From positions 438,501 to 502,500 of the forward strand of contig CAJNDS010002145.1 in assembly GCA_905221605.1 (NCBI GenBank): 64,000 nucleotides of DNA. Reading direction: 5' to 3'. A program made the position numbers and the translations under genes. The notes under the pieces are model-generated. The model saw nothing but the letters and a program-made list of their open reading frames with translations, searched no databases and had not been told where the DNA came from. Each line of letters begins with the position of its first letter. Positions within the stretch are counted from its first letter, which is position 1. The DNA is from Symbiodinium natans. Lineage: Eukaryota > Sar > Dinophyceae > Suessiales > Symbiodiniaceae. Shown here piece by piece: positions 1 through 64,000 of the stretch.

Positions 1-2270
1 CGAGAAGGCCAGTGCGTGTTGCACTGCCCACCCGTTCCTTAGCTCGGCATGTGGAACCACCCCAGTCGTCATACACTGCATGGTGTCTGGGAAACTTGCG
101 AAGATGGCTTTGGCTTCGTGCGTTTTCTGTCGCAGATGCTCCTGAACAGCGCAACAGCATCGGCAGCGCTGCAGCTGCGGTCAAAGCTTTACACAGAAGA
201 TGGAATGATGGATGGGTCCTTCATCCTGATTTCAAAGCACTTAACATCCCGCTCGAACAGTCGCTCCTGACAGCTCACAGCTCTGCAGCAAGACTGCAAC
301 ATGACTGCAGGCAGCACTGGCACTTGGCATGCAGCGACTGTTTCTGCAAACCAGATGACGTGCATCAAGCCGCTCATTCACCTGGGCTCACGCCGAGCAG
401 CTACGAGTATGTGGTGGGATTTGACATGTTGTGTGAACGGAGACTGCTCGCACTCAGATGCAGGGCTGGGATAGTGAGTTGTCGGTCTGCCATCCCCGTC
501 GTAGGTGACACGCAGAGCGGTCCTGTCACTAACTGCTTCTGGAGACGGAAATGAGCCACATGCGTGCACCAAACAGGCGGGCGGCACTCCCAGAAGTGTG
601 ACTCCACAACGCGACCATTGATCACCACCTGAGGTCACGCATCGTAGCAAGTCAGAACACTGTCTCCACACCAATCACTTTGTCAAAGTCCATAAAAGCT
701 TCTCAGGTAGGTCGTTTGAAGCCTCGCTCGTGGCATGTCCATGCACTTAAGACCCAGCGGGGCTGGGCAAGATACCAGTTCGATTTTCTCTCAGTGATAG
801 GATTCCATGGTTGTAAATGGAACCCAAAGTCTCCACGGGGCCGGTCAAATCTGACGTAAGTACAACGGAGGTTCAAAACCGTCAAACGCGGCTCAACCAT
901 GTTTCAACGTGAAGGCATACAAGTCAAACGAGATGTCAGCCCAGCCCATGTTTTCCGAGCTGGATGGCCCCGCACTCTTACTGCGGGCCATTGTGGCTTT
1001 GTCATCGTGCTTTGATATGTCGGAGAATCTGGTATGTCGGTGGGTCTGTCTGGGCCCTGGCAGGTCGGATAGCGGCTCCAATCTGCTTTGGCACGTTGAC
1101 ACATGCAGAAAGCAGCTTTGGAATGTCGGGGGGTCAACTTTTGTTTAAACATGTGTTTTGTCTGCAAGAAAATTCCGCGGCATCCCCAAACCGGAACATG
1201 CACCAAGCTCTCTGAAGCACTGCCAAGCCTGGTCTGAGGTGTTTCGTGCACGGTCTCGCACCTCATGTCACAAGAACTAGAGTAGGAGGCAAAAGCAAAA
1301 GTAGCATCACTGCAGCTGCCTCCGCACAAAGCTTGTCAGCTTCAGCCAACTCAAGTCGGATCTCTGCAAGCTCCTTACATCCCACAGAACATATAACTCT
1401 GCACTCCATCAACAAGTGACAAAAATGGCAAAAAACTTGAGCCTCGTTATCCGCACCAGAAGCTCCGTCATTTGCCTGCGTTCGTTGCTTATCCAGCTAG
1501 AGAGTGGACACTTTGGCCCTGCAAACTTGCTGTGGTCTGGTCCTCCTCCAGTAAGGTTATGGACCGACCTTGGTGCCGCGGGCGGCGCGCTAAGTGTGGG
1601 CGATTCCGTTTTGAAGGTATCACGACGTCCACAGCTGGCAATACTTTCGGGCCGTCGTGTCATGACCAGGCTAGTGCCTTCTGCTCCCTGGTTCTTCGGG
1701 GGGATGTCATCAAACTTCATTGGTCACCCTCTCCTTTGCTCTCTACAGTGCGCCTGGTGATTAGTTCCTTGTTTTCGGGGTAATTGTGCAGGCAGCTTGC
1801 ATTCCTTTGGGCGAACCTAGTTGGGAGTAGTCCGTCCATGGCTTTGGTGATGTTGAGGAAAGTGAAAAAGGGACAATCACTATTGGCTTCCGCGTACGTT
1901 CGCCGCGGGGGCATGCCAGGTGGCACGTCGTCGTGATCTGGTAGTCGTTGGCCTCCCTTTCCGTGTAATGGACGATGTTCGGGCCAGGGTTGTGTCCCGG
2001 TGTGGGAGCGTTGGCTGACGTGTATTCTTCCGTGGGTTCGCGACCTGCCCTTTCTTCTGGCTCCCTTCAGTGTGGGCTTGAGATGGCTTGAGCTTGTCCT
2101 GCCAGGTGAAGGACCCGTTGCAAGGTTGGGCCCACGAAGGGTGGGTGGAGCCCTTTGTTGAGTTGCGGCTAGTTGTTCCACTAGCCTCACTGCTGGTGGG
2201 CCAGCCGATGCTTTCCTGCATTTCTGGTTCCATGGCGTCCTCGGCGTTGTCCTCAGCTTGTTTTTCTTCC
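1..2270. other. No recognised gene
   Basis: I see no family match on either strand. Several frames of 60-180 codons are open, but opposite strands overlap in the same place, so none is preferred. The most protein-like are a minus frame at 893-1102, ending in a short Ser-rich piece that begins MARSKSAGPSSSEN, and a plus frame at 909-1148. There is no splice-phase support for either. Confidence 0.5.
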
Positions 2271-2310
2271 GTCGTGGTCGCGGCGGTGGTGGTGGTGGTG
2301 GCGGTGGCGG

Positions 2311-2470
2311 TGGTATGTGGTGGTGGTATGTGGTGGTGGTATGTGGTGGTGGTATGTGGTGGTGGTGTGTGGTGGTGGTGTGTGGTGGTGGTGTGTGGTG
2401 GTGGTGTGTGGTGGTGGTGTGGTGGTGGTGTGGTGGTGGTGGTGTGTGGTGGTGGTGTGTGGGGGTGGTG
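2311..2470. repeat. 13-bp TATGTGGTGGTGG minisatellite
   Basis: About a dozen copies of a 13-bp unit, first TATGTGGTGGTGG and then TGTGTGGTGGTGG, preceded by a GGT-rich run from about 2279. Frames across it translate to Val/Cys/Trp/Gly or Thr/Pro/His repeats and should not be called genes. Confidence 0.95.
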
Positions 2471-2638
2471 TGTGGGTGTGTGGGTGTGTGGGTGTGTGGG
2501 TGTGTGGGTGTGTGGGTGTGTGGGTGTGTGGGTGTGTGGGTGTGTGGGTGTGTTGGTGTGTGGGTGTGTGGGTGTGTGGGTGTGTGGGTGTGTGGGTGTG
2601 TGGGTGTGTGGGTGTGTGGGTGTGTGGGTGTGTGGGTG
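2471..2638. repeat. 8-bp TGTGTGGG array
   Basis: Around twenty near-perfect head-to-tail copies of TGTGTGGG with one T-for-G change near 2550. The plus strand is G-rich and could form G-quadruplexes. The same unit returns at 6200-6487. Confidence 0.95.
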
Positions 2639-2650
2639 CATATATGTGTG

Positions 2651-3017
2651 TGTGTGGAAACAGGTTGTTCATCCTGGAAAGGCGTCACTGCCATAGCAGG
2701 GGGACGGAGGGGGTGCAGGGGAGCTCCGTCCAATGAAGCTCTGCCCTGCACCCCAGGAAAACTTACCTGCTTTGCCCGAACCTGGGGTCCGACGCGGCCA
2801 GCTGGCGAGGCATCGGCATCGTGTCATTTTCATCTTCGTCTCATTTCGTGCTACGTTATTCCTTTGTGTCTGACGTAGCAAGGGGCCGAAACCATCCCCC
2901 TTACGGATCATCTCATCTTGTGTTTGTATGCCATTCCTGTGGTCTGGCACACACGGTACAAGAATCTCATCTCATTATCACGACAGGCGCAGGTGAAAGG
3001 TTGAAATCCATACAGTG
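2651..3017. repeat. Duplicated segment A, copy 1
   Basis: About 360 bases beginning TGTGTGGAAACAGGTTGTTC and ending near CCATACAGT. They recur almost unchanged at 3530-3900; I see only a few substitutions and one small indel near the 3' end. The copy follows the 8-bp array. On the minus strand it contains a consensus donor, CAG|GTAAGT, near 2766, so an exon is possible but not supported. Confidence 0.95.
2711..2757. other. Long perfect hairpin in segment A
   Basis: An outer arm GGGGTGCAGGG pairs with CCCTGCACCCC. An inner GAGCT pairs with AGCTC, closing a loop of about 11 bases. The same hairpin is preserved in the second copy at about 3590-3636. Function unknown; an RNA stem or a foldback from an old element would both fit. 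Confidence 0.8.
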
Positions 3018-3529
3018 TGTGTGACTTCGGTTGGGCTTTCCCTCCTGGGCGCCCGCCAACGGCAGGTAGCCGAGCCTCCAGTTGGAGGTACGATCACCTG
3101 AAGCTTATAGGATGTGACGGTCCGTGCGAGCCAAGGGTTTTCCTCAATCTTTCTTGGTTTTGATCCGATGTCTCTGAGAGACGGGCGTCGAGCTGATGTA
3201 TGTTCCCGCCTGAGGTCGTGTTTTGTCAGGTTGTTGGGGGCTCGGCAGGCGCACATCCCCTCCCCTCTCTCACCTCAAACTGCCTGCCACATTTTTTGTT
3301 TTAAAAAAGGTGGACTGGACCCTTAACCACCACTTTGTGGACAGGACCCGCATCCACTCAAAACCAAGTGGTGACTCACCTTAAACCTTTTTTCTCGGTT
3401 GCCATGGAGGTTGTCTCGTTTGAGGCAGTGCGAGCGCCAGGGCATGTGCACCGTTGTCTACTTCTGTGTTCACTAGATTGTCAGTACTCAGTAGATCCAA
3501 AGCTCAGCCCTCTTTTTGAGGGCTTTGTG
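3018..3529. other. Unduplicated spacer between A copies
   Basis: Single-copy sequence separating the two A segments. No gene recognised; short frames on both strands only. Confidence 0.5.
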
Positions 3530-3900
3530 TGTGTGGAAACAGGTTGTTCATCCTGGAAAGGCGTCACTGCCATAGCAGGGGGACGGAGGGGGTGCAGGGG
3601 AGCTCCGTCCAATGAAGCTCTGCCCTGCACCCCAGGAAAACTTACCTGCTTTGCTCGAACCTGGGGTCCGACGCGGCCAGCTGGCGAGGCATCGGCATCG
3701 TGTCATTTTCATCTTCGTCTCATTTCGTGCTACGTTATTCCTTTGTGTCTGACGTAGCAAGGGGCCGAAACCATCCCCCTTACGGATCATCTCATCTTGT
3801 GTTTGTATGCCATTCCTGTGGTCTGGCACACATGGTACAAAAATCTCATCTCATTAACAGGACGACAGGCGCAGGTGAAAGGTTGAAATCCATACAGTCA
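3530..3900. repeat. Duplicated segment A, copy 2
   Basis: Second copy of the 2651-3017 segment in direct orientation, offset by 879 bases. It runs directly into a TG-rich array, as copy 1 runs out of one, so the copies look exchanged or slipped at TG tracts. Confidence 0.95.
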
Positions 3901-3910
3901 CCAAGGCATC

Positions 3911-3922
3911 AGTGCGCGCGTG

Positions 3923-3966
<44 letters not shown>

Positions 3967-4120
3967 CGTGGGTGTGGGTGTGGGTGTGGGCGTGGGTGTG
4001 GGTGTGGGCGCGGGTGTGGGCGTGGGTGTGGGTGTGCGGGGGTGGGCGTGGGGGAGGGTGGGTGTGGGGGCGGGTGTGGGGGCGGGCGTGGGGGCGGGTG
4101 TGGGGGTGGGGGTGTGTGTG
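3911..4120. repeat. TG and TGTGGGCG-type microsatellite
   Basis: A (TG)n run followed by degenerate GTGTGGGC and GGGGGCGGGTGT units. It joins segment A copy 2 to segment B copy 1. Confidence 0.95.
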
Positions 4121-4124
4121 CGTG

Positions 4125-4937
4125 TGGCCAACCATGTCCAAGGGCTTTGTAGTTCTGCAGCTTTTCATTGCAGGGCGCAGCGGCCGTGGGCACTCCTTGG
4201 CAAAACCAGCGCAGCGAAGCTATGCCTTGGAGTGGGAAGCAGTTCAGGACGCTGAACTGTGTACCTGCAGGCCATCCCAAAAATACCCTCAAAGCCGTTG
4301 CTCCTTGGCCATTTCAAAATGAGTGCAGACTTAACCGAAGCTTTTGACTTCCTTGACTCTCAAGCGATGGGAGGAGTCTTTCAACTGAGACATGAATCGT
4401 CTTGCTTGGCGTCAGGACCTGAAAGAAGTTTCCGACGTATGATTTTTCAATCGATTCAGCTTCTCATTCGTTCTGTATGCTTGCATACAGTTCACGTGAC
4501 TTCAAGTAATCAGCTCCACGATTGCTTGACTTCACCATGGATCCCCAGGGGTCCGCCCAAAGACTCCAGCCAAGTTGAAGCGCTGTAGGCAGTCCCTGTA
4601 ATTTCGAGGCTCTAGTGTCCCCAGGTCCACGTCATTCCGAGGCTCTAGTGTCCCCATGTTGAGGTATCCCTCTCAGTCGACAAAAGAAAACCTTGACCGA
4701 TGGCTGACCGAGACGCAAAGAGGGTTTTAGGGGATTTCGGGCGAACGTAACCCCGGGCTCAGATCTGCCCTGCCCTTACCAGCTTGGGCCTCAGATCCGG
4801 CATCGCACGCTATTGCCGATCAGACAGCTGCTACCAGCATTCTCGGCGCCTCCTCCTCAGGCTCAGTGGCTGTTGCAAGTGCTGCTTACCAAGCTACCGT
4901 GTTGCGCCCTTCTACTAAAGGGCGTGTGTGTGTGTGT
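4125..4937. repeat. Tandem duplication B, unit 1 (internally deleted)
   Basis: Begins GGCCAACCATGTCCAAGGGC and ends at a short (TG)n near 4923-4938. Relative to unit 2 it lacks about 155 bases (the counterpart of roughly 5145-5297) between the 'CCATTTCAAAATGA' end of its first part and the 'TTAACCGAAGC' start of its second. Confidence 0.92.
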
Positions 4938-5887
4938 GTGGCCAACCCTGTGTCCAAGGGCTTTGTAGTTCTGCAGCTTTTCATTGCAGGGGCGCAGGGG
5001 CATTGGGCACTCCTTGGCAAACCCAGTGCAACGAAGCTATGCCTTGGAGTGGGAAGCAGTTCAGGACGCTGAACTGTGTACCTGCAGGCCATCCCAAAAA
5101 CACCCTCAAAGCCGTTGCTGCATCCTTGGCCATTTCAAAATGAATACAGATTTCCATTGCACATCCATAAGCTTGCCAGGGTTTTGGAGCTCACAGTTCG
5201 ACAGAAGTCGAGTCTTAAGTGTGTGTCAGTTCGGCAATCCCTTGGGGCGCCAACTACGTGGGAGGATGCTCTCACAAGTCTGACTTCGCGTTTGACTTAA
5301 CCGAAGCTTTTGACTTCCTTGACTCTCAAGCGATGGGAGGAGTCTTTCAACTGAGACATGAATCGTCTTGCTTGGCGTCAGGACCTGAAAGAAGTTTCCT
5401 ACGTATGATTTTTCAATCGATTCAGCTTCTCGTTCGTTCTGTATGCTTGCACACAGTTCACGTGACTTCAAGTAATCAGCTCCACGATTGCTTGACTTCA
5501 CCATGGATCCCCAGGGGTCCGCCCAAAGACCCCAGCCAAGTTGAAGCGCTGTAGGCAGTCCCTGTAATTTCGAGGCTCTAGTGTCCCCAGGTCCACGTCA
5601 TTCCGAGGCTCTAGTGTCCCCATGTTGAGGTATCCCTCTCAGTCGACAAAAGAAAACCTTGACCGATGGCTGACCGAGATGCAAAGAGGGTTTTAGGGGA
5701 TTTCGAGCGAACGTAACCCCGGGCTCAGATCTGCCCTGCCCTTACCAGCTTGGGCCTCAGATCCGGCATCGCACGCTATTGCCGATCAGACAGCTGCTAC
5801 CAGCATTCTCGGCGCCTCCTCCTCAGGCTCAGTGGCTGTTGCAAGTGCTGCTTACCAAGCTACCGTGTTGCGCCCTTCTACTAAAGG

Positions 5888-5917
<30 letters not shown>
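4938..5917. repeat. Tandem duplication B, unit 2 (full length, about 980 bp)
   Basis: Complete unit with the extra middle piece that unit 1 lacks. Identity to units 1 and 3 is very high by eye, so the duplication is recent. It ends in a longer (TG)n at about 5889-5918. No coding function is supported; short frames recur simply because the DNA recurs. Confidence 0.92.
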
Positions 5918-5921
<4 letters not shown>

Positions 5922-6200
5922 CCAACCCTGTGTCCAAGGGCTTTGTAGTTCTGCAGCTTTTCATTGCAGGGGTGCAGGGGCATTGGGCACTCCTTGGCAA
6001 ACCCAGTGCAACCAAGCTATGCCTTGGAGTGCGAAGCAGCTCAGGACGCTGAACTGTGTACCTGCAGGCCATCCCAAAAATACCCTCAAAGCCGTTGCTG
6101 CATCCTTGGCCATTTCAAAATGAATACAGATTTCCATTGCACATCCATAAGCTTGCCAGGGCTTTGGAGCTCACAGTTCGACAGAAGTCGAGTCTTAAGT
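5918..6200. repeat. Tandem duplication B, unit 3 (truncated)
   Basis: Repeats the first part of unit 2, including the segment ending GTCGAGTCTTAAGTGTGTGT, then is cut off where an 8-bp TGTGTGGG array begins. Confidence 0.92.
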
Positions 6201-6487
6201 GTGTGTGGGTGTGTGGGTGTGTGGGTGTGTGGGTGTGTGGGTGTGTGGGTGTGTGGGTGTGTGGGTGTGTGGGTGTGTGGGTGTGTGGGTGTGTGGGTGT
6301 GTGGGTGTGTGGGTGTGTGGGTGTGTGGGTGTGTGGGTGTGTGGGGGTGTGGGTGTGTGGGTGTGTGGGTGTGTGGGTGTGTGGGTGTGTGGGTGTGTGG
6401 GTGTGTGGGTGTGTGGGTGTGTGGGTGTGTGGGTGTGTGGGTGTGTGGGTGTGGGGGTGTGTGGGTGTGTGTGTGTGTGTGTGTGTG
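6200..6487. repeat. 8-bp TGTGTGGG array, second locus
   Basis: More than thirty nearly perfect copies of the unit also found at 2471-2638, ending in a (TG)n tail. This marks the right edge of the duplicated block. Confidence 0.95.
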
Positions 6488-6489
6488 AA

Positions 6490-7479
6490 ATAGTTACTGT
6501 TTGGAGTGGACATCCACACGAAGCCAATGTCCCTATGTGCTTTCTCTCTCTCTGTGCCAACACAACACTGGAACCTCGTAACACACTTTTGCGGAGAATG
6601 TCCGCAAGACATCTCCGAGTGGGTTTCTCGGGGATGAGGTCGAAAAGTCACATCAAGCAGTGATCCTCGAAGTACATGGCTTGCAGATCGCTGGGAGCGT
6701 TGCGTAGGCACTCCACGGCCCTCTCGAGCTCGCCAAAGTTCAGCAGGGCCTCGGGTACCCAGCATACAGAAACAATAAGTTCAAAACTCATGCATTCTCC
6801 CAATGCAAAATGGCCAGAGATAGGCCATAATTAATGGGCCCACTAGGCTTGCTGGCTCTGCCCAAGGTCACATGCCCGGCATGCCACAGCGGCCTCAGCC
6901 GACACACGAAGTTCACGCCACTTCTCATTGCAGGGATCTCAACAGCAGGGATCTCAACAAGCTGCGCAGACATTTGCACTTTTGCTGTTTCCGCCAAGAT
7001 CCTTCTCCAGCGGGTCAAGCGCAAGAAAGAGAGCAGGACAGCTCACATTCTCACTCGAACACCCCCGTCAAAGCGAGGAGCAGCTCTCGAGCTTCCGGAT
7101 CCCGTGTGCCTATGCTGTACTATGCCGTGGCATGAAGAGCGCAGGACTCGCATGACTCGTATCCGTCGTATCCTGCCCTGAAACCTTGAAGCTTTACTTG
7201 CGGGACGGTGGGCATTGGCGTTCTGATTCTACCTCCCTGCCTTGCACCTCACTCCTTCAACACTCCTATCAATAAAACGTACTTATTGTGCCTAGAGGCT
7301 TCCCAATTCAGCACAAAGCCGTGGCCAAAACTCCTCAAGGTAGCAAGGCGTATGCAACGGTTGGCACTCTCTTCACAGGTGCATCTGATTGCACGGCGAG
7401 CACCCTCGGGGCGATTCCGGTGCGATTCCAGGGCCATTTCAAGGCGATTCCGGCAGCATACGTAAGCCCGCTCACAAGC
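6490..7479. other. No recognised gene
   Basis: Only short overlapping frames on both strands. A triplicated 'GCGATTCC' motif lies at about 7410-7455. I see no family match. Confidence 0.4.
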
Positions 7480-8107
7480 CCGTTTTGAGTCCAGATTTGT
7501 CCAGCCCTGCTTACGCTTTCCTGCGCGGAGTTGACGAGGGACAAATTGCTCTGAATCATGAGAACAACCTGAGGTTGGTGGTGGCAGGTGCGAAAGCGGC
7601 TGGAGCCACACAGTCTTCAATGCCACCGGGGCACCATTTCCTGATGCCTGGTGCTCAGCTGAAACTCATCAGGTAGGCCATGCCTCTGCCGCCAACCTCT
7701 GAAGAAGGCATAGAAGACCTGAAAGAGTCTTTGCTGGACACCCGGGCACGCTACTTGTGGGCAGCAGCTTGTGCACAAAAAACTGCGCTCTGCCCGCGGT
7801 GTGGCAAGTAGCCCGGACCAACTGCTGCGGTGTAAAGTCCGTTGGACTCAATTCCTCCGAGGCCCTCAGAGCAAGTGCCGTGGCCCAGAAAGATCTAGGA
7901 CTTGGGAAACCGCATCTCGAGAATGAAAATTCAAGCATACCTGCCTCGCGAGCAGCTCGGAGACAGCCTGCAGCGGCCAAGTCAACAACTCGCACCACAA
8001 GGCAAGACAACATCCTGACCTCGGGAAGCGCAACTGCGGGGTATCTGAGGGTGTCTGAGGGTGCCGCATCGAGCGCCTTGGGCATGACAGCCGCTGGCGT
8101 AGGTTGA
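7480..8107 (+). CDS. Candidate plus-strand exons, unknown protein
   Basis: I do not recognise this gene. One plus frame is open from about 7389 through 7811 except for a single TAG at 7673-7675. After that stop it reads a natural-looking piece, MPLPPTSEEGIEDLKESLL, ending in a CPRCG motif at about 7805. A GC-type donor (GCAAGT) follows at once. A second frame then runs to a stop at about 8105 and is rich in Ala, Ser and Arg (ARRQPAAAKSTTRTT). The minus strand is also open here, so strand is a judgement. Either a two- or three-exon gene or a decayed copy would fit; the TAG may lie in an intron. Confidence 0.3.
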
Positions 8108-8109
8108 GA

Positions 8110-9399
8110 CGCCTACTTCGAGAGTGTGGCATAGGAGTTTCTTTCGAAAAAACTAGAGATTTGACACCGAAGCTCCACGTGTCTCCACCTCCTCCACCTG
8201 GGCGCCCTCGGCAGAGGCTTTCGGAGCTTTCGACTTTTCTCCAAAACCTTTCGTCCTTGAAGCAGTGACTGCTGGGAAGTTGGAGTGCGCCAGGCTCCAC
8301 ACCATCCAGTCGCTGGTGCTTAGAGCCAAGCTGTCGTGTCTTCTTCCAATCCTTGAGTTTGCGCAACATGTCGGAGTCATCCTGGGTCAGCCAAGGCGAG
8401 CTACGCTGACTTGCAGCTCTCTTTATTCTCTTTCCGACAACATCTCAGAAGCCAGCTGCGACTTCCATGCCTTTGCCAGCAGCAGACCTCGTGGTGAGAT
8501 GTTGGACCTGAGCTGGTGGTCCTCTTGCCGCTTGCCGCTGTTTGCGTACGCTTGTCTGAGTGTCTGGGGGCAAAACCGAACGTGCTGACGACACTGACGA
8601 CGCAGCTGCAGAGAAAGACATCCAATTCAAGACTTGGCGTGGCCTAGGAAAGCCACCGGCAGACTGAAGTACTGCACGGATTGTACAGGGACAGAGCCTC
8701 GATGAAACTTGGTTTTAGGGTCAGAGCATCGGTGCATAAGTTAGCATCAGCCACGCTGAAACTGCTAGCAGCGGCCAACAAGCTCGCTGGTTTCCCATGG
8801 CAGCTCTCATTGCTGTTGGATGCCTGTCACACTATAGTCACACTATGGTCACCTAGCCAAATATAAGCCATTGGTCCAAGTGGAATCCTGATCTACGGGG
8901 AATGTGCAGCCACTGAGGCATGACTGCAACGTGCGCCTAGGCAATTTCCATGCAACCCCGCACTAGATTTTAGTGGGTCTGCGATCGTCCACAGCTGAGA
9001 AAAGGCACTCCTTGTTGTCCTGCTGTCTGCAGTGGGTGAGGCTGAATATTGCACCAGCGCCGAAGACATTCAAGAGTGCAAGTGATCTCGTTGGTGCTCA
9101 TCCAGGAAGCAGCAGAGCTTCCGACCGGCTTTCGACAGCCTGCTCAGCAGCCCTGCCCACTGCACAAAAAGTTGCTGAGCAATGCCGAGCACAAAGCATA
9201 ACTTGCCGGTCCTGATTGCATCAAAAGGTCGTTCCAAGATGAGCAACACCTGAGCCATCTGCCTGGCAAGCAGACTCGGCCACAACTCAACTGACGATGT
9301 TCTTCCATGGCATAATACTCGAAGGGATGGCTCAAACACAGGGGCTCGCTCGCAAACGTCTTCCGTGAAGAGCAGAGCCTCCTCCCAATGCTGTAAAGC
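8110..9399 (-). CDS. TPR-repeat protein (TTC33-like), partial
   Basis: Three small minus-strand exons at about 9364-9399, 9212-9262 and 9119-9152 join to read ALQHWEEALLFT, then QMAQVLLILERPFDAI, then RAAEQAVESRSE. The first two junctions use GA donors and the last exon ends at a GC donor. The two-helix pattern (KWEEAL, then MKAQVL, then A-x-xAAE-A) resembles the TPRs of TTC33 as I remember them. Such repeats bind protein partners; no catalytic role is expected. Further probable exons lie at 8445-8600 (reads SSVSSARSVLPPDTQTSV after a TTTCTCTGCAG acceptor) and 8270-8395 (DSDMLRKLKDWKKTRQLG). No start or stop was fixed, and the TTC33 assignment could be any TPR protein. Confidence 0.5.
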
Positions 9400-9524
9400 C
9401 TGCCAGTCAGACCCTTCAGAATGCAAAGTGGCGGTGGTAGTTCATGATGGAGCTAGTCTGAGTGTTTGAGGCCAACAGAACTGGCAAATGCCTTGCTATG
9501 TGCACCTGCGATGAAACAAAACCG

Positions 9525-9900
9525 GACGCAAGCGAGATCGGGTGGACGATTGGTCAGCGGGCGTGGGACGCGAGAAGACCGGAAAGACGGACGACGAGTG
9601 GGCGGGTGCAGTGGATGGGCGGAGCGAGTGATGAAGGACTGAAAAAAACGGCGAGGCGAGCGAGATCAGGTGGAGAGGTGGTCGACGGGTGCGACGGAGG
9701 ACACAACGGCGAGGTTCGCGAGATTACAGACAGTCGCGAACGAAGGATAAGGGGAGACGAGCGAGGACCTCGCGGGACGGTTGGCTGGATGCCACATTTG
9801 TCGTTATTGCCAATCTGTTTGGGAATGCCCCCACGAAAGATGGAAGGCGAGGTCGGGCGATGGAGGCGAGCGAGATCGGACGGAGTTCTTCTGCAAACAG
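9525..9900. repeat. Degenerate GCGAGCGAGATC-rich tract
   Basis: Purine-rich DNA with recurring GCGAGCGAGATCGG-type words at about 9532, 9657 and 9866. It looks like a worn minisatellite. Plus-strand frames through it are Arg/Gly-rich and not believable. Confidence 0.55.
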
Positions 9901-11383
9901 TTATATTCACCGCTTGATTTGAAAATAGTCCTGTTGGGATCCCTGATCCGGACGACTTTGAAACCAAACAACGGTCACTGTGCCATTGGCGCAGTGCTGT
10001 TATTTCGGCTTTCCGACAGTTCGACTTCCAGTACACTTGCACAAGCTTCAAGCCCCCCCCCAGCGAAGATTTTAATAAAGGACTCCGCACACGACGCAAC
10101 GACCCTTGTTTTAGTGTCGTCATTTATGGTCACCTTGCTTCGAGAGGATTGGTTCGGAATCGGAAGGCTGCGAGGACTAGATGCAGCAACATACAGCAAG
10201 ATGGAGCAGCTGAGGCACTACCCTTCTTTTCGAAAAGGGGGCCATGTGTCTGGCAAGGCGCCTCTGCATAACGCTCGGCCTGGGCCAGGAAGCTGCCCTC
10301 GGCTCTCAGCCTGAAAACACACACACACACACACACACAGCTTAAAGACCCTAAAAGAACTCAATCACAATGTGATCGCACACGCGGGCACGGCCTCTTG
10401 CACTTCATCTCCACGCTTTCCAGTTGTCCCCTGGCAAGCTGAAGAGGCCTCACAAACTGCCCACCGTACTAGCAAATGGTTTTAAGATTTAAGGCCAGTT
10501 CCGCCTTTGGCATGTAAGGCTTGTAAGGTCCGGACCCAGAGCATTCGGGTTGGATTTCCTCCTCCAGCTCATCCTCCCGCTGAAAAGCGGCAGCCAACTC
10601 CTGTGCTCACGCAGCACCAGCGTGCCCTCAGAACTAAAGAAACTATAGGAAACTTCTTGGGGCCCCATTCTGCTCGTAGGGCGATAGAGCCATTCCGGAA
10701 GTCGTGTGCCTAGACATGCTGCGTGCTTGACTACTTGCATGCTCTTTACTGTCTACATGACTGCCGGAGAGCTGTTATCCGCAGCTATCGCAGCTTAACG
10801 CCACCCGCTCCAATCAGAGGCTCGGAATGCGAAAGAGAAAGCTGGTATGAAAGAAAGCCGGCAGCACGCGGCGTCGGCTGAACAACCACGTAAAAAGCTG
10901 GCGGCGGAACCTGATGAACCTCTGGTGCTGCGCGAAGGCGCTTGCGTGCAGCCTGCACCAGCAAATGCTGCTCTTGGTGTCTGGTGGTGGCGGAACCGAT
11001 GCAGCCATGAGCACAAACAGGTTTTTGCCTGCCAAGCGAAACCCTCCAGCGAGCGGAGCATTCCCGCGGCGGACATTGCTGCGGCATCAAGCCAAGTTAG
11101 GGGAAGTACGTTGCAGTCGGCATTTAGAGCGCACAGTGCAGTCCAAGCTCTCAACTGTAGGCACTTCAAGTACTGAATGGCTTGCTGTCCTTGAAGCTGG
11201 CTCTGAGCCTCTGAGCCTCTCTGAGCTTGATCCACATCCAAATTGCAAGAAAATTGCAGGATTCGGCAGAGAAGGTCCAAGGATCGTGTTGATGTCCATT
11301 CTGGGAGCTAGAACCAATCCAGTCAATCCAGTGTCCTTCTGGCAATCTGAAACGTAGCAGAGCCACAGAGCCCAAGTTTCACC
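9901..11383. other. No recognised gene; short CA microsatellite
   Basis: A (CA)n run lies at about 10315-10339. Between 10.8 and 11.3 kb the minus strand is open in three frames over several hundred bases, one reading APEVHQVPPPAFYVVVQPT, but I could not settle a frame or family. Confidence 0.4.
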
Positions 11384-11399
11384 TCACAAGGAGGGTGAA

Positions 11400-12360
11400 A
11401 TTGAGAAGAGCTGCATCTTTTGAGGCGTGTGCAGGTCCAGCTTAGAGAGCAGCCCAGGAGAGCTGCCTGTTGTTCCCGCGCTTGGCGTGTCATGACCTCT
11501 CATGTCAACAGCAACAGTCTTTCGGACCTGCTCTTCAAGCTCTTCAGACTCTTCAGCCGCATTTAAGGTGCAGGCGCGAGACGCGTTGTCTGCTTGCTTC
11601 TTTGCCGTGCTGTACACCCTGAACCAGGTTGTAATTAAGCCCACATTCAAATCCCAAATCCAGCGTTTGGCAGGACTTGACCCAATGCTTGCAAAATGAC
11701 TTCAGAAAGCCTGCCAAGGACTTGCTTGACACGCTCCTGCCCATATATGCTCATATCACAGCAAAGCCAAACAGCAGACATATGCCACTACCTGAAGAGT
11801 ACTTTAAGTAAGTGTTCTGCACGTCATAGCAGTCATAGTAAGTCCTGCGCGCCCCTCTCGGATCTCAGGGCATGCACCTGAAAGCGTCACATTTTCTGCA
11901 TGTCGTGCTGTGGCACATCCTTCAATCGAGGGGGCTCCAACCTCACGTTGCCAAAGCGCCAGCCACTGCTGCAGTAAAACAGTGTCTTTTTGCTTTGCCT
12001 GGCAACGAAACTTACAGGACTGCAGCATAAACTGGTCGTGTTGCCTTTCTGAGTTTACACCCTGCATCTCTGCACTGTGGATGCGGACCATGTGCTCGAC
12101 CTTCTCCTTGACCAACGCTTTGCAATTTACCTGCGTCATCGTCTGCAATAACTGAACTCGAAATATTCCGCCAAAGACTACCGAATGCTTGGTTGTGGCC
12201 TTCATGCTGAGAAGATGCCGCTCTGCATCGGCCATCTGCTGTTCGTACCTCTCCCGCAGCTCTTTGTCTGCCTCCAGTCATGTTTCGCAGGCCGTCAGGC
12301 TCTCTCTTTCCAGCTTGCCCTGCATTTGTTTCTTGATGCCATGCCTTGGTCTGCTCCAGT
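11400..12360 (-). pseudogene. Coiled-coil exons with an in-frame TGA
   Basis: The minus strand at about 12180-12270 reads a strong heptad-like stretch, LEADKELRERYEQQMADAER. The same frame upstream (12285-12345) reads GIKKQMQGKLERESLTACE, also coiled-coil-like. Between the two is one TGA, at about 12278-12280. Further candidates downstream are ALVKEKVEHMVRIHSAEMQ near 12060-12120 and a Glu-rich piece (AAEESEELEEQVRK) near 11510-11570. No family is recognisable. The stop could mean a decaying gene or a very small intron; coding in another frame (a Trp-containing reading) is also open upstream. Confidence 0.35.
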
Positions 12361-12578
12361 ACTCCCCGCCACGAGGCAATGGCGGCACACATCAACGACC
12401 TTGGGATTTGCTGCGATCCCTCCACATTGTTCCGATGGGCTCGATGTAGCCTTGTTGCCGAGCTCAACACCGGCTTGAAGCAGAAGCGAAGTGGCCCAAT
12501 ACCTGCAGACCAGCATCGCCGCACAGCGCTCGACACGGAAGACGACACAAAGCAGTCAGACAGACAGGCAGACAGGCA

Positions 12579-12652
12579 GACAGGCAGAGAGAGGGAGCGA
12601 GAGAGAGAGAGAGAGAGAGAGAGCCACAGCGAGAGCGAGAGGAAGAGAGAGA
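12579..12652. repeat. GACA/GA simple repeat
   Basis: Begins in (CAGA)n-like units near 12555 and passes into (GA)n. A second, shorter GA tract sits at about 13350-13390. Confidence 0.9.
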
Positions 12653-14876
12653 GAGGCCCGCCTTCTTCACTTTGCCCTTCTGCTGGCCCCCAAGACCTCC
12701 GAGCTGGGCCTCCAAAACACAAAGGAGAATGCAAAGCAGTGGCCCAGTGAGCTGCATAGCATCACTGCTACTGACAGAGTGTTGACGGATGTTGATGGAT
12801 GTTGGCACTTTCCTGTCTCATGGAGATTGAATACTATCCCACCGCCGACTCTGCGTTACCTTCGGCAAGCAATGGAAAACAGCGCAGGAAATTGGAAAGC
12901 GAATTCCATGCAGCACTTCGTGCCATTTCCCAGCAGGGGCAAACTACCATGTGAGTTGTTACACGGCCGTGCCACAGCATCCACTTCACAAGTCAAGTAG
13001 TTTCGAGGGTTGCTATCGGGTTAAGGCAAAGCATGGCTGTGGCTTCTCCGCCTTCTCTTTTCCGATTCAAAAGCAGAACAGCGTTTCAAGAATACTGCCG
13101 CTCTTCAGATCCGCTTCGGAAAGAGCCGGCGCGAGTTGACGCACGTGCTAGCCGCTCCATGCGGGAATCAGAGCTACCTAAAGTCGAGGCTTCGCCTTCG
13201 GCGACGTCACGACCTACCGAGCAGATACGCCAGGGAGGACCCCGGCAAAGGCCAAATACATGCAGCGGATAAGCTGTCCAACAGCGGCCTTGCGTAGAGA
13301 GCAAGCGGGTGAGCGAGAGCGAGAACCAGAGAAACGGAGAGAACAGAGGAACAGAGAGCAAGAGAGAGAGAGAGAGAAAGAGAGAGCTGAGTAACAGAAA
13401 AAAGCGGTAGAGGTTGGCAGGTGCACAAACGCGATGGGTGCGAGGACTGACATGGACCAAGCCTTGAGCATCCGCGAAAAACGGCACCTCCGAGCCTGGG
13501 CAAAGCAGCAAAAGACTCGAGAAGGCAAAAAGTCACGCTAAAAGTCATGGCCAGTCGGAGCAAGTCGGAGATGTCGGAGAGGCTGACAACTGTTAAACGA
13601 GCGAAGCGAGCGAGCCGAGACAGAAAGCCTTGGTTCCCGGCACAGCGCGGGCTTCCATGCATGTGGTGCGCCACCACACACATTTGACATTGCCTCTGGA
13701 ACGCAACTGATGACAGTACCCAGATTCTAAATGCAATACTTCTGCAAGCCTGGGATGGCCTACAAACACACAAAGCAAAAGGCATCGCCTCTGCATGCTT
13801 CAGCGTCTTCAGTGCTTCAGAGCACCCCAGCCAGCCTGGGAAAGTGTGGTCCTCGCTTGCAGGGCCATCTGTCGCAAAAATCAAGGAAGTGCACTGATCG
13901 TTGGCACCAGTGAAGCCATAGTGAATCCTCAAGGCCTATCTGCGACCTAAATCTTCTCTACGACGTAGTTTACTGCATGCACAGATTTTCATCTACATGG
14001 ACCAGAAGCTTACGATCAGCCGATTGAAGGCCGACCTGCTGGCTTCTTTCTTGCAGGTTTTGGGAGGCTGTTCGTCCGAAGCCTGACCATGCCGAACCTG
14101 GGAAAACCACGGAGCTGGGGGTCAGCAAAAGACGGCCGCTCTTGAGCCTCGCAGAGTTGTTCCGAAAAAGCCCACAAGGTCACCTCAACCACAAAGCTTT
14201 GGGAATATGCAGAACTACGTCTGCTGAGTTAATACTTCGGAATTGCTGACTCCTCCTCATGCCGAGCAGCTCCAGAACATGGAGCGCGGAAACTTGTTCC
14301 CGGAGTGTCCTCACTTCAGTACAAGCAAGAACAAGCCAGGTTAAGGAAGAGGTTTTTGCGCCGTCTTGCCGTCGGATCCATTCGCGGATGCTGCCAGGTT
14401 TCCAGTGCAGCGTGGTGCATCCGAGGTGGGCGCGAGCAAAAGCATTTCACGACGCTGGGCTTGCAGATCGCCTTTGTTGCAAGCCAGCCCAAACTGTTTT
14501 GTCACCTTTGTTCCGGCCTTTTTCCCCTCTGTTTGCGCACGCTTGTTTGGCTTACATCTCGTTTGTTTCTTTCAGCAAGACCCCTGCCCCTTCCACACCC
14601 TTTTTCCATCCAGCTTCTGATTCTATCAATGAAGTACGCCACGGTGCAGACAAAGCTATCAGCCGCTGTCCCTCTCGTTCAAGCAAAGACTGAGCGAGAA
14701 TGACATCATTGAAAAGCCCCGTCGTTGGCAAGCTGCTGCCTTCCTGAGAAAGTGCAGCCCCCTTAGCAAGTGAGCATCACCAGCATCTCATAGCGAAACT
14801 TAACGCCTTTTGACACTGAGCTACTGGTGCTTTCCACGCTGGCTTGCTGCAACGTTCCGAAAGCTTGCCAAGGGAA

Positions 14877-15164
14877 TCACCCACCTAACTTTTGGCAGAG
14901 AAGCACGTGCCACTTCCATTGGTTGCAATGATTGCCGCCTGCCATGGGCACTGTAGCCAGAGCAAGCAGAAATAGGCCGAAGAAAGGTGGAAACAGGGAG
15001 CACGCGCCAGCTAATGCTAGACTGCGAATGATCGGAGCATTTTGCCCTTCCCAATTCTTGGAGTTTCGGTCTGGGTTTTGAATTTGGCGCGGCTCCTCGC
15101 ACAGTGCCAATACATCAAGGGAAGGTACGCTAGCGGCTTCTAGCGAGTCATTGCGAGCATGCAT
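14877..15164 (-). CDS. Candidate exon with one hydrophobic segment
   Basis: An open minus frame of about 95 codons. It has a hydrophilic N-terminal half (RNDSLEAASVPSLDVL) followed by a probable membrane helix (residues about 50-72, SLFPPFFGLFLLALATVPM). No homology recognised. It could be one exon of a membrane protein; a start at its first Met is not established. Confidence 0.25.
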   Translation of the reverse strand: MHARNDSLEAASVPSLDVLALCEEPRQIQNPDRNSKNWEGQNAPIIRSLALAGACSLFPPFFGLFLLALATVPMAGGNHCNQWKWHVLLCQKLGG

Positions 15165-15383
15165 CTGCCCCAGGCCTGGGCTTTTTGCGCATGGGGGATG
15201 GTGGGGAGGTCATAATGCAGCTCCATCAAGCCCCTCGACCTCGAAAAAAAAAGACATCTTTTTGCCCAAAGGTGAACTGAGCCACTGACACTGCCATTGC
15301 TAGGTGACTTCTTCTAGATCCTTCTGGCCAGGCTGTCCCGAGCGACTTTGGTGCCCTGGAACGGAGACAAAGAGGGTCCCGTT

Positions 15384-15575
15384 TTAAGTACCTGAGAGTG
15401 TCGAGTTGAGTATCGCTGGGTGTGGAGGGACGTTGGCGCCGTGGCGCACGTCTTCGACAAACTCCTTCGGTATGCTCCCACACTGGAGATAGCGCTGCAG
15501 CCTGCGCACATTTTGCACTCTCGCTACTACGGTTCGCGTCTTTCTTGCTGCCACTGCTGAGTTGGAGCTCAGCAC
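15384..15575 (-). CDS. Candidate exon, basic/amphipathic
   Basis: The minus frame reads VARVQNVRRLQRYLQCGSIP and continues KEFVEDVRHG. The spacing of basic and hydrophobic residues recalls the linker after the pore of cyclic-nucleotide-type ion channels, but this is only a resemblance. A second minus frame over the same DNA is also open, so confidence is low. Confidence 0.22.
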   Translation of the reverse strand: MLSSNSAVAARKTRTVVARVQNVRRLQRYLQCGSIPKEFVEDVRHGANVPPHPAILNSTLSGT

Positions 15576-16370
15576 TCGTCCTGACCAAAACTTGCCCTTG
15601 GGGCTTTGTCATACTCGAAAGACTGTCAGTCTCTACTTGCACTGCTAAATCCCTGCAAGTCTATGCTGTCCAAGTTCTGGCGCAGTCGCTTTGGGGGGGG
15701 GAGTTGGAGAGCGGATGTCAGCCAGTGCAGCCAGAGCACATTCTGGGTGATGGCAAGCGAACAGGAATGCACTGTTTTTGACTGTCATTGAAATGTTACC
15801 AACCTCAACCAAGAGAGGAGCATTCCTTGCTCGCAATGTCGGATGATGAAGCGTGCTTAAACACTCTGCTTAAACAGTCTAGCTTGCGACCATGCACACC
15901 CGCAGCTTCGCACTCCAAACCGCACTCTAAATCGCTCTGACCAAGCCCGAAACTGTGCAAACAAAGTTCAAGCGCATGTGAAAGTTACGCAACACCTCAA
16001 AGCTACAAGGGGACCTGTCAGACACTGTGCAGTCCTGCGTCAATACTGTTTCATACTGTGTCATTCTGTGGTCACTGAGGCAGAAATCGCCTCACATAAA
16101 CCACCATAAGCTGCTGCGCGCCGCTTTCAGCAATCTCCGCGGCACGCAATAGCCGGTCCGAGTCGTGTCTCCATGTTCCACCCACCTTGGGGGTCAGACT
16201 TCAGGCTCCTTTCTGACATCTGAAAATTTTTTAGTGCCACTTGTCCAACAAGCCTGCACCTCGGGCCCAAGACGTTGTCTTGCACCTATGAAGGTGGGCA
16301 ACCTTTGCCATTCGTTGAAGTTGAAGACGGAAACTAACACGGGCACCAGACCATCCGGGGCTCCGCTTGT

Positions 16371-17070
16371 GCCCGTCATTGGCTGGCAAGAGCCCTGAGT
16401 GCTTAAGCACCTGCTGGCAGATTTCCGCATAATCCGTCGTCTCCATGCCCGGAGAAGCTGGAAAATCTCTCACTGTGGTGCTTCCCAGGGCCGAAGGAAG
16501 CCACTCTTCCCCATGTCTGTCTCCCGGGGGGGGAGCCCACGCCCCGGCTCCCCATCTCAACACTTGTCTCTTCTCAGCACAAAGAAAGCGCCACGAAATG
16601 CGCTTTCAACTACCTGCGCTTGCAATGGACGGCAACTCTCCCATCCTCCCTCGTGCCCTGAATCCAGCCACAGCCCTCGGTAAATCTCAACTGACAAACT
16701 CAGATGTGAATGGGAGTCTGGCTTCGTAGGGGCCTTCGCAAGCATGGCCGAGTGTCCAGCCGAATGTTACACCGAACAACGCGATGAGTTTCTGTGAATG
16801 TCCATGAAGAGATTGCTCCATCTGCAAACCTGAGCTCGAGACCACAGAGTGATCAGTGCCATGAAGTTTTGGCGCGGTGGTGTCCAGACTGCAACATAAA
16901 CGTTCGCAGGCAGTAGCCAGGTCAGCCTGCTTCAAGCCAGGCTGCTGCTCACCTGCAACTGTACCCGTTAATTTCCGACGAGCCATTATTGTGCTTCCGC
17001 TTTGCGGATCAAGGGCTGTTAGCGGCTCGTTGTGACCTGCGTCTCCCTGTTCCACTGCTCCAGCATTCAA
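16371..17070 (-). CDS. Two candidate exons, unknown protein
   Basis: A minus frame at 16687-17070 (127 codons) starts with Met and is evenly mixed in composition (for example TVAGEQQPGLKQADLATACE). A second piece at about 16380-16450 reads METTDYAEICQQVLKHSG. They are in the right order for one minus-strand gene, but I found no family and no phase-checked junction. Confidence 0.25.
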
Positions 17071-18825
17071 ACCGCGTCAGGAACCTCATGGAGGAACAGG
17101 GTGGTGCTGGGGGCTCCTTGGCGGCTCCACAAGCAGACCTTCGGCAACAACTGCTTCATCGTTGCGATGTTTGTTTTGTTTCATGTCGCCCAATCGTCGC
17201 ACCACTTCAGGCAGGCTCATGTGCCTTCGCCGCACTTCACCGCGAGGACTCGCTCTGGGTCCCTTCGCTCAGCAATGCCGTCTCATCAACTAGGGATTCC
17301 AACCACGGCATCACCAGAAAACGATTCCAGGACTGGTCCTGCAACTGTTAGCATTTTCAGAGTCAAGCTTGTGCCTCTCCATTCAGGTCGAGCCATTCAC
17401 GCTTTTGTTGGCGTGGTCACGAACAAAAACAACACATACGCTCCTGCGGATGAATGGAATCGTTTGGAGCCGATACCGATGTAGCAATACCATGTCCACC
17501 TGGGAGTAGTCCTCAGCAAACGGAATGCTACAGAAGAGCATGATGTTGCATCATGGCAAACTCCTGATGCAAATGCAAGAAATCCTCCTACTGTCATGCG
17601 AGCGAGAAGCATATCTCTCGCACGAGGCCGAGCGCAAGGGATCATACGGCAATTAGAGTGTGCTTTTGATTATCTCAATTATATTTTCGCTAGCTTGCGG
17701 CCAACCACATCTAAACGTGCAGGTCCCCAGCTGAAGGCCCCAATTTGGAACCATGATTTCATCATCAGCTAGTTCCTCCAAGCCCGCGGCGATGACCCGA
17801 CCTCGGATGAAGCGGAAGAATGTAGCCCTGCGGCTGCTGTCAAAGGCCAACCTCACAAGCCAACGAAGCCAACGTGGCTCTCACATACCTCCCCCCGAAC
17901 AATGGCAAAGGAGTCCGATACCCGCATCGCGACGTGCTCCAAGCCTCAGAGAGGGCGGCATGATGTACAAGATGGCACAAAGCACTTAATGCCGTAGACA
18001 TTCCAAGACGATTTGCTGTTCTTCGTCATCGGCATACGGCAACAGGTTCGTGTCCGGCTGAAACCGTTGGCTACAGCCAAAAACAACAGCGTTCGGAACT
18101 AAGCCATCTGAGAGCTACTAAGCGCTCTCGCAAAAAAAAAAAAAGCTCCCCCGCCATCTCTCACGCCGCGGCTTCCTCCTAACTCGAAAAACAGTTCCTA
18201 AGCCGACTCTCTCGCCCCCCTCAATTTTTACTGAAGACTGAAAGACCCTAACGACACGTGTGTGTTTGATTTTCTTGTCGTGCTTTGACGCCCCCGACCT
18301 CGGTTTTCGTTGCACCCTCCCCCGCTGTTTTATCCTTCTGACCCGTGGAGTTTGTTTTTTGTTGAACCTTCTGCTTGGTTCGAAAACCTGTTTTTTGCTA
18401 CCCCACCGTTCCAACGGGCCCAGGCTGTCAAAGATAGTGGCTTTTTGGGGGGTATGTCCGGAAATGTTGGGGAAACATGCGCATCTTTGATACTATGTGT
18501 TTTCTGCTGATGCAGGGCAGTGCCAATAATGCTAGTGGAGGGGAAAGCCCGGTGTATTTTCTGCATATGCTACTGATTCAAACATCACCACTTGAAGGTT
18601 GTTGGGAGGTCGCATCACAAACTTAGCATGATGTTCTTGAAGTTTGAAGCCACGGCTTTGACAGAGGCGGGGTTGGGAACGTGGGCGCGCAACTCGGCGG
18701 AACAGCTTCCACCCTCATTTGCAAACAATACTCTTACGGGCTTTGAAAAGGCCTTCGTACCGGTTTTGAGAACAGGCAACCCCCTGCACGTCGGGCCCCT
18801 CAATTTTGCGGACGGTTCCCACCCG
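17071..18825. other. No recognised gene
   Basis: Short frames on both strands. A poly-A run is at 18133-18145. A minus frame at 18615-18800 reads into the poly-C tract as Gly repeats and is an artefact beyond that point. Confidence 0.4.
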
Positions 18826-18937
18826 CTCCCTCCCCCCCACCCGCCCCCCCCCCGCCGCCCCCCCCCCCCCCCCCCCCCCCCGCTCGGCCCCCCCCCCCCG
18901 GCCCCCTCGCCCCCCCCCCCCACCCCCCCCCCAGCCC
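18826..18937. repeat. Poly-C tract (G-rich on minus strand)
   Basis: Over 100 bases, almost all C, in runs of up to more than 20, with isolated G, A or T. The minus strand is a strong G-quadruplex candidate. Long C runs are also a known source of sequencing and assembly error. Confidence 0.95.
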
Positions 18938-18975
18938 CATCTTCAAAACTCCAACAACCACACCCACATCCCACC

Positions 18976-19032
18976 CTCCTAAGCCCTCAACCTAAACTAA
19001 ACCCTAAACCTAAACCATAAACCATAAAACCA
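18976..19032. repeat. Short interstitial telomere-like tract
   Basis: Degenerate CCCTAAA words (ACCCTAAACCTAAACC, then ACCATAAACC) right after the poly-C run. This is the plant and dinoflagellate type of telomere repeat, C-rich on the plus strand. Confidence 0.75.
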
Positions 19033-22000
19033 TTGCTTGGCCAGCGACCTTGGCGCTGCGGAATCACCATGCTCACGCGTATTCGCTGGGGCTGGTCTCT
19101 AGCGTTACCTCAGCCTGTTTTTTTTGTGATGCAGTCGTATTGCGGATGAGGAAAGATGGCAATACTGGTTTGGGAGCAACCCGAATGATGACATTCATGT
19201 TTCGGCAAGCAAGCCTCACAAACCACAGTATGTGGAAGACACATGTTTTCGGGAGCTTCACTTTTTGCGAGCTGTTTGTAACGCGAATGTGCATGCGAGT
19301 AGGCCTCTATCTCTTGTTGTCAAACGTCCCCTTGCTTGCCCAGGACATAATACCGGACCAAACCTTCGTGGGCCGTTGTGATGCCTAAGAAATTTCGTCC
19401 CACAGCTTTGTCACCGCGGTGAGATTCCGATGTGCAATGCAATGTTTGCCACGACAAACCACATCGCTAGCATTTCAAATATGCAAACGCCGTTCCAGGT
19501 TTTCTGCACCCAATTTTATGCTCCAGATTCATAACTAATTGAAATAGCCCACTTGGCCATCGAAGGGGGAGGAGTTTCGGTTGTAGGGGCCACACCAAAC
19601 AATTTGGCTACGTGACCGAAGGCCACGCATGCCCACGTCGGAAGCGAGTAGCCCTTCGTGGCATTTCGAACGACCATTGACCCTCAACAGTTGTCAGCTA
19701 ATCCGTCATACAGAAGCCCGGGCAGAAGCAAGGTCCAAGAATGCTCAGGATCGTCAAACACATTGCTTTCATGCTTGCATCTCAGCATCCACTATAAACC
19801 AGGTGCCTTTTGGCTGAAATGGACATCTCCTTGAAGTCTTGAAGACTCACTCATAGCTCGAACGGCCCTGAAATTTAGAATCAGTCTGCAATCCATGCTG
19901 CAAATTGCCAGGTGGGGCCCTCTAAACCTTTGCAAGTCTCTTACTGCCATCGTAAGAAACATTGCATGCCTTGAAGAACATGTGAGCCAAATCAAGAAAA
20001 AACTCACAACATGGCTTATGCGCACCTAAATGCCACAGTCAAGCAGCACATTCACCACCACACCGCAATCCTCAGCTTAGGGCTCCCGGGATGACAAGAC
20101 GGATCATCCTCTCCACAGCTTGACTAACACCAAGACAATGCGCCACGTGGCATTCACCAACTCCAGGACACATTCCTGACACTTCAAGAACGGAAACTCC
20201 CATAGTTCAACCTGTACCATATGTTCTGTTCAGACACGAGAGCTGAGAGATGCCCACGTACACCAGAAACTCCCAAAAACCATGCCTCGTGCGCAAGCTC
20301 CAAAATTCTGGCAAACGTTGGCACGGGCAACCACCAGCACTACAATCACGTACGCTGTGAGCAGCTTTAGTCTTGAAAAATGACATTCAAGGTCGGGCTA
20401 AGGAATACTACAGAACTGGCAGCGCCTGTTTGGAGTTGTACTTTGTAGCTTGTTCTCAAGTTTGTGGCCTGAATGTAGCATCCCAGAGACATTGTGCTCG
20501 AAAACGCCCAACCCATCCACATATTGGACCATGTCAAGCGCACCTCGATGCCTACGACTCCAAACTCTGAAGCTTTCACTTTCCCTACCGTTAAAACCTT
20601 CTACTGTGCGACAAAATTTCACAAGACATACTAACACCAGTTCGGTGCAGAGGCTGCTTTCCAAATCGATTTCACCGTCCTCAAGATGGGTAGGAGATTC
20701 AGATCGCAAGAAGTACGCAACTTCCCTTTCGGCTGAGAGGGCTCCGATCTTAGGACATGTGACAAAGGCGTAAAGGTATCCTACTTTCGAACGGCAGGGC
20801 CAGCAGCCAGAGCTGAGTTGCAAGCACCGAGCGCCACTTACTGTGGACCCACATATCCCATGTCGAACAGGTGGACCAGTGCCACGGGAGCAAGACTCCA
20901 AGCATGGACGAACTGCAGCAGACTACGGCGTGGCTTCTGGCGTGGCTTCTATGAATGCTACCACATGATCCACACCTTGGCCCCGGAACAATCCCCTCCG
21001 CGAATCGAGCCGCACCATGCCCGAAAAGTAGCGAAATTGATCACCACGGATGGCCTTCAGCTCCATGTGGCAGAGGACGGCAAGTGATGCGAGTCATACG
21101 AAAGGCCATCAGCCTGAAGCGGAACAGGGGCAACAGACAAAGCGGCACCCCCTAGCCGGTTTGCCTGAAGACCATGATGTTCACCGGGACAGCCAGGATA
21201 GCCTGTGCTAGGAGCAGCCCTTCAAGACATCTGTCGTGAAGCAACTTACGTAGACCCGAACCCAATGATCAGCATGTGGAACCCATGACCTCCCCCCCTC
21301 AAGAACCGTGGTCTTGTTTTCTTGCTTGCATACCGGAATCTCGCAGTGCTGGTTCAAGATAGGCAAGCAACCAGCCAAGGCACCAAGACACCGAACATGG
21401 ATAACCTCAAGGGACCACTCGCCAATGGACAAGTCATGACAGCCAGCAACAAAAGAGCAGCTAGCCGCAGCTAGCCGCAGCTAGCGATCTTTGCAAGTTG
21501 CAGGGCAAAGTTGGTGACCACCTCCAGAAAGTCCTCCACAATCGAACCTCCCCAAGAACCATACCTCACACAGAGTCGCATACTGTCAAACGATACCAAT
21601 AGCTAGAGCATTACAAGCCAAACTGACAAATCAGGCTGTTTCGCAGAAGAACTGGTAAGGTGCAAGGTCGCGGCATTTTGCTTGATACCTTCGACAGCAT
21701 CATTGAAACAAGTCGCAACCGAAGACTAGTTTGATGAAACAAATCTAAGAAGGGAGCTGAAGTAGCGTGTAGTCCGGCTGAAATTCATATTGCTCTGCTG
21801 CCCGTCGTGCTTCTTGCATTTCAGCCTTGCTGCAGCAATAACGACATCTTCAAAAAGATAGTTCCACGTCATTCGCCATGAAGCTTCAGGTTGTTCTGTT
21901 GGGGCTGGAAATGGGCTCCCAGATTATCCGGTGTATGATTTGTTTGCCGTTCCTGAGGAGCCGCACTTGCCTACATGGTTTGTTCTCTTAAGAATTTCAA

Positions 22001-22830
22001 GGTATTTAGAGCTGAATGCGACAGCTATTTTGGGATCTCTTGGCGATGACCGTATTTCGCATCACCTAGCTCTCCTTGAAAACTCCAAAGTCCGTCGCTC
22101 GTCTCAACCCTCTCACCCACAACCCCAGCCCAAGCCAAAAGCCAAAGGCAAGGCCCTTCTAGCGTCATCTGCGTCAACGAGCAGAGAATGTTGCAACGCT
22201 CGTTCCCCCACCCTGCAAAGCCGAACCAGGATTTAAAGAAAAAAACTGAACATCCACGCAACATACTTGACCAGGATGGCCGGAATACAAAGGAACACAA
22301 GCGTGAGGACGCCCTGCGCGACAGATTGCACGGAGCTAACATGACATATGCGGAAGTCTCACCACTGCCTGAAGCACGTAGAATTGAAACAACCTTGGCC
22401 AGGGTGCGTGCCATGCTCAAGATACAGCTTGCTGATGTCAACTGAGCTTGTGGAGAGGCCCCAAATTTTCAAACAGCCCGAAAAAATAAGAACGATACTG
22501 GGCACATGTACCAATCCAACAAACTGCTCAACGCTCGCCCGAAGTCCAAATGTTTCTACTCTTTTGTTGCAAAATGTTCCAAGGCCCGGTGAAGAAGCTC
22601 GATTAAGACGGCTCAGAACGCGAGTGCCGCCAAGTGAGGATGAGTAGGAATCCAAGGACTGCAGACTGCTGGTTGATTCTCCCGACTTCAATTCGTCTCG
22701 ATGCAATCCTTGTGCAAATCGGGCAGATGTATTGTAGCAATCTGCCAGCTCTATGTTGACATCCTTCAGTCAACTGGTTCTTCATTCCACGCATTGATTG
22801 GGCTTTTGAGGGTCGTGTCATTTCGCAATG
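19033..22830. other. No recognised gene
   Basis: Both strands carry frames of 60-170 codons. A minus frame at 20398-20901 is the longest and includes a mixed, protein-like stretch (LDMVQYVDGLGVFEHNV), but I could not tie it to reverse transcriptase or any other family. A direct triplicate GCAGCTAGCC-type word lies at 21463-21485. Confidence 0.4.
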
Positions 22831-22836
22831 CAAGAG

Positions 22837-22945
22837 GAGGACCGGAGGACCGGAGGACCGGCAGACCACGGACCCGGACCGCGGGCCAGAAGACCAGAGG
22901 ACCACTTGCGGGCCAAAGGATCACAGGACAAGCGGACCGGAGAAC
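22837..22945. repeat. GGACCGGA-rich tandem tract
   Basis: Repeated GGAGGACCGGA and related units, first regular and then degenerate. Short plus frames through it are Arg/Pro/Gly-rich shadows. Confidence 0.85.
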
Positions 22946-23369
22946 CAGAATACCTTTCGATCCTCAAGAAATTTTCATTGGACCCCATCATTTCTTTACT
23001 GACCCTTGTTATCGTTTGATCCCTATGCCAGCTGAGAGACGTCTCCCGCAACTGAAAAATACAGTTGGTGTCATCTTGAACTCCGCCTTGGATTCTCCGG
23101 GTGGGCAGAGGCCAAGGGGCCAAGGCTGACACAGTGCATCATTGTGCTCGGTGTGTAATGTCCACCAAGCTTCTTCGGATGAACATGTCAGGACCTTTCA
23201 ATTCACAATGTGGGGTATCACAGTCGCACATCAAATCAATTTTGCGTTTGCCTACTTGAGGGCAAGCTGAGGCCAACGGAATATTGCGCGGCACCCTTCA
23301 AGCGAAAGCTCCCTTAAAATGAAACACAGGAGTACACTGTTTATCCATGTTACGCACCAGGCCTCGCCA

Positions 23370-23790
23370 TCCAACTCCCCAACACACCCCCACACACCCC
23401 CTTACCCCACTGCAGCATGCCCTAGCACTAGCACCCACACACCAACACGTCCACCACCGCCACCAACCCCACCACCACATACCACCACATACCACCACAT
23501 ACTACCACATACCACCACATACCACCACATACCACCACATACCACCACACACCAACGCAATCAGCGCACACCACCACACACCGCCGCACACCACGGTACA
23601 CCCCACACCACCCACACCACCCAACGCCACCCCATGCCACTGCGCGCTGCCCCACCCACTGCACCCCACTCCACACCACCCCACGCCACCACATGCCGCC
23701 ACACGCCGCAACGAACCAAAACACGCCAAACAACGCCAAAACACGCCACACAGCCCCACACTCCGCGACACTCCACCACGCGCTGTTGGT
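23370..23790. repeat. ACCACATACC / ACACCACC minisatellite
   Basis: A core of ten-base ACCACATACC-type units at 23475-23550 grades on both sides into CACC-rich sequence. The Thr/His/Pro and Gly/Val/Trp frames over it are artefacts. Confidence 0.92.
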
Positions 23791-26700
23791 TGCTTGTGCA
23801 TGGATGCTGATCTGTTCACCATTGACCCCCCCTGCCGCCTCGAAGAGAGAATTTCCCTTCACAATATTAGGGTGATTGTCACAATGGTGGTCCCTTTTTG
23901 GGGTCCCTAGTATACTACGGCACCTAATATTTAGGGTGTCCAAGAAGGGACCCGAATCTTGACAACTACCCCATTGATCCAATATTGGAACCGCTATGAT
24001 AGAATAAACAGCTCGCAGCCTTCCGGACCTCGTTCGACCCTACCGGCTAAAGCAAGACAAAACTCATTCCAGCTTCTGCCGAAAAGCTCCTGGGTCTGCA
24101 ACCTTCGACGCATGTTTGCGTGCGGCCATCCTGCGCTTCGCATGCTTCATGCCGTTTCCACAAGGTTGGCATGGGAGACAGGTGTTCGGGTCCGGCATAG
24201 GGGAGTCAGAGCAACCTATCAGCCGCGATATGTGCCGATGAGCTACCAAGCACCCGGCAGGTGGACGAGTGAGCTGTGGTGCTTTGTTTTTGGGTGAGCG
24301 AGAGAGCGAGCAAGTGGTGGGAAGCCTATACTGCATCGGCCGATGAACAAGACATACAAGATACTCTTCTGACATTTCTGACTTACGGAAGCAAAGTTAA
24401 GGACTTATGCCACAGCTTTCTCCGCAGCATTTAACCCCGAGCCCAATGCCTGGGTAATGTTGTACAAGTACGGGTACGGAGTCCACAGCTTGTCCTCAGA
24501 TTCCGCTCGTCCTCAGATTCCGCTCGAAAGCAAAACTTCCACGGTTTCAGCAAAGCATGCGGGGTTACGTGCAATGCCAGCATCTGCCAGTTGTGTCTTC
24601 AGCTTCTCGATGTCATGCTTGTGTGCAGGCCAGATGCCTCTCACGGCTCCAGGCAGGTTCACTAACAAAAGCAATCACGACTGAGATTCAACTGACTCAG
24701 AGACATGAGACACACGAACCTTCATTGTCATGCCCCCACTAGTTGCCACCCGTGGTGCTGGCAAGCACTTCATCCGGAGTGTGCTTGCACAATGGCTCCT
24801 TATAGCAATGACAGCAATGCGAGTCGGAGATCAGACAAGTCGGTTGCCCTACCGAGCCTCTGCAGCCTAGTTCCGCAAGTTCCTCCAAGTCTCACTAAAA
24901 TTTGCGATGAAGGCCAATCGAAGGAATGGAAAACTGGGCTGATGGGATCCAGGAACATGATGCTATATGATGCAATGTCCACATCAGCAGCAAGACACAC
25001 TGCTGCTTGCAACGACAGCACACAGCAATGAACACCTTCACCGTGCACAGACTGGATGCCAGAGAGTAGTTGCGTGCGGCTCGCGTCCTGAAACAATCGT
25101 TGGCACATCAGATGGTCCTCCACACAGCTTGACCGCCCTCTCCTGTGGTTTTGCAGCCTGGCAATGAGTGGTACAATCTTGGCCTTGGTTCAGAAGATCC
25201 ACACGCGATAACATGCGATAACACTGGTTTCTCAAGCTTAGCTACCGAAAGCGAAGGCGATCCTGGCTTGCTACTGGGGGGCCCATCCGAACGAGAGCCC
25301 CCGGATCAAGACCGTAAGAGCCTCGGGACAAACCAGCGCACAGCTGCGGCATGTTACGCATCTGCTGTAAAAAACGGCAGACTCAGGCATGAACCAGCGC
25401 TTGCCATGACGATGCAGCTGCAGAATCAGTTCCAACTTTGCCTTTGACTCGATTCATGCCCCAACACTGCAAGATGCGATGCGCGAGGAAGCCAGGTGGC
25501 GATTCATAACCCACTCGAGGGTGAAGACGAGACCAGTGTAGAAAAGCCTGCAACATGGACCGCATCAGGTCACCCCTCAACTTTGGCTTAGTAGGCGCGT
25601 GCTTTGCGAAATGACCTCGACACAGTTGCTGAAGTTTCAGAAATCGCTTCTGCGCTGCCGAGCAACAGAAACGCGATGACGATCATGTTGCCCCACCTCA
25701 CAACACCAACAACACAACAATCCAGGGACATGCGCAACCACATAGAACAAAAATGCCAAGCACAGCTGAGCTGGGCCAACGGCATGTAGCGGAAGCTGAG
25801 CTCCCTCCTCAGTGCTGGCGGTGCTCTGATGTGATTCTGTGATGCTCTGCCTTCAATCCTGCTTCCATAGGACCCAATAATATCTGTCATAACACGGCCG
25901 AGATGAGCAGGCGAAGCAGAGGAGCAAAATATTCAGGTGGAAGTCGCGAGTGCAGAGGAGTTGTCGGTGCATGCTGCGATCTCAGACGTTTGGGAGTTGC
26001 CTCGTTGTGATCTATTTTCAATCGTCTGAGGCAGCTACGTTCCCTCCAGCTCCGGGCGGTAAGATGATAGTTCCACATCCTGCTCCTCATAGTCCTGCGC
26101 ATAGTGCATGTTTCTGACCAAAGCGGGTGAAGGACGTTCTGCCTTCATTCCCCACAATTGCTTGTAGCGCTCGCTGATGTTCCTATGCGGCCATGGGGCA
26201 TTTTCCATTAACTCTGCTCAAACAGACACACTGGCTGGCGGCTTGCTGAGGCAAGAACTCCCAACTACGGCCAAACAAGACAGTCCTTGCCAGGCATATC
26301 TGCAACAAAGGCAAACGTGCACGAAGATAACCGCTGAACGAAGTCGTCTGTTTCGCCTCTCATCTCACAGCTATCTAAGCTGTATCCCATCTTCGCTCAT
26401 TCATCATGCAAGCTCTGCTCGGTTTCTCGAGTGGTTGCATGCCCGCGCTTGGACGCACACATGGCGTACATGTGCTATTGACACACTGGTTGAATTGGTT
26501 CAGCTGAGTATCCAAAACAGGAGGGCGCAGGAGAATGCCTGCAAAAAAGGAAAGACCATTCACGCCATGTTGCACACAGAAAAGTAGACTCATGAAATCT
26601 GGAACATGCAAGCCTTTCCAACCCAGCGCAGGCTCCTCTTTCTGGCTTTCAGCTACAGCAGCAGTCCAGCCAGCACACGCAAAAGTCCTCAAATCATCCA

Positions 26701-29525
26701 AGACCGCCCCCGAAAGTGGCACCTGAGAGAACTGGGAACGCGACTGCAACCATGCGCACACAGCCTGTTTCTGCTGCCAAGGGGCAAACACACCCAAAAA
26801 TGCCTTGCAGGATGGCAAGCTTCTGCAAACATGCGGTCGTGCCACTGGCGACAATGCAAGACACCCATAACTCAAGCCATGGGTATCAGTACGGTATCAG
26901 AACCCACGATAGAGCCAAGAAGGCTTCTGAACATACAAAAACATGATTTTGCCAACATCTGATGGCCCCCGTTCATTCCGAGGATGTCTCAAGACTGAGT
27001 ACCAGTCTCGTCTGCAGATCGGCACACCCAAAGCGAGAAACTCAAGAGCCGATCTGCGTTGATCTCTGTGTTGATCTCTGTGTTGTCTACGTGCAGAGGA
27101 ATCGCCAACGCTCAACGAAAGCTAGCCCCGCATTCTACGCTTTCTTGGGTGGAGCAGCAGTCAGTAGGCATCAGCCGATTCTACTGCCATGGAGCACAGC
27201 TTTCTTTTCAAATCCAGCTGGCAGCAGCTGCACTTGTTTGGCGCGCAGCCGTTGCAGTTCATGTGTGCACAAAGTTTCAGGCAAGCTGCCAAGGCCATCA
27301 CATACCGGATGTAATGTGTGTAGAAGAGAAAGAAGAAGGCAACCTCCTGCAAACACTGACCCTCCCATCGAAACCGCAAACAGACAAATGCCGCAGTGAC
27401 AACACGCAGTCTTGCTGCTGGCCAACATGCACCAGAAGGCACAAGAAAACGGCTCCTCACCAAAATAGTCCCGAACTTGTTGGCTTCCAGACCTATGCCA
27501 ACTGATGTTAACCGTTGTCAATGGATGTGAAAGTATGCCAGCAAATACTCATGTTGCAATCACCAGAGATCCACACAAGGCTGGTGGACACAGCATTCGT
27601 GATGTCCGGGCCCACCGTGACATCAGATGCGATAAAAGCTGGGCCTTAACCAACCAGGACTTTCTCTTGAACAGCATAGCGCCCGTCGATGATGAGTCCA
27701 TGATTTTATCAGGACTGTGTCACCAGCTTCGCAACACGGGAAGTACTTCACCATGACCTGTAGGTATGTTGGAAGCATGATGTTGCTTCTGGCTGACAGG
27801 ATCATCCAGCCTTTTGCTCCACCATTGCCGACAAATCAACCCATCGATCGAGGCGAAGCAAGATGATGCCTCAATGCTTCCCTACAATTCTCTGCAGAGA
27901 GGACAGAGGCGCAACAACACCCCTCAATGAGAGGCCATGGTGAGCTGCAAGTGTATGCAAGCAGCTTATGGGCTTTCTTCAGCCGTGACAACAGTAAGCC
28001 GAGAAGCGAATTTCGTCGACTTGTCGGAAAGGCTGGAAGGAAGGCGCCATAGCAACCTGGCAGAGGCACAAGAACATCAATGGCGAAAAGGAATGGATGC
28101 CAGGTGGACCTTGTACGAAGTAAAACCACAAACAGGCTGTCCATCTTGATTCCTGGTGACAAGAGAATCCAAGGATATCCAAGAAGATCTAAGAATCACA
28201 CGCAGTTCACTCCGGGCATTCGAGGCCCTTCAAAATGTCGAGATTCTGCATTGGTTCCTGTCCCGGCCAGTTGCCCCAAGCGTCCATGCCTTCATATGCC
28301 TCCTGTCCGATCTACTCGCATTGCCACATGACTCAGATCCACCAGTTTAACACGCACTCTGCACAGCGCCAGTCCTCAGTGAATGGCATACCTGCGAAAG
28401 TTCCCCGCACAGATGCATGGTCTCAAAAACAAACAGAAACCTGCGGCTCAGCAGCGGTACCGGTACCGCTCTGCAAGCTCCTTACGAGCTCAAGCTGCTC
28501 GAGAAATGCAACCATATGCGGCCAGAAGATATTCCAAGCTCTGAACCCACACAAGCTACAGAATACAGAATGTGTCCTGGATCAGCAGCCCATTGCGGTC
28601 CAGTCCAACTCGCATAAAGACTTCATCACCTCAGCTCTGAAGACCGCATGCGATGCCTAGCTGCCACTGTGCTAGATGCAAAAAGAGGTTGCGAACCAGA
28701 TCTGTTATGCGCGGCCCTTTTTTGGCTTCCTCCAATGGGCAAATTTCACATGGCAGATCATGCACGGCCAAGCCACCATCAATGCTCTCGAAGGTGTCAA
28801 CCTCTGGCAGCGACACGAAAAACAAACACAAAAACAAAGTGGGAAGCCACTGAGAGCCTTGAAAGATGTTCTCTTGCAAAGCTCCAAAAACTTGGTCCTG
28901 ATGACGTCCTGGTGGCCCAGTGCATATGCAAAGCAAACACTAGCTTAAGTTGTTGAGGAATTGAGGAGGCAGGCCACCTGGTATACCTGCTGTGTCACGG
29001 AATCGCTTCGCAAGAGCGCAAAGCCTGTGCAACAGACAGTGCATTTCTTCACCACGGTTGTAGAATGCTGTAAAGCAGCAACTCTTGTATCTCCGAATTA
29101 CTTTGCTATGTCCTGGCCAGGACACCATCTTCCAGAGTTTGCTGGCCTAAGATGGTGCAGGCGAAGGCTGCCTCCGGAATTTGCCACGCTAACTCGAATT
29201 GAAAATCCATTTGCGATCCAGCAGCTGTCAGCATTCATCTTTCGCACAAAGATGTCTTTCGCTTTCTGGAGCGTCACATGCGAAGCACATGTACGGACGA
29301 GAGGCTATCTTCCCAAGGTAAAAGATCCCTGAGAAACCATGCCTCGAACGGCATGCTGACCATCTCGTCCTCATCAATGCTGCCTCCAGCAGCCTGGCCT
29401 CACAAGAAGCATTAGAGAAATGGCCATTTGATTACTGCAGTGGCTGCTCGTTTCTGCCTTGCCGTGGCCTTGCTCGCACGCTGCAGATCCACGTGCTCAA
29501 TTTGCATACATCCAAGAACACCCTT
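23791..29525. other. No recognised gene
   Basis: I found no family match on either strand. Composition looks like ordinary dinoflagellate intergenic or intronic DNA. The longest frame is minus 26375-26875. A short palindromic GGTACCGGTACC word is at about 28457-28468. Confidence 0.4.
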
Positions 29526-29529
29526 CTCA

Positions 29530-30990
29530 TAGGTGTCACGAGTACGTTTTTCAGACTTTGAATTGTGTAGAGCTTGAAACGACAAGGAACACTTGACACT
29601 TTGGAGCTTGAAAGTGTGAAACTTTGAAGAAAATGACGATCGACATAGAGTTCGAAAGTTTGGAATTTGAAGTGTAAAAAGGGATTTCGAAATCGAACGC
29701 TTGAGGCGAGAGGGAGTTTCGAAGTTTGAAGACGCTGAGATCAAGCACACACGCATGAGACCTGAAACGGCGGGACCGGCTCTCGAGTTCGAACGTCTCA
29801 ACGGCGTCGAGTTCGGAGTTCGTGCCCCGCTTTTTGAAGCCGTGCAAGCTGGCTTCAAAAGCATAAGAAATCCTACAAGCTTGCTTCGAAGGCGTACGAA
29901 CCCTGGCCAAACCGATCATGCGAGCATTTACTGGGCGGGGGGGCTGCGCCCCCCAACCGCCCCCCCTGCACTTTTTTTACCCCGCACAAGCTTAATACCA
30001 AAAATTAGGTACCTTTCCGAGCCCATCACGCGAGCATTGCGCCACGCTTTTCTTAAGCCGTGCAAACTTGCTGCAAAAGCAGACCAAGCTTCTCCAAACC
30101 CATCATGCGAGCAATGTGTTACCAAATCGGGGTGGGCTGCGCCTCCCACAACCCACACGCTTTTGCAAACCGTGCAAGCTTGCTTCGAAAGCATATGTGA
30201 AAGCATGTGAATCCTGTCCCTACACGCATCGTGTTTGTAAATGTGGGGGGGGACTGCCCCTGACTGCCCTCACCCCATGCACGTGCACGTGACGTTTTCA
30301 AACCTTCAACCTCTCAAACTTTCGAACTCCAAACGTTCAAAATCGTTCAAACATGGGAAACTCTGGAGCTCCTAGCCGTCAAACTTTCGAACTCATATTG
30401 TTTCAAACTCTCGAACTCGCAAACTCGAACCGGCGTCAAACCATCGTACTCTCAAACTTTGAAGCAGTGCAATATTCACAATCTTTCAACTCGAACGGGC
30501 TTCGAACTTCGAACTCTCAAACTCCAGATCTTTCAAACTTTAAAACTCGCGTCGAGGCCTGCCCGACACACGTATGAGCTCAAACTCCAAACTCGAATCA
30601 AACTCTGACACTCTCGAACTCGACCACAGCTCAAACTTTCGAATTCGAGAGGCTTCACATGCTCGAGATCTCATTCTCGAAACTCCGTCGAACTCCGAAC
30701 TTTCAGCCTTTGAACTTTTTTCAAAGTCGAGATCGCATTCAAAAAGTTGGGGGTTGAGCTTGAGAGGAGACACTCGAGCTCGAGCGTTTAAAGTTTCGAG
30801 CTCATGGGTTTGCAACTCTGAAAGCTTGTAAGTTTGAAGATTGAAATAGACTTGCCTTGACGAATGTTCCAACTTCAAACTCGACATGTTAAAACTTTCG
30901 AACTCTGTAATCTTTCAACTTGCGAGCTCGAAGGTCTTCGAACTCTCAAAATCTCAACTTCCAAGCACGTCGCTCGTGTCTACTCCGAGC
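29530..30990. repeat. TTCGAA-rich degenerate repeat field in two orientations
   Basis: At 29.56-29.83 kb the words read GTTCGAAAGTTTG. At 30.30-30.70 kb they read CAAACTTTCGAACTC, the reverse complement. Between them (29.84-30.24 kb) lie three to four diverged copies of a unit containing CCGTGCAAGCTTGCTTCGAAAG and CATCATGCGAGCA. Orientation flips again near 30.78-30.86 kb. Confidence 0.8.
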
Positions 30991-31402
30991 CCTAGTCTGC
31001 TGCAACACTTGTACGACTCCGGCACGGGCCTCTGGCAAACACGAAGCAGAGCGCATAGCCCTGCGTGTCGATGAGAAGTTCATTTCCAAACCTGGAAGCC
31101 GTCGATCACTGACGGAACTTCGAGTTTTCAATATCACCACCATGCGGCTCACGTTCTACCGCACATGCTGGCATGTCCAGGCACAAATTGATCACATCTT
31201 CTGTGCCAAAGTCCTGGGCACTCAAAACCAAAACAGCAGACATATCAGAAGATGTGAAAGGCGAAGACCTGCCTCAGCCAAAGAGCTTGTTTCCGGATCT
31301 CTTGCCATGTTTAGGCAGCAGCCACGTTCGTCCCATGAACGTGATCGCAATGTTCCTACACTTGGGTTTGCGCGGCAAGCATGTACGCCCATGTCCACAT
31401 GA
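30980..31402 (+). CDS. Candidate plus-strand open frame, unknown
   Basis: A frame of about 140 codons runs rightward out of the repeat field, ending at 31402. Its later part is mixed in composition (for example VDEKFISKPGSRRSLTELRV). No homology recognised and no initiation site established. A chance frame is possible. Confidence 0.2.
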   Translation, partial: LLRALVCCNTCTTPARASGKHEAERIALRVDEKFISKPGSRRSLTELRVFNITTMRLTFYRTCWHVQAQIDHIFCAKVLGTQNQNSRHIRRCERRRPASAKELVSGSLAMFRQQPRSSHERDRNVPTLGFARQACTPMST

Positions 31403-32618
31403 CACGTGCACTGGGTGTATTGACCGCCTTGAACCAAGGCTCACTTGAACCAAACTTCACGGACACAAGTTGCGCAACTTCCATCATCTATCTGATTACT
31501 ATTTTGATGTTTGAATATGGTCTTGAGGATATTTTCGCTCATCATTCGTCAGGTTTCGAATCTCTCTTCTTCTTCGTCTGCAGGCCCTGAAGGACTAGGG
31601 AAGAAAACCCTAGCCCTCGCGCACTAAGCGCGTCCAGCACGGTCTGTGGTCGGTGTGGTCGGAAATCACAACATGGTTGGGAGAGAAATCCCCCACATAA
31701 CAGAATTTGAACACCCCTACCATCACGCGATGATACTCGCTTCCCCCTTTACATACACTCTCTGTTTACGCTTTTAAGTAGACTCTCTCTGTTCCTCAAA
31801 TACTACATCAAGCCGCGCACGAGCAACCCAGAGTTTTCTGAGGGGGGCCTCTGGCCTCTTAGTTTCCACGTGGTCCCCTTAAGGAATGCAGCAAGAAAGG
31901 GATACCACCCACACAAAATGCCTCTCCCGGTCGGGCTCACCCATCTTCTCAACAATGTAGGCTATCCTTGCATGATGACCGACAACACGAAGCTCATCGA
32001 ATTTCAACACGTTAAGCCCGCTGCATGTGCTCTTCTTCCAGTTGGGGTAGTCGAGCGGTTTCTTTCTCGGTCAGCGGCACCTCAATGGACTCTCGAAAGT
32101 GACGGAGAGTGAATGTGACGGAGCGAGGAGCATCCTTTTGGGCAGTAAGGCCAAAGGTCTGGCATGGCCGCGCCAAGGGGATCCAAGGCCCGCACACCGC
32201 AATAGGCAAGAATGTGAAGAAAACCTTCCAACGCCTTCACGAAAGGCACGAAGAAAGAAACAAGAACGTGTTCAGAGCACAAAAGAAGTACATCCAAAAC
32301 TAACATCCGGCTTTCAGGTCGGAGAAGCGCTTCTAGAAGCGCCACGAGAAGTTCCCCACATATTTGCACAGTCAAAAGGGGGCAATGCTTAGTGAGCCCG
32401 GAGCGATGCCTTGAGGCGACTCCAATTGCGCCCCATTGAGGATGTCATGATCTCAGCACCATCACCATCAGCAGTTTAAGACCAGCACTCGGATATCTCT
32501 CTCGAATGTCTCGTATTTTACCGAGCTCCCGGCCTGGAAGTGCCAACAATCCAGTAGCTGCTGCAACTGCGAGGTAAACGAGAGCAGCAGCCCGAATCGG
32601 CACATCGCATCTATGGTG
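31403..32618. other. No recognised gene
   Basis: Contains a degenerate ACCCTAG/ACCCTA patch near 31605-31615. Frames at 31.87-32.40 kb on both strands overlap and are not separable. Confidence 0.4.
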
Positions 32619-32879
32619 TCAGGGTCCTAGTCTAAGACTGCAGACCTCTGCCTTCTTTAGTCTTCTTACCCTTTGTACTTGCCTTTTCTTGAGAACGTCT
32701 TTACCCCCATCCATTCTCCACCGTTTTGCGTATCCCCCTCCCCTCAGTTTGGACGCTGTGTGCGCCTGCGCACCGATGGACTCATCGGAGAGCCTCGCTC
32801 TCCTCTCCTGCGCGTTCGCGGACGACACGCGCACCAAAACGGGGCAGGCAGCCAAAAGAGCAAGAGAGAGAGCTCTCAA
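32619..32879 (-). CDS. Candidate N-terminal exon with signal peptide
   Basis: The minus frame starts MRALSLALLAACPVLVRV. This is a typical short charged start, hydrophobic core and small-residue region, so a secretory signal peptide is likely if the frame is used. After the predicted cleavage region it is basic and hydrophilic. The frame stops at 32619, but the real exon probably ends earlier. The opposite strand is also open, with a tempting but isolated AFADD word that I do not regard as a polymerase motif. Confidence 0.35.
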   Translation of the reverse strand: MRALSLALLAACPVLVRVSSANAQERRARLSDESIGAQAHTASKLRGGGYAKRWRMDGGKDVLKKRQVQRVRRLKKAEVCSLRLGP

Positions 32880-33933
32880 CGAGTCGAAGAATGTGGGAGT
32901 TCTGTTCGAGAGCTCACAGCTCTGGTCTCCAGCATTGCTGCCGTTGGAGACAAGGGGCTTCCAGGCTCGCGCGCCATGTCCAAAAAAAGACTGCTCAGAT
33001 CTTGTTCACGGCTTGTGGTGCGGCCAGTCTGCTTTCACATGCATCATGTTGAATTCGAACGCCCTAGATGCAAAGACTGTTGTACACTTTGGAGCTTGGG
33101 GCTTGCGTATAGTGTTTCTGCCAGAACACAGCAAGCTGCAGGAATCTAACTCGCCACATCGGCCACATTGGATCAAAAAATGATAGAGCATTGCAGTCCG
33201 TTTTCACGTCCAACTTGCCGGAGTCCAGGTGGTGCTGACCAAAGATCTTGGGGCTAAGTTCTGCGCGGCCTGCCGCAGCCTGCTACTGTATGCAGCCAGG
33301 CTCAGACTGCTCCATGAAGACCGTACAATGAGGCTGGAGATTTCTTGGAGACGATGAGAGGAAGCTGAGGTCACTGAGGGTCAAAGCTCGAAGCACGAAG
33401 TTTTGCCGCAGAGCTTACCAAAGCGCAGTGGGTTCCTCACTGGCCGACAAAAAACAATCTCAAGACTCTACAGTAAACGTATGAAACTTTTTATGTATAG
33501 GCCATATAAGTGTTGAAAAATGAGAACTTGCAGCTAAGCAAAGACCATCTGAGCAACGGGAGCGATGCGTCTTCCTCTCTGGCCTCACCTTGTGGTTGAG
33601 AAGAGAGCGCCTCTTCCAAGTGGTTGAATATCAGCCTGACAGCAGCAGTTAGGTTAGCAGCCACTTGCAATACAGCAACCCCACACCAGCCTTATACGAC
33701 ACGGAACTACGGCTGCGGTGCAGCGAAGCCCGGAGTTTTGTGCCTGTTGTTGTAGACGATTCGAGGAAAATCTTTGTCGCTCGGGCGATACTCGGAATGC
33801 AGTCCGGCTCGAAAATTTGCAGATTCGGTTCCGATACGCTCAATGTGGGACCTTAGATAAGCTGCGAGGACAACTGACGTGCCAGGTCACTACCTAACAC
33901 TACGCCTTTCCTTCGAGCATCCTGCTTCAACTT

Positions 33934-34150
33934 CTAACCCAGCATGATCTTGTGGTGCACTTTGCAACGCTCAATCATGTCAGGAAGCCACGTGTCTTGA
34001 TCCACTCGACCCTTGAAGGCATGCTTCAAATGGTCAATTGCAAACATCCACGTGTTCATTGCTGCCTCCACCTCGTGTGAGCGCTCTCTCCCGTGATAAT
34101 TTCTTGCCCCTTCAAAGAAAAGTGCGCCTACCCAATGCAGCAAACCTGGT
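33934..34150 (-). CDS. Candidate terminal exon, unknown protein
   Basis: After a plausible acceptor (CTGACCAG) the minus frame reads a compact, well-mixed sequence that includes RERSHEVEAAMNTWMFAIDH and ends KVHHKIMLG at a stop at 33934. It looks like a real C-terminus, but I do not recognise it. The preceding exon was not found. Confidence 0.35.
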
Positions 34151-34600
34151 CAGAATAACAAACAACACAGTACTGGTGGTTCAAGACGCATCAGGGCAAT
34201 GCTCTCCTTTGCCAGCATCACAGGCACGCAGCGCCTCACACTTTGCCGTCCTCAATGCCACCCAGCCATGGGGCAGGCGAGCTGGCGCGCAATCAGCTGT
34301 CCCCGAAATCCAGTGAGGCAGAAAAGCGCGGCCTGGCGATGACTGGATCTTTTGGATCAGACACAGGAGTTTGACGGAAATGAAGTTTCCAGACCCCTTT
34401 AGACTTCAAGCCCAGTTGGCTGATTCAGTCTGGGAGCAAGCATCACAGTCTTTACCTCAGAGGCCTGCATTTGATTGGGCATGAAAAACATTGACGGAAG
34501 GTGCAGCTGGAAGTTTCGCATCCCTTGAAAGACAGCAAGGACCGGGGTGAGGCAGCCCGGGGCGTGGCAGGGAAGTGGATTTGGGGGGATCTGAACTGCC

Positions 34601-34966
34601 TTGGCCTGCGAAAGACATGCTTTTTGGGTGCATTTCATCAACCATCGGCTCTCACTGGACGAGGTGGGAGGTCAGCTTTGGGCCTTGGTGTCGGGACACG
34701 CGACGGTCGAGGCACTACTTGTGGCATTGAACCACGAGGCAATCCAGGAGGCGAAGATTGGTGTGAATCTAATGCACCAGGGTGAATGTGGAGACCATTG
34801 TCGAATGAACGAGTATCGGAGCGCAAACCACCTGGCTTGGAGCACGTGGAACGAGGTGAAGGTGCTCAGCTGGGAGGTCGCATGGATCAAGGGCGAGGTG
34901 GAGATGCTTTCGATCAGCCCGAAGCTGCACCAAGCCGAGCGCGAACGCTACGACGCCAGAATCTAG
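34601..34966 (+). CDS. Candidate plus-strand open frame, unknown
   Basis: About 120 codons with protein-like composition (for example LSLDEVGGQLWALVSGHATV). It ends at a stop at 34964-34966. The local DNA is GC-rich relative to its flanks. No family recognised; the start is unclear because the frame is open a little upstream of the first Met. Confidence 0.3.
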   Translation: MACERHAFWVHFINHRLSLDEVGGQLWALVSGHATVEALLVALNHEAIQEAKIGVNLMHQGECGDHCRMNEYRSANHLAWSTWNEVKVLSWEVAWIKGEVEMLSISPKLHQAERERYDARI

Positions 34967-36790
34967 GACGCAAATAACGGGGTTTGGAATGTTTGGACAC
35001 GGACGGGGCAAGCCTTGCATCCAAGAATTGTGGGGCCAGTGAGGGAATTGGAAGGGCACCGCCTTTGCAAGTTCAGAGAAGGGTGGTCCTCTTTTGTCCT
35101 CTTGATTCCTCCCTCCGTGTCGCGCTGGCCATGTAGGAGTGGGCATCAAGGCCAAGTGGGCTGTCAAGGATACAGACAGTGCATATCAAGTGGGGTTCTG
35201 CGAGCGAAACGAACAGCAGAGAGTGGGGGTGGGAGGGGTGGCGGGGGGGTGGTGTGCCCACCCCCACCAAGACTTTGAAAATAAAGCTTCCTAGCATCTG
35301 CTCGCAAGATTCTCGTTGTTCAGAGTGGTACAATAATTGGTGCATTCATAACCGTCGGTGAGACATGCCACACACCTTTTCCCAAATCAATGATTGCAGT
35401 TTTTCCACAGTAAGAACGAGCTCAACAACAGGAGGTTTAATTAGCATCATTATGCAGCCAGCTCCATACAAATTGGACAAATGTTGGGAAGTTTCTTGGG
35501 AAGCAGTGAGCATGAAAACCAAGGCATCTACGTTCAAGTAGTTTGCTGGGAGGTGTTGCGAAGGCCCGGAAATTATGAAATGATGTCTGCTCACAACATT
35601 CTCCATTTCCGCAGGGGAAAAAGACTTGCCACTCCCCGTTCCCTTTCAGGGCTCAAGGTTTGCCGGTTAACATCATCTGGGCTTGGTGGGTTAAGATCGC
35701 CTTGAAAAAATGAGTGGTTGTGGGGATGAGAACGTACTATTCCGCAGCTCGTCTTTCGGGCACATCACCCACGATTTCCACACGTTTTCCATTTAACATT
35801 GTAATGTGACCGTTGTCCCAAAATCTATGTCGTTTCAACATTACTTCTCCATTCACGGTTCACCGTAGACGCTTGACTGGAGGAACTCAAGACCCGGCAT
35901 TCCTGAATAGTCACCGAAACCCCACATGAAACCAGCTCTCAGGTCAAGCCCCTCAGACCTGCACTGAGAGTATCTGACTTGTAGAACAACACGCAACAGA
36001 GAGACAATGAGCAAAAGCAGCCAAAAATCATCAGAAAACCATATAAGATGCAATTTAAGGTCCTAGGATGCAGGGCTTGAGGGATTAGAGCTCCCAAACC
36101 TTCAACCCGAAACCTCGTGGGCTTGAAAAGCCCCCCCATACCATGGGGTGAAATAGAACCAGTGACCGGTGGAGTTCAAACAACCTGGCAAGTCTGAGCT
36201 GCCGGGGCAAAAGGAGACACCTACCGGAGTGCCTTGCCGGCTGTACACTGTGTTGAGGCTGGTAACGCCAAGGGCGCCAAGGTGTTACACCTCAACATGA
36301 TAGAGGCAATACCCGGAAAGCTTTGCCCGAGCAGGGTATTCTTCCCAGTCTCTGCCTGTGCAGAGAGGAGCTGAAGTCCCCACGTGCCTCATCCTTGCTA
36401 TTGTCATCACTTTTTGCAAACGCAACGTCCAACAGTGACGACACGAGGATGAAACGGCGACCGGGGTCCGCGGAGCTTTCCAAAACACGCACTTGGGATA
36501 AAAAAAATTGCGGACGTGCGCTCATGCAGACCGCGATCTATAACTCAAGACATCGCAAGACCAAAAACTGTTGCCCACATGTAGCATTGATGGAATTAAC
36601 TGCGAAACGACCCCTCCCTAATCACCCCTTTTTTTACATTGAAACGCTTGCACGTGACCCCCCTGTTCCCAGAAACTTTCAACGATAAACAACAATTCGG
36701 ATGGGGTTGACGTGATAACTTATACAATATGTCAAATATTTATAACTATATTCGACATATCTAAAAGAAACTAGAAGAGGGATGGCCCGA
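34967..36790. other. No recognised gene
   Basis: A minus frame at 36300-36525 is moderately protein-like (VSSLLDVAFAKSDDNSKDEA). An AT-rich patch with TATA/ATAT words lies at 36715-36765. Confidence 0.4.
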
Positions 36791-36794
36791 AAGC

Positions 36795-36965
36795 ATCGAT
36801 TTGCCGTGCGTTGACTCCATGCACTTGACTCTTTGCAATCGAACTGTATGCACTTGGAGAAATGTATGCCCTTACATGGTTGCATAGTCACTTGTACACT
36901 GCACTTGTATGCACTGGAACTGCATGGCATTCAAGTGTGTGGAGTTGAATGCCATGCACTTGTGG
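36795..36965. repeat. Scattered TGCACTTG / TGCATGGCAT words
   Basis: About eight occurrences of TGCACTTG- or ATGCACTT-like words within 170 bases. The core matches the 14-bp tandem repeat at 37770-37965, so the two may share an origin. Confidence 0.6.
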
Positions 36966-37078
36966 TCAACTCTGTAGACTTTTCATCGGCGTTGAAGACA
37001 ACGCCGAGCTCCAGCGGCCGGTCGCGGCACGCACCTGCGCCGGTGCAAGGAAAGAAGCAAAAACCACACAAGCACACG

Positions 37079-37246
37079 CGCCCACGTTATTTGCGAGGAT
37101 TTCGAAGCCCCACAGTTCCGCGCCCACGTTATTTGCGAGGGTTTCGAAGCCCCAGAATTCCGCGCCCACGTTATTTGCTAGGTTTTCAAAGCCCCAGAAT
37201 TCCGCTCCCATGTTATTTGCGAGGTTTTCAAAGCCCCAGAGTTCCG
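37079..37246. repeat. Four 42-bp tandem copies
   Basis: Unit begins CGCCCACGTTATTTGCGAGG and is repeated four times with few changes. Being 42 bases long, it stays in frame: the plus frame gives a 14-residue unit APTLFARFSKPQNS and the minus frame a unit around FENLANNVGAEF. Open frames here reflect the unit length and are not evidence for a gene. Confidence 0.93.
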
Positions 37247-37254
37247 TGCCCACG

Positions 37255-37640
37255 CGCCAACGCCGCAACCCGCAGAGGGGTTACGTTTGTTTGTCAAAAA
37301 AGGCCAAAACACGATGGTTTTGGCACCGCGCCAACGCCGAAACCCGCAGAGGGTTGTCTGCGGCCACGGAAAAAAGTTCCAAAAACGACGGTTTTAGCAC
37401 CGCGACCCGGCGATCACCCGCAGAGGGTTGTCCGCGGACACAAAGAAACGTAAAAAAAACGACGGTTTTGGCACCGCGACCACGCCGAAACCCGCAGAGG
37501 GTTGTCCGCGGCCACAAAGAAACGTAAAAAAACGACGGTTTTGGCACCGCGACCACGCCGAAACCCGCAGAGGGTTGTCCGCCGTAAAAAAACGACGGTT
37601 TTAGCAGCGCGACCACGCCGAAACCCGCAGAGGGTTGCAA
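37255..37640. repeat. About six 57-78 bp tandem copies with AACCCGCAGAGGGTT hairpin
   Basis: Each unit carries AACCCGCAGAGGGTT (5-base arms), ACGACGGTTTT and CACCGCGACC, and most carry an A-run. Copies towards the right are nearly identical. The last is cut at 37640. Confidence 0.9.
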
Positions 37641-37769
37641 TCCCGATTGGCGATGTCAACCCAGCCCGCCGCCTTAGAAAGAGTAATTTTAATTTAGAAA
37701 TCTAGGACTGGGTACGAAGGTCTAGTAAATTCTACGTAAATCTAGAAATTTGTATTCACTGATTACTAA

Positions 37770-37965
37770 ATGCACTCTATGCAATTCACTCTATGCACTT
37801 CACTCTATGCACTTCACTCTATGCACTTCACTCTATGCACTTCACTCTATGCACTTCACTCTATGCACTTCACTCTATGCGCTTCACTCTATGCACTTCA
37901 CTCTATGCACTTCACTCTATGCACTTCACTCTATGCACTTCACTCTATGCACTTCAGTCTATGTT
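37770..37965. repeat. 14-bp CACTCTATGCACTT tandem array
   Basis: About thirteen copies of CACTCTATGCACTT, nearly perfect, with one A-to-G variant near 37879 and one variant at the right end. There are no spacers, so this is not a CRISPR array. Confidence 0.97.
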
Positions 37966-38052
37966 GTTGTGTCAGGGGGCTCCGCACGGAAGAACCCTTC
38001 GCGATGCTTTCGGGAAAAATGTGTGTGTGTATGTTTATAGATATTATGTTCT

Positions 38053-38674
38053 TCATATCAGAGGACGCAAGGTGCAACGGTCTAATGCCTGCGATTTCTG
38101 TTTGGGCCGTTTCGCTGTCTGATTGCCTGCATCTGATTTGCGAAGAAAGCACGTCTTCACTCCGTACTGCTGGCCAAATGTCCAGTGGCTGCACTCTTCC
38201 ACTTCGCTGCAAGCGCGACTGCACACGCTAGCATCAACCGCAGCAAACTTGTCAGTCAGCTTGCAGCTGTTAAGGAAGCATCCAGTGTGGCCGTACCGTG
38301 ACAAATCTGCGAAGATGGCATTCTGGCCGCCGTGTCGGAGGACCACCCCGCGATGCGAGCAATCCGGGTACGCCTTCGGTGAGAGAGACTCATGAAGATT
38401 GCAACAACCTAGAGCTTGCAGCCCAGCCAGCTTGAGCTCGTGAAGCTGAGAAAGTATGAGAGAAAAGACACGACTCCGAAAAACTACAGCTGGGGCTGGG
38501 CTGTGGAATGATGGAAGAGTAGCAACATGTAGTTGAATTTCGAGCGGCCAGACTTCCCCATGCCCGCTGCCAAGACACGCCCACCGTTGTCAATTCTGGA
38601 GGGACTTCTGCAGGTTCTGCATCAATGCAACAGCGCTCGAAAGTGAAGTCACCGTCCCAGCATCCCTGATTGCC
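38053..38674 (-). CDS. PAN/Apple-domain protein with Cys-rich CWDGDFTFERCC segment
   Basis: Exon one starts after a CACCTGGCAG acceptor at 38674 and reads GNQGCWDGDFTFERCC, then an acidic linker. Exon two (about 38053-38300) reads CKLTDKFAAVDASVCSRAC, EECSHWTFGQQ and TCFLRKSDAG. The order C-x(n)-C-x3-C-x6-C-HWTF-x(n)-CFL+-SD is that of a PAN/Apple domain, which binds carbohydrate or protein and is disulphide-stabilised. Extracellular, luminal or cell-wall location is therefore likely. I recall the C-W-x-G-x-F/Y-T-F/Y-x-x-CC segment paired with PAN domains in dinoflagellate glycosyltransferase-like proteins. The N-terminal exons and any catalytic domain are not identified. Stop at 38053 is in the same frame, but a donor may precede it. 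Confidence 0.65.
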
Positions 38675-38699
38675 CTGCCAGGTGCAAAGGAGACATGCC

Positions 38700-39330
38700 A
38701 AACATTGCCAAACGAACCGTTTGCTTTGCACATTGAAACTCTGCTGGAAGTGCCCACCTCAGGTCCATACTTGGCGGCACCTTCACTCTCCCACACCAAT
38801 CAAGGCTGCCCCGCTGGCACAGACTGAACGCTTGTGTTGTGCTGACAAGGAACAGCAAGTCTCCCAGCTAACACCATCCATCCAGCAGCTTTCATCTCCT
38901 TTAGAATCCGCCGCAGGCAATAGAAGCACGAGGTATCGCCACATGGGCCATTTCACATGCATGTCATGAAGTGTGAAACAAACGGCTCTGTGTCACACAG
39001 AAGAACAACTGCTTCAAATATCAACTGCGATCTTGAGACCTTGTATCTACATGCTAAGCTGCAAGCATGCTTGAAAGGAACCTGTCATCTCTCAAGTAAG
39101 GCCCCGCTCATGCAGCCACATCAAATGTTCAAGCATCTTTTATTGCCTGGCGACTGCCGAGAAGTGCGCGCAGCTGTTAGCTGTCGAGTGCGTTAACAAC
39201 ATGTGTAATCGAGCTTCGGTGACCGTAAATCTCTGCTCGTTTTGCAACACTACCAACACAATGACACTTAGTCGTCACTCTCCAACCAATCATCCGCATT
39301 GAAATCGAGGTCCTGCCAGGGTCATCCTCC
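38700..39330. other. No recognised gene
   Basis: Likely holds upstream exons or introns of the PAN gene, but I could not place any. Confidence 0.3.
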
Positions 39331-39332
39331 CG

Positions 39333-39992
39333 TCACTCCCAAACTGCTCCCGAGGTCTGATCTGGAGTATCGCTTCTCTTCTCGTCTCTATGTGTTGAGT
39401 GACTAGCATGCCTTGTCAACAAGTGAAAGTAGACACGCATGGATGTGGGACGATCCTCGTCATCCTCGTCGTCCTCCACTTCTCCAACCTCTTCCTGGTC
39501 ACAGCTTGGCAGCTGCCAAGAGCGACACTCAAAACCTTCCACGGATGATCTACGATCCTCCTGCTTCTGCTTTTCGTCTTCTTCCAAGTCCTCATCACCC
39601 TCGACATATTCCAGCCTGGCTACCCCATGCCAATCCTGAAAGATCTCGGTCGAAAGTCTCTCATGCAACTCAGTCCCAAGCAGTGGGACTCGGACGACCG
39701 TCTCTGTGGCCTCTCTCTCTAACACCTGCAGAGGACTTTCTGCTGGTGTCAGCCCGTGACATTGTTTCATCCCGTCAGCCTCTGTTCCCCTTGCAACAAG
39801 GCCATGAAGGCGACCGTGCATGTACATCAAACCTCTGTAGGAGGCCTCAAGGGTGCACAAGCTGACTTCCTCATTGGCAATGCCGCATATGCCGCCTGCT
39901 GGCCCGTAAGCCCGTAAGTGCCAAACGCATCTAGAGCTTGTGGCATCGTGAAGCGGCCTTGGATCTGATCGGCACATGTTCTCCAAACGCAC
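39333..39992 (-). CDS. Acidic C-terminal exon, unknown protein
   Basis: A 219-codon minus frame, the longest non-repetitive one in this part. From about codon 85 it is convincingly protein-like: a region reading LEREATETVVRVPLLGTELH, an acidic and Gln/Lys-rich stretch (EGDEDLEEDEKQKQED), a second acidic run (EVEDDEDDEDRP) and a stop at 39333. The first 40 or so codons may be intron. No family recognised. Confidence 0.4.
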   Translation of the reverse strand: MRLENMCRSDPRPLHDATSSRCVWHLRAYGPAGGICGIANEEVSLCTLEASYRGLMYMHGRLHGLVARGTEADGMKQCHGLTPAESPLQVLEREATETVVRVPLLGTELHERLSTEIFQDWHGVARLEYVEGDEDLEEDEKQKQEDRRSSVEGFECRSWQLPSCDQEEVGEVEDDEDDEDRPTSMRVYFHLLTRHASHSTHRDEKRSDTPDQTSGAVWE

Positions 39993-40001
39993 AAATCGAT
40001 T

Positions 40002-40660
40002 TCATGAAGGAACCGTTTCAAAAAGAAATATCTGAAGACCGTCTTCTGTCGACACGGTCCGCTTTTGTCCAAATTGACAACTAGGCCGTATTCGGACTTC
40101 TTCGCGAGCCCTGTAACAGGGATCCTCTGCAATCCCGACATGGACATCGGGTTCTTTCGGAGTGTATGAATGAGCTTTCGCCCACTGCATCACACAAAAA
40201 GCAATCAGATTGCCCAAATATGCTGTGGTCAAGCACTCAAGCCCTCAATTGCCCGTAATTTGTGGTGCCGAGCTGCCGGAGAGCATCTCTAAGCGCCGGA
40301 TGCGAGCGTATGAACATACCTAAAAATGGCGTCGTTGATTCTCGAATGCGCACTTGTCATCTTCTGGGCGCACCATGGTGAAAAACCACCCGCTGTATCC
40401 ATGCGCAATACACCTTCGATTCGAGCACTCAGTTGCACTGACTTTGGATGTACATCTCGAACGCATTGTTGAGCAAATCTGCCTGGCCCTCTAGAGGCTT
40501 CTCCAACAATCGCTTCGCCTGAAATGAAGCAAAGATGAAGGGAATTTTCGCTGCGGAAGCCCACGAAGCAAACGCAGGATGCCAAGCTTGACACGCACTC
40601 TTGGAGCAGGTCAAAAGCTTCAGTGCTCGACAGCTCCAAAACAGACGTGTCCTGCGCATC
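40002..40660 (-). CDS. Candidate exons upstream of the acidic exon, unknown
   Basis: Two pieces with good acceptors. After CATTTCAG at about 40516 the frame reads AKRLLEKPLEGQADLLNNAF. After GTGTGATGCAG at about 40188 it reads WAKAHSYTPKEPDVHVGIAE, then DPCYR. Both are on the minus strand and in order with the 39.3-kb exon, so one gene is possible. An alternative frame in the first piece is also open. No family recognised. Confidence 0.3.
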
Positions 40661-41059
40661 GTCGAGGCATGATGCTAAGGTCCGGGTTTCAGGGTTTGCG
40701 CTTTACATGGCTTTACGTTTCGTGCTTTGCAATTTCGGGTTCCAAGCAGTATTTGACGCGATTGTCTCTGATTTCAGGCACTGATTTCAACGGTGGAAAG
40801 AGGAAGTATGTTACCAAGCTGTCAACATGACAACATCGACATAGTGCTCAACTCTTTTCCCGCGCAGCCCCCTTCATGTAGGAACTTCGAATGCCAAATG
40901 GTAACTTATCCAGCAGCGATGCAGGCACCGCAAATCGCAAGCCGAGCAGTGATGTTTCAGGCTGTAGCGTTGCGGCTTGCAAATAGTGGCTTGTAAATTG
41001 TGGCTTGCACATGCACATGCGGTGTCCATCATGTCTCGGTCTTTGAGCAGCAGTGTCTG

Positions 41060-41272
41060 ATCAAGCGCACTGCTGTCCTGACAAGGGTAGCAGACTTTCA
41101 GCTGAGGTGTGGCATGTGTCATGAATCTGACATCGGCCTTGGACCGCAGCCCCTGTCGAAGAACTGGAGCGAGAGAGAGATTGCTTCCTGGCATGGGTGC
41201 ACCATAGTCCACCCTCAAAGCGCCCTCGGCATTGGCAGCCTGCCGTCTCCGGGCGGCTTCCAGGAACGGCCC
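41060..41272 (-). CDS. Candidate exon, unknown protein
   Basis: The minus frame reads FLEAARRRQAANAEGALRV, DYGAPMPGSN and then LRSKADVRFMTHATPQLK. It is a well-mixed, charged sequence typical of an expressed exon. I do not recognise the family. The frame has no start Met at its head, so it is internal or its first exon is elsewhere. Confidence 0.4.
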
Positions 41273-41814
41273 TTAAAACTTGGATCAGGCAAGGTTTACA
41301 TTGTGGCACGTGAAGGCTGCCCTTTACACATTGCTGAAAACAGGCACTTGGGCTCATGCATTTTGGCCCGCTTCCCGCTCACCTGGTATGCCCATCTCCA
41401 GCTGGACAAGAGACTATCCCTGGTCTTGTCAAGACCACCAGGATGCAGGCAAACTCAGAGCAAATGGTCTCATTGTATCTCATTGTCATGTCTGGCTACT
41501 CCAGCTTCGTTACCCTGAGCAGTTGAAATGCTCCATTGCTGGTGCCCCACAGATTCATGTTGTAATCGACCAGCAGCACACTACAATCACCGGTTTGCAC
41601 AGCTACACACAGCTGCTTTTAGCCGTGGGCCCCTTGAAAGCCTTGGGTTGGTGCGGCCTGGAACTTTGGCTCGACGTCTGTCCTGTCCCTAGCAATGCAA
41701 ACATAACTTGTTCTCCGGGAGGCATCATGCTTGTTTGTTGCCGTTGCTGCTGTTGTAGGGGTTCCTGTTTCTTTCTAGGAACTCCGACCTAGCCGGATGC
41801 TCCGGGTCCCTGGG

Positions 41815-42112
41815 CTGCTTGTCTCCGTTTGTCTCCCTTGTCTCCCTCCATGTGGGTCCGTGGGCTGCTTGTCTCCGCTTGTCCCCAAACTCATTTAAGG
41901 GATTGCCGGCATTCTGGTGAGCATTGCCAGATTCCTGGGCTCCTCGTCTTGTCTCCCTTCATGTGGGTGGCCTTTGCCTGGTTCCTGGGTTCCACATCCC
42001 TTTGTCTCTCTTCGTGTGGGTGGCCTTTGCCAAATCCAGTGCTCCTTGTCTCCCTTTGTCTCCCTTTGTCTCCCTTTGTCTCCCTTTGTCTCCTTTTGTC
42101 TCCCTTCTGGAC
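41815..42112. repeat. TTTGTCTCCC-rich tandem tract
   Basis: Repeated TTTGTCTCCC, clearest at 42048-42110, with longer partly repeated phrases (CTGCTTGTCTCC, CATGTGGGTGGCCTTTGCC) to the left. The minus frame over it gives KGDKGRQRET repeats, which is an artefact. Confidence 0.85.
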
Positions 42113-42499
42113 TGTTTGGGGTCTTCGGTGGTGTGATTTTTGTTACTGTTCTTCGAGCCTGTTTCTTCTCGGCATGCCTTCAAGGCCAATATAGGCCAAG
42201 CCATCTGGAAATGCTTTTCTCTCCAACTCACGATGCACGCGGTCACAGAACAAAAAGGCTACTGACAACCCGACAAAGCAATGCGCAAGAAAGAAAAAGC
42301 ATCCAGCCTCAAAAAGGCTGTTTCGAAGGATCATGTGGGTACACAATGTTAGACACCCGACCCCAGACCCCTCATGCTGATGGAACGAGGATCCACGTCC
42401 CGTTGTGCATCAGAGGCAATCATGGAGGGTGGGTGGGGAACGAAAATAGTGGACGTGCGACTGCTCAGCTTGGTCCCCAACAACTGCAGCAGCACAAAC

Positions 42500-42965
42500 A
42501 CGTGCCAACTTCAAGCTTCACACAGACACCTACCCAACCAACCCACTAGTTTGAAGGTTGTTTGAAAGCATACGAAACATTGCGAAACACCGCCTCCATC
42601 TTGGTGCTGGCTTTCGGTCTTTTCTGCCTTGACATGCCAAAATGCAGTTTGCAGACTCGGTGCCAGAAAGGGATGTTGAGGAATCTGAAATGTAGCGAAA
42701 CTTGTCGAAGCATCCGCTGAATCCGCTGAATCTGCTGAGCTGCCGGCTGGTGCGGAGCAGTCTCTGCAGGACCAAGTACCGTAGCCCTTTGCTTTGCCTG
42801 CCAATCCAGAGAGCCAAAGCTCCCATGAATTCCCACGAGCCCTCGCAAATGACGATCCAGCCCTGAGCTTGGCGCTGTGACTCCTTTCGCCACGTCCTTG
42901 AATTGATCAGGCTTGGACAGGCTTGGGTGGAGAATGTTAGCGCAAAGCATCTCACTTCCATCACT
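42500..42965 (-). other. Three overlapping open minus frames, undecided
   Basis: All three minus frames are open for 95-145 codons. The best local candidate is at about 42690-42750, reading QPAAQQIQRIQRMLRQVSL after a CCTGCAG acceptor. I cannot choose a frame or name a family. Confidence 0.2.
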
Positions 42966-43084
42966 CCATATTTCCGGCTACTAAACTTTGTTTCGAGGCT
43001 GATTTGGGGTGCTCATCATATGCGGTGCTATAGTCACCGAAATCCTGACAGCTTCGAGCCTCCGCTGAGGTCGACAAATTGGTG

Positions 43085-43735
43085 TTCGTCATGCACAAGC
43101 AAGTTCGACTTCGCCCTCCGAGAGCTCCGCCTCTGCCCGGGCTTGCCCCGCAGATGCAAGAGCCTCCTGGGCGGCGAGCAGGTCTTGAGCAGGATACTTC
43201 AAGGATGCTCCAGGGAAAAGCCGTCAGCTTGCGATTGTGACTCTCGCCAGCTTAGGGCAAGGCAATGACTGCAGCACCTTTCTTTGACTTTGGCGGGGAC
43301 ACCTGCGCGCATAATGTCGGGTCCACTGCACGCACCTCACGATTCTAGCAGAATCCGGGATGAGACAAGTGCGAAGATCAGCAGACAAAACTGCAGAACT
43401 TTACTGGCACAACAAAGCAGGATGGTGGACGTGGAGTCGGATCCAGTTGGCTTCTCTGCAGGAGTGCTGATCCAGAGGCTGGATTCGTGATACATTCGCG
43501 GTGCGGATCGCCAAAAGAATGAATACCTTTTCTGTGAACTCTCGCATCTTCTCGCAGGAGTTCTCTTGGCTGCTCATCCCATGCTTCGCTTCGAGGTGGG
43601 CTCTGACCTTCGGCTGCAACCCCCGGTGAACTGCCGGTGGAGTTGGGACGAGTGAGATCTACTCCTTGATCTTCAGCAGAAGCAACTCGGATGAAATTGT
43701 TTGCAGCACGTTGGTTGGCCTTTTCCGATCACCGA
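43085..43735 (-). CDS. Candidate hydrophilic / coiled-coil exons, unknown
   Basis: Pieces on the minus strand with good acceptors. One begins at about 43723 and reads ANQRAANNFIRVASAEDQG. At about 43609, after GGGTTGCAG, a competing frame reads PKVRAHLEAKHGMSSQENSC. At about 43310 a piece reads VSPPKSKKGAAV. At 43085-43190 an Ala/Glu helix reads DLLAAQEALASAGQARAEAE. They lie just downstream of the DUF2878-like gene on the same strand and may form the next gene. No family recognised. Confidence 0.35.
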
Positions 43736-43831
43736 ACTGGTGCTGTTGGGCACTGCGTGCCGTTGTACGCCAATCAACGCACCTTCTTGTAGTCTCTTGA
43801 AGCCTTGGCGGAACCGCGCAAAGCGCGCGGC

Positions 43832-44756
43832 CTATCGTTCCTCGTCCTTCAAAATGACGTCTGCAACGTAGACCAGGAGTGGAAATGAAACCGCCCATTC
43901 CACCGAGATGGCAAGCAGCCCGGACCTGACAAAAAGCTCGTGCCATTCAAACAGATCTCGCATTCCACAAGCATGCAACCCCTACGCACATGCACATCAC
44001 ATGCAATTAAGCTGCGACCTTGAGATATCCAGGGCTCCGAAATGCTCACCACCAGCATATGCCGCAGGACCGAAACATGCTCCCAATATCGCACAGCTTG
44101 CCTTACTTGCGATCAAGCGGCTCTCTAAGAGAGAAAGGTCAAAAATCAGGAAGAAGGCTACCTTTACCTGAGTGCCCTTGCCATGTAGGGCTTGAAGACT
44201 GGAAGATACTCGGCCTCCGCTCAGCCAGCGTATTGTTGCGGCATGTGCTGATGTGCTGTGGCAGGTGTCTAAATGTGTCTAACCATCAAAAGATGGCAGA
44301 GCGAGGTCAGACGAGTCACGACACAGCCGAAGTTCGCCCAAAGCGCCACAAACCAGACGGGCAAGAATCCTAGAGCCGGGGCATCCGATGTGAAAGACAT
44401 CGTCCCGAAGGCCACCTCCCAAACAACACACCAAAAAGTTCAACGTGATGAAATCCGCACCCATGCCTGAAGAGAATCCTTAGTGAGGCTCAAGGTGGCG
44501 GAATGAGGAGCAGCCCTTCACATGACATGTTCAAGGACTCAAAGCATCAGTGCTGAGAGGGGTCGAGAACCAGTCCGATCAAGACGTACAAGACAATGAC
44601 CTTGCAGGAAAGTCTGTTGCTGACCCTTTCCCATATCCTCCACCAGAAGTCCAGGATAAAGTTGAGGCAAGAGGCCAGGAGTAGTTGAAGACGAGAATCA
44701 GATGTGAGCAGTGCGATCGCTGCCAGCATGGCAACTGCCATGGGCCCCTGCCACGG
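43832..44756 (-). CDS. DUF2878-like multi-pass membrane protein (3' exons)
   Basis: Function unknown; a small integral membrane protein is expected. Exons as read: 44652-44756 (PWQGPMAVAMLAAIALLTS, a helix); about 44315-44415 (VAFGTMSF, then LPVWFVALWANFGC); possibly 44200-44240 (TIRWLSGG); 44019-44096 (AILGACFGPAAYAGGEHFG, LDIS); 43832-43925 (SGLLAISVEWAVSFPLL, ending VADVILKDEER and a stop). The last two join exactly (AG+G gives Arg) across a GT-AG intron. The order of motifs - W-x-GP then a helix, P-x-W-x-x-ALW-x-xF, a LGA-x-x-GP-x-xY-x-GE-x-x-GA block, and a W-x-x-x-xP-LL helix - is what I remember for DUF2878 of gamma-proteobacteria. The first helix and start were not found. A database search was not possible. 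Confidence 0.6.
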
Positions 44757-46190
44757 CTGCTTGGCTTGTGGGCTCAGTGCGCATGCAAACCTTGGTCCAA
44801 GTGAGCGCAACGGAAGCTTCACAACATTTCACATAAGCAAAGGCAGCTCCAAGTGCCGACATTGCCGACCCCCCCAAGTGCCAGACCAGCAAAGGTTGCA
44901 CCCAATGCATAGACAGACACAGCGAGCCTGCAACAGCTGACCCAGAAGCACTTCTCAAACTCCTCTCCGACTGCAAGAGCTTGTGGCACTCTTGAGGCGT
45001 CGGCGATGGACGCAGTGGACGCACTGCCTTTGTAGGAGGGCAAGGCCGAGACCCAAGATGCTCCGAGAACTGAATATTCCAAAGTGCATCTGAGGCAACG
45101 ACTTTTCGTATCCTGAACCAATGGTGAGGCTATGCTGGGGCTCATGGAGCCAAGCAAATGACGCCAGCGTTGCTAATCTGCTGCCCTGATTGCCCAACTT
45201 GTGTAAGCTGAATAGCTTGAGCCGAAACTGTTGCTGCTGTTCGTATGCAAGCAGAGCGAGGCAACACAGACCGTTCCAGATACCCCAGCGAGCACTGATG
45301 CCCACCTGTGCAAAGGAGGGTCTGGCGGCAGTGCCGTGAGCCACCACCAACATCAGCCTCTGTAGCTGAACACTGCTTCAAGCATCGTGTCACTGCAAAC
45401 GCCACTTCCAGTTAAATAGGAGCCCAACAAGCTGTTCATGCCAATCTGTGCACCTCAACACAAGCACTCTGACCAGAACAAGACGAAGAGTATGCTGCAG
45501 CACAAGTCTGCCAACGGTTCACTTGCACCTCGGGAACATAGGACCGTGCCTCCCAGCCTTCAATCACGTGCTTTCAATGATTTTGCGAGCAAACTCCAAC
45601 CGCTCTTCGGCAGGAGGGATGGGCCCAGAGGTCCCGGCTCGGTGTTCGAGACTGAAAATGCCGGCGCAACCTCGCTGCGGCTACAAACTCACGCTACTCA
45701 CGCTAAGCCGCGTTGATGCCAAGCTGCTGTTCGAACAAGCGCGTCCGATCCTGGCTGTTGACAAGACTTGCAACGGGATTGCACGTCTGCTGGATGCAAA
45801 CAAGTGCAACACCGCCTGCTTCGAAAGCCCAGCATGCAACGATTCGGGGCCCGTGGCCAACCACAAGTAGCCGGCCGCCTCACGTGATGTGACCCTGACC
45901 ACGAAGGGGTCAGCATAAAAAGCCTGCCTGCATCCCTTTCCCGAGCCACTCGAGCTTCTTTCACTCGCTCATGGCAAGTGAGGACCTGCACAATCACGCA
46001 ACACGCAACAAGACGAAACCTCCACACCTGCTCTGACAGCACACCTTGGTCGAAGTCATGGGCGATCGTTTGCCTTGACTTTCTCCTCTGTACAGCAAGC
46101 ATGAATAATATACATATATATGTATGTATGTAAATACACATTTTGCTCGACTACCTGCCAATCAAACGTTGAAGGTCGCAAAACTACACT
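44757..46190 (-). other. Probable exons of unknown gene(s)
   Basis: Two pieces look coding on the minus strand. At about 45240-45310, after a TTTGCACAG acceptor, the frame reads VGISARWGIWNGLCCLALLA; this could be the missing first helix of the DUF2878-like protein but does not match it clearly. At 45575-45660 it reads GTSGPIPPAEERLEFARKII. A plus frame at 45448-45870 is also open. Undecided. Confidence 0.25.
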
Positions 46191-46239
46191 GCGATCATGC
46201 TAGAGGATGCGGTCCTTGTTCTTCGGGGCCGGCATCAAA

Positions 46240-46420
46240 AAAATCAACCTCAACTTTCCCATGAAAGAGCGAAAGAGAGAGCTGCTTCCACCGCTTCCAC
46301 CAAAGACCTTTTCGAATCGGCCTGCATCGTGCCATCTGCAGCCAACGCCAGCAAACGACCCTCGAAGCTGCAAAGATCCACGTGCGAAGAGCCGCCCGCT
46401 GGCGCCTTCAAGCACCTGTG
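46240..46420 (-). CDS. Candidate exon, possibly WD40 or related
   Basis: After a GCTCACAG acceptor the minus frame reads SSHVDLCSFEGRLLALAADG, followed by a Lys/Glu/Ala helix-like tail. The first part could be a beta-propeller blade. It is on the same strand as, and downstream of, the WD40 exons, so it may be their continuation. Another minus frame is open too. Confidence 0.3.
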
Positions 46421-46784
46421 AGCCTGCAAAAGCAGAATTAGCAACAAGGTGCTGCCGATTCTTTCCTTGATGGACAATAATGGACACGCCCGCTGCTGCC
46501 TTGCGCAAGTTGGACAAGCTTGCACCGGCAGCTGGCAAGCGCCACAGCTTCAAAGGGGCTCCCAAAGAAGAGCTCAGAAGCCATTCGGTCGCGGAACACG
46601 AAGTGGCCAAGCCAGAAACTGCATTCCTCAGGGCACTGAAGCTTTCAAGCTTCCATACGAATGCACAAGTTCCATGATGCTAGATGACAAGGCTCCATGC
46701 GCAAACTTTTGGAGCCTGCTGAAGCAACAAGAGAACAAAAGCAACAACAAGCAGGCAACAAAGCCGAGCATTCACTCCTTCACT

Positions 46785-46880
46785 CATTGATTCATTGATT
46801 CATTCATTCATCCACTCATTCAGTCATTCTCTCATTCATTCATTCATTCATTCATTCAGTCATTCATTCATTCATTCCAT
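46785..46880. repeat. TTCATTCA tetranucleotide repeat
   Basis: Interrupted (ATTC)n / (TCAT)n microsatellite of about 95 bases. Confidence 0.95.
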
Positions 46881-47159
46881 CGCACGCGACTGTGTGCCAC
46901 GCCTTGGCAATCCTTAATGTCTACGTTGAGAGCCTTCCTCGTCGCTGAAAGTCGGCAAATGTCCTGCTCTGCTGTTCCCAAGAAACAGCACAAAGCCGGT
47001 AGAGCCAATGTTGGTTCACAGAATTTCGCAGCTCAGCTTGCTGTTTTGCTGAGCGGGCTGTTCCGCTGAGGCAGTCCTGCTGAATGTCATGGAAACATGA
47101 TGTATCGGGACGTGAGAAGCCCCTCCACCTGCTGAAGAAGCACGCATGTGATCCGTCGA

Positions 47160-48260
47160 TCTGCCTGTGTTACGTGCTTGCTGCACCAATGAAGATCGAT
47201 GTAGCACCCCCCGCCCACGTATGAACCCGATGGACCAATTCAAGGGACGCCGCGGGCACACGCTGCCCCACTGAGCCTAATCGCCTGGCTGGATTAAAGC
47301 TGTCCTGCACGACCAATGTGGCGATATGCTGATAGCTGCACCCAGGGACCCATGTTTGGCACATCAGCACTCTCTGAGGTTGACGTCCCGAGGGTGCACG
47401 CGGTCAGTTCTTAGCGAGGCCTGCAGTGCTCTGTGGTGTCTCGACGCTCCGTAGCTGCGTGTTTCCCAAAGCATAACTGGCACGCATTGACGAAGTGGTA
47501 CCTAGCATACATTTTGCACCCTTGGTACTGTAGCGGAAGCAGATGAGCTTGTCGTCCAGCGTCCGACCAGCTCCACCCGAGAGGGTGCGTTAGTGTGTTT
47601 TGTTTGATCCTGACAAAGCATTCTGTCGCACCAGGTGCTCAAGTCTAACCAAAACCACGAGCTCCCCCCTCTATCTGGTAAAGGCGACCCAGACAGCAAC
47701 AGGAGCAAAGCTCTTTCTGAGGCCAGCACTTCCCACTGCAAAAGGAGCTTCTGGTGACGCCATCCACCAGTCCGATCTCCAGGATGTCGGGCAAGCCGGA
47801 ACATGCAGCGAAAACTGTGCCCCTGATGGCTGAAGGAGCTGCCAGAGCTGAAACGCCGCAGTCAGCACCGCTCGCCAGAGCATGAAAGGCCTTAGACGCA
47901 AGTGATTGTGCAAATTGCAGTGCAGAATTCCATATATACAGACAGGCAGTGACATGCAGTGATATATGCAGATGTTGATCGAGCCTGGGCAGGGCGACCG
48001 AGCAATTCTGCGGATGTTGCATCCCAAGATTGCACCCGGCCGCTGGCGCAGCCGAGCACCAGACATTGCCCGGCCTTCCACAAAGCTTCTCATACCGTCA
48101 CGCAGCATTTCTGGTGCCGTTCCACTCTGCCTGCAAGCTCTTGTGGGGGCTAACCCAACAAGCTGCTGTATATGTCTCGTTCTCATCGTTATGGTACAGC
48201 TCAACCGCACCTTCTCCTGAAGCTGACATCACTCTGCAGCACCGCAAAATATGAAGCGAC
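47160..48260 (-). CDS. WD40 beta-propeller protein, partial (UTP5/WDR43-like?)
   Basis: Minus-strand exons read consecutive propeller strands: near 48160-48235 SASGEGAVELYHNDE, then YTAACW; near 47995-48088 LVLGCASGRVQSWD, with the conserved closing WD; near 47750-47870 GVSALA, GTVFAACSGLPDILEIGL; near 47165-47270 LVHRVHTWAGGATSIFIGAA. The succession 'ACW...LGCASG-x-V-x-xWD' followed by 'VSAL...VFAACSG' resembles blades two and three of the nucleolar ribosome-assembly factor UTP5/WDR43, but that is a loose match from memory. Propellers scaffold protein complexes. Ends of the gene were not fixed; 46240-46420 may be its continuation. Confidence 0.5.
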
Positions 48261-48699
48261 TGCAGTCCATATGCAGCGACCGCAGTCAAACAGGCTAGGC
48301 CGAAGTGCAGACAAAGGTCTTTCCCTCCAAAGTTTCCAACGGCTGCCCGTGCGTACCAGGAGGCATCCTACCTCCTCCGACCACTTGTTCGATAATTCAC
48401 ACTCACGGACACTCACATGGGCGCTCCAGCACATGATGCACATGTCAGTCCTCGGGAGCAAACAAGCATGCTCGCAAGGCAGACATTTACAACATGGGCA
48501 TTCATGAAAGTGCTGCTCAAATGGTGTCTTATGCATTGGATGGGATCTGCCATGCAAGTCGCGCTACCATGTTCGGCGCATGGATTCGCAAGCGGCATAA
48601 AATTCTGCAGGCTTGAGATGTGCGGGCAAGTCACATCAAGTTCTGTCACACAGAACGAGCAAGTGCTCTCACCGAGTTGGTTGGGACGTGTCATGCTGA

Positions 48700-49190
48700 T
48701 GCACGAAGTTTCGGACGCATGAGGTGGGGCAGGGTCCCAAAGTACAGTTGCTCCGTTCCGAGCATGATCACCAATGCGCCATGGTCTTCCGATCTACTTG
48801 TTGGTCTCGGCGAGTGGGTCGAGAGGGGCGCACGGAAGCCCGTTTTGGCAGGCGGAGGCAGCCATTGCCGCTCCTCGAAGAGCGCGCAATGCCACCGGGC
48901 TTGAGTGAGTAAACTGCTGAGGCCTTTGGAAGCCCTGACTTCTACCTTGGAGGTCAGCATGCACTGGACCTGACTCGGCCGGAGCCCATGGCAAGTTCAG
49001 GCGATGACGAGTCTCAATACCTTCAGCCGTGGACAGGTACAGTGACCGCAGGGACCCTCCGTTTTCTGCCTGCAGCTGTCTGCACACGTCCATTCGCAAT
49101 CTGGGGTGTCTGCTAGCAACCGCCCCCACTAAGATGAAACCAGGCCCTCTGCAGTCTCGACCCGAACAGATGAGGACATTGCACAGCATG
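48700..49190 (-). CDS. Candidate exons, unknown protein
   Basis: On the minus strand, after GACTGCAG and GTGTGCAG acceptors, the frames read GFILVGAVASRHPRLRMDV and QLQAENGGSLRSLYLSTAEG. A third piece near 48950 reads VQCMLTSKVEVRASKGLSS. They are in position to be upstream exons of the WD40 gene, but frames compete and no family is recognised. Confidence 0.3.
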
Positions 49191-49393
49191 CACAGCTGAA
49201 ATCTAAAGTCTGCCTCCTAGTCTACTTCCATACTTGTTCCGCAAAGCTTCATTTTCGGGCATCAGGAGCCTTTCAGGAACCACATGCTCAGTGACCTGGC
49301 AGGACGTTGATACAACGCGTCGCTTAAAGTGTGAGCAGGGCACGGCAAGCTGACTGTGAGACTGTGCCACAAATTCCAAGCACTGAAGCGGGC

Positions 49394-51197
49394 CTAGTCA
49401 CCGAAGCCCTTCTTGCCTTTTCCTTTCCCCTTCTTCTGGCAAGCGTAAGGCAGGTGTGTCAGCTTTGAGCATGGCAAACAAGAGGACTGTTCAAAGTGTT
49501 GCTGGCGAGTCTTGCCTGGAATTTTGCCAATGCCCCAGACTTCTTTTCCTCCTGCACCCGGGGGTGCAGAGCCACTATCTGTGAAGCATGGACTACAACA
49601 CTTCAGCGGCATTGCAGAGCTGAATGCTCTGCTTTCCTTCAACTGCATAACCACACAAAGTCATCATAACCTGCAGTGGGCAACCCTTACTCATCGCCTT
49701 TTGAGGATCCGGGGGCTGGGGAGTCCACAGATCCGTAACTTCAACGTTTACTAGGGGTTACTAAGGTATGCTAGGCATAAGTCTCCTCACAGATGGGCGA
49801 CGTATCATTTGCGTATATTTGCATGCAAACTCTCGGGCTCCTTCGCTGGTTCAGCAAGTGGTGGCTCTTGCACTGGCTCCTCCTTTCGCGCATGTGGCAC
49901 ATGGCACAACATCACGAGCATCACAAAAAAATGAATCAAGCGTAATCCCAACAGACCTACAAGCGAGTCATGTCGCAATGCATGTCGGTCTGCAGGGGTG
50001 ATGCTCGATTTCACTCATACTCATACCGCCAAAACAGCACGAGTGGACAGGCGAATGTATGCGAGAATCGCCAGCCAAGACTGTTCAGTGGCATGCCATT
50101 ATGCAAAACTGGTGACATGCTTTGATCTAGGGTTCCTCCAAATCACGACCCCTTCGCCTCCCGGACTAGGGATTGCTCATTGCTGCTGTGTCTTGCTGTG
50201 GCTTGTCTTCGTCCCATTTTTCCATGCAGACAGGTCGGATCATGTTAACACGAGGTCGGCATCCATACACGTGAAGCAAAATTATGAAAGGGTCAGCAGT
50301 CCGGCACGGGACCTTCTGCCACTCTCAAGCAAGGAGTAAAGAAAGAACTGAAGCAAGGAAACATGGTAGCAACTTGATACATCGGGCACAGCAGTGGACT
50401 CCGGCAGACTCGCGCGCAGGCTGGAGAGTCCGCTTCCAAAGACCTGGCATCATCAGCCAGGTTGCATTGTGCGACAAGCTCCCACACGACGTAATGCAAA
50501 CACACCTCTGGCGCGATCGGAGCTTCATCAATGTCTTCAACATTGAGTTCAATCTCCTACCCAATCACCAAAGACCGAATGCAGAGCTTCTTTCTTCTGC
50601 AGACATGGGATGGCAGGCTATCTAGTGCAGCACGTCCTCCGTGTTGCTGGCCATTGGGGCAGCAGGTCCAGAAGCTTCTGCGGCCGGGCCCTCATCCTCA
50701 TCATCGTCCTGCAATGTCGTCTTCGAAGCAGCTCAACTGGGGTAGGTTTGGGGGCCCTATACAAAGAATATTTCTGTGGCTTGATGAGGATCATATAGGG
50801 GATTAAGGGCAATTAAGAATGTATATTATGTTCAAACCTACCCCTGCCAAGAGAGAATTGTGCACACCCTGTGTGACACTGTCACACTGTCCAGATCAAG
50901 CTCGATCTCTTCTGGATTGGTCTCTGCCGCCTTCCGCTCAGCAGCAAGGGCCTGTTTGCACTCGGATGCCCGCACTCGGAAGCCGAGTCACAAGTCTGTT
51001 AATGTCTGTTAGAGGGAGCCTTTCGCTCAGCTGCCGCTGCCGCAGCGGATCTTGCCTCGATTTCCCGCAAGGAGGAGTCCTGCACACCAATGCAGAAGTG
51101 AGCTGGCTCTAAGCAGCATCAAGCATCTTAGCTGAAGTGCCTCGTAGTACCCCAAGCCTTTGATGCCAAGCTTGAACATGAAGCCATCCCGTGCTCC
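49394..51197 (-). CDS. Acidic, Lys-rich tail: end of SYF1 or a small separate gene
   Basis: Eight exons, all joined in phase 0: 51141-51197 (RDGFMFKLGIKGLGYYE), 51020-51079 (SLREIEARSAAAAAAERK), 50886-50951 (AETNPEEIELDLDS), 50634-50708 (DDDEDEGPAAEA), 50506-50556 (EIELNVEDIDEAP), 50390-50443 (VFGSGLSSLRASLPES), about 49490-49551 (EEKKSGALAKFQARLA), 49394-49435 (KKGKGKGKKGFGD, stop). Human XAB2 ends with NPEEI, an acidic run and VFGSL, so the order NPEEI-acidic-VFGSGL suggests the SYF1 C-terminus. The first exon's GFMFKLGIKGLGYYE motif is not known to me from SYF1 and favours a separate small nuclear protein. The stop at 52883 would need to be spliced out (a GT lies 29 bases before it, in phase). 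Confidence 0.6.
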
Positions 51198-52300
51198 CTG
51201 CAATCGTGACGCATGAACAGGATTTGCGTTTGAACCGCAGGCCATGGATTCTTTCGGGCATTCGTGGCCCCCAGAGTGGGTTCAAAAACCTCAGCACCCC
51301 GAAACCTCTACAACCCTCAGTTTGCTTAAGGCCCGGCACGGGCACGGACATGGCCGCGGGCCCCGAAGCAAACGGGCGCAAAGCCGAAAGCACTTGGATC
51401 TGCACCAGAAAACTTTCGGTGCTTCTCGAAACCCCATATGGGTGTGTTTTAGTCCTGCACGATGTGCTGCATGCATCAGCACATTGTTGACACAGTAGCA
51501 TGCGCCGAGATACACCCAGTCTTCCAAGTGCACCCACACCGACAACGCGATGATGTCAATATGACCAATGCACCCAGTATGTCAGCTCCCGACAGGTACT
51601 TCTGCACAGTTTCATCCTCCCTCTGACTTTCTGTGCTCTTGCAAGTTCTTCCCCCATCCTTTAAAACTCAGCCTTCAACCATTCCGGAACGAACAATCAT
51701 TGCCGGAGCGCGCCCCTTTCATCACACACTTTTGTTCATGTGAACAAAGTGAACACGTGTCTTTTTCACCCTTTCACGCTGTAGGTAAAAACCCATTGTA
51801 ATACAAGTCGTCAGAGGGGCTTTAACACAGGATGAAAAGGCCCATCATGCTAACACTTATACCCCGGCAAAATAATATACTTAAAGGGGAAAAAGACGGA
51901 ACTTATGGTGAACTTGCTACAGGAGCTGTGGGCTCTTCACACGCGAATACAATGCTTTTAACGCGCCTTTCATTCACAAACTCATTCACGCTTGTACGTA
52001 CTAGTAAGAATATCATATTCACGTTGTCCTCTTTCTCTTCATTCCAACATTCAAACTGAACCGCCGAAGAAAAACAAAATAGAACTTCAAACATCTTCCG
52101 CACGTAAAGAGCAGGTGCTCCTCGGCAGTCAGCAAACAAGAATTGGCTCCTCCGAGAGGGCCGTAAAGGACCCTTGAAAGGTTGCCACTGAGCTGAAGGC
52201 CTTGGGCTTTGAGGCTTTGGTGGGGTTGGTTGAGTTTAATGCTTTGGGTGCATATGGCTGAACGCTGGCACCCCCTCAACCGAGCGGAAAGAAAATCATG
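51198..52300. other. No recognised gene; AT-richer patch
   Basis: The stretch 51830-52100 is visibly more AT-rich than its surroundings and is open in the plus frame 51832-52059. No family recognised. If SYF1 continues to 49.4 kb, this is intron. Confidence 0.35.
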
Positions 52301-52302
52301 CT

Positions 52303-52850
52303 TTGGCCAAGGTTCTTTTGCGAACGATTGCCATTACCATGAGTTGCTGTGCAGCCGATACGGCGCATTTTTTTGCCAGAATACTGAAAAGGAGGAACTT
52401 CCCGCGAAATTCCCGAAAAGAGTGTCCCGAGACCATGGAGGTTTTCGGGTACGAGTTTCGTTCACGCCCCAGCGCTAGAACCAACACTGATATGGAGCGG
52501 CGGGATTTCCACAAGCACATACAGTATTTGGGAAAGGCTCAAAGTCCGCGCTTTGCATTGAAGTTTGTTTTCGCAGACGTGTTGTCGAACGAAGAGCCGA
52601 GCGAGTACGCATCGTGCTGCGGCAACTTGGCACCTTTCAGCCCAGGTGGATGCGTGAAGCGTCAACAGATAAGATCACCACCCTGCCCAAAACAAACATT
52701 GCCAGGACTTGGGCACTGGGTTGCGCATCGACACTGGCCAACAGCGAGGTGCAGCAGCGTGCTCAGTGTGGCTCGGAGTTTGTTGAAGGCCTCAAAGCTT
52801 TCTGCGGGTTCGAACTTGCCGAGCAACTCCTCGACTACAACAAGATCTGA
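52303..52850 (+). CDS. Candidate plus-strand open frames, tail-to-tail with SYF1
   Basis: A 204-codon plus frame (52303-52917) reads protein-like in its first half (VFGYEFRSRPSARTNTD, RFALKFVFADVLSNEE). From about 52620 another plus frame takes over and ends at a stop at 52850 (reads FVEGLKAFCGFELAEQLL, DYNKI). A frameshift or intron near 52610 would join them. No family recognised. If real, its stop is 33 bases from the SYF1 stop on the opposite strand. It could also be a chance frame within a SYF1 intron. Confidence 0.3.
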
Positions 52851-52882
52851 AGGAGAGCAGCAGGCTTTCATCCGGCAGGCTG

Positions 52883-55144
52883 TCAGTCCTTCCGCGCCGT
52901 CTCAGCGTCAGCGGTGACTCTCTGACGCTTTGCATCCGGGCCCAATGCGCCACCCTGCACGAACTTGCAGCTGCATGCACTCATACTAAGACAACTGCAT
53001 GTCAGCTCCTTGCGCTTTCTTTCCTCCTCTGTCTTCATCTCTTCCTCAGCCGCCTCAGGATCCACGACATCGGCTCCGTTGATTTTGCTAAATTTGCCGA
53101 GCATGGCACCGCCATAGGATCGAGGACCTCACGCCCTTCCACACATTCGGCCAGTGAAAGAATCAATGAGAGAACTGTTCCATCACCTGTTTCGGCAGCA
53201 ATATCGGTGGCGTTGAAGTGGACCTGCTGCGGCACTGCATCACACCGTCGCAACACCAAGAGTCCAAACATGGTGCTGCTAAACACTAAGGTTTTTGAGC
53301 ACGCATGGTCTGCACCCCCCCACCCCGTGAACACGCGTTGCACACAAATGGTTCTTTCATGTTCTTTCTAGATTCTGCAACAGGCTGATGTCACATCGGC
53401 AACAAAGAAATTTCTCTTGGAGGCATACAAGGTTGGCGACACTGGCATGCGCTGCAAAAGCTGTGCAGCTAACTAGCAGGGCGGTAGACTGAGAAATATC
53501 AGAAGTAGACCGCGTCGAACTACGTCGAAACATGTCGAAACTGGAGCCGCCTGAGAGAACATGGCCTGGACGCTACGCTTGATTCGAAGCATGTCACGGA
53601 ACCTAAGTTCAAGCGTCATGCACGTGGGAGCACGACAGCTCATGAGCTTGCACAGGATAAGGCACCCACGTATCTTCATTTCCATGCTGCACTTCAAATC
53701 CACGCCAAACTTTCCAGAACCTGCACATGAGCGAAATGTTGGAGTGCGATGTCAACACTGCTTACAGGGTAAAGGAAAGCATCTTGGGCATCTACTCCTC
53801 TTCCCGTCGGGGATCGCAGAACCTTGGCGTCAGCTGAGGGAAAACTGACAGCACCATGAGGCTCTTGGCGAATCTGCGAGTTCTTGGGCGCACACTGAGA
53901 CGCATGCTCCTTGCTGTAGTCAGGCGTTCCGGCTGTGCTTGTTAACTTTTGACTGTTTTCTGCATGGCTACACATACATATACATATGCAAAAAGATACA
54001 CATAGACACATATACTTAAGCGGATACATATACATACAAAGATATACATATACATCTACACAAATACATGTATGAGTACTAAACGACTCGATAAAATAGG
54101 TAACGGCGCCTGTATTCGCAGGCATCAAGCAATTTCAACTTGACTCTGCAATTTGGTTGAAGGACATATCAACCAACCAAATGGCAGACTTTGCAGTTGA
54201 GGGTTTTTTGTTTTTAGGGATGCCGCGTGCACGAACTCTGCACTCGCTTTGGCGCCTTCCCAAAAGAGGATTCCCTGACTCGTCGGGCTATGATGGGTTC
54301 TTGGCATTGTGGCCTGAGTTTGACAGTTTTGGGAAGTGTCGCCCACTCAAGACCTCTACCCAATATGGCAGTTGAGGGTTTGGAAGGTTTAGAATGCCTG
54401 TCAACCCAGGAAATCGCAGAGTCAAGTTGAAAGTGCTCTAGAACCAAAAAACATCAGACGTCAAGCCCTTCAACTTCTCTCTGCGATTCTTTGCTTGAAG
54501 GGCATCTCAACCAACAAAATCGTAGACAAGGTTTCGGTTGAGGGTATAGGAGGTTTAGAATGCCTGTCAACCCCCAGAATCGTAGAGTAAAGCTGAAAGT
54601 CGTTTATCGTCCTTCGATGTTTTACGAGCAAAACCGCAGACATCAAGCACTTCCAACTTGAAAAAGACATCCTTGAGAGCGAAGAACTTCTTTGTCAAAA
54701 ACATTCGCACAGTCAAGTTGGAGGTGCTTCAAATCATGTGAAGAATTTCTTATTTGCATTATTATTGCTATGTCTATATTCATGTCTATATTTATATGAA
54801 TATCCTTTAGGGTTGTGGATACGACTTGAGTTGCCATAGGACGTGGTTTCTACCTGCATTCAGGAAAATTTCGGGCTGGGGTCTGTTGCAACTGCTAGTG
54901 GCATAATGCTACTTTCGTTATCACCGAAACTCTGCAACGGTACATGCACGCTCGCAGTGGGACTTCCCAATGCTCAGCATGCTGAAAAATAACTGAGGTC
55001 AGGGCATAGATGCCCCGTGCCCTGTCCACCTAGCACAGAGACATCAAAGCAGCAGCATGGGTTGGTGTAGCATACCATCAAACTGGCCTCACCGAGCATG
55101 GTTTCCATTTTGGCATACCGCACGCAGGCATCTTTGATGCGATC
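52883..55144 (-). CDS. SYF1: SYF1 exons 32-38
   Basis: Modelled exons: 55088-55144 (RIKDACVRYAKMETMLGE), 54994-55029 (VDRARGIYALTS), 54854-54882 (TPARNFPEC), 53670-53720 (FWKVWRGFEVQHGNEDT), 53551-53602 (FRDMLRIKRSVQAMFSQ), 53187-53223 (VHFNATDIAAET), 52883-53127 (GAMLGKFSKINGADVVDP, EEEMKTEEERKRKEL, KFVQGGALGPDAKRQR). All junctions keep phase. The last exon matches the human stretch before ILFVRSD; KFVQ aligns with that. A Cys/Ser-rich piece in it (52984-53016 or so) may be an unrecognised mini-intron. The frame stops at 52883. Confidence 0.9.
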
Positions 55145-58100
55145 CTGCAGCGTGGCTCAAGGGGACTAAACAGAAGAAGGAAAGGCTGGGGAGTCAATGG
55201 TCAATAGAACGTGCACTGGACCAAGCCGGAACACATAAACTCAGGATTATGCGTGGCAGCGGGGGAAGCTTTGAAAAAATCCGACGACGTCGTTGACATG
55301 ATGAATGCTCGGTGCACGCTCTCGTACCTCTGGAATACAAACGAAAGGGACAACAACTACACATACTACACACTTAAGCTTGGCCACGAATGATGACATG
55401 AGGCCAAACAAACCTCGACTCTGTACATATGTTATGTGGCGGTCATCTTTGCTTGCACTGTTGTACACTTGCGTACGACACATGCACACAAACTGTCATG
55501 CACTTTCTTGCAACAAGGGTCTTCTACTGTCGACGTTACCACAGGGACTCACTCGGAACTTTCGTAAGGGTCCCGATTCCGACCCTTTGTCGAATAGCGC
55601 ATGTCCGAAAGCTCTCTGAAGATGGAATATCCGACCTTTAGTCACGGCCACCAAGTAAGGTGAGCCCCTTCACCTGTGGTCTTCATAGTACTGACAACTT
55701 CTTGGGGGCTCTAAACGATGTACATGGAACTGCAATGTCTAGCTCTTCGACTGCGTAAAAGAGCGACAGCATCAAAAAACACCATCCCCCGGGTTTCCAC
55801 CCACCACCGCATCTCCGCCCAAGTCGCATGCACTGTGCTGGGTCAAGGCACAAACCTAGTCACGAGGCCCATACCAAGAGACGAGTGCTTGCTTCAAGCA
55901 CACCATGAGTGAAGGAAACGTCTCAGACGCAAATGTAGCGCTTATTGCAGCTGATCATCAAAACAGAGCGTAAACAAAGTCCAATGGATTCGAGTGATGC
56001 CCTGCAGACAAACGGCTCATAGCGAATCCAATAAAATCCGGCGCGCGCCTACAAAGATGGGCTGGTGGCACAAAAACACGAGTTCATTTCGTCACGCAAA
56101 CAAGTATGATAAAACTCTACAGGTGCGCGGTCGAGAAGGTCCGACAAATTCTATCACGAAAATGTTCGGCGCAGGGTTTGTGAGGCAGGGAGAAATCCTG
56201 TCCCTGTACCTGTTTAATCCCCTCCCCCTAATACTAAACCCCACCCTAATTTTGAATATCATTTTCCCCAGACCCTCCCGGCACCCAGCCCAATACTAAA
56301 CCTGTTTGAGAATTTGGGGGGGGTCGAGGGCCTCCGCCCTTGAGTTGAGACATTAGGGTTTTCAATTAGGGTTAGGGCTTAAGGCTCAGAGGATTTGCAG
56401 GGAAAGCAACCAAAACAACAAAAACGCAAATGAACAAAGCAAAACGAAGAACGAAGAAGCAAACGAGTAAGCACGAATGCAAAATCAAGAGGACGAACAG
56501 CAAAGCAACAACAGGACGAGCAAAGTCTTGACGACGTTGGATCTTATGACATACAGGTACTGTGTGGCCGGAATATTCTGCCATCAGGCTCTGTTGATTT
56601 CGCTGCTCCGACACGCACAATTTGCCGAACCGTGCTGGCTACATCTACTTCCTCTATTGCTCTGACGTGATCAAGACAGTGCAGGTACCCCAAAGACTTG
56701 GGTGCAGAGAACTTCCTTGGGAAGCAATCCCCATCCCTCGCGGCTGACACCCTCACAATGTGCAGGCATTGCACACGTACACTCCAGAGCCACTGTAACT
56801 CAAGCAATCATGCTGTGCCCAGGGTCCTGAGGCAGGGCCTCAATCGCTTGATCATAAATCTCACGAGTACGGGTCTGGCCTGTAGTCATCACACAGTCAA
56901 AAGCTTGTGGAAGCCGAGGAAATCCGAGGAAGCAACAGCTTGCGAGATAAAAGGATCTAAGGTAAGACTTGGACCGAAGAGCTCAGCGGTCTTGCGCAGC
57001 AGAATACCGTACATCTCAAACATGTCCTGGCACTGCCAAATGCATACCGCTGTGTAAAATCAAAGAGCGTCAGGTTGCACTGGCCTTCTCTTCAACTGCT
57101 TTTGTGGCCCGATTGTAGATGGACAGCGCGTGCCTGCAAGACATATGATGTGCAGAATGTATATACACATACATGTATATATATATATAGATATATGATA
57201 CATGGTATACAGCCATTACAGCCAAGGAAGCCCTGTTGAAATCCTGAAAACAGCCACTGTAAGCCTTGCGAGACCGTGCTCCTCCTCAAGCTTGGCATAG
57301 AGCATGTGCAGCCTGCGCACGACTTTCTGTACGCAGCCAATCGGGAGCCTGCTCACGACTCTTGCTGGGTTGACGAGGAATGAAACGGGTTCCAGAACCT
57401 TCTTGCGAACTTCGACGGTACCTTTGTCAGCGCTCATCTCCAAACAGGAAGAACTTGAAACCATGAAGGTGCGGCCTTCTCCACTGCTTGTTCAAAAAGG
57501 TCTCTGGCACGTTCCAGCCTCAATCAACACAGAGAAGCTTAGTGCAAACGTGCAGCCGACATGAAAACAAAGGAACCAGTGGGACTGCGACTTGCGACCA
57601 CCGTATCGCTCTACGAATTTTGACAAGTATGTGAGCCTGCCACAATCAAAGAAGAACACGCAGATGCAGCAGAGACGACTGCTCTCTCTTACATGGCCCT
57701 TTGAAGGCGATAGCATAGAGTATGAGCAGGCAGCCAATGTCACGGCAGGAAGACCAAATATCACCGACATGCGGCCATGAAAACACCTGGACAAGGGTGC
57801 TGGCTTCAGCTTACGCTGACAGAATGCCATGTGCCAGCCTTGATACCACGCTCATAGACTTTGAAGGCATCTTCAAAGTACTTTCGGTCCTCTCTTCCAG
57901 AGCTGAATGACTGTGGCGAGTCTACAACATGTCTTTCAGTGTGCAACTCAGCTGCTCCTCCAAAAATCTTGCATAGCTCAAAATCAGAGCAGGTGACGCA
58001 ACCTGCATGAGGAGCCAGTCAACGACTCTTACATGCCGAAGCCTCTCTTCACCACCATCCATAGGTTCACAGCTTCAAAAACAGCCTCACAGTGGCTCAT

Positions 58101-59003
58101 GACACGGCTCTCATAGTCTACTTGCAAACTGAACCGTTTCATTGAGACCCTGGGAGCCACTAAGGGGCAAGGCTAAGGGGCAAGGCTGGGCCGGGCAAGG
58201 GGTAGGATCTTTTGTCTGGAGCTTGCACTGACCTGACCAAACAAAACTGCACCTTGAGTTCCAGAGTTGCATCATATGCCGCCTGAGCGATCGATGGCAA
58301 TAGCGATTATGTCATCTAACTGGTTGAGAAAAAACGTGAAGTTCCTAGGCGTGGACTCTGGTTGATGCAGTGGTTCCCAAAGACCTGAAAAGATGCCACA
58401 TGTTGATCGAATGTGGCCCGTCCCAAGGAATGTTCTTCTTCCACTAGCAAAAGCAAGCAGTTGAACCTTGGCTGAGGCAAAGGCTCCTCAAGGTCAATGC
58501 AGAGCGACCACAGCTTGGTCGATCGGTACAACCGATTCTGAACATCGTCCTGGCCAAGCCAACAGGATTGGGATGCGGGAGAGAGGATAAAGTGTTAAGC
58601 CTTGTCTTCTTTCAAAGCCGCAGCTTTCTTCTGGCCGGCGGCTTGCCGTGCCACCTGCAGAAAACATAGCAGACTTCTGACGGGTGCAACTTGTCAGCAC
58701 ACCCTCAAACCAGCTTGTTTGAAGTTTCGAAAAGTGTCAAGACTGATCGTATCCAAACAGCTGAAAATACAATGTGAGCATGAATCAAAGATTCTTGCCA
58801 GCTTTGCAAATCCTTTTGATTCTTTCCAAAACCTTTTCAAAACTCTTAATGTTAGATACTTTTTAATGTGTCTATTTTGACTTTCTGTTTGAAAATGTTT
58901 TGACTGACGACTCACAGCAATCAACTACTCAACTCTAGTCCTCACTGGAGGCTCGGAGCCTGTGCTTGGCAATTGTTGGAGACTAGTCACACACACAGAC
59001 ACA

Positions 59004-59051
<48 letters not shown>

Positions 59052-62000
59052 GACAGACACAGACACACCCTCGAACCAGCTTGTTTGAAGCTTCGAAGGA
59101 GTGTCAAGACTGCTGAGTACAACGTGGTTGGAACTCCAAAACAGTTGAATAGCCCTGGAGTCCTGAATCTTGGGTGCCCCCCCTCAAATGGCCACCAAGC
59201 CGATACCACCCGCATCCATGTGGCTCTCGCCAACGTTAAACAGCTCAGGTGCCAATCTGCAGATCTGCAGCTTGTTGCAAGATTAAGGGAGAGTCGAATT
59301 CTGGGCTCAGGGTAAGTGGGAACTTGGGCTTGGAGCATCTTTTGCCCAACCACGGAGGAAAATGCCGACTAGAAGTGTCCTCGAGCCGGTCTCAAGCTAA
59401 CCCACCACTCACAGAACTCACAACAGTTCCAAATTTGGTTCGGCACAGTGGTTCAAGCTCAACTTTATCTCACACATCAGGGTAGCCTATGGTAACCTGC
59501 CACAGCTCCCCACAACCTTCCTGTGGTGAGTGGTGCTGACTGCACGTGCCTGGGCCCCCAACTAACTTGCCCCACCTGCCCCACGGTCAAAGCGCGTTTC
59601 GGGTCCGCCCGACCGTGAACGGGGGTGTGCGTTTCAGGTCCGCCGTGCGTGGCCACGGAGGTGCGTTTCAGGCTCTGCTGGACTGCGTTTCGTACAGGCC
59701 AAGGTGCGTTTCAGGTCCGGCACCACCAGAGAGCCACAAGTCCGAAGCCCCTGAAGCCACCCGCTACAAGCCATGTCAGGCCGCGTTCAGGTTTATAGGG
59801 TTTATTGTATTTATAGGGTCCAGGACTTATAGGGTTTAGGGGCTTTGGCATCCAATACAGTAAAGTCCTTGGTTTAGGCTACCTAAACTTATCACCTAAA
59901 CTGAACCCTAAAGCCCAATCAAACGTTAACCCTTAACCCTAAACAGCGCCGCCCAAGGTGTATTTAGGGACTCTATAAAGTTGTACCCTTGGGTTGAGGG
60001 ACCCTTTTCAAGATCCTCTGGGGAGAATGAAGAGGGGTCCAGACCAGCGAGGTACCGGCGCTGAGTTGACACTTTGTGCCGCCCTAAACTAAAACCTAAA
60101 ACCTAAACCCTAAACCCTAAACCCTAAACCCTAAGCCCTGAACCCTAAACCCTAGACCCTCAACCGAAAACCCTAAACCGTAAACCCCAAACCCTAAACT
60201 CAAAACCCTAAACCCTAAACCCGAAACCCTAAACCCGAAACCCTAAACCCTAAAACCTAAACCCCAAACCCTAAAGCCTAAACCCTAAACCCCCTAAACC
60301 TTACAACCTAAACACTAAGCCCTAAACCCTAAACCGTAAACCCTAAGCCCTACACCCTAAACCGTAAACCCTAAACCGTAAACCCTAAACCCTACACCCT
60401 AAACCCTAAACCCGAAACCCTAAACCCGAAACCCTAAACCCTAAAACCTAAACCCGAAACCCTAAAGCCTAAACCCTAAACCCCCTAAACCTAAACCCTA
60501 AACCCTAAACCCTAAACCGTAAACCCTAAGCCCTAAACCCTAAACCGTAAACCCTAAACCGTAAACCCTAAACCCTAAACCCTAAACCCCAAACCCGAAA
60601 CCCTAAACCCGAAACCCTACACCCTAAAACCTAATCCCCAAACCCTAAACCCTAAACCATAAGTAGTGCGCCTGAAATGCACCATGTGTGCGTCTGAAAT
60701 GCCCCCTGTGTGGTTCTAAATTGTGTCCCGTCTGGTTCCTGAGCACCGGACCTGAAATTGGTACCTGAAACGACCCTAGGTGCGTCAGAACCGTACAACA
60801 CTCCCTGCCCCACAAGTCCCTCTTGTACCTCACTCCTCACTCCGGGAAGTGCACAAGTGGGCAAGTGAGGCAGGCGCAAATAAGGTGAAAGTGGGCCAAG
60901 AGAAGAAGCAGGGCAAGTACATACAGGCTATCTATGCTGCTGGAACGGGGCAAGTGGGGTGGTGCGTCTCAGCTGCGCCTGCAATGCAACATCAAGCTCA
61001 TTGCAAAGCCTTGAGTGCTTCGTCGTACTCTTTGTGGCGGAGCTCCATCTCGATCCACTCACACCAGACCTTCGCACTTTCGACCAAAGATCCGTCATCT
61101 GTTCTCTTTTGCAGAGCCCACGATACTTGGGCTTGGACGGAGGCTAAGTCATCAACCCCTCGATACTTCACCTGCGTCGCCTGGGCGTTCGGCATTGAAG
61201 CAGCCAACACAGACACGTGTGAATCAGAGCGTGGGCAGCTGAGAAGCCATCCTTCGAAAAGATCACACGAGCGTTCTCCAAATCATCATGCGACTCGTAG
61301 AACTGCAGCATGCAAGATTCTCGCGAAGCTAAGTTCCTTTTACATTCAGTTGGCAAAGGATACAAGCAGGAGGCGCCACAGGCCTTTGCAAAAGCCGCCC
61401 ACAAGGTCCACAAGCGACCTTCTGCCTTCCGAGGATCAGGATGTAGGGTTCAGGGTCTAGGGCTTTTAGGGTCTAGGTGCAGGCAATAGAGTTTAGGGCT
61501 CTAATGAATGCATAGCTATGCCACAGACATATTCTCATCCGTAGGGCTTGCAGTGTCCTATTTCTTTGTCCAGTTGCTTTGGTGTGGCTTTTCTGCTTCG
61601 TTACAACCTGTTACACGTCAACATCGATGCACCTTTTGCTAGGGCTTGCGCGGGCTCAAAAAAGCTCAAGAATGCTCAAAGATGTATCTTTGAGAAAACC
61701 AGGGCTTTCAACGAACCACTTTCAAGTAGAAATTTAGGGTTCAAAAGCAAAGAAAGCGGCAAGAGAAATGAAACAATGGCCATGCCTTCTGAGGATCCAC
61801 GGTCATGACCTGGTCGGGTCATTTGCATTGCGGCCTTTCCACCACGAGCGCACCGCGACTAACAGCCAAAGCAGCCAGGCCCCCGGCGGCTTCCGTAAAG
61901 CAGCGAATGACCTTCTCTGGTGAATCCTGAGATTGTGAGGCATCAAGCTGGGGTGTAAGCATTAGCTAAAGCGGTCCTTGTACAGCTTCGCTCGCTGCAG

Positions 62001-63757
62001 CCATTCGTGGACATTGTGAGGGTTTTGCCGCAACTTGACTGACCTGGCATTCCGGGAGACATCTCTTTTGAAAGCAAATGCCGAAAAGTTTGCAAACGCA
62101 AAGCCGCGGAACCCAGCTCACCAGAAACCGAGACCACTACGACACCAGCTCGGGTCTCCTTCCCAATAAGTCCTGCATCAGAGTTCTTGGGATGCGTGGA
62201 GCCAATATGAGCCATTCAAGGCAGCAGTGGCAGCATCCTCCAAGCGCATCATTAGCAGGTCAGCTTCGGCTGCCGAGACTGTTGATGCCTGAGAAAGCTC
62301 TCAACCCAACAGGACGCATCCAACTCAAATCGAGTAGGCTGACTCTCCAGCATTGAACCGGCCTCTCGTTCCATGTGCGCAGAGATCAGACTTTCCAGAA
62401 ACTTGGCATACCTGTCAACATGAAACTTGGAGCATTCTTGCAGTCATGAAGAACCAGGACCTGTCAGGTCCCACATGCAAGAACCGTCAAAGGAACCTTT
62501 TCATGGCAAACCTGTCTATAACAGGCCTTTTCAGGCTTTAATGCAATTTCAACGGTCCAGGATAGTGTTGTCACCGTAGATGGTCCCAGGAAACGAGTTG
62601 GCAGCTGCGCAACATCATTGTTGGTATGGGCGCACGCTTCGAAGATGAGCGAAAAGTCGTGCACCTCTTTGCGAAGGCTTCCGGGCAGACCACAAGACCA
62701 CAAGGCCGAGAGGCCGTGATGCTCTGTGATCTCTATGGTTCGAGGCAGGGACCGTGCTGACTGTCGCCATGGCTTCCTCGTAGATGTCGCGGGCTTTCTC
62801 GAACTGACCAAGCCTGGAGCCCAATTTGCACGGCGACCAATTACTCATTTGCGATTCATGCGATTCAATGCGATTCAATGCGATTCAATGCTATTCTGGG
62901 TGGGAGATACGCGACCAAATTGCATCTTGCTATGTGCGCTTCCTGATGAAGTGGTCGCCAAGGGAAATCCACAGGCGGCCCACCTTGCCACCCCATTCCA
63001 AGGTGATGATGCTGCTCCCACCTACACCTTTGTTGGTCACTGCCTCATCCGTGAATTGTCGGATTCCGCTGCGAATGATCGACCTTGCTGACTTACACAG
63101 CTGTGCCAACGTTAGCGTTGTGGACTCTCGGGCTGCTCACCACTCACCACTCAGGCACGGGCTCTATATTCAAAGACTTGATGTCTGCGGGATGTTTGGA
63201 GACCTGGCGCAGCAAACTCCGCAGCTGGCTGCGCTTCGATTTCAGAACATGTCAACGATGATACGATTGATACGTGCATCATCGTCCATACATGTACGAG
63301 TCCAAGCTTTTGCACACGCTGCACAGCTCGCTGAGCTCGCTGAGGCCAATGCAAGATCGCAGAGATCCATCCAAAGCTGGTGGCGAGTCTTGCCCTCCAT
63401 GGAGCTGAAGTCCTGCTTCTTGCCACATGTTGCCACGGTGTGCCCACTCGGGCCATGGGACTTGCGGCACCTCATCATCCACCACACTGGCTAACTTCTG
63501 TGCAGCCTCATCATAGCGCCTGCACAAGCACATCTGATGTCACGACGGTGCTCTGAACAACATGAAGGTCCGGGAGGAGCACCCGATCGTGCGCAGGTAC
63601 GCGATGTAGATCTGGCCATGTTTTCTTGCTTGAGATGTTTCCCGTGCATGGACGAGTAATGACGAGCAGCATCGAGCAGCCCTGCCCTCGGCAAACTTGC
63701 CTCGACATGATCGGGCTCGAGCATGAGATATCTCCGGAAAGCGCAGAGTGCCGTCTC
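52883..63757 (-). CDS. SYF1: SYF1 / XAB2 pre-mRNA splicing factor (HAT/TPR scaffold), 5' partial
   Basis: SYF1 (XAB2 in animals) is a scaffold of the Prp19-associated NTC complex of the spliceosome; XAB2 also acts in transcription-coupled repair. It is built from HAT/TPR helix pairs and acts in the nucleus. I can follow the protein almost residue for residue from the segment matching human 'ETAVRGYRRFLKLSP' to the C-terminal region, through about 38 exons of mostly 23-62 bases. The first 170 or so residues lie beyond the right edge. Equal spacing to human XAB2 is kept over long stretches, for example 14 residues between ARGIY and FWKVW. Introns begin with GT, GC or GA and end in AG. The gene looks intact. 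One 2.36-kb intron holds inverted telomere-like DNA. Whether it ends at the stop at 52883 or runs on to 49394 is unresolved. Confidence 0.93.
53965..54065. repeat. ATAC/ATATAC simple repeat
   Basis: Interrupted (ACATATAC)n inside the 53721-54853 SYF1 intron. Confidence 0.85.
54125..54740. repeat. Direct and inverted AACTTGACTCTGCGATT-type repeats
   Basis: Phrases of the type CTTCAACTT-CTCTGCGATT...AAGGGCATCTCAACCAA recur in direct orientation near 54127 and 54466. Their reverse complements (GAATCGTAGAGTAAAGCTGAAAG) recur near 54404 and 54566. The block lies in a SYF1 intron and looks like a foldback-prone satellite or element remnant. Confidence 0.7.
56827..58654 (-). CDS. SYF1: SYF1 exons 19-31
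   Basis: Modelled exons: 58601-58654, about 58484-58549, about 58400-58450, 58253-58282, 57953-58002, 57839-57893, about 57745-57786, 57592-57636, about 57470-57518, 57265-57326, 57085-57133, 56975-57032, 56827-56879. Pieces: VARQAAGQKKAAALKEDK; DVQNRLYRSTKLWSLCIDLE; SLGRATFDQ; AAYDATLELK; ASPALILSYARFLEEQ; KYFEDAFKVYERGI; FSWPHVGDIWSS; TYLSKFVERYGGRK; LERARDLFEQAV; LHMLYAKLEEEHGLAR; HALSIYNRATKAVEE; QDMFEMYGILLRKTAELFG; QTRTREIYDQAIEALP. The first exon replaces the human ALPARRAEYFDGSEP loop with a Lys/Ala-rich one. Borders of three exons (58484, 58400, 57745) did not close neatly in phase and need transcripts. Confidence 0.88.
57155..57216. repeat. TATA/ATAC microsatellite
   Basis: Short (AT)n and ATAC repeat in the 57134-57264 SYF1 intron, which makes up most of that intron. 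Confidence 0.85.
58988..59062. repeat. CA microsatellite
   Basis: (CA)n flanked by CAGACA units, inside the large SYF1 intron 58655-61009. A phrase ending CCAGCTTGTTTGAAG(T/C)TTCGAA occurs just to its right at about 59075 and again left at about 58708, so this piece is partly duplicated. Confidence 0.9.
59593..59719 (+). repeat. GTGCGTTTCAGGTCCG repeats, forward (left flank)
   Basis: Five copies or variants start at about 59593, 59627, 59661, 59683 and 59704, spaced 21-34 bases. The same word appears reversed at the far side of the telomere-like array (60669-60780). Confidence 0.85.
59790..59945. repeat. Head-to-head telomere-like junction
   Basis: Degenerate G-rich TTTAGGG words (59790-59842, 59871-59878) face C-rich CCCTAAA words (59882-59945). 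The turning point is GGTTTAGG-CTA-CCTAAACT at 59871-59889, an almost perfect palindrome. This is the head-to-head arrangement. Confidence 0.8.
60083..60660. repeat. Interstitial CCCTAAA telomere-type array
   Basis: About 580 bases of seven-base CCCTAAA with scattered variants (CCCTAAG, CCGTAAA, CCCGAAA, CCTAAA). C-rich on the plus strand throughout. Higher-order repetition of variants is visible: near 60.23-60.31 kb and 60.41-60.49 kb the same run of variant units recurs. It lies in the SYF1 intron 58655-61009. Confidence 0.95.
60669..60780 (-). repeat. CGTTTCAGGTCC-type repeats, reversed (right flank)
   Basis: Reverse-oriented relatives of the left-flank word, for example CGCCTGAAATGCAC at 60669 and CGGACCTGAAATTGGTACC near 60748, then TACCTGAAACGACC near 60762. 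They are more diverged than the left copies. Confidence 0.75.
61010..63757 (-). CDS. SYF1: SYF1 exons 1-18 of the visible part
   Basis: Modelled exons: 63701-63757, 63589-63611, 63471-63519, 63353-63412, 63163-63224, 63041-63083, 62943-62983, 62753-62813, 62636-62664, 62359-62411, 62238-62278, 62141-62172, 61977-62043, 61888-61926, 61384-61425, 61252-61302, 61139-61180, 61010-61069. Diagnostic pieces in order: CAFRRYLMLEPDHVE; RYDEAAQKLASVVDDE; KTRHQLWMDLCDL; SIIRSGIRQFTDEA; VGRLWISLGDHFIR; LGQFEKARDIYEEAMATV; YAKFLESLISAHMERE; VKLRQNPHNVHEWLQR; PEKVIRCFTEA; LWTLWAAFAK; FYESHDDLENARVIF; VKYRGVDDLAS; VWCEWIEMELRHKEYDEAL. Donors: eight modelled GC or GA junctions keep phase exactly. The 61070-61138 intron (69 bases) splits the conserved DDLAS|VWC. 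A degenerate TTTAGGG patch sits in the 61426-61887 intron. Confidence 0.9.
61443..61500. repeat. Degenerate TTTAGGG patch
   Basis: Words such as TAGGGTTCAGGGTCTAGGG and TTTAGGGTCTAGG and GTTTAGGG on the plus strand, in the SYF1 intron before the exon at 61384-61425. Opposite polarity to the main array. Confidence 0.65.
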
Positions 63758-63835
63758 CTGCACAACGTCCACGCCACCGACCCTTGCCTAAAGAAGGTGC
63801 TCAGCACTCTGGCACTTTCGAGTCGAGCATCTGCC

Positions 63836-64000
63836 GGTCAGCAGCGGATTCGGAAATTGAAAACGTGCGGATTCGGAACCACCAAAAAAAAGATTCGGGA
63901 AACATCGAAAGCAGAGTCGGGAAACTGGAAAACACGGATTCGAAAACCGCGGATTCGGGAAACTGGAAACCACGGATTCGGGAAACTGCAGATTCGGAAA
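63836..64000. repeat. GGATTCGGGAAACTGGAAA minisatellite, runs off the window
   Basis: Irregular copies of GGATTCGGGAAACTGGAAACCAC-like units, clearest from 63935 to the end, in what should be a SYF1 intron upstream of the exon at 63701-63757. The minus frame over it gives Phe/Pro/Asn repeats, an artefact. Confidence 0.9.

Follow-up and report, generated by a model that had tools for sequence, protein, structure and literature searches.

The window analysed here is a stretch of 64,000 nucleotides of the Symbiodinium natans genome, taken from the contig designated C1833. It contains part of the gene for SYF1, which is read from the minus strand. For the exon that ends at 61010, matches to SYF1 chains have E values of 8e-5 to 1e-4. 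When this exon is joined to 58654-58601 and to the coding sequence from 58549 downward, the product aligns in one stretch to the SYF1 chain 5mqf_M (E 5e-14). Coding is therefore continuous across the intervening DNA, as a first-pass annotation of this locus had claimed. Within the intron lies a telomere-like cassette, in which inward TTTCAGG-type repeats enclose a 574-bp CCCTAAA array (Table 1).

Table 1. The cassette, its parts and the surrounding SYF1 sequence, in window coordinates.
Feature	Position	Strand	Basis or remark
SYF1 coding exon, downstream of intron	58601-58654	-	
SYF1 intron, 2,355 bp, GC...AG, contains the element	58655-61009	-	Predicted splice sites, read by eye from the sequence
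CCTGCCCCAC, 10-bp target-site duplication, left copy	59575-59584	+	Exact match to 60804-60813
Non-autonomous DNA transposon (very probable), 1219 bp	59585-60803	+	Recurrent ends; flanks unlike those at other copies
Left end, GGTCAAAGCGCG...	59585-59725	+	Subterminal repeats CGTTTCRGG at element positions 11, 46, 80 and 123
Degenerate G-rich TTTATAGGG/TTTAGGG block, left inner part	59785-59841	+	
Near-palindrome GTTTAGG-CTA-CCTAAAC	59871-59889	.	Read by eye
CCCTAAA array	60089-60662	+	81.6 copies of CTAAACC, 83% matches
Right end	60664-60803	-	Four inward TTTCAGG-type subterminal repeats; terminus ...GTGCGTCAGAACCGTACAACACTC on the + strand
CCTGCCCCAC, target-site duplication, right copy	60804-60813	+	Exact match to 59575-59584
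SYF1 coding exon, upstream of intron	61010-61282	-	Right limit from the open frame only

The CCCTAAA array, the TTTAGGG words and the near-palindrome that the first-pass annotation described are all present. The array is far above chance, as it holds 73 of the 81 near-matches to (CCCTAAA)2 in the window, where shuffled sequence gave 0.28 in total. It also has a higher-order repeat of approximately 183-191 bp, which is seen as a 392-bp stretch that matches a copy about 183 bp earlier at 88.5%. The flanking repeat does occur in opposite orientations, as had been proposed: there are four TTTC[AG]G words in the left 206 bp and four in the right 140 bp, all eight point inward and none outward, and the inward count on either side was reached by 0 of 5000 shuffles. 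The edges, previously placed at 59593 and 60780, are corrected to 59585 and 60803 by the other copies described below and by the flanking 10-bp repeat. In addition, the flanks that had been read as subtelomeric are the inverted subterminal repeats of an element, with ends given as GGTCAAAGCGCG and GAGTGTTGTACGG and inward repeats of the CGTTTCAGG type.

Several other repeats occur in the window. A short, degenerate TTTAGGG stretch, G-rich on the + strand, adjoins SYF1 coding sequence at 61440-61500. Below the SYF1 frames, at 56215-56385, C-rich CCCTAA words are followed by G-rich TTAGGG, an orientation opposite to that of the cassette. At 18818-19028, a poly-C tract leads into a short CTAAACC array of degenerate units, and poly-C also closely precedes the CCCTAAA units in the element copies L045, L056 and L060. 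Further, a clean (GTGTGTGG)36 array is present at 6201-6487, and tandem repeats of 60-74 bp that contain AAAAAACGACGGTTTT at 37306-37637. A search of the window against Rfam gave no matches.

The ends of the cassette recur elsewhere in the genome, which was searched over 759,417,921 bases in 2,543 contigs. Used as a DNA query, the left end is found at no fewer than 35 places, 29 of them at 90-100% identity, five at 73-76% and one as a short match at 82%. The right end, with up to 3 mismatches permitted, occurs at 25 places, 17 of which are identical, and the control gave none. Each of these 25 right ends has a same-strand left-end partner, and the spacing from end to end is 795 to 2,411 bp in 24 pairs and 18,035 bp in the remaining pair, on C1046. 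In alignments of close copies with the window, the similarity starts at 59582-59585 and stops at 60803-60805, and the flanks beyond differ. At 4 of the 29 close left ends (C1899, C224, C2262 and C1852), the pattern used found no right end; on C224, similarity ends about 0.5 kb in, as judged by eye.

A 15-mer from the flanking repeat, GTGCGTTTCAGGTCC, occurs 60 times in the genome, at 38 places, versus 3 occurrences for the control, and at 22 of these places it is present twice, 77 or 78 bp apart, as in the window. The first-pass annotation had linked this repeat to telomeric DNA, and the word proves not to be common throughout the genome, as 34 of its 38 exact places match the left end of the element. 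Nothing in these matches marks the word as subtelomeric. The other places are C415, C1112, C1291 and C2124, which are absent from the left-end matches and were taken as chance; the first three, which were among the 14 places whose surrounding DNA was examined, have unrelated surroundings.

The five left ends at 73-76% identity form a diverged subfamily (C53, C813, C2285, C2355 and C2368). Its members on C53 and C813 start with GGTCACTG, and telomere words are dense nearby. A search for duplications around these two found nothing convincing, the right end of the subfamily being undefined. Beyond this genome, two patterns had no matches in a viral collection. Matches to (CCCTAAA)4 were found in 9 contigs of the viral and 3 of a prokaryote collection, and word counts, with 421 bases of one locus read, revealed no sequence resembling an element end in these 12 loci.

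A perfect 10-bp target-site duplication flanks 20 of the 25 two-ended copies. By comparison, random sequence would match over 10 bp at a fixed place about once in a million cases. Where both ends fell in one examined locus, 7 of 8 copies have a perfect duplication, each different, and the exception, C366, has no clear duplication at its ends. Of 16 further copies examined at their ends, 13 are perfect: 12 at fixed coordinates and C1730, which was counted with its start shifted by one base, as in the left-end search. Imperfect duplications are found at C2026 (9 bp, exact), C1914 (9 of 10), C2180 (8 of 10) and C1046 (9 of 10, by eye). Matches at C2239, where the duplication lies in poly-C, and at C2041, where it lies in GT-rich sequence, weigh little. 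As for the CCTGCCCCAC pair, a shared 10-mer of this kind turns up between random pairs in the window in 0.1% of cases with narrow flanks and in 1.6% with wide ones. Taken alone it could be chance, so it becomes convincing only alongside the duplications of the other copies.

The target sites themselves suggest, at most, a preference for telomere-like DNA. A telomere-like score of 5 or above is reached at 2 of the 25 sites versus 1.8% of random sites on C1833. A second background, in which 24-28% of sites qualified at scores of 4-6, was set aside as it lies partly within element copies.

The internal array was compared by aligning eight copies. Over aligned bases, the window array is 95-97% identical to those of L044, L048, L051 and L057, and 86-88% identical to those of L045, L056 and L060. 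Odd array units are common to the window copy and other copies. The telomere-like array is thus part of the element and homologous between copies, which means that it travelled with the element. The G-rich TTTATAGGG/TTTAGGG block is found in 6 of the 8 aligned copies. Facing arrays are clear in L060, which has 23 TTTAGGG words followed by 46 CCCTAAA words, and less clean in L056 (9 and 37), while the remaining six aligned copies have 0-2 TTTAGGG words, the window copy having 2. The near-palindrome, which had been seen as the joint between two chromosome ends, is present in the window copy and in the C1046 copy and absent from seven other aligned copies; consequently, it is not the centre of the family. 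L051 and L057 have one internal deletion in common and different duplications, so this lineage moved after the deletion arose.

Taken together, the cassette very probably belongs to a small family of non-autonomous DNA transposons with about 30 dispersed copies. Several features seen directly underlie this reading: fixed ends, dispersed copies, 10-bp duplications at most two-ended copies, inward subterminal repeats and a homologous internal array. Fixed ends in many dispersed copies and a duplication of constant length are as expected of a non-autonomous DNA transposon, or MITE in the wide sense. The first-pass annotation had listed among its options a mobile element with telomere-like ends. 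The mobile element stands, and the telomere-like DNA turns out to be internal and not at the ends. A telomere-attached retroelement (MoTeR, FoTeR or Penelope-like, the last of which we take to belong to this class) was considered and rejected: no stop-to-stop frame longer than 99 amino acids, such as might encode a reverse transcriptase, lies mainly within the window copy, which sits in a gene, with the nearer contig end about 139 kb away.

Only short similarity exists between the two ends. Eight of their outermost 20 bases match as an inverted repeat, and among the 25 inverted pairs listed, the longest match between the end regions spans 31 nt at 71%; no long terminal inverted repeat was found. 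Nor was a transposase or an autonomous copy found for the family. The MULE domain PF10551 gave at least 8 matches in the genome in a search without introns allowed, and none of eight such loci shares a contig with any of the 35 left ends. These eight loci are themselves a multi-copy transposase family, with open frames of 266-325 amino acids.

The long C1046 copy was examined as a candidate autonomous element and rejected. At the start of its array sits a retrotransposon with an RVT_2 reverse transcriptase, which we take to be copia-type, and whose LTR segments match at 97.6% over 255 bp. Besides this nested retrotransposon, the interior (C1046:678000-694958; L094, L095 and L053) contains, ahead of the right end of the element, GC-rich sequence in tandem units of about 15 bp. 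C1046 is, therefore, a copy broken by later insertions. This reading of the interior covered all but 2,433 bp adjoining the right end, where a transposase may lie.

Telomere-like DNA is not confined to this family. There are 852,709 forward and 853,942 reverse matches to (CCCTAAA)4 in the genome versus 31 for the control, counts that are of overlapping words and may include true chromosome ends. The first 100 forward matches listed, at 235-336 kb of contig C1, are spread every few kb. On C1833, between 412550 and 598644, there are five more TTTAGGG/CCCTAAA arrays of 35-230 bp, each with at least 4 exact units, in both orientations and within 264 kb. Interstitial telomere-like DNA thus looks very abundant and mostly outside the element family. 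With about 35 members found, and with the five other C1833 arrays lacking, on inspection by eye, any element end within 250 bp, the family explains only a small part of the telomere-like arrays of this genome. In the same genome, the dinoflagellate spliced-leader motif has 205 matches versus 0 for the reversed control, as befits a dinoflagellate host, and none are in the window.

Arrays of this other kind may have arisen by break repair, with or without copying of telomerase RNA, which is described as a source of interstitial telomeric sequences in mammals and other vertebrates (PMC7215372, PMC8537989); the five C1833 arrays that lack element ends nearby fit such an origin. For the cassette, the same explanation is very improbable, since break repair would not yield 25 copies that have the same non-telomeric ends, carry variants of one homologous array and are mostly flanked by perfect duplications of 10 bp. 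There is as little chance that the cassette is an introner, that is, an insertion that itself made the SYF1 intron. Recent introner activity is reported in dinoflagellates (PMC11453091, PMC7789003), but the two ends of the element stop 206 bp and 930 bp short of the splice sites that bound the intron.

A head-to-head joining of two chromosomes at their subtelomere-bearing ends, or later insertion of a piece so fused, would account for the inward flanking repeats and for the facing arrays of L060 and, less cleanly, L056. However, SYF1 continues across the cassette and an element with the same ends exists at 25 places, most with duplications, so that fusion is hardly credible here; at most, a fused piece could have been the cargo of the founder. 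The first-pass annotation had likewise considered a simple fusion unlikely and favoured insertion into the intron of one continuous gene, which agrees with these results. Its suggestions of a one-off insertion of a fused piece, break repair or mis-assembly do not fit 25 copies with the same ends, mostly with duplications of their own. Mis-assembly of a tandem repeat is about as implausible as fusion: arrays are difficult to assemble and the exact array length may be wrong, but the edges carry a perfect duplication, a like arrangement is present at many other loci and PacBio reads are reported for the S. natans assembly (PMC8045281).

For the transposon, a plausible series of events can be proposed. 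The founder element would have taken up the array as cargo, probably from the repeat-rich host genome, since (CCCTAAA)4 is so abundant there. A transposase made elsewhere may bind the CGTTTCAGG repeats in trans and either cut the element out or copy it. Insertion would then occur at a 10-bp staggered cut, and fill-in would give the duplication. Slippage and unequal exchange could then passively lengthen and shorten the array once aboard, and internal deletions would have produced shorter lineages still able to move. One such element would have landed within the SYF1 intron, which was presumably older than the insertion, away from its splice sites.

Inverted interstitial telomere arrays are usually taken as scars of fusion or break repair. 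Here, the same arrangement is very probably the work of a transposon, an origin revealed only by the flanking 10-bp duplication and by the other copies. Tallying fusions or chromosome termini by telomere words could mislead in assemblies of this kind. It is unlikely that transposons with facing arrays seed interstitial telomeric DNA genome-wide and that their cargo is functional. Were it functional, it might, for example, bind telomere proteins and thereby conceal or assist the element, or provide ready-made ends at chromosome breaks. The family is also a countable system, with defined ends, a predicted empty site and an array length for each copy, which makes it useful for asking how intrachromosomal repeats of the telomere type grow, shrink and spread.

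The build of the element closely resembles that of Mutator-like and Foldback elements. Membership is not claimed, because neither a long terminal inverted repeat nor a transposase was found. The 10-bp duplication falls within the 8-10 bp described as typical of Mutator-like elements (PMC5225508), and no terminal inverted repeat of more than 100 bp was found. Muta1 of Aedes aegypti, with a duplication of 8-9 bp, similarly has inverted ends composed of subterminal tandem repeats (PMC5225508). It is described there as having 145-bp terminal inverted repeats and a transposase, whereas the outer ends of the window element are barely inverted, its cargo is telomere-like and no transposase was found. 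The Tm1 Mutator/Foldback elements of Meloidogyne share the arrangement of asymmetric, short end motifs outside an inverted repeat of tandem motifs (PMC3169594). According to the same source, Tm1 has mostly 8-10 bp duplications, no clear target preference and MITE-like members. Its inverted repeats are reported to be 93% alike on average (PMC3169594), whereas the ends of the window element have only short motifs in common, and, unlike Tm1, no autonomous member was seen.

Other known systems match single aspects of the element. A tandem array within a non-autonomous element is described for the GTCY MITEs of insects (cited in PMC6947457) and for a Porphyromonas MITE with a minisatellite (PMC4596501); unlike these, the array of the window element is of the host telomere type and has an inverted, facing block in some copies. 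Pack-MULEs and Pack-TYPE elements are also non-autonomous with captured host DNA aboard (PMC5225508, PMC8903248), but their cargo is gene fragments rather than a telomere-like repeat. The introners of Amoebophrya are likewise dispersed, have inverted and direct repeats and lie in introns (PMC7789003). They differ in having direct repeats of 3-5 nt, as given in that report, versus 10 bp here, and the ends of the window element are not splice sites. As judged by titles and abstracts, with subscription journals mostly outside the search, no transposon carrying telomere-type arrays was found in the literature on dinoflagellates, nor any description of cargo made up of the host telomere repeat and placed partly in facing orientation. 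The class of element is known, and it is the telomere-type cargo that is unusual.
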